47,120 nucleotides of DNA from a virus. The translations under genes and the position numbers were made by a program. Under the pieces are notes generated by a model. The model searched no databases. It saw only the letters and a program-made list of their open reading frames with translations, and had not been told where the DNA came from. Positions 1 to 47,120 of this stretch are shown here, in pieces (the first letter of the stretch is position 1; each line of letters starts with the position of its first letter). The stretch covers positions 1 through 47,120 of the IMG/VR virus record IMGVR_UViG_3300018080_000258. The stretch is one strand, 5' to 3'.

Positions 1-123
1 CCTCAAAGCGATAGCGCCATGGCTTAACGGCCTTATCCCCGTCTAGGGGAATGGCTAGCCGATACTCCCAACGGCCTACGGATGGGTTACTAAGGCTGCC
101 CATTACTACGGTGTATTGGCTGC
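1..123. repeat. Terminal direct repeat, left copy
   Basis: These 123 bases are repeated exactly at 46998-47120. Joining the two copies gives a 46,997-bp circle and restores an open frame across the junction. The repeat is either an assembly overlap from a circularly permuted genome or a short true terminal redundancy. The sequence alone cannot separate these. Confidence 0.95.
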
Positions 124-259
124 TGTCCCTTTCCTGGATCAAGAGCTGCACTACATCCGGATCGCCAGGGACGGCAGGGTCCTGCGTCTCATCGGTGAAG
201 TCCGCCGAAAGCAGGACCTCTTGTCCTAGGTTGTATTCACGGATTGGATCGTCCGCCAT
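1..259 (-). CDS. Small tail/fibre-associated protein, 5' part (cut by window edge)
   Basis: ATG at 257-259 follows a good GGAGGAG ribosome site. The frame runs off the window start and continues at 46997 down to a TAA at 46915-46917, giving 342 nt (113 aa) in the circular molecule. The start follows the stop of the preceding gene by only 2 nt, so it is the last gene of the late minus-strand unit. The N-terminal half looks like a beta-rich domain with an LSADF...VVQLLIQE pattern, reminiscent of small neck or fibre accessory proteins. No family was recognised firmly. Function is unknown; a structural role is inferred only from its place after the fibre genes. Confidence 0.85.
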   Translation of the reverse strand, partial: MADDPIREYNLGQEVLLSADFTDETQDPAVPGDPDVVQLLIQERDSSQYTVVMGSLSNPSVGRWEYRLAIPLDGDKAVKPWRYRFE

Positions 260-261
260 GG

Positions 262-546
262 CTAGCACTCCTCCGGGATATCGTCCAAGGCCGCTAGGGC
301 CGTCTCTGTGTCCTCTAGGCTGGCCTCAGAGGCCCCAGAATCGCCCAGAGCTGCTAGGCCGGACTCTGAGTCCCCCAAGGCCGCTAGGGCCGTCTCTGAG
401 TCCGTGAGGGCCGCTAGGGCCGTCTCTGCGTCTGCTAGGCAAACCTTCCCGGGGATACCCCCAACCAAAGCCACCCTACCCCGTAGGGCTAGGTGGATGC
501 TTGGGTAGCCCACTCCTCCGAGGGCCAAGCTCATTACGATTAGCAC
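262..546 (-). CDS. Small protein with tandem 11-residue repeats
   Basis: 94 aa from a GTG at 544-546, whose first base pairs overlap the TAG of the upstream fibre gene; a GAGG lies about 10 nt upstream. An in-frame ATG four codons in is an alternative start. Residues 1-37 are hydrophobic (LIVMSLALGGVGYPSIHLAL) and could anchor in a membrane. Residues 38-90 hold about five copies of an ETALAALGDSE-like unit, which fits an 11-residue (hendecad) right-handed coiled coil. The matching DNA has roughly 33-bp tandem units. It may trimerise beside the fibre proteins or be a small membrane protein. No family was recognised. Confidence 0.65.
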   Translation of the reverse strand: MLIVMSLALGGVGYPSIHLALRGRVALVGGIPGKVCLADAETALAALTDSETALAALGDSESGLAALGDSGASEASLEDTETALAALDDIPEEC

Positions 547-1820
547 TAGGGCTGCCTCGTTAGGGTTACGGTAGTCCCTAGGATTGAGATCGCTATGTCG
601 ATCGGGGTCACATTGGCCAGCGCTTGGATAAAGCCGGCCGTAGCGTCATAGGAGGCAGGGGCCGCTATGTTTAAACCAAGGGCTGCCCAGACCTCTTGGA
701 GTTGGATAGCTTGGGCTCCGCTTAGGGTACCGTCCCAAAGGCCGGAGCCATGGGCAGCGGCTAGGACCGCATCAATAGCCGTCCGCTCCGCAGCTGTGAG
801 GGTCATAGCGTCCCCTGGGGTGGCAAACCCTGTAGCCGTTGCCCAAGTGGCATCCCCATGCGTCTCTAGCGCGGACAGCTCCACGGAGGTAGCAATGCCG
901 GTAAGGTCTGCCGTAATCCAGGCTAGGTCCCCTTGGGCAATGATGGCAGCCGTAGAGGCCGACACATTGGCCGGAGTGGCAAACCCGGTAGCCGTTGCCC
1001 AAGTGGCATCCCCATGCGTCTCAAGGGCTGCTAGCTCCGCAGAGGTAGCAATGCCGGTAAGGTCTGCCGTAGTCCAAGGCCCTGGACCTCCCTGGGTAAG
1101 GATCGCATCCCTTGCGGCCGTTACGTCTGCCGGAGTGGCAAACCCTACGGCCGTAACCCAAGCCGCATCCCCTTGGGCAATGATAGCCGACACAGCTGCG
1201 GCAAGCTCCACGGAGGTAGCAAACCCGGTAGCCGTTGCCCAAGTGGCATCCCCATGCGTCTCAAGGGCTGCTAGCTCCGCAGAGGTAGCAAACCCTACGG
1301 CCGTTGCCCAAGTGGCATCCCCATGCGTCTCAAGGGCTGCTAGGGCCGCAGCCGTGGCAAACCCGGTAGCCGTTGCCCAAGTGGCATCCCCATGCGTCTC
1401 AAGGGCTGTGAGGGCTGCGGCCGTAGCTTGGAGGGCTTGGTTATCTAGAATGTCCTTAACCCAGCCGTCCGCTAGGATCTCTCCTACCGTTGGGAGATTC
1501 TTAGCGGCTGCCGCAGAGTCCCTAGCACGGAACACGTAAAGATCGTCCGCTGCCTCATTGGTAACCGCAGAGGTATCCCAATCGTAGGCATACTCTCCGG
1601 CAGCATTGGTAGCGTCTACTTGAGTCATAGCCACTTCCCGGGTAGTCCAACCGGACGCCTTAAAGGTGTCGTCATTGAAGTCTAGGAAGTAATCATCCGA
1701 CTTGCGGCGGATGCTAAGGAGGATCGTAAGGCTGCCAGTGATAGGCGCTAGGCTTCCGTCAAGGGCCAAGACCTCAATAGGCCAATCCCCACCCCAAAGC
1801 AGTTTCTCTGTGGCAGCCAT
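546..1820 (-). CDS. Tail fibre protein with tandem THGDATWATATGFAT repeats
   Basis: 424 aa. The N-terminal ~110 residues look like a beta-sandwich similar in style to the N-domain of phage BppU-type baseplate/fibre proteins (LTILLSIRRKSDDYF... then a W- and Y-rich segment). Residues ~130-330 carry eight units of about 20 residues; the best conserved is ALETHGDATWATATGFAT and the diverged units include IIAQGDLAWITAD. This kind of repeat is common in shafts of phage fibres. The C-terminal ~80 residues are hydrophobic and beta-rich, a plausible tip. GTTTAAAC lies 1 nt upstream of the ATG with no other clear ribosome site. The long plus-strand frame opposite the repeats is a shadow. Confidence 0.75.
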   Translation of the reverse strand: MAATEKLLWGGDWPIEVLALDGSLAPITGSLTILLSIRRKSDDYFLDFNDDTFKASGWTTREVAMTQVDATNAAGEYAYDWDTSAVTNEAADDLYVFRARDSAAAAKNLPTVGEILADGWVKDILDNQALQATAAALTALETHGDATWATATGFATAAALAALETHGDATWATAVGFATSAELAALETHGDATWATATGFATSVELAAAVSAIIAQGDAAWVTAVGFATPADVTAARDAILTQGGPGPWTTADLTGIATSAELAALETHGDATWATATGFATPANVSASTAAIIAQGDLAWITADLTGIATSVELSALETHGDATWATATGFATPGDAMTLTAAERTAIDAVLAAAHGSGLWDGTLSGAQAIQLQEVWAALGLNIAAPASYDATAGFIQALANVTPIDIAISILGTTVTLTRQP

Positions 1821-1823
1821 CGT

Positions 1824-2279
1824 TTAAACCGTTGCTAAGAGAGGCTCTACCTCCCCTGTTAGTGGATTGGGCACTAGCTCCGAGGTAAGGAAGGTGTAAA
1901 GGCTGTCCCTGATAACGGAGTAGATCGATCCCCCAACCGGAGCGGAGGAAGCTAGCCGGGAGAAGCCATCATAAGGGACGGTCCCCTCTCCGCAGCTACA
2001 CTCCGTCTCAAGCCCCCACCATAGGCCGCAGCTTGGGCAGAGTCTAAGACTTGTCCCTTGGGCTAGCGGATGATGGCCATCCTCTAGATGATACTCCTTA
2101 GGAGGGATTACGTTGCCTGTGGTTGGGTCGCAATACTCCACCCATTGATCATCCACCATGGTTCCGTAGCTCACCCAGACCTTAGCCCAATGCTCTACGT
2201 TATCCTCTACCTTGAGAGCAACGATCTTAGCAAAGCCTAGAACGACTGGCTCAACTGGCGTATCCAATTCTACTGGCAT
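1824..2279 (-). CDS. Zinc-ribbon protein of the fibre region
   Basis: 151 aa starting at ATG 2277-2279, overlapping the end of the glycosyltransferase gene by 29 nt. Cysteines 81, 84, 94 and 96 (CPSC...CSC) suggest a bound metal. An aromatic-rich first half (HWAKVWVSYG, DDQWVEYCDP) suggests a beta fold. Its TAA stop at 1824-1826 lies inside a GTTTAAAC octamer, so motif and gene end coincide. No known family was recognised. Placement between the glycosyltransferase and a fibre suggests a virion or virion-modification role, by inference only. Confidence 0.7.
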   Translation of the reverse strand: MPVELDTPVEPVVLGFAKIVALKVEDNVEHWAKVWVSYGTMVDDQWVEYCDPTTGNVIPPKEYHLEDGHHPLAQGTSLRLCPSCGLWWGLETECSCGEGTVPYDGFSRLASSAPVGGSIYSVIRDSLYTFLTSELVPNPLTGEVEPLLATV

Positions 2280-3498
2280 GGTTCCTCACGGCCTCATGGT
2301 ACACGGTTAGCGTTTCGTCCGCAGCCCTCTCCCAAGTGAATTGGGCAGCCCTGGCCAGCCCAAGCGCTCGGAGGTCCGCTCTTACGTCTTGGCTCTCTGC
2401 CATCCTCAGGGCCTCTACAATGGCCTTAGAGCTATGGGATGGGATGATTAGGGAGAATTCCCTATCCCCATCGGTAACGATCTCCCCTAGGCCGTCTACC
2501 TCTGTGGAGATGAGGGGCAGCCCCATAGCCATAGCCTCTAGGGCGACAATCCCAAAGGGCTCATGGGTGGAAGGCATGAGGCATATGTTAGCGGCTGCGT
2601 AGAGGTCCTTAAGGGGCTGCCCATGCTTGAACCCTACCCAACGTAGCCTCTCCGGATGGGAGGCCTCTAAGGCCCGGATGCGGCGAGTAACCCACCAATC
2701 TTCCTTCTCCGCTTCCGTATTGGCATTGACCTCTCCGGCTAGGACTACTTGCCAGCCCGGATCATGTTCCTCTAGTGCATCTAGGACGTAGGTTATCCCC
2801 TTCATATCCGCAATACGCCCAACGTAGAGGGCCATGGGTCTTAGGGTTAGCTCGTTATCAATGCGGCCCCTAGCTCCGCTCCCGGCCGTTGGGTTCCACT
2901 CTCCCCGGTCAATGCCGTTATAGATCATCCGGTAGGGACGATCGGCTAGCATAAACTCCTTAGCCATCTTAACGTAGGCCTTAGAGCATAGGATAGACTC
3001 ATCCGGATCGCAGAGGAGGTTTCCCTCTTGTTGACACGTATAGCAGTCTGCCTCATTGCCTAGCGCTAGCTGCCCCTCGTTCAAGCTAGCTAGGTAGGTA
3101 AGGCATAGGTGCATAGTCCCAATGAGAGGGATCCCCAATGCGTGCTTAGCCATCCGGCCCAATTGGACGGAGCCCCACTCGTGCATATGGATCACGTCCC
3201 AACGTTTCCCACTAGCGATCATCCGCATAAGCGTTTTAGCCATGAGCAGATCGGTCGTAAGGATGCACGACATATCCGGGCCGGAGGGCCTCCAACAAGT
3301 ATGGGTGTCCCTAACCCACTTCTTAAAACCGAGGTAGGGGATACTCCCATCCGGATCGGACTGTTTAAACTCCCCATCGGTGAGAAGGTCGACCTTAACC
3401 CCTTGGCTAGCCATGGTCCGGTAAAGCTCCCGGACGTGCATCCCCATTCCCCCAAGGATGTGCTCTGGATCCTCTCCGCAGATCGCTAGGACTCTCAT
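2251..3498 (-). CDS. Glycosyltransferase, GT4 family (GT-B fold)
   Basis: 415 aa from ATG 3496-3498, which overlaps the upstream TGA (ATGA) and follows an AGGTAGGGG-like site; the upstream TTG is less likely. The N-terminal half has the GT-B acceptor pattern (GGMGMHVRELYRTMASQG). The C-terminal half has the donor-site pattern ALYVGRIADMKG and the EPFGIVALEAMAMG motif with the paired glutamates (E-x7-E) typical of GT4. A Cys-rich insert (CYTCQQEGNLLC) lies near residues 150-165. GT4 enzymes move a sugar from a nucleotide donor and retain anomeric configuration. Its place among fibre genes suggests it decorates a virion protein or alters the host surface; the acceptor is unknown. Confidence 0.85.
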   Translation of the reverse strand: MRVLAICGEDPEHILGGMGMHVRELYRTMASQGVKVDLLTDGEFKQSDPDGSIPYLGFKKWVRDTHTCWRPSGPDMSCILTTDLLMAKTLMRMIASGKRWDVIHMHEWGSVQLGRMAKHALGIPLIGTMHLCLTYLASLNEGQLALGNEADCYTCQQEGNLLCDPDESILCSKAYVKMAKEFMLADRPYRMIYNGIDRGEWNPTAGSGARGRIDNELTLRPMALYVGRIADMKGITYVLDALEEHDPGWQVVLAGEVNANTEAEKEDWWVTRRIRALEASHPERLRWVGFKHGQPLKDLYAAANICLMPSTHEPFGIVALEAMAMGLPLISTEVDGLGEIVTDGDREFSLIIPSHSSKAIVEALRMAESQDVRADLRALGLARAAQFTWERAADETLTVYHEAVRNHASRIGYAS

Positions 3499-4016
3499 CC
3501 CAATACCCCTACCTCTCCCCAAGCGTTCAAAGTCTTATAGCTAGCGCTGTAGTTGCTCCACTCCGTCCGGAGCACCCTAGTGCTAGGGCCAGTCAAGGTA
3601 AGGTAAGCATTAACCAAGGCAATGTAACCACCGGTTGAATCAAAGACCTTATGACTAAGGTTCAGGGCTGCGGCTGCCTTGGAATAGATCGCATTGTAGG
3701 ACGTGCTACCTAGCGTCCCATGGCCTCCTAAAGAGGCCGTAGAGGCTTCGATACTGGATCGGTTGGCGATGCCATAGACCCCAGCCTTAGCCCCTGCCGT
3801 TTCCGTTGTGTGAATAGATCGGAATGAAAAGATCGCACACTCTGCGTCCAACGGTACGGCTATGTCCCATTGACCGGGACCCCACGGGACCGGGACCACA
3901 CTAAGGGTAGTGTTAGATACTTCCACACTAGACGGTCTAATGTGATGATCGTCCACTCCTACGTTACTCAGTACCGCATGAGCCGTAGGGTGCTCTAGCC
4001 AATCAATTAGCCGCAT
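3495..4016 (-). CDS. Small tail-fibre paralogue 3 (DDHH motif)
   Basis: 173 aa. Third of three tandem relatives (with 4003-4485 and 4485-4985). All begin MRL and carry a DDHH motif near residue 25, followed by a beta-rich segment ending in a PLD/PLG-like turn. This copy shares YSK....LNLSHKVFDS and a following GGYIAL segment with 4485-4985. The sequence between the shared blocks has diverged strongly, as expected for host-binding proteins. It overlaps its neighbours by 14 and 4 nt. A receptor-binding or fibre-tip role is inferred from position and pattern. Confidence 0.75.
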   Translation of the reverse strand: MRLIDWLEHPTAHAVLSNVGVDDHHIRPSSVEVSNTTLSVVPVPWGPGQWDIAVPLDAECAIFSFRSIHTTETAGAKAGVYGIANRSSIEASTASLGGHGTLGSTSYNAIYSKAAAALNLSHKVFDSTGGYIALVNAYLTLTGPSTRVLRTEWSNYSASYKTLNAWGEVGVLG

Positions 4017-4485
4017 AGGTCCCGTAGACGGTTAGGTTTCTGGCAGAGGCAGCCGTATTGTTGAACACGAAAACCGCATCGGAGCCGCTTATGTAGCAGT
4101 CCTTAAGGCGGATTGCGTTTTGCCCAAAGTCAAGGAAGCTAAGGTAGGCATCCCCATGTAGCCGGGAGTATGCTCCCATATAGCTCTGAGTACCGCTAGG
4201 GTAAGGCCTAACCCCTATGGCCATTGATTGCCCGCTAGTGTCGGACCCTACGCAAAAGACTCCCGTATGGCCTTGAATGTCCACATTGACCGTCCCCCGG
4301 AGGACAGCTCTTAGTGTCTTACAGCCGGACTTGCCTAAGGGTATGGTTAGCGAATAGTCCCCAGGGCTGATAGCTTGGCTATTGATGAGGATCCTATCCG
4401 TCACAACGGACGGATGATGATCGTCCGGCCCTACCCCATTCAATAGGGAATGATCCGTAACCGTATGCTTAGTAGGTAACCGCAT
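4003..4485 (-). CDS. Small tail-fibre paralogue 2 (DDHH motif)
   Basis: 160 aa. Middle member of the tandem trio. It shows the shared start MRL and NGVGPDDHHP, and a beta-rich core (ISPGDYSLTIPLG), but the HKVFDS block seen in its two neighbours is replaced by a diverged YSRLHGDAYLSFLDFG. Its ATG overlaps the upstream stop. The remainder shows no catalytic motif. Likely a short fibre or receptor-binding subunit; it is the most diverged of the three. Confidence 0.72.
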   Translation of the reverse strand: MRLPTKHTVTDHSLLNGVGPDDHHPSVVTDRILINSQAISPGDYSLTIPLGKSGCKTLRAVLRGTVNVDIQGHTGVFCVGSDTSGQSMAIGVRPYPSGTQSYMGAYSRLHGDAYLSFLDFGQNAIRLKDCYISGSDAVFVFNNTAASARNLTVYGTYAAN

Positions 4486-4985
4486 TAGTAAACATGGGCA
4501 GAGCCCTTAACCCATAGGGTACGGGCAGAGCTATCGTAGTTGTGGAAGGTAAGCCGGAGGTTGCTGCCGGTTAGCACAGCTGCCTTAAGAGCAATGTAGC
4601 GGTTACCCGTACCGGTCACACTATCAAAGACCTTATGGGTTAGGTTGAGGTCTGAATTCTGCTTAGAGTAGGTAGAGGTATAGGTCTTATAGATGGATCC
4701 GGAGTGCCTACCGGTATGGCCGATAGCTTCGCTAGCGTCCCTTGTGAAGTGGACGCTAGCCCATTCATTCCACTTGGTAGGAGTGATCTCGTTTGGACCC
4801 ATAAGCATAGCCCTACCCCATTGGTAACCACTATCCCCTAGGGCTATGTCCAAGTTGTAATCCGCTCCGGCAGCTATGCTCTGCGACGTATTGCTAACCG
4901 TTACCTGCTTAGGCTGCGGATGATGATCGTCCGCACCCCCATCGGTAGGGTGTTCCCTACCGTCTATGCTCTGCTCTAGCCTCAT
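4485..4985 (-). CDS. Small tail-fibre paralogue 1 (DDHH motif)
   Basis: 166 aa. First of the tandem trio, starting with an ATGA overlap at the end of the larger fibre gene. It has HPTDGGADDHHP near the N-terminus, NTSQSIAAGADYNLDIALG as the first beta segment, and YSKQNSDLNLTHKVFDS near residue 115, all matched in 3495-4016. Similar short 'HPT.G..DDHH' leaders occur at the N-termini of phage fibre proteins, so attachment to the baseplate through this end is plausible. Confidence 0.75.
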   Translation of the reverse strand: MRLEQSIDGREHPTDGGADDHHPQPKQVTVSNTSQSIAAGADYNLDIALGDSGYQWGRAMLMGPNEITPTKWNEWASVHFTRDASEAIGHTGRHSGSIYKTYTSTYSKQNSDLNLTHKVFDSVTGTGNRYIALKAAVLTGSNLRLTFHNYDSSARTLWVKGSAHVY

Positions 4986-6268
4986 GTGACAGTAGGCGTA
5001 TTGATCGTCCGATCGATCGCATCGTATAGGGCCGTCCCTACGGCCAAGCTGATAAAGCCGTAGGCCTGATTAGGTTGGTCCGTCCAGACGGCTAAGAGTT
5101 GCCCCCTAGATCGGTTATACACAATGTGCTCAATCGTCCCGTTAGCCGCAGCTGCCCCGGTCAATGCGGGGATATCCTGTTGCATGTAACGCCAAGTAGC
5201 GCCCCCATCCGTGGAGTAGTTAAGGATAGAATCGTTATCCTCGGAGGCTAGGTAGATCGACCCAACGATCTCAAGGCAACGCATCCGCCACTTGCCGATC
5301 GTTCTTTGGAGGGTGCCTCCTCCGCTTTGCTGGGTGTAGTTAATGCCATCCGTAGAGGTATAGCAGGCCTCATCCGTGAGTAGCACGAAAACCCTACGGA
5401 CCTCATCAAAGGCGATGGCTTGCGCCAATTCCGCAGCCGGAATGTTCCCAATACCCGTAGGGGTAGCCCTAGTCCAGACTACTCCGTCCGGGGTAGTCCA
5501 AACGTCAAAGCTTCCGTTATCCCCAATGGCTACGGTTAGCCCTGAGGTTGGATCCGTTGCCATATCGACCACGGTAAAAGATACCGTCTTGGTCGGTACG
5601 GTCTGTGTAAAGCCAGTGATCGGGGTAGCGTCTCGCCAGAAGGACGGAGCCCCATTGTCATCCCCACCGACTAGCCACAATTGGTTAAAGGAGTCCCATA
5701 GCCCTACAGTGGATCCAACTACCGCGGTCCCTGGCAGGACAAGGGTAGTCCAGCCGGCCGTAAGATACTCCCCAACGGATACGGAAGCCACTCCTCCGAT
5801 TAGACTATTGGGTCCGGTATGGGTGGGAAGCTGTGAAGGCCGTTTAGACGCAGCCCAAGTAGCGGTCCCTACTCCGTGGTTAGCGATTGCCCTATAGGCT
5901 TGTCCGTCCCGGGTAATGTCCGCTACACCGGACCGGCCAACTAGCAACCAACCGGGGAGGCCCTCATCATAGGTAGCCCCCTCACCGGAGCATAGCGCGG
6001 CCGTAGGCTCTACCGTAGGCCCTACGGAGATCCAGTTAAGCGCTTGTGCGTCTGCGAAGTATTGCAGCCAAAGCCCGATCTCATTCTTTAGGTGGTTCTC
6101 ATGCTGGGCCGGTGGGATCTCATTCGGAAGGTGGCCATCATCTCTCTTACCGTCCCCCGGATCCACCTTGGTAGCGGTAGCGTCCCAAGTCTCTCCCGGA
6201 TCGTTGATAAGGTTATCGTTAGCCCAAGACGTAACCTTGGAGGGTCTTACTAATTGCTTGTCTGCCAT
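4982..6268 (-). CDS. Tail fibre / receptor-binding protein with sialidase-like blades
   Basis: 428 aa from ATG 6266-6268, chosen because GGATAGG lies just upstream; an upstream in-frame start would overlap the previous gene by 35 nt. The N-terminal ~80 residues carry a fibre-type leader (KVTSWANDNLINDPGETWDA, then HLPNEIPPAQHENHLKNEIG). Residues ~110-400 contain repeated beta-blade patterns such as W..VGDNG...TPDGVVW, YTSTDGINY and YSTDGGATWRYM, as in BNR/Asp-box propellers. These could bind or cut surface glycan, but no complete sialidase active site was recognised. It precedes the three short fibre paralogues. Confidence 0.8.
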   Translation of the reverse strand: MADKQLVRPSKVTSWANDNLINDPGETWDATATKVDPGDGKRDDGHLPNEIPPAQHENHLKNEIGLWLQYFADAQALNWISVGPTVEPTAALCSGEGATYDEGLPGWLLVGRSGVADITRDGQAYRAIANHGVGTATWAASKRPSQLPTHTGPNSLIGGVASVSVGEYLTAGWTTLVLPGTAVVGSTVGLWDSFNQLWLVGGDDNGAPSFWRDATPITGFTQTVPTKTVSFTVVDMATDPTSGLTVAIGDNGSFDVWTTPDGVVWTRATPTGIGNIPAAELAQAIAFDEVRRVFVLLTDEACYTSTDGINYTQQSGGGTLQRTIGKWRMRCLEIVGSIYLASEDNDSILNYSTDGGATWRYMQQDIPALTGAAAANGTIEHIVYNRSRGQLLAVWTDQPNQAYGFISLAVGTALYDAIDRTINTPTVT

Positions 6269-6272
6269 AGTC

Positions 6273-6893
6273 CTATCCTGTTGTGGTGCTGCCCAGCTTA
6301 CCGCCAACTCCTCCGGCTATCGAGTCCCCCCAGCCCTTACCTCTAACGGTCCCTCCTCCGGAGTCCGCATATGTGAAGGAGTCCGCAGCCAAGGAAACGA
6401 AGTAGTCCAATAGGACTCTAATGCTTGCCATATCGGCCGAATCTAGCAGGCCTACGGCTGTGGCAGGGTTTACGATCGTGCTAAGTGGATCGTCTACCAC
6501 TAGCCTAACTTGGTGCGGAGGCTCCTCCCGTAGGTGGAAGGTTTCCCCGGACGCTAGGAGGATCAACCGTAAGACGTTGATTAGATCCTCCGGGGTTCCG
6601 TCTGATAGGTTGATAGCGATCTGCGTCCGGATGATGATCCGCAACTCGTCATCATCGGAGGTAGTGATCGGAGCCCCTACGATCTTGGCGATGGTTTGCA
6701 GCTGCACCCCTACCGCATTGTCCAAGACCCTCTCTAGCATTACCTCAAAGGCTACGTCTTCCAAGTCCTGGATCTGCTCTGCGTAGGAGGAGATGAGAGC
6801 CGCAAGTTTTTCCTTATCCTTGAATTGGTCGATAAACCGGCTAACGGCTAGGGCCTCATGGTTGGTACGGTGTTCTATGATCTCGCCAGCCAT
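6273..6893 (-). CDS. Baseplate/tail protein, DUF2612 family
   Basis: 206 aa. The pattern matches the DUF2612 family found with contractile-tail baseplate genes: a helical N-terminal part (LAALISSYAEQIQDLEDVAFEVM), the segment GVQLQTIAKIVGAPI, and DDELRIIIRTQIAINLSDGTPEDLINVL. By position it is the analogue of the protein linking wedge to fibres (P2 gpI-like role), which is an inference. The C-terminal ~25 residues are Gly-rich (GGGTVRGKGWGDS) and probably flexible. It starts 3 nt after the preceding membrane-protein gene stops. Confidence 0.8.
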   Translation of the reverse strand: MAGEIIEHRTNHEALAVSRFIDQFKDKEKLAALISSYAEQIQDLEDVAFEVMLERVLDNAVGVQLQTIAKIVGAPITTSDDDELRIIIRTQIAINLSDGTPEDLINVLRLILLASGETFHLREEPPHQVRLVVDDPLSTIVNPATAVGLLDSADMASIRVLLDYFVSLAADSFTYADSGGGTVRGKGWGDSIAGGVGGKLGSTTTG

Positions 6894-6896
6894 GGA

Positions 6897-7295
6897 TCAC
6901 CCTCCCATTAGGGACTTGAGCCAAAAGCCCACTAACGCAAGGATAGCGGTAACGAAAAACGTAACCCCGATAGACACAATGCGATCTCTGCGTCTAGCGT
7001 CTTGCTCGTTACGTAGCTCCAACTCCCTCTCTACCAATGCCATGCTGTGCCCCGCGGATGCGTCCGCCTTCCCTTCCAAACCACAGATCCGGGACTCCAA
7101 GCGTTTAAACCGTGCGTCTAACGCCTTCCGGTGTTCCTCATCCCTAACACTAATCTTAGCGTAGTCGGTAGACAACTTGCCTAGCTCCCGGATCAAAAAG
7201 GCTCTGTCTCTCTCATTCATGCTCTGGGGAACCTTTATCGTTTTGGACTCCGGGGGGAGTGAGGGGAAAGCTACGCTAACGGCCGCTTGCGACAT
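6897..7295 (-). CDS. Coiled-coil protein with C-terminal membrane segment
   Basis: 132 aa from ATG 7293-7295, preceded by GAGGTAAGG. Residues ~30-105 are charged and helical with heptad spacing (ALDARFKRLESRICGLEG, ALVERELELRNEQDARRRD). Residues ~106-128 form one strong membrane segment (IVSIGVTFFVTAILALVGFW) followed by a short positive tail. The layout matches XhlA-type hemolysin or accessory lysis proteins and some inner-membrane spanin-like proteins. It ends the lysis cluster; the exact role is uncertain. Confidence 0.7.
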   Translation of the reverse strand: MSQAAVSVAFPSLPPESKTIKVPQSMNERDRAFLIRELGKLSTDYAKISVRDEEHRKALDARFKRLESRICGLEGKADASAGHSMALVERELELRNEQDARRRDRIVSIGVTFFVTAILALVGFWLKSLMGG

Positions 7296-7300
7296 ATACC

Positions 7301-8668
7301 TTACCTCTTAATCCAGGCTCGAATGTCCTTAGCTGTCAATGAGTGCCAGGCCATTGTGATTGTATCTAACTCGTTGCCCCCAATGCCAAGGTATCTACCA
7401 CCCTCAGCTTGAACCACTCCCCTAACGTGCCCAAAGCCTCCCCTTAATGGATCGTGCCCAGCCCTGGCACAGATCGCAAGGCTGCCCGGAGTAGGGGTCC
7501 ACTCCTTAGGCCGCAGGGACCGCGCTAGCCTGGCATCCTCTACTAACTCCCTAACGCTAACCCTCAGACCATGCGGAGGGACCTCTCCGGGGAGGAGGCA
7601 GGCCCTAAGCGTCTCGGATGCTAGCGCGGCGCACCATGGGGATTCCCTGTCATCGGATGGCAACGCTAGTTGGATCCCCCCATCCCATACCGGCAGCCCC
7701 TCCAGATCCACCCCCAGAAACTTACCACCCCTACGGCAATGCTTAGAGTAAGACAGGATCATAGGATCGTGCCTTGGTCCGGGGATCTCCCTCGGAGCTA
7801 GCCCGAATTGGTAGCCCAACCACGTAACGCAGCGGAGTCCTAGCGGGGTCTTGGTTAGGTCTAGCTCCGTATGCCACGCTATCGGCTCTGAGGGGCTCTC
7901 TCCGGCCGGCTTGAATTCGGGGTGACAAGACCACGGGAGGGCCCCCCAAAGGCTGATACGGCCTGCCTCAGAGGGATCTTGCACCAATTGACGCAGATCC
8001 ACTGGCTCTCCGGCCAGCCTAGCGGCCGTAGCCATGAAAAAGGCCCCCATGCTGTAGTCCCAAAAGTGTAGGTAGAAGTGGGCCCATTGCTCCGGTTGTA
8101 CTACATACCCGGTCCCGGAGGAGTTGACTCCCCCACCGGGTAGCCATGCTGCGTTAGCTCTGGCGAAGTCCTCCGAGACTGGCCACCAATACTCACAAGC
8201 GTAGCCCTCCCTGTAACGGGGGTTAAGGACATAAGTCTTACCATAGCCAACCGGGATAGCTCCGGCCCGGATTAGTCTCTCATCCTCTTGGACCTCATCG
8301 TTATGGGCCTTAGCGGCTGCCTTACTCATCCCCGTAGCCCCGTTGGGCTGGGTATGGGGCCCGATAAACTCTGCGTCTGGGTGCTCCGCTAGCGCGTCTA
8401 GGACCAAGCTAGTTGGAGTCATCACGTCCGTTAAGGCCTCCGCTATACGATCGCAAGCGTTAGCAGATAGCCCGTAGAGGTAGACGTAATCCTCCGAGGT
8501 TCCGATCGCTAGTGGAGCCCTCATTACCAGTAACTCAAGATCCCCAATGGCTAGGCTCTGCCATCGTAGGATGGCATGGCCATCCTCGATAGCCTTAAGG
8601 ATGGCCTTTACGTAACCCTCCCCAAGATCCTCCGGGACCTCATTAGCCCACCATTGGGAGCCCCTCAT
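7301..8668 (-). CDS. Two-domain endolysin, C-terminal CHAP-like amidase
   Basis: 455 aa. The C-terminal ~150 residues follow the CHAP/NlpC-P60 order: SPWCAAL with the presumed nucleophile Cys near 346, GHVRGVV with the presumed His near 414, then YLGIGGNELDTITM as in TIGR02594-type lysins. Such enzymes cut peptide bonds of peptidoglycan. The N-terminal ~260 residues contain MRAPLAIGTSEDYVYLYG, PTSLVLDAL, AGAIPVGYGKTYVLNP and AHFYLHFWDYSMG. These recall an uncharacterised bacterial family with a 'YVDYSHG' box, but that link is from memory and weak. It overlaps the upstream small membrane gene by ATGA and sits in the lysis cassette. Confidence 0.75.
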   Translation of the reverse strand: MRGSQWWANEVPEDLGEGYVKAILKAIEDGHAILRWQSLAIGDLELLVMRAPLAIGTSEDYVYLYGLSANACDRIAEALTDVMTPTSLVLDALAEHPDAEFIGPHTQPNGATGMSKAAAKAHNDEVQEDERLIRAGAIPVGYGKTYVLNPRYREGYACEYWWPVSEDFARANAAWLPGGGVNSSGTGYVVQPEQWAHFYLHFWDYSMGAFFMATAARLAGEPVDLRQLVQDPSEAGRISLWGALPWSCHPEFKPAGESPSEPIAWHTELDLTKTPLGLRCVTWLGYQFGLAPREIPGPRHDPMILSYSKHCRRGGKFLGVDLEGLPVWDGGIQLALPSDDRESPWCAALASETLRACLLPGEVPPHGLRVSVRELVEDARLARSLRPKEWTPTPGSLAICARAGHDPLRGGFGHVRGVVQAEGGRYLGIGGNELDTITMAWHSLTAKDIRAWIKR

Positions 8669-8823
8669 TGCGCTAGCACCCTTTCCTTAGCCTTACGGTT
8701 AATGTCCGCTTCCTTGTCCTTGGGAGTGAGCTTGTCCAATTCCTTGGACGTGCCCCCTCCTAGCCACCCCTTGAGAATACCCCCAAGGAAGGCACCAAAG
8801 ATCGCCAATCCGGCCCCACTCAT
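8665..8823 (-). CDS. Small one-TM protein of the lysis cassette
   Basis: 52 aa, read from ATG 8821-8823 to TGA 8665-8667. Both ends overlap neighbours by 4 nt (ATGA), which supports it as a real gene. Residues 3-22 form a glycine-rich membrane helix (GAGLAIFGAFLGGILKGWLG). The remainder is charged and helical (KELDKLTPKDKEAD). Size and layout suggest a pinholin-like or holin-accessory protein, but no family was recognised. Confidence 0.7.
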   Translation of the reverse strand: MSGAGLAIFGAFLGGILKGWLGGGTSKELDKLTPKDKEADINRKAKERVLAQ

Positions 8824-9230
8824 GGCATGGCCTCCGCTAGTGCTTTCTGGGCCGCTACGGCCTCTCTAAGGGCTTGTGCCAGCTTGCCCCAATCTGGGTT
8901 GCCTCCGCTGGCTTGGGCTGCCTCTGCGGCCGTTAGGAAGGCCCTGGCAGCTGCCAAGCTGGCACGGAGGGATCGGTAGGCCACGTAGGCCGGATGATAT
9001 AGGGCTGCCACTTGATCCAGGGCTGCTAACTTCTCCTCCTTTGAAAGGGACGCATCCTCAACCACGGAGTCCGTAGCTTTCTGGTGGGCCCCCTCAATCT
9101 CTGCCAGGGCCTCATAGGCCCCAGCATTAAGGACATTCCAAGCCGTCTTGGAATCCTGTAGCAGATTGGTGCATCCTGCCAAGATGAGGCAGAGGCCAAT
9201 CAAGATCGCTAGCGCTGCCTCGTTATTCAT
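8820..9230 (-). CDS. Lipoprotein, possible outer-membrane spanin
   Basis: 136 aa. Residues 1-20 are a lipoprotein signal: MNNEAALAILIGLCLILAGC, with lipobox LAGC placing the lipidated Cys at 20. The mature part is almost wholly helical and Ala/Glu-rich (EALAEIEGAHQKATDS, ALREAVAAQKALAEAMP). It lies between a holin-like gene and the small membrane protein, the usual place for spanins of phages of Gram-negative hosts. A spanin role is inferred from these features; no specific family was recognised. It overlaps the upstream gene by 8 nt. Confidence 0.75.
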   Translation of the reverse strand: MNNEAALAILIGLCLILAGCTNLLQDSKTAWNVLNAGAYEALAEIEGAHQKATDSVVEDASLSKEEKLAALDQVAALYHPAYVAYRSLRASLAAARAFLTAAEAAQASGGNPDWGKLAQALREAVAAQKALAEAMP

Positions 9231-9519
9231 TGGGCTTTGCCTTAGAGGGCCGATAGGTGTTTAAACCGTTAGCCGCAAAGACGATCCCCAGGGCTGAGGC
9301 CACTACCTCGATAGGTGGCGCACCCTCTGCAATGAGCCAAACGGCCGGGCCCATCGCCAGAAGGACGCTAGCGGCTTGCTTTCGTCTTGGGGTGGTAAGC
9401 AGTCCCTTGACTAGGGGGACGTTCTTAACGGCCCACATGAGGAGGAACAAGACGGCTACCAGGATAAGCCGCCCCTCCCCGCTACTGAACCACGTAACCA
9501 ATTGCTCTGTGTTAGGCAT
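9223..9519 (-). CDS. Holin-like protein, three membrane segments
   Basis: 98 aa. Hydrophobic stretches lie near residues 17-31 (LILVAVLFLLMWAV), 50-64 (ASVLLAMGPAVWLIAEG) and 72-86 (VVASALGIVFAANGL), with positive residues between the first two and a polar C-terminus. Size and topology fit a class I holin that would open the inner membrane for the endolysin encoded three genes downstream. A GTTTAAAC lies in its last codons (9259-9266). Confidence 0.7.
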   Translation of the reverse strand: MPNTEQLVTWFSSGEGRLILVAVLFLLMWAVKNVPLVKGLLTTPRRKQAASVLLAMGPAVWLIAEGAPPIEVVASALGIVFAANGLNTYRPSKAKPNE

Positions 9520-9529
9520 TACCTACTCC

Positions 9530-10723
9530 TTATGGTGGGGTAATGAGATTCTCTGTGATAGTGATCCGGGACGTGTCTAGCACAGCTAACTCCCGGGTAG
9601 CGATCGGCAAGTTTACTGTGCCAGCTGGGGCCGCAGCAAAGCCGGCCCGGATAGCCGTTACGTCTATCACTCCGTCAAAGCCTTGGGCTGCACTTAGGTA
9701 GTCGTTAAGGATCACATCCGACCCAACCAAGAGCTTAACCAAGCCCTCCGCTACAATGGCGGACTTGACGGCCGCTTGCCCCGCGTAGCCGGTTAGCACG
9801 TTGATATCTAGATCAAGCTCCAACCAAACCTGCCTCTCCACCGGACGGCTAAAGTAGATCGTATGCTGATAGCCTAAGGTATCTGTTGCGGTCCCTGAGT
9901 CCGTCCCTACCGTCCGGACTCCGGCCCCCTTGGTATCCCATATGACTTGGGCGATCTCGTCATCCGTGAGGGCTGGGGGGCTGCCATCGTACACGACAAC
10001 CTCAATTGACTTGGGAGGCAGGCCGTTAGCGTCTATCGAGTCCGTGACATTCTCAAAGACTTGGGCTTGCTCGATATCCTCGACTTGGAGCAAGTCCGAT
10101 CGCATCGCATCCACGGTAGCGGTACCACTGGCCCTAAGCTCATCCTCCCGCCGTTCCTTAAGCGTAGTGTCTGAGTCCTCATTATCGCCTACGGTAGCGT
10201 CTAAGGCATTGGTTACGCTATTCCACCCAACCACCGGGGTAGCGATTACCGTAATCGTCCCGGAGTTAGCTGCAATGGCTCCGGCCTCCTCTGCCTCAAA
10301 AAGGACATTGTGGTTGCCGTTTGCTGGGGACGTAAAGTCCGCTACCGGAGTCCACCGGTTATCCGGATCACCCAAGACGTTAGCGTAATTGGTCCCGGCT
10401 ACTAGCGTAGTCCCTAGGTCTAGATCGCAATCAAGAGTAACCGTTCCCTTAGTCGCAAGCCTCCGGACCGTTCCGGTCAATGCGGAGAGTGCCTCCAATA
10501 GGTAGCCCTCTGCCGCATCCGGATCGTAACCGTGGTAGGCAACTTGGAGAACCTCCCAACCTTCCCTCATCTGGGCAGCGAAGATCCCATTAAGCTGGCC
10601 CATAGGCTCGTCTGGGGCTGTGTTCAGATTGGGATCGATCTCTCCCTTTTGACGAGCCGCTAGCTCGTTAAGGATCTCCTCAACCGTTTTGATCTCTAGG
10701 CCAGCTGCCGTAACTCCCGCCAT
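9530..10723 (-). CDS. Baseplate J-like wedge protein
   Basis: 397 aa. It follows the baseplate J pattern: helical N-terminus with LNELAARQKGEIDPNLNTAPDEPMGQL, a middle with GTTLVAGTNYANVLGD, and DSDTTLKERREDELRASGTATVDAMRSDLLQVEDIEQAQVFEN-type sequence (shown here in its key parts) typical of Mu gp47/T4 gp6 relatives. It joins the hub to the fibre network. It lies directly after the gp25-like gene, as in other contractile tails. SD AAGGATAG precedes the ATG. Confidence 0.88.
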   Translation of the reverse strand: MAGVTAAGLEIKTVEEILNELAARQKGEIDPNLNTAPDEPMGQLNGIFAAQMREGWEVLQVAYHGYDPDAAEGYLLEALSALTGTVRRLATKGTVTLDCDLDLGTTLVAGTNYANVLGDPDNRWTPVADFTSPANGNHNVLFEAEEAGAIAANSGTITVIATPVVGWNSVTNALDATVGDNEDSDTTLKERREDELRASGTATVDAMRSDLLQVEDIEQAQVFENVTDSIDANGLPPKSIEVVVYDGSPPALTDDEIAQVIWDTKGAGVRTVGTDSGTATDTLGYQHTIYFSRPVERQVWLELDLDINVLTGYAGQAAVKSAIVAEGLVKLLVGSDVILNDYLSAAQGFDGVIDVTAIRAGFAAAPAGTVNLPIATRELAVLDTSRITITENLITPP

Positions 10724-10733
10724 TGGTCTATCC

Positions 10734-11201
10734 TTATGGGGTGGTAATGATAAACTCGTCCGGCTGTGCCCGGAATATCTTGTTACCCGTTACCACAAGC
10801 TCTAGGGGGTCAATGTTTAAACGCCTAACCCTCGCTTGCTCGGTTAGCGCGGTCCCAAACTTCCGGATAGCCAATACCCCTGGGGTGGTAAGGGTGGCCT
10901 TACGAAAGATAGACTGGATTAGGCTGGGGTCTGGGTTCTTTACCAGAATGTCGCGGAAGTAGGGGATACCCTGGCGAATGTCTAGGAACCACTCCCCAAG
11001 GAAAAACTTATAGCGCGTCCGCAGCCGTTGGGCTAAGGCGTCCACTCCCCGCAGGAAGGTAACCGGAGTAGCAAGGTCCCCGGTAGCGGGATCCAGGGCT
11101 AGTGTAACGAAAGGCAGGGACTCCGGATCCTCTTCCGTTAAACTCCCCCCGCTAATGGGGGACGTAGGGTCCGCTAGTGGAAAGGAGTATATGGCAGCCA
11201 T
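10734..11201 (-). CDS. Baseplate wedge protein, gp25/W-like
   Basis: 155 aa. The segment RGVDALAQRLRTRYKFFLGEWFLDIRQGIPYF and the following DPSLIQSIFRKA...PGV pattern match short gp25/DUF2634-like wedge proteins, which sit at the sheath-baseplate contact and start sheath assembly. It overlaps the next upstream gene by one base and precedes baseplate J in transcription order, a typical pair. A GTTTAAAC lies in the C-terminal coding part as Leu-Asn. Confidence 0.82.
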   Translation of the reverse strand: MAAIYSFPLADPTSPISGGSLTEEDPESLPFVTLALDPATGDLATPVTFLRGVDALAQRLRTRYKFFLGEWFLDIRQGIPYFRDILVKNPDPSLIQSIFRKATLTTPGVLAIRKFGTALTEQARVRRLNIDPLELVVTGNKIFRAQPDEFIITTP

Positions 11202-11581
11202 TAGGAGCCCTCGTTACCGGTATCATCAAAGGGGTAGACCTCTACGTCTACTGCGGAGGTCCAGCCGGAATCCCGCCGAATAGAGAAGCGGTAGCCGTCC
11301 GTAATGGTGGACCGGGTAGAGAAGCTAGCAAAGCCGGACCTCCAAGTCCCATCATAAGCCAAGTAGGCTACCCCACCTAGAACCACTACGATCAAGATGC
11401 GTCTAAACGGGCTGTCCGGATCGGTAACGTCAACCACTACCGGAGTGGACGGAGCGATCGGGTTACCCGCAGCCGGAGAGATGAGGGTAACCGTAGGGGC
11501 TACCCCAGCCCCTCCTACCCTGCTCATGGCAACGGGTAAGAGTGCCGTTGCGGAGATCGCTTGTTGCGTGTGATCGGCCAT
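11201..11581 (-). CDS. Ig-like small baseplate-region protein
   Basis: 126 aa. Residues ~28-60 carry an Ig-like lead (APTVTLISPAAGNPIAPSTPVVVDVTDPDSPF) common in virion accessory domains, followed by a beta-rich remainder with no catalytic motif. It lies between the structural gene 11586-12527 and the gp25-like wedge gene and was probably co-translated with them. A virion surface or baseplate accessory role is inferred from context. Confidence 0.65.
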   Translation of the reverse strand: MADHTQQAISATALLPVAMSRVGGAGVAPTVTLISPAAGNPIAPSTPVVVDVTDPDSPFRRILIVVVLGGVAYLAYDGTWRSGFASFSTRSTITDGYRFSIRRDSGWTSAVDVEVYPFDDTGNEGS

Positions 11582-11585
11582 TGGT

Positions 11586-12527
11586 CTAGCTCGCTAGCGG
11601 AACGGTTAGGCCGTCCCATTCTACGTTCACATCCCCGATAGAGATCCGGGTAAGACCTTCCCAAGTCTCTCCCTCATTGCGATCAACCCCGTTCCACATA
11701 ATGAAGTCCGTAATCCCCTTAAAAAAAGGAGATCCGTAAGACGATCTGCGGCTAATGGTAATCGGGATAGCAATATCCTTACCGGCCCCATCTTGCGAGC
11801 AATAGTTAGGGAAGTTGCTACCGGCAAGACACCGTTGGATCAATCCAGCAACGCATTGATAGTTAGTCGATCCAGGCTCAAAACAACTCAGCCGGGAATA
11901 GACCCCAGTCTGGTTACCTGAATATAGGTTTGCCTCAATCAAGCCGTCTTGTTGGGGATCGCAAAAGAACACACAAGGATTAGTCCCTACGTCCCCCGGC
12001 TGTATGGCATGGGTTATGGGAATCATCGCATGAGTCCCGTTGCCATTGGTAAAACTGCCGGAGGCATTGGTCCAGAACCACCAACCATAAGGGGCAGCAT
12101 CATCCGCTCCCATGTGCAGCACACCTTGTCCGGCCTGGACTAGGTTAGTCACGGGCATAACCTCTTTTTCGTCTACAGCCGTGGGACGGGCCGCGATAGA
12201 CCCACCGGTAAAGGCTGCGGTTTCCGAGACGAATATGTGCCATTGGCTATCGCTCACAGAGGCCCTAGCGTAAAGGATCTCCCTAGCCCCATCCGGCTGC
12301 CGGATAACAAACCAAGACTCAGAGACTCCCGCCACATAATTACCCAAGTCTAGGTAGCCGCTAATGTTGTCCCCAGCCCCTCCTACCGTTCCGTCACTTG
12401 ATCGCGGAATGGTCCAACCGGGACCACCGGGGCTAGCTGTCCGCATAAAGTCTAGCCATAGATATACGATCTTAAGGGCAGAGTCCGTGGCAGTGTAAGC
12501 CGTATTGGGGACGAAACGCATTGTCAT
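11586..12527 (-). CDS. Structural protein of baseplate cluster, function unknown
   Basis: 313 aa starting MTMRFVPNTAYTATDSALKIVYLWLDFM. It is rich in Gly, Ser, Trp and aromatic residues, with seven or so cysteines around residues 180-250 (NPCVFFCDPQ, YQCVAGLIQRC). The HMGADDAAPYGWWFWTN segment resembles conserved pieces of poorly described tail proteins. Position between spike and wedge genes suggests a peripheral baseplate part. No enzyme motif was recognised. Confidence 0.65.
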   Translation of the reverse strand: MTMRFVPNTAYTATDSALKIVYLWLDFMRTASPGGPGWTIPRSSDGTVGGAGDNISGYLDLGNYVAGVSESWFVIRQPDGAREILYARASVSDSQWHIFVSETAAFTGGSIAARPTAVDEKEVMPVTNLVQAGQGVLHMGADDAAPYGWWFWTNASGSFTNGNGTHAMIPITHAIQPGDVGTNPCVFFCDPQQDGLIEANLYSGNQTGVYSRLSCFEPGSTNYQCVAGLIQRCLAGSNFPNYCSQDGAGKDIAIPITISRRSSYGSPFFKGITDFIMWNGVDRNEGETWEGLTRISIGDVNVEWDGLTVPLAS

Positions 12528-12532
12528 TGGAG

Positions 12533-13180
12533 CTACTCCGCTTTGAGCTTGATAGAGGCCACGTCTGCCCCTGGGGTGTAAGGGGTATCCCCTACCGCGC
12601 TAGTCCCCGGGCCGGTGGTTACTCCGGTATGCTTGTGGGTGTTCACAGCTGTAGCGATCTTGGCTAGCTCTGCCATAACCTTTAGGTTCATAGCTACGAA
12701 GTCCGCCGCAGCCGGACCTACTTTGACCTCTGGCCCCTTGAGAACCATGGCAGCCGGATCCATCGGTAGAATGGTATCCTTAGGGCCGATGCCTGGATAG
12801 GCTACAGGATTGCCAAGAGAGTGGAGCCGGAGATCCCCCGGATCGGATATGTCCCCGGTTTCTCGCCATTGGGCAAAGGCCTGTGTAGAAAAGACTAGCT
12901 GCACATAGTCACCCTTAACTAAGGGCCACGTTATGGCATAGGCGTCTGAGGAGCCCCTAGGATAGATGACAGGGACGTTAGGGATAACGGGTAGCTCCTC
13001 ATGGGTAACCGTCCCTCCCTCATCTAGAATGGCTCTGCGGATGACTGGCAACGCATCCACAACCGGAGGGCCGGGGGAGGTTGTAAACTTCTCAACTCTA
13101 GCCGTACAGGACACATTAACGTCTAGAAGTCTAGCGTCTATGGCCCTCCTTATGATCTCTGCTAGCGTGGGTTCTGTCAT
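12533..13180 (-). CDS. Baseplate central spike, Gp138/gpV-like
   Basis: 215 aa. The N-terminal ~130 residues form an OB-like domain with the Gp138 N-domain pattern (VSCTARVEKF, IPNVPVIYPRG, WPLVKGDYVQLVFSTQAFAQW). A helical/beta shaft follows, ending in ATAVNTHKHTGVTTGPGTS; the HxH pair is typical of metal-bound spike tips or tail sequences. The spike tops the hub and pierces the outer membrane. It overlaps the hub gene by ATGA. Confidence 0.82.
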   Translation of the reverse strand: MTEPTLAEIIRRAIDARLLDVNVSCTARVEKFTTSPGPPVVDALPVIRRAILDEGGTVTHEELPVIPNVPVIYPRGSSDAYAITWPLVKGDYVQLVFSTQAFAQWRETGDISDPGDLRLHSLGNPVAYPGIGPKDTILPMDPAAMVLKGPEVKVGPAAADFVAMNLKVMAELAKIATAVNTHKHTGVTTGPGTSAVGDTPYTPGADVASIKLKAE

Positions 13181-14013
13181 CCTATCGCCTTAGCCTCTAG
13201 GTCAATATACCAATCCGCCCCACCGGTATCCCCGGTATAGATGCACTCCTCTACCCGGTAACGGCCGGAGAGTCTCTCACTCTCTAGCGTGATCGTCCGG
13301 CCCGGGAATATCTCCGGGATGAGGAGGGTTTGGCAAGATAGGACTCCCTCGTTATCCACGGAGGGAGAACCGATAAGCCCGGTATTAGGGGTAATGGCTA
13401 CGTCCAATTGAGCTAGCGCGGCCCCCTTCTGGAGAAGCTGGATCGCTCCGTCTTGTATGCTCCACTCCAGACCAAAGCTTTCCGCTAGCAGAGTCATATT
13501 CCGAGACGCAGAGCCGCTTAGCACAGTCCCGGACGGCCAAAGCTTCCCGTTGCTCTTGAACCCTAGGCCGCTAACGATCTCATCCGTGTTACCGGCCCCA
13601 ACTCCTAGCGCCTTAATGACTTGCTTAAGCACAGCATCATTAGCCGTCCCGGGGGCTATAGCTTGGTTGATCCTCTTGGTCTTGATCTCTTTCTCCCCAT
13701 CTCCGCTTTGAAGGGTGGTAATGAGATCGGGCCCCTCTCTAACGGTTATGGCGGTCCTTAGGTTCCCAAGGAATAGACGGGCCGTCCCATCCTCATAGCC
13801 TGCGTCTATGCTAACCGGGACTTGCTCCGCTTCCTCTAGTTGGGATCGGTGGTCTGGGTTCAGGTTCCAAACCTGGATCTCTGCGGTATTGGGTTCCGGC
13901 TTAAGGGTCTTGGTTACGCTAAAGGCTACGTCCAAGGATCCCTCCGGGGAGTCCGTGGTTAGCTCGATAGTGGACACAACCACCCTAGCAGACCGTTTAA
14001 ACAGGACACCCAT
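13177..14013 (-). CDS. Baseplate hub protein, gpD/gp27-like
   Basis: 278 aa. Segments such as TLKPEPNTAEIQVWNLNPDHR, VSIDAGYEDGTARLFLGNL and LSGRYRVEECIYTGDTGGADWYIDLEA match baseplate hub proteins of the Mu P/P2 D group, seen in short contractile tails. It binds the spike and forms the end of the tail tube. A GTTTAAAC at 13995-14002 encodes Phe-Lys near its N-terminus. Flanking genes on both sides (plug-like 14013-14351 and spike) agree with this role. Confidence 0.8.
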   Translation of the reverse strand: MGVLFKRSARVVVSTIELTTDSPEGSLDVAFSVTKTLKPEPNTAEIQVWNLNPDHRSQLEEAEQVPVSIDAGYEDGTARLFLGNLRTAITVREGPDLITTLQSGDGEKEIKTKRINQAIAPGTANDAVLKQVIKALGVGAGNTDEIVSGLGFKSNGKLWPSGTVLSGSASRNMTLLAESFGLEWSIQDGAIQLLQKGAALAQLDVAITPNTGLIGSPSVDNEGVLSCQTLLIPEIFPGRTITLESERLSGRYRVEECIYTGDTGGADWYIDLEAKAIG

Positions 14014-14351
14014 TAGAGAGCCTCTACCTCCTCTTGGGTGTAGTAGTAAAACTCTACCCTAGTCCCAAAGTCCTCCAACGTTGGAGGGGCTGGGGCTTCC
14101 TCATCGGAGAGATCAAAAGCATACAGCTCCCCGGGAGGCAGCTTGGCTGTTTGGTGTCTGCGAAGCAACGGCCAGTTAGCGGTTACCTTAATCCCAACCT
14201 TAATGGCTACGTTGTCTAGGTCGAAGATTGAGAGGTAGAAGCGCTCCTCTCTCAAGGACCAATCCAGCTTTAGAACGTAGTCCGATCCATCCAACCTTAC
14301 CCGTTGGGTGTAGAGGGGCTCTCCGGTGAATATACGGATTAAGACTGGCAT
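14013..14351 (-). CDS. Baseplate plug-like protein
   Basis: 112 aa. LDGSDYVLKLDWSLREERFYLSIFDLDNVAI is the pattern of the small 'plug' family known from cyanophage Pam3-type baseplates, as far as I recall. The protein is a compact beta-sandwich with an acidic C-terminal segment. It overlaps the genes on both sides by one base, indicating translational coupling in the hub cluster. Confidence 0.7.
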   Translation of the reverse strand: MPVLIRIFTGEPLYTQRVRLDGSDYVLKLDWSLREERFYLSIFDLDNVAIKVGIKVTANWPLLRRHQTAKLPPGELYAFDLSDEEAPAPPTLEDFGTRVEFYYYTQEEVEAL

Positions 14352-15091
14352 TATAGACCCAATAGGCTAGAGCCCCCGTCCGCTAGCTTAGCTGCCAAGC
14401 TCTTAGCCCTAGCTGTAGAATCTGCGGCAGCATCATCCGGGGACTTAGGGGTCTGGTTACCCTTAGCGGAAAGAGGGACCCCGGTTGGAATGGTTGGGAC
14501 GGGAGGGGCCACTACTACCCCTGTCTCTACTACCCGCAGCTCTCTAAGGTCCAAGTTGAAAGAGGCCCCCTCTGCCTCCCCAACGATCCTAGGCATGGCT
14601 GCCCGGACTACGATTAGGTTTTCGTACTCCCTAACGCTTGTGAGTAGCCTTATAGCTATCGCGTTCTTCTGTAGGTCTTGGAGGGTTTCGTAGACTTCCC
14701 TTACCGCGTCGAAAAAGTCCGGGAAGGATAGGACCGTAGCAGACAACTCCGTAGGGAATAGAGCATTGCCAATTGCCTTAACCCCGAATCGCAGAGCTGC
14801 ACCGGGGGAGAGTAGCAGCTCCTCCGTGGTCGGATAATACTGCACGTCTTCCAACTTGATTGAGCGGATCTCCCCTCTCTGGGTAAAGGGGTTGTACCTA
14901 GTTGGGGTGTTACTAATGAAGCCCGTAAAGGAGAAGGTATCTGGTAAGGGTCTAACGTGATCCGTAACGTTGATCCCAACCTCTACCGGATGATCGGATA
15001 TCTCCGAGACACTTTCGTGGTTCTCTGCCTCGATAACGTCAAAGGTAACAATCCGATCGGAGCCATCTTGGGGGAGTAGGAAGATAGGCAT
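14351..15091 (-). CDS. Dit-like baseplate/tail protein
   Basis: 246 aa. The N-terminal ~180 residues follow a Dit-like pattern found after tape measure genes: ENHESVSEISDHPVEVG, NVTDHVRPLPDTFSFTGFIS, then DLQKNAIAIRLLTSVREYENLIV. This protein would ring the tube end and connect to the hub. The last ~60 residues are low-complexity (GVVVAPPVPTIPTGVP, then an Ala/Ser/Lys-rich tail) and probably flexible. It starts in a one-base overlap with the tape measure stop. Confidence 0.75.
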   Translation of the reverse strand: MPIFLLPQDGSDRIVTFDVIEAENHESVSEISDHPVEVGINVTDHVRPLPDTFSFTGFISNTPTRYNPFTQRGEIRSIKLEDVQYYPTTEELLLSPGAALRFGVKAIGNALFPTELSATVLSFPDFFDAVREVYETLQDLQKNAIAIRLLTSVREYENLIVVRAAMPRIVGEAEGASFNLDLRELRVVETGVVVAPPVPTIPTGVPLSAKGNQTPKSPDDAAADSTARAKSLAAKLADGGSSLLGL

Positions 15092-16863
15092 TAGCCAACC
15101 TCTGCCACTTGCTCTAGGGCTGCTAGCGTTGCTCTGCGGTTATCCCGTAGCTCACTCCTCACCCCTTGCCGGAGCTTTTGGATCTGGGGATCGCTAGCGG
15201 AGCCTCCGTTAACGGTTAGGTGGACCTCGCTTTTAAAGATGGCCATGGGTCCGCCTGTACGGCCTCCTAAGCCTCCCCCACGTCCGGGCATGGTAGCCAT
15301 ACCCCCTCCCCCACCAATGCCCGTAGGGATGGCCTTGGAGGCCACGGAAGCGAAGCGTTTAGCCGCTACCATGGCTTCCTCTACATCAAACATCCCTTGA
15401 ACAAGTGGAGTCCCAATCTCTGCCTTAGCTACACGGGAAGGGGAGCCCGGTTTGATAACGGCCTTAGCTGCGTTGATCGCATCCTTTGCCGTTTGCTTTA
15501 CCGCGTCTACCACGGCTTGGGCCCCGTCCTTCACACCCTGGACTAGGCCGTCTATGAAGGCCTTAGCTAAGTCCGCCGCAGCTTGGGCCCACTCTGCGGC
15601 TGTAGAGATCACGGCTTTAATCCCGTCCACAATGGCGCTAACCATCACGAAACCGAGTTGGGAAAAACCTTCCGGAATGTCCTCTACTACGAAGGCAACG
15701 ATCATTGCCCCCACTTGAGAGAAGAATTCCGCGATCGGTCCGGTGCTCTCACCGGAGAAGAACGTAACGATAGACTTACCTAAGGCGTCTAACGAATCGG
15801 CGGACAGCTTCATTACCTTACCCCAATCGCCCTTTTTGATGGCTGAGGTAATATCGGTAATGGCCTTAACTACTCTCTGAGAGGAGCCCTTCCCAAACAA
15901 CTTGTCTAGGAACCTACCTATAAGGGAGTCCCCTCCCTTGAACAGAGTAAGCAGATCATCCACTAGCAGGATCAATAGCGCGATCTTTAGGGCAGGCATT
16001 AGGGCAGCCTTGCCCAGCTTAAGCAAGCTCATACCAAACTTGCCGATCGCCAACTTGGCTAGGACCGCACCCAAGACAATAAGGGCAGCCTTTAGCATCT
16101 CCCCATTGCCTACAAACCTGCTAATGGCTGCCCCTGCCTTGGATAGGCCCAAGACTAGGGAATTGAGCATAGGCAGCACAGCTACAGCTACTCTGCTCTT
16201 GAGGGAGGTCATAGCGATCTCCCATTCCGCAAAACGATCTTGGGCTGCCTCCGCTAACGGAATCAGATCCTTACTGAGTCCTCCTCCGAATTCGTCAAGG
16301 GCCTTAAGGGCTCTGTTTAAACCTTCCTCTCCGTCCTTGAACAAGGGGAGAAGGGCCGCGCCAGATCGGCCCATGAGTTGCTGCGCTAGAGCTACCTTCT
16401 CTGTGGAGTTTTCCAACCCATCTAGGGAGAGCCCTACCTCCCGCATGAGTTGATCACCCGACTTAAGGTTACCGCTAGAGTCCTTGATCTCTACGCCTAG
16501 CATCCTAAAGGCATCGGCAGCTTGCTTAGAGCCTTGGTCTGCTAGGAGGGTGTTCTTTTGGAGCACCCTCATTGACTGGTTAAACTTCTCCCCTTCCACC
16601 CCAGCAAAGCCAGCCGCAGCCTGCCACGATTGCAACTGCTCGGAGCTAAGCCCAAGCTGGGTAGCCGTCTTACCTAGTGCGTCCCCTGCGTCTACGATAT
16701 CGGTAACGAAGTTCTTAATGCCCCTGGCGACTACGCCAGCCCCAAGAGCTACGCCCAAGCCCTGTAGCTTACCGACTACTCCGGCAATCCCCTTGTCCGC
16801 ATCCTTGATGCCTTTGGGGTCTACCTTGAAAGCGAACCGGGCTAGGATCTCTCTTAGTGCCAT
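15091..16863 (-). CDS. Tape measure protein
   Basis: 590 aa. Typical order: helical N-terminus (FKVDPKGIKDADKGIAGVVGKLQGLG), a segment DALGKTATQLGLSSEQLQSWQAAA as in many tape measures, hydrophobic helices near 260-305 (LIVLGAVLAKLAIGKFGMSL, LKIALLILLVDDLLTL), a Gly-rich linker (GIGGGGGMATMPGRGGGLGG) near 525-545, and a basic helical end. At about 1.5 angstrom per residue the tail would be near 90 nm, an estimate from the usual ruler relation. It lies directly after the frameshifted chaperone, as expected. Confidence 0.9.
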   Translation of the reverse strand: MALREILARFAFKVDPKGIKDADKGIAGVVGKLQGLGVALGAGVVARGIKNFVTDIVDAGDALGKTATQLGLSSEQLQSWQAAAGFAGVEGEKFNQSMRVLQKNTLLADQGSKQAADAFRMLGVEIKDSSGNLKSGDQLMREVGLSLDGLENSTEKVALAQQLMGRSGAALLPLFKDGEEGLNRALKALDEFGGGLSKDLIPLAEAAQDRFAEWEIAMTSLKSRVAVAVLPMLNSLVLGLSKAGAAISRFVGNGEMLKAALIVLGAVLAKLAIGKFGMSLLKLGKAALMPALKIALLILLVDDLLTLFKGGDSLIGRFLDKLFGKGSSQRVVKAITDITSAIKKGDWGKVMKLSADSLDALGKSIVTFFSGESTGPIAEFFSQVGAMIVAFVVEDIPEGFSQLGFVMVSAIVDGIKAVISTAAEWAQAAADLAKAFIDGLVQGVKDGAQAVVDAVKQTAKDAINAAKAVIKPGSPSRVAKAEIGTPLVQGMFDVEEAMVAAKRFASVASKAIPTGIGGGGGMATMPGRGGGLGGRTGGPMAIFKSEVHLTVNGGSASDPQIQKLRQGVRSELRDNRRATLAALEQVAEVG

Positions 16864-16872
16864 TGTCTCTCC

Positions 16873-17510
16873 CTAGCCGGAGGTCTTGGACTCCAACTCC
16901 GTTAAGGCGTCTAGAACATCATGTGCATCATACAGATCGTCTAGAGTCCAGCGCTCCTCTATCTCTATCAGAGAAGCGCTGTAGTGCTTAGCGCTGGCGA
17001 CCCTATGGATCGCCCAATCTACGTGGCTTGGGATCCGGACGGAGTGGAGCTTTGCTCCTCCTTTACGGCCGAATCCTGGGGAGGTTGCATGGCTTGCGCT
17101 AAGCCCTTCGCTTCCTCTCCTACTACGGCTAAAAAACTGCCGTAGTTAGCCTCCAAACAGAAGGCTAACCACTGGCTTAGCTCCACGTAGTTTCCCGCAA
17201 AGTGATCGTCAAAGAAGTCCGATAGCTTTGGCTCCTTTGACCCGTACAGACCACCGGTTACCCTGGTCTTTTCTGAGAAGGCATCGCAGAGGTAACCGTA
17301 GTCCTCCTCCGTAATGCTCTCCGTAAGGCCGGTTATAGTCTTGCCTAGGACAACCGCGTCCAGTTTCTCCCCGGCCTCTACGGCTCCCCCTACGGCTACG
17401 CCTAGCATCTTAGCTAGGCGTACCAACATACGGCCTCCCGCCTTAGCTCCGAATTGCTCCACTCTGTAAGTGTGCTCTCCGATAACCTTGCTCTTAGTCT
17501 CAATACCCAT
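16873..17510 (-). CDS. Tail assembly chaperone, -1 frameshift fusion (G-T type)
   Basis: Predicted 212-aa product. It begins with the first 127 codons of 17019-17510. Ribosomes then slip -1 on UUUUUUA (minus-strand 17136 to 17130) and read 85 more residues to a TAG at 16873-16875. The second frame has no start of its own. It encodes a plausible protein tail (VDWAIHRVASAKHY, IEERWTLDDLYDAHDVLDAL) that matches the style of T-domains in other phages. Location right before the tape measure gene is the classic place for this arrangement. Function: both products load the tape measure and tube during assembly and are absent from mature virions, as known for lambda G/GT. Confidence 0.82.
17019..17510 (-). 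CDS. Tail assembly chaperone, unshifted product (G type)
   Basis: 163 aa read in the zero frame to TAG at 17019-17021. Features: beta/alpha N-terminus (IGEHTYRVEQFGAKAGGRMLVRLAKMLG), ITEEDYGYLCDAF, and FFDDHFAGNYVELSQWLAFCLEANYGSF, the conserved end of this family. The last ~35 residues after the slip site are polar and low-complexity. It follows the tube-region genes and precedes the tape measure. A GTTTAAAC lies 23 nt upstream of the ATG. Confidence 0.85.
   Translation of the reverse strand: MGIETKSKVIGEHTYRVEQFGAKAGGRMLVRLAKMLGVAVGGAVEAGEKLDAVVLGKTITGLTESITEEDYGYLCDAFSEKTRVTGGLYGSKEPKLSDFFDDHFAGNYVELSQWLAFCLEANYGSFLAVVGEEAKGLAQAMQPPQDSAVKEEQSSTPSGSQAT
17130..17136 (-). promoter_or_regulatory. 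Programmed -1 ribosomal frameshift site
   Basis: On the minus strand the zero frame reads AGT TTT TTA GCC, so the heptamer U UUU UUA has the canonical X XXY YYZ phase. It is the same heptamer used by HIV-1 gag-pol. A -1 slip enters an 85-codon open frame ending at 16873. The downstream G/C-rich sequence could form a stimulatory structure, which I did not fold. Confidence 0.85.
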
Positions 17511-17543
17511 TGGGTCCCTATCTATGTTGAGAGTTTAAACAGG

Positions 17544-18158
17544 CTAGATGTAGAGGATAACGATACGGCAAGCTCCGGCCGTAAGGTTAACCACATTGTC
17601 ACCCGTTGCGGTAAACACAACCCCCGGAGTCCGGGCAGCTGCGTTACCGGTAATGAGCTTGTGAGGGGCAATGCCCAGCGGATGATCTGCGGCCTCTCCG
17701 TCTACGGCTGCGGAGAAGAGATCGCAGCCGTCTACCATAGCGTCCGGATCTCCCGGGACTCCCACGTCCGCAACCAAAGCGGAAACGGACCCCCCAGAGA
17801 AGGGGGTAGTAAGACCCATACGGACTCCAACGGGATAGGATCCCTCTGGCAATGCGTCCGCAAAGGGGATGGTTTCCGTAACGGCTGCGGCCGTAAGGTC
17901 TGCGTGGCCTACGTCCAAGACGGCTACCTTGGGCAGGCCTGCCGCAGCTGCGTCCCCAGCATAGGCCGGGAGCTTACCGACCAAGACGGCTTGTTGTACG
18001 GGAAGCCCTCCCCGGTTTCCGGTTTCGTAGTCCACGTCCGTAACAACGAAACCCGCTGCCTCCAAGACCTCGATAGCCGCATTGATTGCGTCCGCAGCTG
18101 CGGACTCTGAAAGCTTGTCGATATCAACGACAGCCGTCCTAGAATTCGTAGTAGCCAT
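17544..18158 (-). CDS. Structural protein between tube and chaperone, unknown
   Basis: 204 aa. Residues ~85-145 contain a pattern seen in small phage structural proteins: HADLTAAAVTETIPFADAL, PVGVRMGLTTPFSGGSVSAL, then DPDAMVDGCDLFSAAVDG. The N-terminal ~60 residues are helical then beta. Trimeric beta-sandwich decoration or minor tail function is possible. SD AGAGGAAAG precedes the ATG at 18156-18158. No firm family assignment. Confidence 0.7.
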   Translation of the reverse strand: MATTNSRTAVVDIDKLSESAAADAINAAIEVLEAAGFVVTDVDYETGNRGGLPVQQAVLVGKLPAYAGDAAAAGLPKVAVLDVGHADLTAAAVTETIPFADALPEGSYPVGVRMGLTTPFSGGSVSALVADVGVPGDPDAMVDGCDLFSAAVDGEAADHPLGIAPHKLITGNAAARTPGVVFTATGDNVVNLTAGACRIVILYI

Positions 18159-18200
18159 ATTACTTAGCTTTCCTCTTAGACCTAGTAGGTGTGTTAAGGG

Positions 18201-18632
18201 CTAGTTGCCCCCGTCGAAACGTTCCGCATTAGCTACGCGCAAAGTCCACTCCCTAGAAGTAGGCTCGCGATCGTAGGAGATATCCGGGGGCTTGGAGATC
18301 CAAGCTTCCGCAGCTGCGAATAGCTGCGTCCCTTGCCTATCACGGATGAGGATGGGAGCTACCCCAGCCCCATTGCCAGCCAACCGATCCAGGTTACTCA
18401 GAGCAGAGAGCTTAGCGTTACCGTCGGATGACTGCATAAGGAGGATCGTAACCGTGGTCCGCCGATCATTGGTCTTTGCCCGGGTAACCTCTCCGTCCGT
18501 TCCGGCCTTATCTACGAAGTCCTCCGTCTCTTGCTCTACGCGGCAAAACTCCCCATCCGCATAGCCGGAATCAATGTCCAGCCCCGCAAAGTTGATCGTA
18601 ACCTCGTTAGCGTCATATACCTTGAAACCCAT
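18201..18632 (-). CDS. Tail tube protein, DUF3277 family
   Basis: 143 aa. The opening FKVYDANEVTINFAGLDIDSGYADGEFCRVEQ and the block GTDGEVTRAKTNDRRTTVTILLMQSS match the DUF3277 tube family of short myoviruses, which form hexameric rings inside the sheath. The gene follows the sheath gene directly in transcription order, the standard sheath-tube pair. AAGGAAGGA serves as ribosome site. Confidence 0.87.
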   Translation of the reverse strand: MGFKVYDANEVTINFAGLDIDSGYADGEFCRVEQETEDFVDKAGTDGEVTRAKTNDRRTTVTILLMQSSDGNAKLSALSNLDRLAGNGAGVAPILIRDRQGTQLFAAAEAWISKPPDISYDREPTSREWTLRVANAERFDGGN

Positions 18633-18648
18633 TGTGCTAGGTCCTTCC

Positions 18649-19974
18649 TTAGACGCTAAGCGTCCCGTTGATAACTAGCTTGTGGATCGCTCCGGCTAGC
18701 GTCGCTTGGAATTCGATATCCGGGAGGATACGGCTAGCCTTATCGGCTGCGTCAATGTCCGCAACCAAGGGGGCCGTTACCGTTGGGGCCGGATCTGCCG
18801 CAAGGCCCCCAGCTGTGATCCCTTGTTGGAGCTGTGCCAGGATAGCCCCTCGCATGAGGTCTACCCCCGCATCGGTGTAGGGGATCTTTTCATTGTTCAC
18901 GAGGATCCCAAAGATCCGTTCCTTGATTCTGGCGTCTAGCCAATCAATGAAACGGGTAATGTCGATAAACTCCCCGGAGGCCGTAGTGCCGTAGCGGGTA
19001 ACAGGGACGCTAGCCACAAGGGTGTAGTGGTTAGCGTTCTTCCCCTCGATAGCGGAGAGATGGGCCCCCGTTAGGGCTGTGTCTACGGTTACCCCTGCCA
19101 AGCTCTTGTAAGACCAAGTGGAGCTGCCCGGATCGCTGGGGAGTCTCTGGCCTGCCCATCCGGCTGCGGCAAAGTTGAGAAGCTTTGCCATGCTATAGAT
19201 AAGAGCTGTCCTAGCATAGTTGTTGAGTTGGAGATCGGAGGCCACGTCATCCGTAACTGATACGTCAATGACTCCGTGATCCATGCTGTTACAAACGAAT
19301 ATCTTTTTGCGCGCCTCAATCCAGGCTGCCGCAGCTGCGATCTCTGCCTCCGAGTTGGAGTCTAGGAGTAGGCAGTACCATCCGTCTGCGTCCGCACCCT
19401 CGATAGCCGCAAGGTCCGTAGCAATGCCAGGGTCCAACGTCACATCTTGGAAGGTGAAGTTATCCGGCTCGTCAAAGCCATCATAATCCACCAATGTCCC
19501 GGCCGTATCTGTGGTAACCGTTACGTGGGTAGTGTCATCCGTAGCGGTCACTCCGGAGATCGCATCCACCAAAGCCTGCAATGCAGTAACGATTGAAGCA
19601 ACGGTAGCGGCTGCCAAGACGGTGTAGGAGATCGGGGTTACGGTAGACCCTACCGTAACGTTAAAGTTATAGACGTAATCCTCCGTGGTATTGATCGGAG
19701 TGATCTTTACGATCTGGGTATAGGGAAGGTTCCTCTTACCCACCTTGAGAGAGTTGGGCTTTGGGTTTTGGCTAAAGACCTTGGTAGCGATAATGACTGC
19801 CAGATCCGCAGCTACGAAACCATCATCGGTCATAGCCGAAAGTTTGGTGTACTCCCGGACGAGATCCGGAAACACAGAGTGAACGGTAGCGATTAGGGGA
19901 ACACCAAACCCAAGCCGGCTAGGCGTAGTGGTCTGGGCCGTAATCGTGACATTGACGATATCCTCTAGTGACAT
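18649..19974 (-). CDS. Tail sheath protein, DUF3383 family
   Basis: 441 aa. The start LEDIVNVTITAQTTTPSRLGFGVPLIA and the C-terminal LARGAIL-like core (VDLMRGAILAQLQQGITAGG), ending in ATLAGAIHKLVINGTL, match the DUF3383 sheath family. The sheath contracts to drive the tube through the envelope and shows the phage to be a myovirus. AGGAG lies upstream of the ATG. Followed by the tube gene 16 nt later. Confidence 0.9.
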   Translation of the reverse strand: MSLEDIVNVTITAQTTTPSRLGFGVPLIATVHSVFPDLVREYTKLSAMTDDGFVAADLAVIIATKVFSQNPKPNSLKVGKRNLPYTQIVKITPINTTEDYVYNFNVTVGSTVTPISYTVLAAATVASIVTALQALVDAISGVTATDDTTHVTVTTDTAGTLVDYDGFDEPDNFTFQDVTLDPGIATDLAAIEGADADGWYCLLLDSNSEAEIAAAAAWIEARKKIFVCNSMDHGVIDVSVTDDVASDLQLNNYARTALIYSMAKLLNFAAAGWAGQRLPSDPGSSTWSYKSLAGVTVDTALTGAHLSAIEGKNANHYTLVASVPVTRYGTTASGEFIDITRFIDWLDARIKERIFGILVNNEKIPYTDAGVDLMRGAILAQLQQGITAGGLAADPAPTVTAPLVADIDAADKASRILPDIEFQATLAGAIHKLVINGTLSV

Positions 19975-19986
19975 TCTTATAGGCTC

Positions 19987-20550
19987 CTAGCACGGAGGGT
20001 TAAAGGTTCCCTCTGGATCCTCTACGGTTTCTATCCAAGTGGTTTTGACTGGATCGTCTATGCACGATACAGCGTTTAGCTCTAGGTCTAGTTGGGCTAC
20101 GGAAGTAACCCGATCGTCAAAGTCTAAGCGCTCCGTTAGGCTAGACACCGGGAAGTCTATCGCATCCCCGGCCCACTTTACGGACAGCTCTACGGCTCTT
20201 AGCGCTGCCTTAGAGCTAGGGAAGCTAAGGCCAGTCCGGACCCTACAGATCCCATTGTAGGCAAAACGATCGTCATCCTGCCGATAGCTCTCTACCCTAA
20301 CGTCAAACTTAACCAACCGGAGGCCAGCCGCAGAGAAGGTGATACCGGTCCCGGTAGGATCTCCGGCAGCATCGTAGCTAGACCTAATGTCATCGTTACC
20401 CAGACCCTTGGTAAGCCTTACGTGCAGTAGGCAGATAGCTTGTTGCTTGGGGTCCGCTAGCGGACGTGGCTTGTCTCGCCAATAGGTCTTAAGTCCCGAT
20501 AGGCTACAGAAGAGATCCTCTAAGGCCGGTCGTATGGTCGCCCAATCCAC
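19987..20550 (-). CDS. Neck / tail terminator-like protein
   Basis: 187 aa from GTG 20548-20550 with AAGGTCAAG upstream. Start MDWATIRPALEDLFCSLSGLKTYWRDKPRPL and the beta core GLRLVKFDVRVESYRQDDDRFA resemble LIC_12616-type or tail completion proteins placed immediately before sheath genes. Such proteins cap the tail tube and sheath at the neck. The assignment rests on pattern and order. Confidence 0.65.
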   Translation of the reverse strand: MDWATIRPALEDLFCSLSGLKTYWRDKPRPLADPKQQAICLLHVRLTKGLGNDDIRSSYDAAGDPTGTGITFSAAGLRLVKFDVRVESYRQDDDRFAYNGICRVRTGLSFPSSKAALRAVELSVKWAGDAIDFPVSSLTERLDFDDRVTSVAQLDLELNAVSCIDDPVKTTWIETVEDPEGTFNPPC

Positions 20551-20551
20551 G

Positions 20552-21004
20552 TTACTTGACCTTGTGCTTAATGGCAGACTTTAGGTGGCCAGTGTCGATT
20601 AGCGGAGTAGAGGAACCCTTACGCGCAATGGTTGCGGGATCGTTTGCTGGGGGAATCCCTCCAACGATCTTGGCCTGGACCTCTCCAACGAAGCGGAGGC
20701 CCAGACGTTCTAGCGCTTGCTCTTGGGTAGTGGTCCCCTTGTATACCCCAACCTCTGCCTTAGTCATCATGTCCGCTATGTCTGCCTCTTTCTCATCAAA
20801 CCAGGATCGCAGAAAGGATCGCTCCGGATTGTTCCCCATTCCGAATTCGTGAAAGCCTCCAACGGCAGCAACGGACAAGCCACCGGTAGACCCTGCGTCA
20901 TCATGGATCCCAACGGTAAGGATAGCGGCCTTACGGCTCATCTTCCCAATCCGCCTAACCAAGGACTTATATCCCCGGTCCCGATCTGTGATCCTGGTAG
21001 GCAC
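20552..21004 (-). CDS. Neck / tail completion protein, HK97 gp10- or Mu G-like
   Basis: 150 aa from GTG 21002-21004. It contains TVGIHDDAGS, GGFHEFGMGNNPERSFLRSWFD and PLIDTGHLKSAIKHKV; the 'HEFG...PERSFLR' and 'LIDTGHL' boxes are hallmarks of head-tail joining proteins of this group. The start codon abuts a GTTTAAAC (21005-21012) with no gap, and that octamer also holds the TAA of the upstream gene. Confidence 0.82.
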   Translation of the reverse strand: MPTRITDRDRGYKSLVRRIGKMSRKAAILTVGIHDDAGSTGGLSVAAVGGFHEFGMGNNPERSFLRSWFDEKEADIADMMTKAEVGVYKGTTTQEQALERLGLRFVGEVQAKIVGGIPPANDPATIARKGSSTPLIDTGHLKSAIKHKVK

Positions 21005-21006
21005 GT

Positions 21007-21288
21007 TTAAACCACTCGAAACCCTGCGGCTACTTCGTTAACAAGCTCCTTAAAGCGTTGCTGGTAGACCGTGGATCCTTCCTTAGAGACTAACCTAGCC
21101 ATCTTCCCGAATTGCCCGGACGCTAGGATATGGGCAGCCAACCACTCAATCCCTACGTCTGTCTTGTCTCTCCAGACCTCAGAGTCTACCCGGGAGGTAG
21201 CTTGGGCGATGGCTCCCCGGATCATCTCCGGTGTAGCAGGCTCGAATTCCGGGAAGCGCTCCCGGAAGGTGTCCACGTCTACAGCCAT
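21007..21288 (-). CDS. Head-tail connector, DUF4054 family
   Basis: 93 aa. The sequence VDTFRERFPEFEPATPEMIRGAI, VGIEWLAAHILA and STVYQQRFKELVNEV match the DUF4054 small helical adaptor, which binds under the portal. Genes on both sides are head and neck genes. Its TAA at 21007-21009 lies within GTTTAAAC. Confidence 0.85.
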   Translation of the reverse strand: MAVDVDTFRERFPEFEPATPEMIRGAIAQATSRVDSEVWRDKTDVGIEWLAAHILASGQFGKMARLVSKEGSTVYQQRFKELVNEVAAGFRVV

Positions 21289-21291
21289 TGC

Positions 21292-21921
21292 CTATCCCTC
21301 TGAGGGCTCCTCTGTGGGCGTTTCGGAGTCCGGGGTGTCCTCTTGGTCCCCAGCTGCCTCCAACTCCCCCATACGCCTATCAATGGCGCTACGGACGGTA
21401 GAGCGATCCTCCGAGTCATACCAAGCCGTAAGGATCTTGGGGTCCGTCTCTTGATTCACCTTGGGCACAGCCAAGCGAACCGGGATATTGCTAAGGCCCT
21501 TGTCCTCCCCCATGCGGGTCTGTAGGCGCTTAGCGTCTGCGTCCGCCTTCTCTTGGACCTTCTTAGCCTTGAGCTGTCCTAGAGCCGTCTGGAGTACGGC
21601 CTTCCACGTTTCCGGGGTGGACCGATCGTCTAGCATCTCTTGGACCTCAAAGTCCTCTGCATGAGCTACCAGATCCTCCAAGGCTGGGGGCTTGGTTGGG
21701 TCCGGCATATCTGCCTTAAGGTCTACCTCAACCATTGGCTTACCGGCCTTTTTGATCCGGGCCTTAAGCCAGCGCTTAACCATAAAGTTTTCTTTGACCT
21801 CGTTCCAATAGTCGAGGTCTAGAGGGTTCTTCCCGGGTAGCCAAACTTGGGGAGGCATACCAACCTCCGGGGCATTGGGTCCGTGGATAAGGGTTTCCGT
21901 ATTGTTAAACAGAATCGGCAT
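21292..21921 (-). CDS. Head-region protein, unknown
   Basis: 209 aa between major capsid and connector genes. The N-terminus (PILFNNTETLIHGPNAPEVGMPPQVWLPGKN) is followed by long charged helices (LQTALGQLKAKKVQEKADAD) and an acidic, probably disordered C-terminus (DQEDTPDSETPTEEPSEG). It could be a head completion or assembly protein; no family recognised. It starts about 100 nt after the capsid gene ends, and a GTTTAAAC lies in that gap (21993-22000). Confidence 0.6.
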   Translation of the reverse strand: MPILFNNTETLIHGPNAPEVGMPPQVWLPGKNPLDLDYWNEVKENFMVKRWLKARIKKAGKPMVEVDLKADMPDPTKPPALEDLVAHAEDFEVQEMLDDRSTPETWKAVLQTALGQLKAKKVQEKADADAKRLQTRMGEDKGLSNIPVRLAVPKVNQETDPKILTAWYDSEDRSTVRSAIDRRMGELEAAGDQEDTPDSETPTEEPSEG

Positions 21922-22020
21922 TGTGTTTTCCTCCGTACTTACCCCAAAAGCCCTAGGCCTCCGGAGAGGCTCTAGGGCTGGGGCTCTAGGGCGTTTAAAC
22001 CCTATCGGTTTCTGGTGGCG

Positions 22021-23001
22021 CTACTCTCCGGTCCCATCCATGAAAGCGCAAGCCAGCGGATAGTGGATCTTAACTCCACCCTTACGGCTATGGCAGGGGA
22101 TCACGAATTCGAGATTGCGAGCCTGTGGCGGGAGTTGCTCGAATTCCTGCGGGATCACCATCTGGAGAACCTCCGGATCTCTGCGGTAGGCAACGATCCG
22201 GGTAACCCCTGCGGCCCCTGCGTCGGTAAGCTTGGTCCAAGAGTCAATGCTCTGGATATAGGGGTTGTTGTCTAGGAAGAACCTAAGGATCGTCTTATCC
22301 GCATCCCCGGTAGCGGACATTGGAGCCGTATTGATAAGCTGGAAAGAGGCTTGATCCAGGATCAACGTATCCGGCTTTTCCACGTCCAAGGTAACAGTAA
22401 TGATACTGTTAACTAGCTTGTTCAGATCCGCGATGATCTCCAAGGCCGTAGCGCTGGACCAAGGTGCATTGTCCGGAGCTACCGTGGGAATGTTCGTATT
22501 GTTGAGGAAGCCCGGCAGCCCTGCGGCAGCATCGCCAAAAGCACCGATCTGGTCGATCGCTTGCTCGTGCGCTCTACGTGCCATGGTTGCCCTACGGGTT
22601 TCAAGACTGGCCCCGGACATTGCGGCCCGTCGCACGTCTTGAATAGAGAAGCCATAGGCGTTACCCAGGCTCTTGACCGGAGCGGTAAACTCCTTAGCCT
22701 GCACATCCACCCTAGGAAGATCATCGCCGTAGTTAGCGATAATCTTAGCCTCCCCAAACATATCCCATTGCTGATAGGTGTAGCTATCAGCGCCGGAAGG
22801 AACGGAGCTATCCACCGGGATAAACTCACGGGCCCTAAGGGCTGCGTGCTTAATGTCGTATGTCGTGGCGTAGACATACTCCAATTGACGCGCAAAGGCT
22901 GCCGTCTCTCCGGTGTCTTGCCGGAGGCCGTTATCGTCTGTGTCGAGGTTGATCCCCAGCTGCGATGCAACGTGGCGAACAAGTGCTAGATTGAGTCCCA
23001 T
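22021..23001 (-). CDS. Major capsid protein, DUF2184 (HK97-like fold)
   Basis: 326 aa. The order of blocks matches the DUF2184 capsid group: AFARQLEYVYATTYDIKHAAL, AREFIPVDSSVPSGADSYTYQQWDM, GFSIQDVRRAAMSGASLETRRA, ILDQASFQLINTA, and the C-terminal HYPLACAFMDGTGE. No separate N-terminal delta domain is apparent, in line with a separate scaffold from the gene upstream. A strong AAGGAGA ribosome site fits high expression. Confidence 0.92.
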   Translation of the reverse strand: MGLNLALVRHVASQLGINLDTDDNGLRQDTGETAAFARQLEYVYATTYDIKHAALRAREFIPVDSSVPSGADSYTYQQWDMFGEAKIIANYGDDLPRVDVQAKEFTAPVKSLGNAYGFSIQDVRRAAMSGASLETRRATMARRAHEQAIDQIGAFGDAAAGLPGFLNNTNIPTVAPDNAPWSSATALEIIADLNKLVNSIITVTLDVEKPDTLILDQASFQLINTAPMSATGDADKTILRFFLDNNPYIQSIDSWTKLTDAGAAGVTRIVAYRRDPEVLQMVIPQEFEQLPPQARNLEFVIPCHSRKGGVKIHYPLACAFMDGTGE

Positions 23002-23013
23002 CGTAGTCTCTCC

Positions 23014-23550
23014 TTAGGCGTTAGGATGGTTGATCTCAACCATGGCAACGGTCATTGACACGCCGTTAATGCTAACCGTATGGGCAGCCGTAACGAAGCG
23101 ACAGTTAGAGATCGCAGCTGCGGCAGCCGTATCCGCATCCATGCGGAAGGCCCCCAGCTGAGTCCCGGTCCCGGAGGTATGCCGGACGTAGCATTGGGCT
23201 CCGGCCTCTACCGTTACATCATCCTCCGCAATGACCCACACTCGGCCCCTGCGGAGAACCGGAACGGCCTCCTCATCATCGTATTCATTATCCCCGGCAT
23301 TGGTGCCAGGCTCCTTAGAGGCATCGTAGAGAGTGATCCCCAGGAGATGATCGTCCGTAAGGTCCGCCGCAGCCGTAGGCAACAGGCATTGGGTTTCCTC
23401 ATCGGTGGCCCCATCACGGGTAACCATGACTCCGGCCGGGATACCGGCAGCCAACTCCACCAATCGGGAAATCGTTAGCTTGTCGGCCCCTGCGTCTGCC
23501 AGCATACCCCTACGGGCTACGGCTGCGTTGATTGCATAACTGAGTTGCAT
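23014..23550 (-). CDS. Capsid cement / decoration protein
   Basis: 178 aa. An N-terminal segment (NAAVARRGMLADAGADKLTISRL) is followed by a beta-barrel pattern (LLGITLYDASKE, VPVLRRGRVWVIAEDDVTVEAGAQCYVRHT) as in DUF2190-like cement proteins. Position between scaffold/protease and major capsid genes is the usual slot for capsid stabilising proteins. AGGTAGAGG precedes the ATG. Confidence 0.75.
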   Translation of the reverse strand: MQLSYAINAAVARRGMLADAGADKLTISRLVELAAGIPAGVMVTRDGATDEETQCLLPTAAADLTDDHLLGITLYDASKEPGTNAGDNEYDDEEAVPVLRRGRVWVIAEDDVTVEAGAQCYVRHTSGTGTQLGAFRMDADTAAAAAISNCRFVTAAHTVSINGVSMTVAMVEINHPNA

Positions 23551-23565
23551 AGTGGAACCTCTACC

Positions 23566-24165
23566 TTACTGCTGTGCTCGCTTGGAGTTGAAAGCTAGGG
23601 GACGCTTCCAAGCGTCCCGATTGTTCTCATGCATCCGCTTTTTGGCCGCATCGGAATCATTGCGATCATCCTCGGATGAGTTGGGCTTGTTGTCCTTGCG
23701 GTCCCCTCCCGCAGCTGCGTCCCTAGCCGCAGCCATACCGTTACCACCCTCACCGGCCCGGCTATGGTTCTTAACCGTGGCAGCGAAGTAGGCAGACACG
23801 TAGTCGTCTGTCCGGCCGTCCGGATCAAAGTCCTTAGCGTCCTTCTTAATGGCTTCCACCATTACCTCCCGGGGAGCCTTCCCGGATGGATCGTAATCCG
23901 ATCCAAGGACCTTCTTAGCGTCTGTGTGCAGCTGCACGCGATCCGCGATCAAGCTTTCCAGCTTCTCCGGATCGGAGGCCTCCTTAAGGCTTTCCTCTGC
24001 CTTATCCGCGCGGCCCTCTGCCGCATCGGCTCTGGCCTTCTCCGTATCCCGTTCCTTGGTCAAGGTGGCAATACGATCTTGGTTGGCTGCGTCGTGCTTC
24101 TCCGCCGCCTGTAGGTGCGCGGAGGAGCCTGCCTCATACTCGATACCGTCAATACGGATCTTCAT
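23566..24165 (-). CDS. Nested scaffold protein from internal start
   Basis: In-frame ATG at 24163-24165 inside the protease gene, preceded by AAGGAAG at 9 nt, a better ribosome site than that of the full gene. The product would be 199 aa: a short MKIRIDGIEYEAG lead, then a long charged coiled coil (residues ~20-80) and a basic C-terminus (WKRPLAFNSKRAQQ). Lambda and several other phages make scaffold this way (C/Nu3). The internal start is inferred from sequence only. Confidence 0.65.
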   Translation of the reverse strand: MKIRIDGIEYEAGSSAHLQAAEKHDAANQDRIATLTKERDTEKARADAAEGRADKAEESLKEASDPEKLESLIADRVQLHTDAKKVLGSDYDPSGKAPREVMVEAIKKDAKDFDPDGRTDDYVSAYFAATVKNHSRAGEGGNGMAAARDAAAGGDRKDNKPNSSEDDRNDSDAAKKRMHENNRDAWKRPLAFNSKRAQQ

Positions 24166-24756
24166 TGATCTAACTTCCTTCTTAGACGGAGGAGCACCCT
24201 CCGGTTTAGGCTCCACTTGGATAGCGTCTAAACTATCCAACCGGAGAGCAACTTTATTGCCAGCCCTTCCCCAATCCTTAGGGCCTATGGCTACGTGGTT
24301 GTATACAATCCCACGTTGGATCGCATCGTACCGTTCCCCCTCATGCGTCCCTGAGGACTCCTCAAGGTTGCAACGGTAACCGCAGGACAGCTCTCTACGG
24401 TCCCCCTTCTCTACGGCCGCAATGGCTCCGCTATCGAGAATGTCTAGCCGTCCGGCTACGTACTTACCATCCTCCTTAGCCTCTCCTACGTGACCTACGC
24501 TAACCTCCCGCCAATTGGATGGGTCCACCATTGACGCAGGATGTAGGTCCGTAACCGGAGCACCCAAGAGGGTAGCTAGGCTGTCCTTCTTAAAGACCTC
24601 CTCCGGGAGTCTAAGCTCTCTCCTAATGGTGCCGTCCGGCTGCCGATAGGTAAAGACTCCGGTCCGGGTTAGATTGGCAGGGACACGCATACCACCGGAA
24701 GGGGTACGCTCTACCTTAGTAAACCGTTGGAAGTCTAGCCTTAGAACCTCAGACAT
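23566..24756 (-). CDS. Prohead protease-scaffold fusion, DUF2213 family
   Basis: 396 aa from ATG 24754-24756 with GAGG upstream; a longer TTG start is less likely. The first ~170 residues match DUF2213: RVPANLTRTGVFTYRQPDG, PVTDLHPASMVDPSNW, then RRELSCGYRCNLE with the presumed catalytic Ser, and GIVYNHVAIGPKDWGRAG with a conserved His. Residues ~198-396 form a helical, highly charged scaffold (KERDTEKARADAAEGRADKA). The protease part would mature the capsid after assembly. The C-terminal half can also be made alone (see nested entry). Confidence 0.85.
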   Translation of the reverse strand: MSEVLRLDFQRFTKVERTPSGGMRVPANLTRTGVFTYRQPDGTIRRELRLPEEVFKKDSLATLLGAPVTDLHPASMVDPSNWREVSVGHVGEAKEDGKYVAGRLDILDSGAIAAVEKGDRRELSCGYRCNLEESSGTHEGERYDAIQRGIVYNHVAIGPKDWGRAGNKVALRLDSLDAIQVEPKPEGAPPSKKEVRSMKIRIDGIEYEAGSSAHLQAAEKHDAANQDRIATLTKERDTEKARADAAEGRADKAEESLKEASDPEKLESLIADRVQLHTDAKKVLGSDYDPSGKAPREVMVEAIKKDAKDFDPDGRTDDYVSAYFAATVKNHSRAGEGGNGMAAARDAAAGGDRKDNKPNSSEDDRNDSDAAKKRMHENNRDAWKRPLAFNSKRAQQ

Positions 24757-24838
24757 AATGGGGCCTCGGATTGGTACTACCCCCAAACCTACATCATTCC
24801 CCAGGCCGTTTAAAGGGGTATGTTATCGGGCCCCAAAG

Positions 24839-25717
24839 CTACGGAGTAAAGCGCTCCGTCCCTAGCTCTGGCAATACCGGGAAGGCCGTACAACGACACT
24901 GGTAATCCTCTCCCGGATGATTGGTCCTGCCATCATCGGAGGTAACCGGAGGATCGTCCCAACGTTGGACGGTACCGTCTAACTCTGCGTGGGTGTCCCT
25001 CACCCTCTCATCCCCGGAGGTAGTCCAAACGTATTCCCGGATCCCTGCGTTCTGTTGCCTGTTGCGGGTAATCTGGGCATTAAGGGTAAGGGTTTGGTCC
25101 CTAGCTATTAGGGCTGCCCTAGCCCTGGTCTTGGTCCCAAGGAATTGCTCTATCTCTTTCTTAAGAGCAGAGGTATGGGTAGACCCCAAAGCTCCCGGCC
25201 TCTCTAGGATATCCTTAAGCCCCTGTAGCTGCGAACCTGCTAGGGTCTTAATGCGGCTTGTGTTGATCGCTATGAAGTTGTCTATCTGCGCTGCTATCCC
25301 TGCGTCCGCTTCTACGATAGACACCCCTAGCACCTTCCTAAGCTGTGCCTGATTAAACTTGGCTACATCCTCTGCGGCTAGCTCTAAGTCTTCCACTACA
25401 GCCGTATCCCTAAAGGCCGTCTGTAGTCTCAAGGCCAGTATGTCTAGCTTCCCTTGGATATGCCCCGGGACCGCATCCAACCGATCGGCCGAGTCCGTAA
25501 CAACGGCAGCAACGGCCAGCTTGTCTAGCTCCGGGAATAGGATCTCTTCCACGTCCCGTTTAAACCGGTCTAGCTTTTTGGTTATGGATCGCGCTAGCCG
25601 CAGAGCCGCGGCCCTCGGAGGCTTGGGCCCAAGGGACCGTCTAGCGGCTCTGTTTAGACGGCCCCTCCGTCTAGCGGAGCGGAGTAGCTGAGGGCTTACC
25701 GTGGCAACCACGATCAC
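24839..25717 (-). CDS. Minor head protein, Mu gpF / SPP1 gp7-like
   Basis: 292 aa from GTG 25715-25717, overlapping the portal stop (GTGA). The last ~70 residues carry the Phage_Mu_F pattern: YVWTTSGDERVRDTHAELDG, then RWDDPP...HPGEDYQCRCTAFP with paired cysteines. The N-terminal part is basic and helical. Proteins of this group bind the portal inside the head and take part in DNA ejection or head assembly. It always lies next to the portal in this family. Confidence 0.87.
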   Translation of the reverse strand: MIVVATVSPQLLRSARRRGRLNRAARRSLGPKPPRAAALRLARSITKKLDRFKRDVEEILFPELDKLAVAAVVTDSADRLDAVPGHIQGKLDILALRLQTAFRDTAVVEDLELAAEDVAKFNQAQLRKVLGVSIVEADAGIAAQIDNFIAINTSRIKTLAGSQLQGLKDILERPGALGSTHTSALKKEIEQFLGTKTRARAALIARDQTLTLNAQITRNRQQNAGIREYVWTTSGDERVRDTHAELDGTVQRWDDPPVTSDDGRTNHPGEDYQCRCTAFPVLPELGTERFTP

Positions 25718-27531
25718 TCCTCATCCTCTAGGGACTCCTCCGTCTCTGCCCCTTCCTGGGGTGTAGTGTCTACGTCCGGCTCTAGCGTCCCGTTACTGGA
25801 CGTAGCTGGGGGCTCTGAGGCCGGAGGGGCTGGGGGCTGGGGCTCTGAACCGTCCGGGGGCTGGGGGCCCGTAGAAGCCCCCTCAGGCCCAGCGATCTCC
25901 TTAGCCTCTACTGCACCCTCTGCGGCTCCAACCTTCTCCCCCTCTGCCTCCTTACGGGCCTTGAATTCTGCGATCGTCAAAGCACCCTCCTCCGGGATGT
26001 GCCAGGGACCCAAGCCCTGAGAAGCCCGGCCCTCGTTGACAGTGGTAAAGATCGCAATGTCCGTAGGTGCCAAGGTGACGGAGCCCCCGGAAGCTGGCTC
26101 CGTCTCTGTAGGTTCAGGCTCTCCCTCACCCTCCGTAGGCTCCGGCTCCGGCTCCGTAGGCTCTGCCAACTCTACGGCTAGCATCTCCTCCCTTGCGTCC
26201 CGGTCAATGTTCGTTTCCGGGGACCACCCATCCGGACGGAAGCGGCTTAGGGCTACCTCCTCCGGTAGCAGGACTCCGGAATCTGTGTAGAGCTTGTCCT
26301 TATCGGCTGTGAGCTTTTCTAGCTCCGCTTGTTCCTTGGGGGTGAGCTGCCACAGGGACTCGAATTCTAGCGTCCAATCGTCCGGCTCTACTCCTCCGGT
26401 TGGGCCATCCTCGGAAAGCATGATGATCCGGATAGCCCTCTCTAACTCTGGCCTTAGCTCATTCTCTTGGGCAGACTTGACGTTATCGTAGAAGTGTTGA
26501 AAGTCCGCATCTCCGGTAGCGTTCTGTCCGGCCGGGCTACGGCCCATGAGGATGGTAACCGGAATGTCCGTAACGGATGCGAGCCTAAGCATAAACTTAT
26601 CTAGCATCCCTGCCGCATCCGTAAAAGATGAGGGCCTACGGTCGAAGTCCTCATTCTCTGCGTCTAGCATTACGGCCCTAGCTACGCTCCGGGACATATC
26701 TACGATCTCTAGACGTTGCTGTAGAATGTCCTTCTGTCCCCCAGCGATCATAGCCATTAGCCCCTGTAGTTTAAACACGGCTTGGCTAGCGTCGGACATA
26801 AGGTGCTCTGCGGACTTCCACACAGACCAGAAGGCCCTAAGCTCTTGGTAAACTACATCAATGATTGAGTAGTCCCATCCTCCTAGGCGGTCCCGTTCCT
26901 CATCCGAGGTATGTGCTCCCGGGAAGAGGATAAGCCTTGACCTATGGATCCTAACGGAGTTGCCCCCTCGCCTAGGCACCAATTGGAAAACCTCAGGCTC
27001 TCCGAAAAACTCATCGTTGATCGGATCGTCATAGTAGTCCGCAGGCATGAGGTAGCGTCTGTCTACTACGTGCATAAAGTTTAGCGATCGGATTCTGTCC
27101 TCCCTTAGAGGTTGGTCCGCCGCCTGGCCATCATCCACCCCCATCACAATCGCAGCCCCACCATACAGCCGGCCCCAGATCATCCCGTTAAGGAAGTGAC
27201 GCGAAAGCCTAAGGTTTCGCATAGCCTTGGTTAGGTCTGCCGTAGCCTCCTCATCCTCCGGGATATTGATCCGGAACCCCTGCCTTAGCATCTCCCTCGG
27301 TTTAAACGCTACCACCTTCCTAGCGTCGGATGATTGGTGGTAGAGGGAGGTTAGCTCTTGATCGTCGATCCGTTGCAAGTGAACGAAGCGACCATAGACC
27401 GTCTTATCCCGGGAGGTCCCTAGACCGGTAAGGAGGTTCTGCCAATTGTCGATCCGGAGGGCCCCTTGGATGGCTTCCCCAATGCTGTAGAGCTTGTCCA
27501 AGTAGTGCGGCCTAGTAATGCTGTTACCCAT
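25714..27531 (-). CDS. Portal protein, DUF1073 (Phage_portal_3) family
   Basis: 605 aa. Blocks typical of this portal group: SSDARKVVAFKPREMLRQGF, LNGMIWGRLYGGAAIVMG, LNFMHVVDRRYLMP, SRLILFPGAHTSDEERDRLGGW, and VTDIPVTILMGRSPAGQNATGDAD. A C-terminal extension of ~150 residues is acidic and Pro-rich, probably disordered, and includes FTTVNEGRASQGLGPWHIPEEG. The N-terminal family is also labelled Acb1-like in databases, but I see no paired HxT motifs of the anti-CBASS 2H domain here. It overlaps the large terminase gene by 8 nt. Confidence 0.9.
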   Translation of the reverse strand: MGNSITRPHYLDKLYSIGEAIQGALRIDNWQNLLTGLGTSRDKTVYGRFVHLQRIDDQELTSLYHQSSDARKVVAFKPREMLRQGFRINIPEDEEATADLTKAMRNLRLSRHFLNGMIWGRLYGGAAIVMGVDDGQAADQPLREDRIRSLNFMHVVDRRYLMPADYYDDPINDEFFGEPEVFQLVPRRGGNSVRIHRSRLILFPGAHTSDEERDRLGGWDYSIIDVVYQELRAFWSVWKSAEHLMSDASQAVFKLQGLMAMIAGGQKDILQQRLEIVDMSRSVARAVMLDAENEDFDRRPSSFTDAAGMLDKFMLRLASVTDIPVTILMGRSPAGQNATGDADFQHFYDNVKSAQENELRPELERAIRIIMLSEDGPTGGVEPDDWTLEFESLWQLTPKEQAELEKLTADKDKLYTDSGVLLPEEVALSRFRPDGWSPETNIDRDAREEMLAVELAEPTEPEPEPTEGEGEPEPTETEPASGGSVTLAPTDIAIFTTVNEGRASQGLGPWHIPEEGALTIAEFKARKEAEGEKVGAAEGAVEAKEIAGPEGASTGPQPPDGSEPQPPAPPASEPPATSSNGTLEPDVDTTPQEGAETEESLEDEE

Positions 27532-29056
27532 TGTTTGCCTTAAGGGCCTTCATAGCCTCCGCTAACGGAGCGCTACGGACGTGTAAACGGATTAGGGCTT
27601 GGGAGGTTTGGTCTACCATATCATCGTTTACACCCCTAGGAAACGTGACCAATTGAGTACGGTAGTCCTGCACCCAAGGAGCTAGGATCGGATGAGGGAT
27701 GTAGACGTTACCCGCTTCAAACAATCCAGTTACCGCATTAGCCCTAGCCTCCTTACCCCCTTCTGGGTTGACTAGCACGATCCCCGGAATGTCTCTCTTA
27801 AGGGTATCCTCTACGGCTGGCCCATTGGCCTTATCCTCTATCGCTTTGGTTACGGCTCTGGGCTCTCTTTCGGTCATAGCCTCTAGGGCCGCTACCGTTT
27901 CCGTAAAGCTCATCCTCCGGCAAACTTGGTGGACTAGAAAGAAGTCCACCCCAACCTTAAGCCACAACCCACCGGCTACGTAGTCCGTCCCGTCCCCCTT
28001 CTTAAAGGTCATATCCCAAGACTGTAGAAACGTCCCGGTCCTGGGGAGGGGCTTACAGAAGTCTTGGCTACAAGGAAACTCGTCATCCGCTGGGGGCTTA
28101 ACCCCTTGGTTATGGTGCCAGTATCTAAACCAATGCTTTTGGAACATACCTCCGGAGGCAGGGGTAGGCCTCTGCTCTAGTTGAGCTGCCGCAACGGCCG
28201 GGCCCATCTCTGTAGTTTCTAGCTCCTTAACCACATTCTCCGGGAAGCGCTCCGGCCATAGTAGCTCCCCTTCCTCTGTCCGCGGATCCTCTGGGGTGCA
28301 GTCCTTGAGACATACACATACCTTATGGGTCTTCCGCATTGGGAGGCATAGATGATCCCACCCTTTCTCCCGTAGCATCTCTCCGGCCAAGTCATCCTCA
28401 TGCAAGCGCTGCATAACGATCACTCTGCGGAAGTTGGCAGGGTCCGCGCGCCTACTAGCAGCCGTAGCATGGTACCAACGGGATACAGCGTTAATGGCCT
28501 TCTTAGTTACAGCATGGGTACCCCCAACTTCCTGCGGCTTGTTGGGATCGTCTACTACTTGAATGTCTACGTGCCTACCAGTCCCCTTACCTCCGGGGGA
28601 CGTGGCAAAGCGAAAGCCCCCGGACGTGGTTTGGAACATGCTAGCGGCTGGGGCCTTATCCGCTAAGACCTCCCCCCATCTATCAATGAACCACTTTGAT
28701 TGGAGGAGCCCTATCACCCTTCCCCCTTGGACGGTCCCTACTAGGGTTGCGTCATAGCTCGCAAACATCCACTTAGTAGAGGGCCGGTCTATCCACTCCC
28801 AAGCTGGCCAGGCCACGCTAACGGTAAGGCTCTTGGTAGTCCCGGGAGGGACGTTGATAACAAGCCTCTTGATCTCTCCACGGGATACCGCTTGGAGCCT
28901 CTCACAGACGATAGGAAGGTGCCAATTATCAACGAAGGGGCTAGGGTCTATCTCAGGCCAAGCCATCGTTAGGAAGCGATACAGAGGGTCTGGGGCCCTC
29001 CGTAGGATCTCCCTCTCTGTGTCTGCCAATCTGCCTAGCTGCAATGCTGTAACCAT
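27524..29056 (-). CDS. terL: Terminase large subunit
   Basis: 510 aa. ATPase half: Walker A NVPPGTTKS at 69-76, a coupling SPGGKGTGRH segment, Walker B IQVVDD at ~165-170. Nuclease half: LQSWDMTFKKGDGTDYVAGG with the first metal-binding Asp near 348, and a later acidic residue in NDDMVDQTSQALIRL. It packages DNA into the prohead through the portal encoded next. Its ATG has no clear Shine-Dalgarno; a 10-bp hairpin and GTTTAAAC lie just upstream. The small subunit appears to be encoded 5 kb upstream, an unusual separation. Confidence 0.92.
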   Translation of the reverse strand: MVTALQLGRLADTEREILRRAPDPLYRFLTMAWPEIDPSPFVDNWHLPIVCERLQAVSRGEIKRLVINVPPGTTKSLTVSVAWPAWEWIDRPSTKWMFASYDATLVGTVQGGRVIGLLQSKWFIDRWGEVLADKAPAASMFQTTSGGFRFATSPGGKGTGRHVDIQVVDDPNKPQEVGGTHAVTKKAINAVSRWYHATAASRRADPANFRRVIVMQRLHEDDLAGEMLREKGWDHLCLPMRKTHKVCVCLKDCTPEDPRTEEGELLWPERFPENVVKELETTEMGPAVAAAQLEQRPTPASGGMFQKHWFRYWHHNQGVKPPADDEFPCSQDFCKPLPRTGTFLQSWDMTFKKGDGTDYVAGGLWLKVGVDFFLVHQVCRRMSFTETVAALEAMTEREPRAVTKAIEDKANGPAVEDTLKRDIPGIVLVNPEGGKEARANAVTGLFEAGNVYIPHPILAPWVQDYRTQLVTFPRGVNDDMVDQTSQALIRLHVRSAPLAEAMKALKANNG

Positions 29057-29062
29057 AACGAT

Positions 29063-29092
29063 GAAAGCCGGCCCCCACTACAGGGGCCGGCT
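29063..29092 (-). terminator. Hairpin between methyltransferase and terminase
   Basis: A perfect 10-bp stem, AGCCGGCCCC (29066-29075) with GGGGCCGGCT (29083-29092), encloses a 7-nt loop and is followed on the minus strand by only three T. It may end the accessory-gene transcripts or protect mRNA ends. GTTTAAAC follows at 29093-29100. Confidence 0.6.
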
Positions 29093-29117
29093 GTTTAAAC
29101 AGGTTCAAGGGTTTGGG

Positions 29118-29846
29118 TTAGATGCGACACTTACCCAGAGGGGAGAAGGCGCTAACGAATTGGTCCACCATTACGGTAGAGCTTTTCCGGCCAATCTTCC
29201 AAGGCTTGGGAGGAAGGTAGACGATCACGTTAGCATGGGTGGGGGACGTGCTAGCGATCCTCTTACCCCCTTCCTCTGTGTCAAACCGTATCCGGCTCTT
29301 GGGCACGCAGAGGGGAAAGTCCAAGGGCTGGGTTACGTCTATGGCTTGGGCAGCCCTGAGGATCTCCAAGGTGAAGCCTACGAAGATCGCTGCCTCTACT
29401 TCTCCCTCACTCCAATAGCCCGCTAGCGCGGACCACCAAAGGGCTGCGTTGCTCTTGGTCCCAAGGCCCTTGTATTGCTCCGGGACATTGCCACCGGGGG
29501 GATTGAGAAAGACCTTACCTAGCCATGGCTCCGCTAGGCCATCCTCCGCTAGGTCGCTTCCCGGACCATACCAAGCCATAGCCCCAACCACGGAGTTACC
29601 TAGCTGGCATGATGCGGGGTCTAACTCAATCGTCCCTAGTGTAGCCCTGGCAGCTTCTACGATTGCCTTAGGGGTGTAGTGCTCATTGGTGGCGCTACTG
29701 TGCTGCACATTCTCCTTAAGGGTCTTGGTCATACCTACACCGTTACAGGCTCCACACTTGGGATCAACTCCGGGGCCTGCGTTGCTCCGGTAGCCGGAGC
29801 CCTCACAAGCGATACACTCTGCGTAATCGTATCTAGGGCTTGGCAC
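29118..29846 (-). CDS. DNA N6-adenine methyltransferase, phage Dam family
   Basis: 242 aa from GTG 29844-29846 with GGGAGG upstream. N-terminal DnaJ-like zinc motif: C11, C14, C31, C34 in CIACEGSGYRS and CGACNGVG. The enzyme core has SATNEHYTPKAIVEAA, TIELDPASC near 74-80 and KVFLNPPGG near 111-119, the NPP(F/Y/G) catalytic box of this family; a LWWSALAGYWSEGEVEAAIFVGF segment follows. It should methylate adenine in a short DNA site, commonly GATC for relatives, though the true site is unknown here. The fused zinc motif is unusual. Overlaps the small upstream gene by 14 nt. Confidence 0.85.
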   Translation of the reverse strand: MPSPRYDYAECIACEGSGYRSNAGPGVDPKCGACNGVGMTKTLKENVQHSSATNEHYTPKAIVEAARATLGTIELDPASCQLGNSVVGAMAWYGPGSDLAEDGLAEPWLGKVFLNPPGGNVPEQYKGLGTKSNAALWWSALAGYWSEGEVEAAIFVGFTLEILRAAQAIDVTQPLDFPLCVPKSRIRFDTEEGGKRIASTSPTHANVIVYLPPKPWKIGRKSSTVMVDQFVSAFSPLGKCRI

Positions 29847-29982
29847 GATCGGCCTCCCTTCGCTTGCGTAGCTCCTCCAACCACCGGATAAGGTCTGCCC
29901 TATGCTTATAGATGGTAGGGCCGTCCCCTTCCCGCAGAGCCCTTAGCACGGAGTCTAAGGGCTCATGGGTCCAGTCCTTCAC
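29833..29982 (-). CDS. Small hypothetical protein, 49 aa
   Basis: Reads from GTG 29980-29982 to TAG 29833-29835, with GAGGGCTAGGG upstream; it overlaps the methyltransferase start by 14 nt and follows the upstream stop by 3 nt. The protein is charged and helical (DSVLRALREGDGPTIYKHRA, then ELRKRREADRAKP). The end is strongly basic. Position and size suggest a partner or accessory of the methyltransferase; no family recognised. Confidence 0.6.
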   Translation of the reverse strand: MKDWTHEPLDSVLRALREGDGPTIYKHRADLIRWLEELRKRREADRAKP

Positions 29983-29985
29983 CCC

Positions 29986-30489
29986 CTAGCCCTCCCTCTT
30001 GACCATGCGGATCTCTAGGTCCACTCCGAGGGCCCCAAAGCAACGCGAGGCCAGGCCCTCCGTAATGTTCTCCGAGCGGAGGATCTCAGGGATGCGAGGG
30101 CCGCTAATCTCCAAGCGGCGTGCAAGCTCCGCATGGGACACACCCATGGCAGCGCAAGCCTCCCGGATGAGATCCGCTAGGTACACCTTGGAGAAGTCCC
30201 TAACGGACTTGTTGAACGGGATAGGCTCTGGGTGGACTCCCTTGGGATTGGGGGGAGCCTTCTTAGCAGCCTTCTTAGCCTTGGGCTTGGGGGCCGTCTT
30301 GGGCTTGGGTTTGCTGGCCTTCTTAGGGGCCTTGGGCTTGGCCTTGGGCTTGGGGGCTGCCTTGGGCTTGGGCTTGGGCTTGGACGCCTTAGGGGCCTTC
30401 TCAGAGGCCTTGGGCTTGGGGTCTGTCTTGGGGGCCTCCTCCGGCTTGGACTTGGCAGCGTTGCGGATCTTGTCTGTGATTCCGGACAT
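29986..30489 (-). CDS. Basic Lys/Ala/Pro-repeat protein with C-terminal XRE HTH
   Basis: 167 aa. Residues ~12-85 are almost only Lys, Pro and Ala (KPKPKPKAAPKPKAKPKAPK), like the tail of histone H1 or bacterial Hc1-like proteins. Residues ~105-155 form a helix-turn-helix (AAMGVSHAELARRLEISGPR, then IPEILRSENITEGLASRC) of the XRE type, as in antitoxin-like regulators. This suggests a DNA-binding regulator with a nonspecific DNA-contact tail. Leader TCAACCAACGGAG precedes the ATG. Confidence 0.75.
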   Translation of the reverse strand: MSGITDKIRNAAKSKPEEAPKTDPKPKASEKAPKASKPKPKPKAAPKPKAKPKAPKKASKPKPKTAPKPKAKKAAKKAPPNPKGVHPEPIPFNKSVRDFSKVYLADLIREACAAMGVSHAELARRLEISGPRIPEILRSENITEGLASRCFGALGVDLEIRMVKREG

Positions 30490-30552
30490 AGCGATCTCCG
30501 TTGGTTGAGCGGAGCCCTCCTAGGGCCCCTGGGTTCCGTACTAGCGTCTAAG

Positions 30553-30582
30553 AGCTTAAGCTAGGCTAGTGGTTAGGGTCAA
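30553..30582 (-). promoter_or_regulatory. Possible promoter for 29986-30489
   Basis: TTGACC (30577-30582 on the minus strand), 18-bp spacer, TAAGCT (30553-30558). It resembles the promoter before 33490-34002 (TTGACC, 18 bp, TAAGGT). Weaker than the others because the -10 matches consensus poorly. Confidence 0.4.
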
Positions 30583-30593
30583 GTGAGAGGGGC

Positions 30594-31427
30594 TTAGAGC
30601 GCTCGAATGTGGCGCACATAATCGCGGATACGCTTATGCAGAGCCCTCCGCTTGGGGGTTCCGTGGGGCTCCCTATGCCTTTGGCTAAGGCGGGCCCTAA
30701 TGCTTTCCTCATAGCCTGCCCTGAGGTTTAAACGGATTGCGCGATCTTGCTCCGGCTCCGTACTAAAGGGCCGTGGCCTGGCCTCCTCAGCCTTCCGGGC
30801 TTGCTCCCGATCGTACTCTTCCGCGTAGCACTCCAAGTCCTCCGGCCTATGCTCTCCGCTAGAGAAGGACATATCTACCACGGCCTCAGCCTTGCGATGG
30901 TTCTGGTAGAGGGTCTGTAGGCACTCTACAGCGCAACGGACGGCAGCCCCATGCGGACCCATTGTCCACTTGCCATCCCGCCAAACCTTGGCGCTAGGTA
31001 GCTGTGTGTCGTCCCCAGCTACGTTTAGATCGTCCGCCAAGGTCAAGGCTTGGTCTGCCAAGTCGTAAGCCTTGGGCCTAGCGGCCTCCTTAGCGGCCTT
31101 TTCAAGGTGCGCGCTATGTAGGAGGTCTGCGTCTAGGATGGCTTGCTTAGCGGCTCTGAGGGTGGGGTAGCTAGGGAATGTCTGCCCCAACTCCCCATCC
31201 CCATCTACCATCCACTTAGCGATCCACTTTTCTGTAGCCTCTCTGCTAGCTGCGGAGATGCGGGGGTAATCGTCCCTGGCATAGGCCACCCAACGGTTAC
31301 GGGAGCCCTTACAACTCTGACTCGCAACGCAGAGGATACGGCCGAATAGCTCCAACTCATACCGGCCTGAGTCAATGCGGGAGGTCTTGAGCTTGGCAGC
31401 TTGGGCGAAGGGGTTTCGGCTAGTCAT
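30594..31427 (-). CDS. Accessory protein, unknown function
   Basis: 277 aa. First 75 residues look beta-rich (SGRYELELFGRILCVASQSC, then RWVAYARDD). The remainder is helical and charged, with HGAAVRCAVECLQTLYQNHRKAEA near the middle and a strongly basic end (RALHKRIRDYVRHIRAL). The leader CAACCACGGAGTTTAAACC joins directly to the ATG and provides GGAG at 8 nt. It has its own promoter (31467-31495). No family recognised. Confidence 0.72.
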   Translation of the reverse strand: MTSRNPFAQAAKLKTSRIDSGRYELELFGRILCVASQSCKGSRNRWVAYARDDYPRISAASREATEKWIAKWMVDGDGELGQTFPSYPTLRAAKQAILDADLLHSAHLEKAAKEAARPKAYDLADQALTLADDLNVAGDDTQLPSAKVWRDGKWTMGPHGAAVRCAVECLQTLYQNHRKAEAVVDMSFSSGEHRPEDLECYAEEYDREQARKAEEARPRPFSTEPEQDRAIRLNLRAGYEESIRARLSQRHREPHGTPKRRALHKRIRDYVRHIRAL

Positions 31428-31466
31428 GGTTTAAACTCCGTGGTTGGGGATCTCTGGCCAGTCTCA

Positions 31467-31495
31467 AAGGTAACCCATCCCTTAGAGGAGGTCAA
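31467..31495 (-). promoter_or_regulatory. Promoter for 30594-31427
   Basis: TTGACC (31490-31495), 17-bp spacer containing CTCTAAGG, TACCTT (31467-31472). The -35 follows directly after the T tract of the terminator at 31500-31522, so one gene ends and the next begins transcription within about 30 bp. Confidence 0.6.
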
Positions 31496-31499
31496 ACAG

Positions 31500-31522
31500 A
31501 AAAAGCCCCCGGATAGGGGGCT
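31500..31522 (-). terminator. Terminator of 31552-31881
   Basis: On the minus strand, AGCCCCC pairs with GGGGGCT around a 5-nt loop and is followed by TTTTT. It lies 29 nt after the stop codon of the gene. Confidence 0.75.
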
Positions 31523-31551
31523 TGTTGAGGGAGGCCCTTAGGGCCGGTTGG

Positions 31552-31881
31552 CTAGGTGAGGATGGGATCGTAGTGTCGATCGTGCGTATGGTTCCGGTGG
31601 CCATCCTTGTGGGTCTGGTAGCCCTTACCATCGCAACGGTAGCAGACTCCTCCGGGACCGGTCGGGACCCCATTCTCTACCCGGGTAATAAAGCGGCCAG
31701 TGGACGCACAACGCTTGCAAGGCATCTTGACGGACTCGATAGCCTCAACCCAAGCGGCTGGGGAATCCGGGATACCTACCTTTTGTTCTATCGCGGCCCG
31801 GACCTCGCTGGGGCTAGCGTTATCGTAGGTGAGTCCGTCTAGCGCGTTGCGGTAGGACTTGCGTAGGGCTTCCTTAGTCAT
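31552..31881 (-). CDS. Small DnaJ-type zinc-finger protein
   Basis: 109 aa. N-terminal helices (EALRKSYRNALDGLTYDNAS) and a C-terminal zinc motif with two pairs: CKRCASTGRF and CYRCDGKGYQ, CxxCxxTG/CxxCxGKG as in the DnaJ central domain. The end is His-rich (HKDGHRNHTHDRHYD). It begins with the same ATGACTA-type start and GGAGTTTAAACC leader as the gene downstream. Function unknown; protein or RNA contact possible. Confidence 0.72.
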   Translation of the reverse strand: MTKEALRKSYRNALDGLTYDNASPSEVRAAIEQKVGIPDSPAAWVEAIESVKMPCKRCASTGRFITRVENGVPTGPGGVCYRCDGKGYQTHKDGHRNHTHDRHYDPILT

Positions 31882-31971
31882 GGTTTAAACTCCGTGGTTG
31901 AGGGTCTACTACCTCCAAAGCCTCAGGCCCTTAGAGGGGCTCTGAGGCCGGACAGAGGGGGCCGGTTAGCC

Positions 31972-32589
31972 TCAGTCGCAGACGGCCATGGGCTCATGGT
32001 TGCACGGGCAGATAGGGGCTCCGAGGTCCCCCAACCACTTGGCGGTTACTCGTGCGATGTAGCCGCAGTCCTGGCACTCAACCTTGAGAAGGCGAGTCCC
32101 CTGCTTTTTGACCTTGGAGAGGTTCAGGGTCGCATGGGGGAAGGACCCAAGCTTGGCAAGGATGGGGGTGCTCCACTCTACGAAGTAGTCACCGGCTACC
32201 GTGGCAGTCATCTTGCCGGTAAGGCCTACCGCAAGGGCGCAGCTCTTGAAAGCTCCCCGGTGGCCAGCCTTGGTCCCTACGGCTGCGTGGCACAGCTCAT
32301 GGCAGAGGATCTCTGCGACCTTGGAGGCCTCAGCTTGGTCTAGCCGGATGAGGATCTCGTAATGCTTGTCCTTGCTCATGCTCTTGTCGAAGCAAGTCCC
32401 GATAGCCTTGGTCTTGCGGGTAAGGCTCATGGTAACCCGGACCTTCTCAGGGATGGGGCAACCGGCCTCTAGGAAGACGGGCCGCATCTCTTCCACTAGC
32501 GCGTTAAGCCACTCCTCACGGCTGGCGTAAAGGGCTGCGGAGGACTTGGAGGCCTTGGGGGACTTGCGGGAGGTCTTGGTCTTTGTCAT
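31972..32589 (-). CDS. SprT-like zinc metalloprotease
   Basis: 205 aa. Active-site HELCHA at 97-102 with a third likely metal ligand His near 110 (GTKAGHRGAFKSCALAVGL), and a C-terminal zinc ribbon (CQDCGYIARV, then CPCNHEP). This matches the SprT/Spartan-like group; Spartan removes proteins crosslinked to DNA in eukaryotes, and the role in phages is not settled. The first ~17 residues are Lys/Ser-rich and probably disordered. Leader CCAACCACGGAG lies upstream and a promoter at 32625-32653. Confidence 0.88.
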   Translation of the reverse strand: MTKTKTSRKSPKASKSSAALYASREEWLNALVEEMRPVFLEAGCPIPEKVRVTMSLTRKTKAIGTCFDKSMSKDKHYEILIRLDQAEASKVAEILCHELCHAAVGTKAGHRGAFKSCALAVGLTGKMTATVAGDYFVEWSTPILAKLGSFPHATLNLSKVKKQGTRLLKVECQDCGYIARVTAKWLGDLGAPICPCNHEPMAVCD

Positions 32590-32624
32590 GGCTTGCTCCG
32601 TGGTTGGTTACTGACTACTCAACA

Positions 32625-32653
32625 ACGGTAACCCAAGCCTTAGAGTAATGCAA
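32625..32653 (-). promoter_or_regulatory. Promoter for SprT-like gene
   Basis: TTGCAT (32648-32653), 17-bp spacer containing CTCTAAGG and ending TTGGGT, then TACCGT (32625-32630). Spacer and -10 closely resemble those at 31467-31495, supporting a conserved promoter class. Confidence 0.55.
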
Positions 32654-32684
32654 ACGTTTAAACCACTTTTTTTCGTCCCCCACG

Positions 32685-32723
32685 AAAAAAGCCCACCGGG
32701 CTAGTACGGAGGTCCGGTGGGCT
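32685..32723 (-). terminator. Terminator of 32936-33127, with alternative hairpin
   Basis: AGCCCACCGG (32690-32699) pairs with CCGGTGGGCT (32714-32723) and is followed on the minus strand by TTTTTTCGTG. The T tract can also pair with ACGAAAAAA across a CCCCC loop just downstream, so two mutually exclusive structures are possible. Confidence 0.75.
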
Positions 32724-32935
32724 TGGGGCTCATGGGGATAGGGAACCCATGGGCCTTGGAGTGGAGCCTACCACAGTTTAAACCTCCGCGCGTAGGTGCG
32801 TAGCAAAGGCCATGCCAAGGTTTACGTTAAGGGGTAAGACAAGTGTTCAGGTATGTTCAAGACTTACCCAATAACGACACATACCTACGTTACCCCTTAC
32901 GGATTGCTGGGCCTCAGAGGCCCCTAGGAGGGCTC

Positions 32936-33127
32936 TTAGTCCCGGGGTACCCTAGGATACCTCGGAGCCTCAAAAACGATTCGACTTAACATCTGTTCAG
33001 TATCGGAATTAAGGTTTGGCTTAGGTCTTGCATAGGGGTTTTGGATCACATCTTGCACCCTTCCGGATGCGTCCAAGACCACGGCCCAAGCCGGACCAAA
33101 CAGAGCTAGCAGGCATGATTGAGACAT
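32936..33127 (-). CDS. Small hypothetical protein, 63 aa
   Basis: From ATG 33125-33127, MSQSCLLALFGPAWAVVLDA; a TTG farther upstream would place the start before a terminator hairpin and is less likely. Ends with FEAPRYPRVPRD. No family and no strong ribosome site (TTTTGGGT). It lies just after a hairpin, so its expression may depend on readthrough. Confidence 0.5.
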   Translation of the reverse strand: MSQSCLLALFGPAWAVVLDASGRVQDVIQNPYARPKPNLNSDTEQMLSRIVFEAPRYPRVPRD

Positions 33128-33140
33128 ACCCAAAAGAATA

Positions 33141-33160
33141 GCCCCCTCCGGGGAGGGGGC
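33141..33160 (-). terminator. Terminator of 33197-33436
   Basis: GCCCCCTCC pairs with GGAGGGGGC with a very short loop; on the minus strand TATTCTTTT follows. It lies about 36 nt after the stop of the zinc-ribbon gene and 14 nt before the next start. Confidence 0.6.
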
Positions 33161-33196
33161 CAAGTTGTGCAACGGTTCAGTTAAGGAAGTGGTTAG

Positions 33197-33436
33197 CTAG
33201 TAGCCGTAGTCCTCCTCTACATCCTCCCCCGGTCCCGGATCGGGGTAGTAGTCTCCGGCCGGATCATCCGGATCCGGAGCGTTTAGACAAGCGTCGCAGA
33301 TTGAGAACCGGGACCCAAGGGGGACCTTAGCTCCGCAAGTGCAAGTCATGCTAAGGACCTCTCCGGTATCCGGATCCGTCTCTGGGCAGCATCCAAGCTC
33401 ATGGCCACAACAAGGGTAATCTTCGCACCTAGGCAT
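33197..33436 (-). CDS. Small Cys-rich zinc-ribbon protein
   Basis: 79 aa starting MPRCEDYPCCGHELGCCPE. Ten cysteines in total, with pairs CTCGAK and CDACLN, suggest one or two metal sites. The C-terminal third is acidic (DPDDPAGDYYPDPGPGEDVE). Similar short 'CEDYPCCGHE.GCCP' proteins occur in several phages, as far as I recall. It has its own promoter (33469-33497), a CTCAACCACGGAG leader and a terminator. Confidence 0.75.
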   Translation of the reverse strand: MPRCEDYPCCGHELGCCPETDPDTGEVLSMTCTCGAKVPLGSRFSICDACLNAPDPDDPAGDYYPDPGPGEDVEEDYGY

Positions 33437-33468
33437 AGCAGTAACTCCGTGGTTGAGGGTGTCCTAGG

Positions 33469-33497
33469 ATGGTAGGCCTAAGGCCTCCGCTAGTCAA
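33469..33497 (-). promoter_or_regulatory. Promoter for 33197-33436
   Basis: TTGACT (33492-33497) overlaps the last codons of the upstream gene; 17-bp spacer; TACCAT (33469-33474). The -10 matches the TACCNT of related promoters here. The start lies about 25 nt downstream of the expected transcript start. Confidence 0.6.
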
Positions 33498-34002
33498 GCG
33501 CTGGGCTGGATTGGGTATCGGGCATAGGCTCCGAGTCTACCTCTACCTCCGGCTCCGAGTCCGGGGGAGGGTCTGTGTCCCTCACGGCCTTAATAGCCCC
33601 TCTAACGCCTTTGGCCATGCATGGGGGGCACAGCTCCTCCGTCCCGGTCCAAACCCTACCGCAGTCCTCACATACCGCTACAGGCTTGATAGAGAGGAGG
33701 CCGGTAGGGTCGAAGCACTCCGGAGTCTTGATCCAACGCTTGACGATCCACACATACTCCCTAGCTGTGTGCTTCTCTTGGAAGGGGCCTCCGGGAGTCT
33801 TGGGGTCCGGGAGGTATAGGACCCCCTTATAGAGCACAGCCGGAGGCAGCTTGTTTAGACGGACTACGGCCTCCGTTAGGTTGGTCCTCCGCTTGCGCGT
33901 CCGCCGCAGGAAGTGGACGGAGATAGGCACTAGCCCAGCTGGCCAGCTACCCCCTACTAGATCGTGGTTGAGTGCTTCCGGTGTCTTGATCTTGGTAATC
34001 AT
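33490..34002 (-). CDS. Zinc-finger accessory protein, unknown
   Basis: 170 aa. N-terminal part basic (HFLRRTRKRRTNLTEAVVRL) then a beta segment (AVLYKGVLYLPDPK). Two CxxC pairs near 113-133 (CEDCGRVWTGTEELCPPC) form a zinc ribbon. The C-terminal ~30 residues are acidic and Pro-rich. Promoter TTGACC/TAAGGT lies so close that the leader would be only a few nucleotides. No family recognised. Confidence 0.7.
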   Translation of the reverse strand: MITKIKTPEALNHDLVGGSWPAGLVPISVHFLRRTRKRRTNLTEAVVRLNKLPPAVLYKGVLYLPDPKTPGGPFQEKHTAREYVWIVKRWIKTPECFDPTGLLSIKPVAVCEDCGRVWTGTEELCPPCMAKGVRGAIKAVRDTDPPPDSEPEVEVDSEPMPDTQSSPALD

Positions 34003-34011
34003 AGCGTCTCT

Positions 34012-34041
34012 ACCTTAGTCCTGCCTTATGGCCCCGGTCAA
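34012..34041 (-). promoter_or_regulatory. Promoter for 33490-34002, near-leaderless
   Basis: TTGACC (34036-34041), 18-bp spacer, TAAGGT (34012-34017). The expected start is within a few bases of the ATG at 34000-34002, and no Shine-Dalgarno is seen, suggesting a leaderless or nearly leaderless mRNA. The -35 abuts the terminator at 34043-34069. Confidence 0.55.
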
Positions 34042-34042
34042 G

Positions 34043-34069
34043 AAAAAGGCCCCCTCCGGAGAGGGGGCC
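34043..34069 (-). terminator. Terminator T3 of a tandem triple
   Basis: Perfect 9-bp stem GGCCCCCTC/GAGGGGGCC (34048-34056 with 34061-34069) with a 4-nt loop, followed on the minus strand by TTTTT and directly by TTGACC of the next promoter. Confidence 0.85.
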
Positions 34070-34123
34070 TCCGCATCTCAACCACGGGACGCGCACACAA
34101 CAAGAGATCCCACCCATATCACG

Positions 34124-34154
34124 AAAAAGGCCCTGGACACCAATGTCCAGGGCC
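34124..34154 (-). terminator. Terminator T2 of a tandem triple
   Basis: Perfect 11-bp stem GGCCCTGGACA/TGTCCAGGGCC (34129-34139 with 34144-34154), 4-nt loop, followed by TTTTTCGTG on the minus strand. Confidence 0.88.
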
Positions 34155-34183
34155 TACCCTTTTGAGCCTCTGAGGATACCACG

Positions 34184-34228
34184 AAAAAGGCCCCCAACCT
34201 AGCCGGGGGGGAAGCTAGGAAGGGGGCC
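34184..34228 (-). terminator. Terminator T1 of a tandem triple
   Basis: Stem GGCCCCCAACCTAGC with GCTAGGAAGGGGGCC (34189-34203 with 34214-34228; two unpaired A on each side), followed by TTTTTCGTG on the minus strand. It begins 12 nt after the stop of the terminase small-subunit-like gene. Confidence 0.8.
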
Positions 34229-34239
34229 GCAGGACAAGC

Positions 34240-34779
34240 CTAACTCCCTCCGGCCTTGAGTTGCAAGGCTCGCATGGTATCTAGCTCCTCCAAGGTGAGG
34301 GCCCCTAAGTCATGCGTGTTATGCACGTTGGCGGTAGTCTCGCCATAGATGAGGCGCTGTAGCTCAATCGTGGCCTTAGTCATCTGGACGATCTCCCGGG
34401 GGGACCATCGCAGCTTCTCTCCCTTATCGGCCCTCTCTAGGCACTCCTCCGCAGCCTTGACCGCTAGCGCCTCTAGGTCTAAGAGGAGCGCTATATGCCT
34501 CTTGGCCCTGTCTCTGGCATCCTCCTCTAGAACGTCTATCACTGTGGCCTGTAACTTGCGGTCCAAGTGATCGTCCCACGCAGCTACCCGCAGCCCCCAA
34601 CCGTGCTCCCTATGCCAGGCCCGTAGCGTGCCTATGGCCTTCCCTGTGGCCTCCGCTAGGGCCGTTAGGCACCTAGGTCTAGGGAGGTCCCTAAAGGCTT
34701 GGAACATGGGCCAGCTAAACTCAGTGTCGCACGGCTGGCGATACCATGGGTGCTCTGCGTCATACGTAAGGGCTAGCAT
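34240..34779 (-). CDS. Terminase small subunit-like DNA-binding protein
   Basis: 179 aa. It shows the pattern of a small HTH/terminase-like family: EFSWPMFQAFRDLPRPRCLTALAEATGKAIGTLRAWHREHGWGLRVAAWDDHL (key parts W24, FRDLPRPR, HGW, AWD), then long helices and GALTLEELDTMRALQ near the end. Such proteins would recognise the packaging start. It is first in the minus-strand unit, next to the origin region and 5 kb from the large subunit, and is closed off by three terminators. GTTTAAAC lies 3 nt upstream of the ATG. Alternative: a transcription regulator. Confidence 0.7.
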   Translation of the reverse strand: MLALTYDAEHPWYRQPCDTEFSWPMFQAFRDLPRPRCLTALAEATGKAIGTLRAWHREHGWGLRVAAWDDHLDRKLQATVIDVLEEDARDRAKRHIALLLDLEALAVKAAEECLERADKGEKLRWSPREIVQMTKATIELQRLIYGETTANVHNTHDLGALTLEELDTMRALQLKAGGS

Positions 34780-34821
34780 AGCGTTTAAACTAGCCTACCA
34801 CGTTACGGCTACTTACGCTAC

Positions 34822-34835
34822 CTACCGATCGGTAG
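34822..34835. promoter_or_regulatory. 14-bp perfect palindrome, candidate operator
   Basis: CTACCGATCGGTAG is a perfect palindrome about 45 bp upstream of the terminase small-subunit-like start, in the region divergent to the XRE regulator. A dimeric repressor could bind here to control the minus-strand unit. It also contains GATC, a possible site for the phage Dam-type enzyme. Confidence 0.55.
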
Positions 34836-35072
34836 AGAAAAGCACTCCGGCCGATTCCCTAGCCATATCCACGGCTTAGGCCACAATCCGCACCCCTAAG
34901 TTAAACGTAGCTGAGTAGCCGATTCCCTAGCCATTCCGCATACCTACAGAGGTCTACTCACTAAAAAACGAAGTGAGTAAGAAGTGAGTAGCAACAACTA
35001 GAACGATATCAGGCCCTTACAGCGTTTCTACTCACTTACTCATTAGGTGAGTAGCGCCCACCCTTCCAATGA

Positions 35073-35081
35073 TTATGCACA
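35073..35081 (+). promoter_or_regulatory. DnaA box
   Basis: TTATGCACA matches the consensus TTATNCACA exactly. It lies within the repeat array next to the AT-rich stretch, so the host initiator may take part in starting replication. Confidence 0.6.
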
Positions 35082-35169
35082 CTTGCCAACCATGGTCCGC
35101 ATACTTAGCACCCCTAAGGGCTGGCGATCGGCCTTCCTACAAGTCATATAGGAGAGAAACACTCAATTA

Positions 35170-35205
35170 GTAGGACATTATCCTACCCATGACATATTCT
35201 GTCAT
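35170..35205. promoter_or_regulatory. Two tandem 17-bp dyads, candidate operators
   Basis: GTAGGA-5nt-TCCTAC (35170-35186) and ATGACA-5nt-TGTCAT (35189-35205) share the same 6-5-6 design, with centres 19 bp apart, close to two helical turns. Their arms differ in sequence. They lie in the AT-rich centre of the divergent region near -10-like TATAGT (35234). Likely binding sites for dimeric regulators. Confidence 0.55.
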
Positions 35206-35443
35206 ACCTCCTCTTTTCTTCCTTCTATATAGGTATAGTAGTGAGTAATGAGTAAAACACCCCTTTCCTATGCGATTCTCCACACTTGCGGCTACTCACT
35301 TTCTACTCACTGCTACCGTAGCTGAGTAGCCCTCCCCCATAATCCCGGAATCGTTCAAGATTCGGCTACTCATTAGGCCAGCTGGCCGGTCCCGGATCGC
35401 TGGGCTTGACCGCTACACCCCTACTGTGTTCTTATGGTTCCCT

Positions 35444-35803
35444 ATGACTCCTTTAGGTGTAGGTGCAAGGCTAAGGGCTGCCAGGGCTGCGGCTCGACTT
35501 ACCCAGACGGCAGTAGGGAAGGCCCTCGATATGGGTGCCGCGACGATCGCCAACTACGAAGCGGAGCGGACAGCCCCCTCCCTCCTCATCCTTGGGCAGC
35601 TAGCGGCCCTCTACCGCGTCTCTTGTGACTGGCTTGTCACGGGTAGGGCAAGGCTGCCTCATGCCTTCTCGGAGCCCTATGGGCCCGAGGATCTACCCCC
35701 TACCAAGGGACCCACGGTCCTGCGTTGCTCCCATAGCGTCCCGGTCCGGGATCGCTGTCCCGATTGCGAACAAGAGGAAAAGGAACGGAGGCTAGGCCCA
35801 TGA
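35444..35803 (+). CDS. XRE-family (Cro/CI-like) transcription regulator
   Basis: 119 aa from ATG 35444; GTG 35426 would add six residues. No ribosome site is visible before either, and a TTGACC at 35406 could give a near-leaderless mRNA. Residues ~6-60 form the XRE helix-turn-helix: LRAARAAARLTQTAVGKALD, then ATIANYEAERTAPSLLILGQ and LYRVSCDWLVTG. The C-terminal part has CSHSVPVRDRCPDC, a likely metal site, rather than a CI-type cleavage domain. It is first in the plus-strand unit and probably controls the divergent region. Confidence 0.85.
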   Translation: MTPLGVGARLRAARAAARLTQTAVGKALDMGAATIANYEAERTAPSLLILGQLAALYRVSCDWLVTGRARLPHAFSEPYGPEDLPPTKGPTVLRCSHSVPVRDRCPDCEQEEKERRLGP

Positions 35804-36138
35804 GCTGCCGTAAGAGGGGCCATAGGTCCGGCTGGATCCGCCACAGCAAACGGCTACGGATCTACGCCAGGGATGAGTTTAGGTGCGTCTACTGCAATCG
35901 ACAGTACCCCAGACTCAGCCTTACCCTAGATCACGTCCGGGCAAGGTCTAACGGAGGCCATAACCACCACACTAACCTAGTCACGGCTTGCCGCAGCTGT
36001 AACAGCTCAAAGCAGGACCTAACCCTAAGGCAATGGGTAGTAAAACGATGGGGATGGGCTGGCCCCATGGCTTGGAAGCCCCGTTTAAACACAATGCGCC
36101 GCAGAGTCCGCAACGCTACCCGGAGGGTCCTCCCATGA
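35800..36138 (+). CDS. HNH endonuclease
   Basis: 112 aa from ATG 35800, overlapping the regulator stop (ATGA), with GGAG upstream. HNH pattern: RDEFRCVYCNRQYPRLSLTLDHVRARSNGG, then NHHTNLVTACRSCNSSK (key residues: CxxC, DHV, NLV, CxxCN). Metal-binding CxxC pairs support activity. Basic tail (RRRVRNATRRVL). It could be a free-standing nuclease that assists packaging or replication, or a homing-type enzyme. A GTTTAAAC lies near its end (36083-36090). Confidence 0.87.
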   Translation: MSCRKRGHRSGWIRHSKRLRIYARDEFRCVYCNRQYPRLSLTLDHVRARSNGGHNHHTNLVTACRSCNSSKQDLTLRQWVVKRWGWAGPMAWKPRLNTMRRRVRNATRRVLP

Positions 36139-36299
36139 GCCTAGCCACGTTTAGACGCAGCTGCCCGGTCTGCCTTGGGGCAGGATACCGGTCCTGGTAT
36201 CAGAGCCTCTGCGCGTCCCCAGGCTACCGGATCCATCTCATCCCTTGCGGCTGTGTCTTGCCGCATCTAGCGCAAGCGTTGTTTGGGTGGTTGCCATGA
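36135..36299 (+). CDS. Small zinc-ribbon protein, 54 aa
   Basis: Reads from ATG 36135 to TGA 36297-36299 with ATGA overlaps at both ends, which supports it as a real gene. Cysteines in SCPVCLGAGYRS and PCGCVLPH suggest a compact metal site. It sits between the nuclease and the primase-helicase and could be an accessory subunit of either. GGAGG lies upstream. Confidence 0.7.
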   Translation: MSLATFRRSCPVCLGAGYRSWYQSLCASPGYRIHLIPCGCVLPHLAQALFGWLP

Positions 36300-38683
36300 G
36301 GGTGTCCCTGTTCAGGCACGCCAGGGATAACGATCCCATCATGCGGACCTATGCCGATTGGGAGGCCTTTACCAAGGACATAGGCCCCCATGAGGTCCGC
36401 CAATCCAAGACCCTCTGCCCAGCTGTGTCCCCTGCCATCTATGAGCCTGGCGAGACTAGGGCTAATGACAACGTTATAGGGTTCTCTTACGGGCCCCTGG
36501 ACTTGGACAAGCTCACCCTAGAGCAAGCAAACCACACTATCGAGCTAGCCCAGCCCTACGGCTACGTGGCTTACTCCACCTACAGCTACTTTAAACGGCT
36601 GCCCCTCCTCAGCTTCCGGATCTTTTTCCGGCTCTCCCGGGAGGTCCACCCAGAGGAATGGTCGGACTTCTGGGAGGCCCTGGTAATGCTTATGGGGGGC
36701 TACGGAGATCCACAGTGCAAGGACGAAAGCCGGTTGTACTTTGGGCCGTTCTGTCCCCCGGAGGATGATCCGTCTAAACACTTCGTTACGGTCAATGAGG
36801 GGCCCCCCATAGACGTAGACAAGCTCCTAGGCAATCCCCCACCCTTACCGGGCCCTGGTGAGCCTCAGAGCCCTACCACGGTCCTTAGCCGGGCAGCCTT
36901 TGAGGCCTTCTCCAAAAAGCTGGCCAAGTCCTCTACGCCCTACCTAGCGGACCAAGGCAGCCGGCTTGTCATGGTCTGCAATGGGGAGAGCTTTGCCACC
37001 CAAGGGGAACGGGACGTAATGCTTTTCAAGCTCTGCAATCGGATTGTAGACGCTTTCCCGGACTACGATCCCGCACCCATTGGGGAGCTATTCCGGCCGT
37101 CCCTGGATCTAATGGCCTCCCTACACCCCAGGGACCACCTAACGGTTGACGACGTAATAGCCAAGCTCTCAACCATCCAAGCCGCAAGGCAGCGACAAGC
37201 GACGCAACGCAAGCGCTCCGATGATGAGCGGAAGCGGACGCGCATAAGGCTAGCCTTTGGCACGGATAGGGTACAGCTCTACCAACCGGATGAGCTGCCA
37301 CCGGAGGACTTCTACTACGTCCAGAGGGGAAAGGACTATTACGTCTGGGCAGACGGCAGCTACCGGGGGCCCTACGTCAAGGACGAGTTTTACGCTCAAT
37401 CTCTGGTGCTCCTCAGCCCTGCCCCGGTGCAGCTCCTCAACATATCCAAGACTGGCAACATTACGTTTAAACCCATACCGGATCTCATGCGAGAACATGG
37501 GGTAGCAGCCCATAAGGCAATTGTGGATCTCACGGCTGACGAAACCACGTTCCGGACCAAGAGCCGGACCATAGTGGAAGCCCCTTGCCCCCTCAGGACA
37601 GACCTAACCCCTAGGTTCTCCCGGGACGTGGACATATGGCTACGCAAGCTAGGGGGTCTGCTACAGCATGAGCTACTTAGCTGGATAGCCTACGTTACCA
37701 AGCTCTCCCGGCCCTCCGTGGCCTTGCTCCTAACGGGGGCCCCGGATGCGGGTAAGTCCTTCCTAGCCCTAACCATGGCCAGGCTATGGGGGTTTAAACA
37801 GCCTACTCCCCTCGATAAGGCCATGGGCCAGTTTAACAGCATGATCGCGGATTGCCCCCTCATCCTAGCGGACGAATATCTCCCAACCGATATGAGGGGA
37901 GAGCTTAGGCTTAAGGAGCTACGCAACTTCATTCAAGCCGTGGTTAGGCCGTACTCCCGCAAGTTCCAATCCGAGGCCGATATGGTAGGGGCTATCCGGC
38001 TCATCATTACGGCCAACAATATTGACCTAGTGTCCACAAGGGAGGCCTTAGGCATCAATGACATTAAGGCCCTTTCGGAGCGCTTCCTATCGGTACACGT
38101 GACCCCAGACGCAGCGGAGTGGTTAGCTACGTGCAATACCCACAAGTGGCTAGATGAGGACACAGTAGCAAGGCACGCCTTATGGTTGCGTGACAATCAC
38201 AAGTGGGTCCCGGTGGGCCGGTTTGGGATCCGCAGCTCCTCTAACGCCTTTGCCTTGGGCCTCGCAACCAAGGCCGGGCTAGCCTCCTCCCTGTGTCGCT
38301 GGCTCTGCTCTTTCCTGGTAGACCCCAACAAGCTGGGGCTACGCAATAACACCCTCTGGGTAAGGGTGAAGGGTGGGAAGCTTCTACTCCACGTCAAGGG
38401 GCTGCTAGATATGTGGGACGCCTACCTTCCGGGACCCTCCCCAGCTGTGTCCACCCTAAGGCGTGCCATTGCCGCGATCTCAATCGGCCGGACTCGAATC
38501 AAGGATGGGTTTGACCAATTGCAAAACTACCGCATCGTAGACGTGGCAGCCCTTAAGGCATGGGCCAGCGATCACGACGATTACATAGGGGAGGAAGACA
38601 TAGACGCAGCCCTTAAGAGAGAAACCGAGGTCAAGACGGCCCTTAAGGCCGTTGCCAATATCACGAAAAGGAAGCCAGCATGA
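36296..38683 (+). CDS. Primase-helicase (PrimPol-like plus D5/SF3 helicase)
   Basis: 795 aa from ATG 36296. The N-terminal ~200 residues resemble archaeo-eukaryotic-type primase-polymerase domains: GPLDLDKL with DxD near 69-71, GYVAYSTYSYFKRLPLLSFR near 90-108, and DESRLYFGPFCPP near 143. The C-terminal half is a helicase: Walker A TGAPDAGKS near 480-488, Walker B LILADEYLP near 522-530, and sensor RLIITANN, as in D5/DUF5906 helicases. It should unwind DNA and prime synthesis for the phage polymerase. The fusion pairs with the family A polymerase encoded downstream. Confidence 0.85.
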   Translation: MRVSLFRHARDNDPIMRTYADWEAFTKDIGPHEVRQSKTLCPAVSPAIYEPGETRANDNVIGFSYGPLDLDKLTLEQANHTIELAQPYGYVAYSTYSYFKRLPLLSFRIFFRLSREVHPEEWSDFWEALVMLMGGYGDPQCKDESRLYFGPFCPPEDDPSKHFVTVNEGPPIDVDKLLGNPPPLPGPGEPQSPTTVLSRAAFEAFSKKLAKSSTPYLADQGSRLVMVCNGESFATQGERDVMLFKLCNRIVDAFPDYDPAPIGELFRPSLDLMASLHPRDHLTVDDVIAKLSTIQAARQRQATQRKRSDDERKRTRIRLAFGTDRVQLYQPDELPPEDFYYVQRGKDYYVWADGSYRGPYVKDEFYAQSLVLLSPAPVQLLNISKTGNITFKPIPDLMREHGVAAHKAIVDLTADETTFRTKSRTIVEAPCPLRTDLTPRFSRDVDIWLRKLGGLLQHELLSWIAYVTKLSRPSVALLLTGAPDAGKSFLALTMARLWGFKQPTPLDKAMGQFNSMIADCPLILADEYLPTDMRGELRLKELRNFIQAVVRPYSRKFQSEADMVGAIRLIITANNIDLVSTREALGINDIKALSERFLSVHVTPDAAEWLATCNTHKWLDEDTVARHALWLRDNHKWVPVGRFGIRSSSNAFALGLATKAGLASSLCRWLCSFLVDPNKLGLRNNTLWVRVKGGKLLLHVKGLLDMWDAYLPGPSPAVSTLRRAIAAISIGRTRIKDGFDQLQNYRIVDVAALKAWASDHDDYIGEEDIDAALKRETEVKTALKAVANITKRKPA

Positions 38684-38874
38684 GGGTACCTAAGAAACTG
38701 TATGCAGTGATCTCCCCCAAGACCAAAGGGCCCGTAGAGGAAGGGGATATGTACCCCACTCTGGCAGGGGCTAAGGAAGCCCAGAAGGATCGTAATGACT
38801 ATGAGCCTTCTCATGATGAGGACTGGCAACAGGACTGGAGGATCGTTACCTACGTCCGGGAGGATCTGGTATGA
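38680..38874 (+). CDS. Small hypothetical protein, 64 aa
   Basis: ATGA overlaps with the helicase and with the next gene. Beta-rich start KKLYAVISPKTKGPVEEGDMYPTLAGAKEAQ, acidic end. No family recognised. Tight coupling suggests a replication accessory. Confidence 0.65.
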   Translation: MRVPKKLYAVISPKTKGPVEEGDMYPTLAGAKEAQKDRNDYEPSHDEDWQQDWRIVTYVREDLV

Positions 38875-39278
38875 ACAATCTAGACCTATTCCTAGCCGTA
38901 GCCCGTAAGGAAGGGGTACAGACTACCCGCTTTTCCTTCACGGACAATGGGCAGATCCTCTGTACCCTCACCGGGACGATCAACGATCGCAAGGTAGAAG
39001 CCACGGAGGCAGCGGAGCCCAGCCAATTGGAGCTAGCCTGTAAGGGTGCGCTCTACCAATGGTGCGAAGGGCTCAAGGCCAATCCACCGGAAGCCACCCC
39101 AGCCCCCGCAGAGCCCCACGTATCTAAGGAGGATGGCAAGATCCATTGCTCCGAATGTGGCGTACAGATCACAGAGCACACAGCCCGCAAGAACCCCGTA
39201 GGGGTCTGCCGGAACCATAAGTGCATCTCTGCCTATTGGGTCAAGAGAGCAACGCTACGGAGAAGCCACAAGGGCTAA
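38871..39278 (+). CDS. Zinc-ribbon replication-region protein
   Basis: 135 aa. First ~70 residues mixed alpha/beta with RFSFTDNGQILCTLTGTIND; then a Pro/Ala linker (NPPEATPAPAEPH) and a zinc ribbon IHCSECGVQITE...VGVCRNHKCISAYW. Basic end. No family recognised; a DNA-binding adaptor is possible. Confidence 0.68.
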   Translation: MNNLDLFLAVARKEGVQTTRFSFTDNGQILCTLTGTINDRKVEATEAAEPSQLELACKGALYQWCEGLKANPPEATPAPAEPHVSKEDGKIHCSECGVQITEHTARKNPVGVCRNHKCISAYWVKRATLRRSHKG

Positions 39279-39303
39279 CCAATCAACCACGGGAGAACAG
39301 ACA

Positions 39304-39666
39304 ATGGGTAAGGTAAAACGCATAGACAACCTAGCCTTTAACGAGGCTCGCTTGGGCTACATCGCAACCCTAACGGACAATGGTTGCTCGGATGTAACTG
39401 TGTTGAGAGAGGCCGGTTTAAACGGACTTTCACAGTTACATCCGATGCTAGACGAGATCACTGCTAGGGATAGGGCCGCATCCCTAGCGGAGGCAGAGGA
39501 AGAGACGGCTATCTGTCTTTACAACGTCTACCGACACAACTGCCTAAAACAGCCGATCACAATGTGGAAGGACTGTAAGGAACACGTGAGGGACCGTTGG
39601 AGGGCCATTGCACGAAAGGCTTTCGTGGTTGTCCCGGAAGTAGCAGCCCGCATCGCAGAGGACTAA
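39304..39666 (+). CDS. Hypothetical replication-region protein with internal inverted repeat
   Basis: 120 aa. Leader TCAACCACGGGAG precedes the ATG, the only plus-strand gene with it. Helical throughout (LREAGLNGLSQLHPMLDEITA, MWKDCKEHVRDRWRAIARKA). Codons near the middle contain a perfect 15-bp inverted repeat flanking a GTTTAAAC. Family not recognised. Confidence 0.65.
   Translation: MGKVKRIDNLAFNEARLGYIATLTDNGCSDVTVLREAGLNGLSQLHPMLDEITARDRAASLAEAEEETAICLYNVYRHNCLKQPITMWKDCKEHVRDRWRAIARKAFVVVPEVAARIAED
39388..39445. repeat. Perfect 15-bp inverted repeat around GTTTAAAC
   Basis: TCGGATGTAACTGTG (39388-39402) and its exact complement CACAGTTACATCCGA (39431-39445) are separated by 28 bp that contain GTTTAAAC (39416-39423) close to the centre. 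It lies inside an open gene. It could be a strong mRNA hairpin, a cruciform, or a recombination or packaging site. Confidence 0.8.
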
Positions 39667-39669
39667 GCC

Positions 39670-40872
39670 ATGGCCAAGCCCTTCCACTCCTCCGCTTCTC
39701 AGATAGACACCTATGAGATGTGTCCCCGCAAGTGGGCGCTAGACAAGATCGACAAGCTCCCCCGGAAGCCTAACAAGTATGCAGCCATGGGCAGCGCCCT
39801 ACACAAGATCGCGGAGGAGTGGCTAAGGGATGGCATACCGGCCCCAGCTACGGAGCTAGGGGAGATCATCATGCCATTGATCCCCCATCTCCCTCCCCCC
39901 AATACCCCAGGCCTTGAGATTGAGACAACGGTTAAACGCACCCTAGCTGGGGTGGCGTTTAAAGGGCTCATTGATGTAAGGCTACCCTACCCCTACTCAC
40001 CCATCCCCAAGGTGTGGGACCACAAGTCAACCACCGATCTTAAGTGGGCCCTTACCCCGGAGGGTCTGGTAACCAACGTCCAAAGCACCCTCTACGCTTG
40101 GGATACGATCCTGGATAGCCAAGAGAGGGGCTATAAGGGGGACGTAGTGGATCTCCAATGGGGCTACATGAGGACCAGAGGAGCCCCTAAGGCCCTCCCT
40201 GTCTGTCAACGGGTATCAATGGCGGACATTCTACCGCGACTTGAAAAGACCAAGAAAGCGGCCCTAGAGCAAAAGCTCCTAAGGGAAACCATAAGCTCCG
40301 GCCTAGAGCTACCGCCTAGCGCCGATGCGTGTGAGGCCTATGGGGGTTGTCCCTATGCCGAAACATGCAACCTAACCGCAAGCCAAAGGATCCGATCAAT
40401 CATGGGACAAGGAAACGCGCACAATGCCTTTATGCAAAAGCTGGCCAAGCGAAGGGAGGAGGCAGGCCAGGCCCCCGCAGAGCCCCACCCAGCCCCCGCA
40501 GAGGCCCCCACAAGCGTCCCGGCCAAGTCCGGGACCGTCAACCCACCGGAGGCCCCCGCAGAGGCCCCCGCGGCCCCTGAGGAGGCCCCAGCCCCTCCCC
40601 CCAAGCCATCCGGCAAGGGTAAGAAGGTGGGGAAGAAAAAGGCCAAGACCAAGGCCAAGACCAAGGCAGCTCCCCCAGCTGCGGCCCCTGAGGCCCCAGC
40701 CCCTCCCCCAGCCCCGGTAGCTGCCCCGCAGCCGGCCCCTGTGGCCCCGCAGCCTGCCATCATGGCTCCGGTGGCCACCGATCCCATGGCCCTTGTTACG
40801 GGCCTCCTAGAGGCAGCCAAGGACGGCCGCGCGATCGTTGTCATGGTGATCCCCAATGGCCAGAGCAAGTGA
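39670..40872 (+). CDS. PD-(D/E)XK nuclease, RecB/Cas4-like, with Ala/Pro-rich tail
   Basis: 400 aa. Nuclease part (1-245): SASQIDTYEMCPRKWAL with C18, GSALHKIAEEW with H45, LIDVRLPYP with the catalytic Asp near 105, and VWDHKSTTDL with the D-x-K near 119-121. A later AYGGCPYAETC supplies cysteines that with C18 could bind an Fe-S cluster, as in Cas4. Residues ~250-370 are Ala/Pro/Lys-rich (KKVGKKKAKTKAKTKAA) and disordered, followed by a short conserved-looking end (DPMALVTGLLEAAKDG). It likely trims DNA ends during replication or recombination with the SNF2-like helicase. Confidence 0.85.
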   Translation: MAKPFHSSASQIDTYEMCPRKWALDKIDKLPRKPNKYAAMGSALHKIAEEWLRDGIPAPATELGEIIMPLIPHLPPPNTPGLEIETTVKRTLAGVAFKGLIDVRLPYPYSPIPKVWDHKSTTDLKWALTPEGLVTNVQSTLYAWDTILDSQERGYKGDVVDLQWGYMRTRGAPKALPVCQRVSMADILPRLEKTKKAALEQKLLRETISSGLELPPSADACEAYGGCPYAETCNLTASQRIRSIMGQGNAHNAFMQKLAKRREEAGQAPAEPHPAPAEAPTSVPAKSGTVNPPEAPAEAPAAPEEAPAPPPKPSGKGKKVGKKKAKTKAKTKAAPPAAAPEAPAPPPAPVAAPQPAPVAPQPAIMAPVATDPMALVTGLLEAAKDGRAIVVMVIPNGQSK

Positions 40873-41041
40873 CGGAAAGGAGATGGTACGGGCCAAGCTG
40901 CAATCCGATCCGTTGGATTGGGCTTGTCCTTCCTGCGGAGCAAACCCCGGGGACCCTTGCGAGGGGCTCCGGCTCAACTACACGCACCAAGATCGGGCCT
41001 ACATCTTGGTAGAGAGGCATAAGGCAAACCGTAATGACTAA
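40856..41041 (+). CDS. Small phage zinc-finger protein
   Basis: 61 aa; start ATG 40856 overlaps the nuclease end, and ATG 40883 is an alternative but GGAAAGGAG is too close to it. CPSCGANPGDPCEGLRLNYTHQDRA is the C-x2-C-x6-C-x-n-H pattern of a small phage zinc-finger family. The function is unknown; it may bind DNA. Confidence 0.68.
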   Translation: MARASDGKEMVRAKLQSDPLDWACPSCGANPGDPCEGLRLNYTHQDRAYILVERHKANRND

Positions 41042-41381
41042 CGACTATAAGTGGATCTTCCCTGCGGGGGGAGTCCAAGTCCTTGGCATTGACGACTCCG
41101 GAGCCGTAGCGGTTAAGGTAGTCCTTGACCTTGGCTTTGGCTTCTACCGGACCCTCAAGGCACAGCTAGCCATGGTCCGGATCAATGAGAGCCCGGACCA
41201 CAGGACTATTGCTAAGGACTTCATTCAAGAATGGTCCGTAGCACGACAAGCCCAAGGTGTGCTGCGTTGTGAAACCCAGAGGCTCATTGCAAGCAATGAT
41301 TGGGTAGCCCATCTCTACTCCGGGAAGAAACGGGAAAGCGTAGCCGCAGCCCTGGTAGAGCAAGGCCTAGGCCGCATCTAG
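41034..41381 (+). CDS. Staphylococcal-nuclease-like protein, probably inactive
   Basis: 115 aa. The layout follows TNase-like domains of phages: a first strand block VLGIDDSGAVAVKVVLDLGFGFYRTLKAQLAMVRIN (key parts), a middle helix DFIQEWSVARQAQ, and SNDWVAHLYSGKK...VAAALVEQGLGR. Where active enzymes have DGDT and NAPE, this has DDSG and NESPD, and the usual catalytic Arg/Glu set is not evident. It may keep a binding role. Overlaps its neighbour by 8 nt. Confidence 0.6.
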   Translation: MTNDYKWIFPAGGVQVLGIDDSGAVAVKVVLDLGFGFYRTLKAQLAMVRINESPDHRTIAKDFIQEWSVARQAQGVLRCETQRLIASNDWVAHLYSGKKRESVAAALVEQGLGRI

Positions 41382-41389
41382 GTTTAAAC

Positions 41390-43135
41390 GTGGTTAGCCT
41401 ATTCACCCAAGGTGGCGCCAACCGGGTAAAGCAAGGCCCTGGCCTTACCCGTGTTACCAACCTCCCCCGGAGGCATTGGTCCGATGAGGAAGCGGAGGCG
41501 CTAGCCGATCAACTAACGGAGGTCTTACGTACTCAATACGGAACGATGAGGCTACGGCCGATCCAAGCTGTAGCACTGTATGAGATAGGGACGGTAGGGG
41601 GAGGCTTGTTTGGACCAATGCGGGTAGGGGCCGGTAAGACCTTGCTTAGCCTTCTAGCCCCCGCAGTAAGCTTCTCCCGCCGTCCCCTTCTCTTGGTCCC
41701 TGCCAAGCTCATTGGCAAGACAGAGAGGGACCAGAGAGAGCTAGGGAGGCATTGGATCCTCCCTCCCTACGTTAGGGTTATGTCTTACGAGTGGCTAGGC
41801 AGGGTCCAAGCTGCGGAGGCTCTGGCCTCCTACTTCCCGGACCTCATCATAGCGGACGAGTGCCACAAGCTTAAGAACCTTAAGGCAGCCGTTACCCGGA
41901 GGGTTAGGCGCTACTTCACAGAGCACCCAGACACACGCATGGTAGCTATGTCCGGGACCGTTACCAAGAGGAGCCTTAAGGACTACGCGCATATCCTCCA
42001 ATGGTGCCTTAAGGAGGGCCGTCCCCTGCCTACCAAGTATAAGGAGGTAGAGCTATGGGCGGACGCGATAGATGAGCGTAAGGGACAAGTTAGGAGGGCC
42101 CACCCCGGAGCCCTAATCACCCTCTGCAATGATGACGAGAAGGATCTATGGGTGAAGGGGGAGCCCCGGAGGGCTGCCAGGCAAGCCTACCGTAGGCGGC
42201 TTGTGGACACCCCTAGCGTGGTCGCCACCAGAGAGACACCCATAGACGCATCCCTAGAGGTAACGTCCGTAGAGGTCCCTGTGGGCCCAGCTACAGACGC
42301 AGCCTTTGAGACTCTCCGGAGTGATTGGGTTACCCCGGACGGCTGGCCCATCTCCGATGGGGTAGGGATGTTTAGACACTCCCGGGAGCTAGGCCTAGGC
42401 TTCTACTACGTATGGGATCCACGGCCTCCGGCCTACTGGCTCTCTGCTAGGTCCGCATGGTGTTCCTACGTAAGACAGACCATAAGCCGGAGCCGGACCC
42501 TAGACAGTGAGCTAGCCGTAGCCCTAGCCCTTAGCAACGGCCAGCTAGCAGACCCCATTGGGGAGAGCTTACGCCAGGAATGGCAGGCCGTCCGGAAGGA
42601 CTTTGAGCCTAACACCGTCCCTAGGTGGGTAGACGATAGCGTCCTTACGTTCTGCCGTAAGTGGATGCAACGGAACAATGGGATCGTCTGGACGGAGCAT
42701 ACCCACTTTGCAACCATGCTGTCCGGGCTCTCTGGCGTCCCCTACTACGGCCGCAAGGGTTTAAACGCAGACAAGGTAGCGATTGAGGATCATCCCCATA
42801 CGGAGCCCCTGATAGCATCTATCCAATCCAACGGAGAAGGGCGCAACCTCCAAGCATGGTCTAAGAACCTCGTTACCTCATTCCCTCCCAACGGAGCCAT
42901 AGTGGAGCAACTGCTAGGCCGTACTCACCGGGACGGACAAGAGGCAGACGAAGTGGTAACGGAAGTGATTACCACTTGTGCGGAACACGTAGGGGCCATA
43001 TGGCAGGCCGTAGCGGATAGCCAATACGTGGAAGACTCCACAGGCTCCCCCCAAAAGCTCTTGTTGGCGGACGTTACAGCGCCAACGGCAGATCAACTAG
43101 CCCTCACTAAGAAGGGGGCTAGGTGGCACAAGTAA
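41390..43135 (+). CDS. SF2/SNF2-like DNA helicase
   Basis: 581 aa from GTG 41390, directly behind GTTTAAAC (41382-41389); AGG lies 7 nt upstream. Motif I GPMRVGAGKTLLS near 75-87, motif II IIADECHKLKN near 153-163, motif III AMSGTVTKRSL, and C-terminal motifs SNGEGRNLQAW and EQLLGRTHRDGQ near 505-515. These define an SF2 translocase of the SNF2-like group. Such enzymes remodel or unwind DNA; the adjoining RecB-like nuclease and resolvase suggest recombination-dependent replication. Confidence 0.88.
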   Translation: MVSLFTQGGANRVKQGPGLTRVTNLPRRHWSDEEAEALADQLTEVLRTQYGTMRLRPIQAVALYEIGTVGGGLFGPMRVGAGKTLLSLLAPAVSFSRRPLLLVPAKLIGKTERDQRELGRHWILPPYVRVMSYEWLGRVQAAEALASYFPDLIIADECHKLKNLKAAVTRRVRRYFTEHPDTRMVAMSGTVTKRSLKDYAHILQWCLKEGRPLPTKYKEVELWADAIDERKGQVRRAHPGALITLCNDDEKDLWVKGEPRRAARQAYRRRLVDTPSVVATRETPIDASLEVTSVEVPVGPATDAAFETLRSDWVTPDGWPISDGVGMFRHSRELGLGFYYVWDPRPPAYWLSARSAWCSYVRQTISRSRTLDSELAVALALSNGQLADPIGESLRQEWQAVRKDFEPNTVPRWVDDSVLTFCRKWMQRNNGIVWTEHTHFATMLSGLSGVPYYGRKGLNADKVAIEDHPHTEPLIASIQSNGEGRNLQAWSKNLVTSFPPNGAIVEQLLGRTHRDGQEADEVVTEVITTCAEHVGAIWQAVADSQYVEDSTGSPQKLLLADVTAPTADQLALTKKGARWHK

Positions 43136-43159
43136 ACATCAAACATCAAGGAACGAAAC

Positions 43160-43693
43160 ATGGGACTTTTTACAGGTATCGAGGATGCGGATCTTTTTCA
43201 ACGTGGCAAGTTTCTAACCCCGGACTTCGTTGGGGTCTTGGAGGTAAGGAAGACCGTAGCCTTCCAAACCCGTAGCCACGGAATGGCCTTCATTGTCGAA
43301 TTCGAGATCCTAGAGAGCAACAAGCCGGAGGGGACCACGCGGACGATCCAAGTAGACGGAGCGGAGAAAGTGGTAGCCGATGCCTTCCCGGTTGGGACTA
43401 AGGCAACGTGGTTTCAAAAGCTGTCCGATAAGGACATTGCCTTTCCTGCCATTAAGGCTTTCGTTGCTGTGCTCTCCGGCTACACCCTAGACCAGAAGGA
43501 CAAGATAGATGAGGAGCTAAGCCCAGAGCTAGCGGACCTCCTAGACACTTGCACGGAAACCCCGGACGATAACCCCTTGGTTGGGCTGCGGATCAACGTA
43601 ACCACTACCGGGGTAGTCACCAAAAACAACCGGGACTTTACCCGGCATGATTGGGACCCCTACGTCTATCCTGAGACAGAGGGATCGGACTAA
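43160..43693 (+). CDS. Probable ssDNA-binding protein
   Basis: 177 aa. Beta-rich with an OB-like strand pattern (FVGVLEVRKTVAFQTRSHGM, FIVEFEILESN, TKATWFQKLSDKD) and a C-terminus ending acidic (YPETEGSD). It sits directly before the DNA polymerase, a common place for phage SSB-like (DUF669-type) proteins. AAGGAA precedes the ATG. The assignment rests on pattern and order. Confidence 0.6.
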   Translation: MGLFTGIEDADLFQRGKFLTPDFVGVLEVRKTVAFQTRSHGMAFIVEFEILESNKPEGTTRTIQVDGAEKVVADAFPVGTKATWFQKLSDKDIAFPAIKAFVAVLSGYTLDQKDKIDEELSPELADLLDTCTETPDDNPLVGLRINVTTTGVVTKNNRDFTRHDWDPYVYPETEGSD

Positions 43694-43709
43694 GAAAGGA
43701 GCCCCGGAA

Positions 43710-45563
43710 GTGATACCCCTAGCCTTTGACACAGAGACAGCCCTAATCGCTCCGGGGCTCAAAGCACCCCCATTGGTCTGCGTTTCAATCTCCGATGGGA
43801 CCACACATGATCTCCTCCACGTATCCGAGGCTAAGCCCTACGTGGAGGAGATGCTAGCCGATCCTAACCTCCTCCTTATCTCCCATAACACGGCCTTTGA
43901 TATGTGCGCTATCGCGTCCCAATGGCCGGACCTTCTCCCGGCTATCTACGCTGCCTACGAAGCGGACCGGGTAACGGATACGATGCTAAGGGAGATGTTA
44001 CAGCACATTGCGATCGGCTGTTACCGTGGCTATCGCAAAGTGAACGGACAGACGATCAAGATCGCATACTATCTGGATCACTGTGTAGCCCGTAGGTTTG
44101 GCGTTACCCTTGAAAAGGACAAGTGGAGATTGCGCTACGGACAGCTCCTAGGCGTCCCTCTGGCCCATTGGCCCCAAGGGGCTAAGGACTATGCTCTCTC
44201 CGATGCGGAGTACCATTGGCTACTGTGGAAGGACCAAGAGGAAGATCCAGAGCTGCTAGCGGACGAGTATAGGCAGGCTAGGGCAGCCTTCTGGATCGCG
44301 CTAATGAGCGCTTGGGGGCTCCGTACCGATAAGGCAAGGGTAGAGCGCTACGCGGCGCAGCTGCAAACGGAGTATGACGAGACGGAAACCAAGCTCCAAG
44401 AGGCCGGGCTAGTCCGGGACAATGGGGTCCGGGATATCGAGGCAGCTAAGGCCTACGTGCTAGCCACTTGCGCTAAGCGGAAAGTGGAGCCCAACCTAAC
44501 CGATAAGGGGAACGTTAAGCTAGACAAGGACTCCCTAGACCAATTGGGGGACGAGTTGCTAGACCATTACGCTACCTTCTCCGGGCTCAAGAAAAAGATC
44601 GGGACGGATATCGCCCTACTAAGGAAGGGGGTAGATACCCCATTGCAACCCCGGTTCTATTCCCTCATCTCCACGGGCCGGACCTCATGCGGGGACAAGA
44701 CAGACGTAGGCAACGTCCAGAACCTCCCCAGGAAGAAAGGGGTAAGGGAGTGCTTCGTACCCCGGGACGGGATGCTATACGCAGCTGCGGACTATGACGG
44801 TTTCGAGTTGCGGACGGGAGCCCAAGTCTGTTTAAACATCATAGGCCGTAGCCTCCTCTCCGAGGCCCTTAACGCAGGCATGGATCCGCATCTCCAGATC
44901 GCAGCTACCATCCTTGGGCTTGAGTATGAGACGGCCCTAGAGATGAAAGCCGCTAAGGACCCTGTTATTGATGACGCAAGGCAGACCGGGAAGGTGGCTA
45001 ACTTTGGCTTCCCCGGTGGCCTGGGTATCACTCGCCTAGTCTACTTCGCTCGGAAACAATACAACGTGATCCTTACGGAGGATGAGGCCAGGGCCCTTAA
45101 GCAGGACTGGCTTAGGGCCTACCCGGAATGGGGGGACTACTTCCAATACGTGGGACGCCTAGTTGAGGGGGCCGGTAGCCGGATAGAGCATTGCTACACG
45201 GGCCGCTATCGAGGGGACGTGAGTTACACAGAGGCCTGTAACTCTTTCTTCCAAGGCCTGGCAGCGGACGCAGCAAAGGCCGCAGGGTTCCTCATCTCCA
45301 AGGCTTGCTATGTGGACACCCATAGCCCCCTCTACGGCTGCCGTATCGTCAACTTCATTCACGACGAGTTTATCCTAGAGGCCCCAGAGGAAACGGCCGC
45401 AGAGGCCGCAGAGGAGCTAGCACGGCTTATGGTGGAAGGTGCTAAGCCCTTCCTTCCGGACGTGCCCCCTAGTGCGGAGCCCTACCTAATGCGTAGGTGG
45501 AGCAAGTCCGCGCACCCCATCCGAGACAATGCAGGGAGGTTGCTACCATGGGACGAGTCATAG
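43710..45563 (+). CDS. DNA polymerase, family A, with 3'-5' exonuclease
   Basis: 617 aa from GTG 43710, chosen for AAAGGAG at 9 nt. Exonuclease: Exo I FDTET at 6-10, Exo II LISHNTAFDM near 58, Exo III YALSDAEYHWL near 165. Polymerase: motif A YDGFELR near 360, motif B RQTGKVANFGFPGG near 423-436, motif C NFIHDEF near 547-553. It copies the phage DNA. Motif B has Phe where many family A enzymes have Phe or Tyr. Shorter than Pol I since the 5' nuclease domain is absent. Confidence 0.93.
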   Translation: MIPLAFDTETALIAPGLKAPPLVCVSISDGTTHDLLHVSEAKPYVEEMLADPNLLLISHNTAFDMCAIASQWPDLLPAIYAAYEADRVTDTMLREMLQHIAIGCYRGYRKVNGQTIKIAYYLDHCVARRFGVTLEKDKWRLRYGQLLGVPLAHWPQGAKDYALSDAEYHWLLWKDQEEDPELLADEYRQARAAFWIALMSAWGLRTDKARVERYAAQLQTEYDETETKLQEAGLVRDNGVRDIEAAKAYVLATCAKRKVEPNLTDKGNVKLDKDSLDQLGDELLDHYATFSGLKKKIGTDIALLRKGVDTPLQPRFYSLISTGRTSCGDKTDVGNVQNLPRKKGVRECFVPRDGMLYAAADYDGFELRTGAQVCLNIIGRSLLSEALNAGMDPHLQIAATILGLEYETALEMKAAKDPVIDDARQTGKVANFGFPGGLGITRLVYFARKQYNVILTEDEARALKQDWLRAYPEWGDYFQYVGRLVEGAGSRIEHCYTGRYRGDVSYTEACNSFFQGLAADAAKAAGFLISKACYVDTHSPLYGCRIVNFIHDEFILEAPEETAAEAAEELARLMVEGAKPFLPDVPPSAEPYLMRRWSKSAHPIRDNAGRLLPWDES

Positions 45564-45985
45564 CCTTTGATCCGGGAGCCATAACGGGCTGGGCTACCTT
45601 CCGAGGGCCGGAGCTATTGGGGGCCGGTATCATCCGGGACGTGGGAGAGGTCCACCTAGGAGGGGCTACCTTAGTCTTGATTGAGAAGCCCCTAATCTAT
45701 GCCCTAGATAGCAAGGGGGATCCAAACAACCTCATTACCCTAGCCATCCGGGCCGGGGAGCTTGGGGGCTGGGCTAAGACCCAAGGCATACCCGTCCGCT
45801 ATGTCTACCCCCGGACTTGGAAAGGGACAGTCCCTAAGGCAATCGGCAACAAGCGGACGCTAGCGAAGCTGTCCGATAGAGAGAAGGAACGGCTACCCGA
45901 GATGGCCAAGAGCAACGCGCACAATATGCTAGACGCGGTAGGTATCGGCCTATGGTGGCTAGAGAAGGGGAACCTTAGACCATGA
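45548..45985 (+). CDS. RuvC-like Holliday junction resolvase
   Basis: 145 aa from ATG 45548 with GGGAGG upstream. RNase H-like fold: VIAFDPGAITGWATF with D8, VLIEKP with E46, and AHNMLDAVGIGLWW with the last acidic residue(s) near 130. It cuts branched DNA before packaging. Overlaps polymerase and the next gene, indicating coupling with replication. Confidence 0.85.
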   Translation: MGRVIAFDPGAITGWATFRGPELLGAGIIRDVGEVHLGGATLVLIEKPLIYALDSKGDPNNLITLAIRAGELGGWAKTQGIPVRYVYPRTWKGTVPKAIGNKRTLAKLSDREKERLPEMAKSNAHNMLDAVGIGLWWLEKGNLRP

Positions 45986-46563
45986 GCACAGACCTAGCCC
46001 CATACAAGAAAACCCAAGAGGAGCTATCCACAGAGGGGACCCACGTAGAGAAGGCTTGCGCGCAAGCTCTGGCCCTTGTGGTGGATGATGAGGAATCGCA
46101 CGAGCTAGCCGGAGATGCCTGCCGATACGTCAAGGCCCAGATCAAGACCTTGGAGGACAAGCGGAAGTCTGTAACCCAGCCCTTACTAGCTATCAAGAGG
46201 GAGATAGACTCTTGGTTTAAACCGGTTGTGGATCAATGGCGGGAGGCAGAGAAAGACCTTAAGGCCAAGATGCTAGCTCATGCCTCCAAGGTAGCTGAGG
46301 CCAACCGTAAGGCCCAGCTAGCAGCCGTGGCAGCTGATACCCCGGAGGAGGCCGTAACGGCCTTACAGGCCATCTCAGAGAAGCCCAAGGCTACCGGAGT
46401 GCATACCGTCAAGCGCTGGACCTATGAGGTCATAGACGTTACCTCCGTCCCGGAGGAGTTTTTAGCCGTAGACGATACAGAGGTTAAGGCTGCCATTAAG
46501 GGAGGAGTCCGGGAGATCGCTGGGCTCCGCATCTATCAAGACGAAAGTTTGGCCGTAAGATGA
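45982..46563 (+). CDS. Coiled-coil phage protein, possible recombination accessory
   Basis: 193 aa. N-terminal ~130 residues are helical with heptads (KTLEDKRKSVTQPLLAIKRE, WREAEKDLKAKMLAHASKVA). C-terminal ~55 residues follow a block common in phage proteins: VKRWTYEVIDVTSVPEEFLA, then KAAIKGGVREIAGLRIYQDE. Proteins with this end often accompany recombinases. Function unknown. Confidence 0.72.
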   Translation: MSTDLAPYKKTQEELSTEGTHVEKACAQALALVVDDEESHELAGDACRYVKAQIKTLEDKRKSVTQPLLAIKREIDSWFKPVVDQWREAEKDLKAKMLAHASKVAEANRKAQLAAVAADTPEEAVTALQAISEKPKATGVHTVKRWTYEVIDVTSVPEEFLAVDDTEVKAAIKGGVREIAGLRIYQDESLAVR

Positions 46564-46940
46564 CTACCCACGTTTGGCTATTGGACAAGTCCTACTCATC
46601 GGTTGACGACGTAGAGAAGTGCCTTAGGTGCGGAGCTATCCGGACCTCAGAGGCAGAGCAAGAGGAGTGTAGGCCCAAAGGCAAGCCCCATAAGGTAAAA
46701 GCTTGCGTAGCCGGGGAGGCCGTAGAAGCTACGTTCAATGAACCTCAGCCGGCCCCTAAACCCATCCCGGAGGAGCCCCAACCCATTGACCCGCTAGAGC
46801 TAGTGGCAGCCTTACGGCAGCTGTCAACGGCCGTAGGGAGGCTCTGCATAGATGAGCTAACCCCGGACAGCTCTATCCTAGTAGTGCAAGCTCATATTGA
46901 GGCCGTGGAGCTACTTAGGAAGGTGGATAGAACGGGCTAG
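46560..46940 (+). CDS. Zinc-binding protein at end of replication unit
   Basis: 126 aa, ATGA overlap. CLRCGAIRTSEAEQEEC near 20-36 suggests metal binding, followed by a Pro-rich linker (EPQPAPKPIPEEPQPIDP) and helices (LVAALRQLSTAVGRL). It is the last plus-strand gene, and its end overlaps by 26 nt the end of the convergent minus-strand gene. No family recognised. Confidence 0.7.
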   Translation: MTTHVWLLDKSYSSVDDVEKCLRCGAIRTSEAEQEECRPKGKPHKVKACVAGEAVEATFNEPQPAPKPIPEEPQPIDPLELVAALRQLSTAVGRLCIDELTPDSSILVVQAHIEAVELLRKVDRTG

Positions 46941-47120
46941 GGATGACGTGAAAGCGCCTCCGCTGGACCGCGGTAATACCTCCGGGAGCGGAGGCCCCCT
47001 CAAAGCGATAGCGCCATGGCTTAACGGCCTTATCCCCGTCTAGGGGAATGGCTAGCCGATACTCCCAACGGCCTACGGATGGGTTACTAAGGCTGCCCAT
47101 TACTACGGTGTATTGGCTGC
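46915..47120 (-). CDS. Small tail/fibre-associated protein, 3' part
   Basis: Continuation of the frame beginning at 259 on the minus strand; in the circle it runs 259 to 1, then 46997 to TAA 46915-46917. The end reads VQRRRFHVIPSPFYPPS. Within the window the segment 46998-47120 duplicates the start. A 9-bp inverted pair GCCTCCGCT/AGCGGAGGC (46956-46964, 46987-46995) lies in this coding part and might slow convergent transcription. Confidence 0.85.
   Translation of the reverse strand, partial: SQYTVVMGSLSNPSVGRWEYRLAIPLDGDKAVKPWRYRFEGASAPGGITAVQRRRFHVIPSPFYPPS
46998..47120. repeat. Terminal direct repeat, right copy
   Basis: Exact copy of 1-123. See the left copy for interpretation. Confidence 0.95.

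Follow-up and report, generated by a model that had tools for sequence, protein, structure and literature searches.

What is the function of the 664-bp intergenic region from which the two gene arms of this phage diverge? The stretch of DNA analysed (47,120 bp; hereafter the window) has identical ends (1-123 = 46998-47120), so that the contig can be closed to a circle of 46,997 bp and represents a complete circular phage map. No DNA-level match was found among annotated phages. The left arm, on the minus strand, carries the genes for TerL, portal, capsid and tail proteins, and the right arm those for an XRE-type regulator, an HNH endonuclease, a primase-helicase, a PD-(D/E)XK nuclease, a helicase, a family A DNA polymerase and a RuvC-like resolvase. 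The arms part at 34.8-35.4 kb, between the start of the terminase small subunit gene (TerS, 34779, minus strand) and that of the XRE gene (ATG at 35444, plus strand, placed by alignment). An earlier note on this DNA had read the region as an iteron-type origin combined with an operator region, serving a phage that carries its own primase-helicase and possibly depending on host DnaA as well.

The repeats themselves are evident. Of the 28 TGAGTA words in the 47-kb window, thirteen lie in the region, in both orientations, eight of the thirteen being GTGAGTA, and the most frequent 7-mer of the region occurs nine times against a maximum of five in 500 dinucleotide shuffles, in agreement with the earlier count of about a dozen GTGAGTA-type repeats. 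The iteron unit is asymmetric and about 8 bp long, (A)GTGAGTAG. Beyond the first reading, we found that the repeats are not scattered but form two mirror-image arrays flanking an AT-rich core (Table 1). Under one reflection the arrays mirror each other site for site, with six of six pairs coinciding within 1 bp. Six mirrored pairs were reached in none of 20,000 trials for each of two randomisations, one of positions and orientations, the other of the order of the gaps within each array combined with random orientations.

Table 1. Features of the divergent region and its neighbours. Signs before site positions give the orientation of the word; each position is the lowest coordinate of the word.
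Feature	Position	Strand	Remarks
Terminase small subunit gene (TerS), left neighbour	34240-34779	-	phrog_6299, E=7e-13 (PHROG)
Left iteron array, 7 TGAGTA-type sites	34911-35054	both	From word positions and mirror test; sites +34912, -34955, +34974, +34985, -35029, -35037, +35048
Core between arrays	35056-35240		AT-rich; candidate region for melting and for divergent promoters
DnaA-box-like word TTATGCACA, exact	35073-35081	+	Absent from the region in six relatives
17-bp dyad GTAGGA-CATTA-TCCTAC	35170-35186		Over -10 of leftward promoter; proposed XRE operator
Sigma70-like leftward promoter ATGACA-17-GATAAT	35177-35205	-	10/12; one found, 0.7 expected by chance
17-bp dyad ATGACA-TATTC-TGTCAT	35189-35205		Over -35 of leftward promoter; proposed XRE operator
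Right iteron array, 6 sites, mirroring the left	35241-35373	both	Sites +35242, +35249, -35293, -35304, +35323, -35367
XRE-type HTH regulator gene	35444-35803	+	PF01381, E=9e-11; C-terminal Cys/His (zinc-ribbon-like) motif
HNH endonuclease gene, between XRE and primase	35800-36138	+	Absent at this place in relatives
Primase-helicase gene	36296-38683	+	NrS-1-like DUF5906 helicase domain, predicted C-terminal winged helix; proposed iteron-binding initiator

The other elements described earlier, namely the AT-rich stretch, the two 6-5-6 dyads and one exact TTATGCACA, were likewise all recovered. GC content falls to 33% over 35189-35248, compared with 57% for the genome. Dyads of the 6-5-6 form number 28 in the window, so a single one would be weak evidence. 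Since both dyads cover the leftward promoter, we propose that the XRE protein probably represses this promoter through them as candidate operators. The two dyads have the form of palindromic, fixed-length sites at a promoter, which the GTGAGTA repeats do not, and neither dyad was found in the relatives described below.

A search with TerL yielded ten viral contigs, and a search with TerS added L028, the other end of the contig of L017. In the relatives that reach the region, the order TerS, intergenic region, XRE, primase is kept, with the XRE gene running straight into the primase gene and no HNH gene in between; their TerS proteins also match phrog_6299. An array was present in seven of seven regions (the window, L011, L014, L015, L016, L028 and L018), while the repeat word varied: TGAGTAG in the window, TGAGACA in L011, L014, L015, L016 and L028, and AAGTGGG (GTGGG) in L018, where the repeat count was marginally above that of shuffles (5 of 500 reached it). 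Across these genomes tandem copies usually follow each other at 7-11 bp, and convergent pairs are spaced by 47-51 bp. Such convergent pairs total 16, compared with random means of 3-5, and none of 5000 randomisations reached 16, although these statistics may be somewhat flattering, with the relatives' words picked after looking and degenerate copies included. All seven genomes have two iteron sets flanking an AT-rich stretch, the core between them being about 80-110 bp in the relatives and longer, 194 bp, in the window. The word has thus changed and the layout has been kept, as expected of binding sites that co-evolve with a protein.

The weaker arrays of L030 (CTGTGTGC) and L024 (AAGGTGG) were left out of this count. 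L030 also holds a near-perfect palindrome of about 50 bp between TerS (from 4713) and a gene at 3988-4335, centred in CATCATAATATG and lying between the CTGTGTGC repeats. Single-sequence scans of viral_contigs confirmed no close relatives of TerS and primase, and a scan for GTGAGTAGNNNGTGAGTA returned 20 contigs, none with related genes. In genome_contigs, a scan with the TerL alignment returned only TerL proteins about 34% identical, mostly from Rhizobiales and Methylobacterium, on contigs that matched neither primase nor TerS nor polymerase; no host can therefore be named from them.

Three neighbouring or host proteins other than the primase-helicase could in principle read such repeats. One is TerS, if the arrays were a packaging start (pac or cos). 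The pac site of phage P1 has short repeats on both sides of the cut; here, the TerS gene is directly adjacent to the array region in the window and in six relatives, and the 123-bp terminal repeat that closes the contig into a circle would suit headful packaging. Repeats serving TerS would, however, be expected to travel with its gene, and in three phages they do not. In L029, TerS lies next to TerL with no primase nearby, and no array was found upstream of it; in L024, 2.4 kb separate TerS from the divergent region, and the DNA beside TerS has no array. The decisive comparison comes from one phage, the 95-kb contig L204, which has replication genes in common with the window, including the primase (38-42% identical), nuclease and helicase. 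Its 14-kb locus has neither an XRE nor a TerS match, yet ten TGTGCTG words, all the copies in the locus, lie just upstream of the primase gene, within 463 bp (5218-5680), in a stretch with 44% GC compared with 60%. Spacings of 57 and 59 bp in L204 fit the 47-51 bp rule less well, and L031, with four ACACCCC/GGGGTGT words beside TerS, is ambiguous as to whether repeats travel with TerS. As judged from these sequences, an array without XRE or TerS (L204) and TerS genes without an array (L029, L024) indicate that the array goes with the primase gene: the iterons lie next to the gene of the proposed initiator and travel with it (L204, L029). A packaging site is accordingly an improbable reading. 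A role of the repeats as XRE operators, forming a multi-site repressor array over two divergent operons with no part in replication, also seems unlikely. The region is a divergent promoter region adjoining the XRE gene, arrays of this kind could also cause DNA loops, and the TGAGACA genomes share the XRE residues at the end of the recognition helix and following it (NW[ED]R), where the window and L018 have others. On the other side, the positions at which XRE is expected to contact bases carry different residues in L011, L014, L015 and L028, all of which have TGAGACA, and the repeat words are not palindromic, occurring singly, in tandem and inverted at several spacings; contact residues that vary under the same word, together with a non-palindromic word, make XRE an unlikely binder of the repeats. 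The array of L204 occurs without an XRE gene in the locus, and the two core dyads are better XRE-type sites than the repeats are.

The third protein is host DnaA, which could open the DNA with help from the phage repeats, as the earlier note envisaged on the basis of the single TTATGCACA between the arrays. In L204, moreover, a gene for DnaA domain IV adjoins the array region and a TTATCCACA word is visible between the array and the primase gene. Against this, the box is the only one in the region, the whole window contains two DnaA-like words where 1.1 are expected, so that a single box is not significant genome-wide, and no DnaA box was found in the corresponding region of the six relatives. 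The conserved DnaA boxes that would mark a DnaA-dependent iteron origin are therefore not found beside these iterons, dependence on host DnaA is not supported, and we regard such an origin as very improbable. The L204 gene (4529-4969, minus strand) encodes a stand-alone DnaA domain IV (PF08299, E=1.6e-21), a phage protein that may recruit or block DnaA.

The reading we favour as likely is that of a replication origin of the P4/PICI type, read by the phage's own primase-helicase, with a promoter lying over it that is probably repressed by the XRE protein. From the observed arrays, their symmetry, the conserved spacing and the association with the primase gene, we propose both the binding and the start of replication. 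The primase-helicase would bind the iterons through its C-terminal winged helix, assemble on both sides of the core, open the core and start replication there, as P4 alpha and the PICI/SaPI Rep proteins do, and the leftward promoter of the core, lying under the two dyads, would be controlled by the neighbouring XRE protein. The tie to the primase-helicase made in the earlier note is supported by the array accompanying the primase gene across phages. The same comparison and the P4/PICI-like layout strengthen the origin half of its combined reading, while the operator half stays a proposal, with dyads that are not conserved. GC skew, put forward earlier as a check, has its minimum at 30.1 kb, away from the 35-kb region. 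AT skew has its minimum at 35.8 kb, which is not decisive because a switch in gene orientation alone can produce one.

The primase-helicase has features expected of such an initiator. Its helicase domain matches PF19263 (E=6e-5, under the curated cut-off) and was counted as superfamily-3-type, and the NrS-1 primase (PDB 6k9c) gives a weak match over the helicase region (E=0.036). The C-terminus is a predicted winged helix, with pLDDT of about 80-90 in most of the domain, which was used alone in place of the poor whole-primase model (mean pLDDT 61). One of its structural matches is 8tch_A 452-561, from the C-terminal part of the initiator helicase of SaPIbov1 (Z 7.3, rmsd 3.4, 95 residues), the Z score lying under 8, in the range where, according to the tool's warning, a common fold alone could explain the match. 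Further structural matches were the oriT-binding protein of pCW3 and the winged helices of Cdc6/ORC; Foldseek alone gave no significant match for the domain. No clear joint variation was seen between the recognition helix of the primase and the repeat word, L028 and L204 having similar helices and different words.

Known systems offer close parallels. PICI origins are described as always having two iteron sets on either side of an AT-rich region, an arrangement said to occur in no other known bacterial replicon (PMC6092414), and the PICI/SaPI origin adjoins the gene for an initiator helicase, which recognises the iterons by its C-terminal domain (PMC6092414, PMC7581432). The region studied here resembles this rep-ori layout (SaPIbov1 Rep, EcCICFT073 pri-rep-ori) in its two iteron sets around an AT-rich region beside an initiator-helicase gene and, by model, in the C-terminal winged helix of SaPIbov1 Rep. 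It differs in belonging to a full-size phage, in lying upstream of the gene instead of just downstream, between TerS and XRE in a divergent promoter region, in the union of primase and helicase in one protein, and in its site-for-site mirror symmetry. In phage P4, the single protein alpha primes, unwinds and binds the origin repeats through a C-terminal winged helix (PMC4234260). When measured in the same way, the annotated type 1 repeats of P4 (ori1 and crr) have tandem spacings of 9-11 bp and inverted-pair centres 43 bp apart, compared with about 42-46 bp here, and in both systems 8-bp repeats occur in both orientations. With the shared GTGA cores aligned, the P4 pairs face the opposite way, and the resemblance is therefore one of spacing and does not prove homology; P4 alpha also has a Toprim-type primase, ori1 and crr are separate sites kilobases apart, and the repeat is TGTTCACC.

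The primase-polymerase-helicase of phage NrS-1 shares a related helicase domain (PF19263). For NrS-1, only two 8-nt sites mid-genome have been suggested as origin (PMC7102993), and iteron arrays or a winged helix were not found in the text of that paper; we found no established origin for the NrS-1-like primase-helicase group. Iteron plasmid origins with DnaA boxes share the iterons and the AT-rich stretch and differ from the present case, in which a helicase-primase is proposed as initiator, each side has repeats in both orientations, and no DnaA box is conserved.

Complete phages of about 45-47 kb that encode a DNA polymerase of their own show the PICI-like layout next to an NrS-1-like primase-helicase. 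With six relatives that have the same geometry and different words, the specificity between origin and initiator becomes directly testable. More tentatively, replication in this clade of full-size phages may begin at an iteron origin with mirror symmetry, where fixed inverted pairs of about 44 bp would place two assemblies of the primase-helicase opposite each other across the core, the word changing between phages so that each initiator fires its own origin only. If so, a layout thought unique to phage satellites would extend to full-size phages, which would hint at the source from which satellites may have acquired it.

Several further observations concern the rest of the map. No RNA families or tRNA genes were found in the window. 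Members of the TerS family sit directly before TerL in L124 and L128. A Lys/Pro/Ala-rich protein (29986-30489) ends in an XRE-type HTH that is kept in the relatives upstream of the methyltransferase and TerL. It was considered as a repeat binder and judged unlikely, because L016 and L018 have different repeats and an almost identical recognition helix in this protein; it is possibly a late regulator. Tandem repeats with units of 30 bp, 69 bp and 6-24 bp lie at 285-432, 1216-1427 and 30269-30383, respectively, the last within the Lys/Pro/Ala-rich coding stretch.
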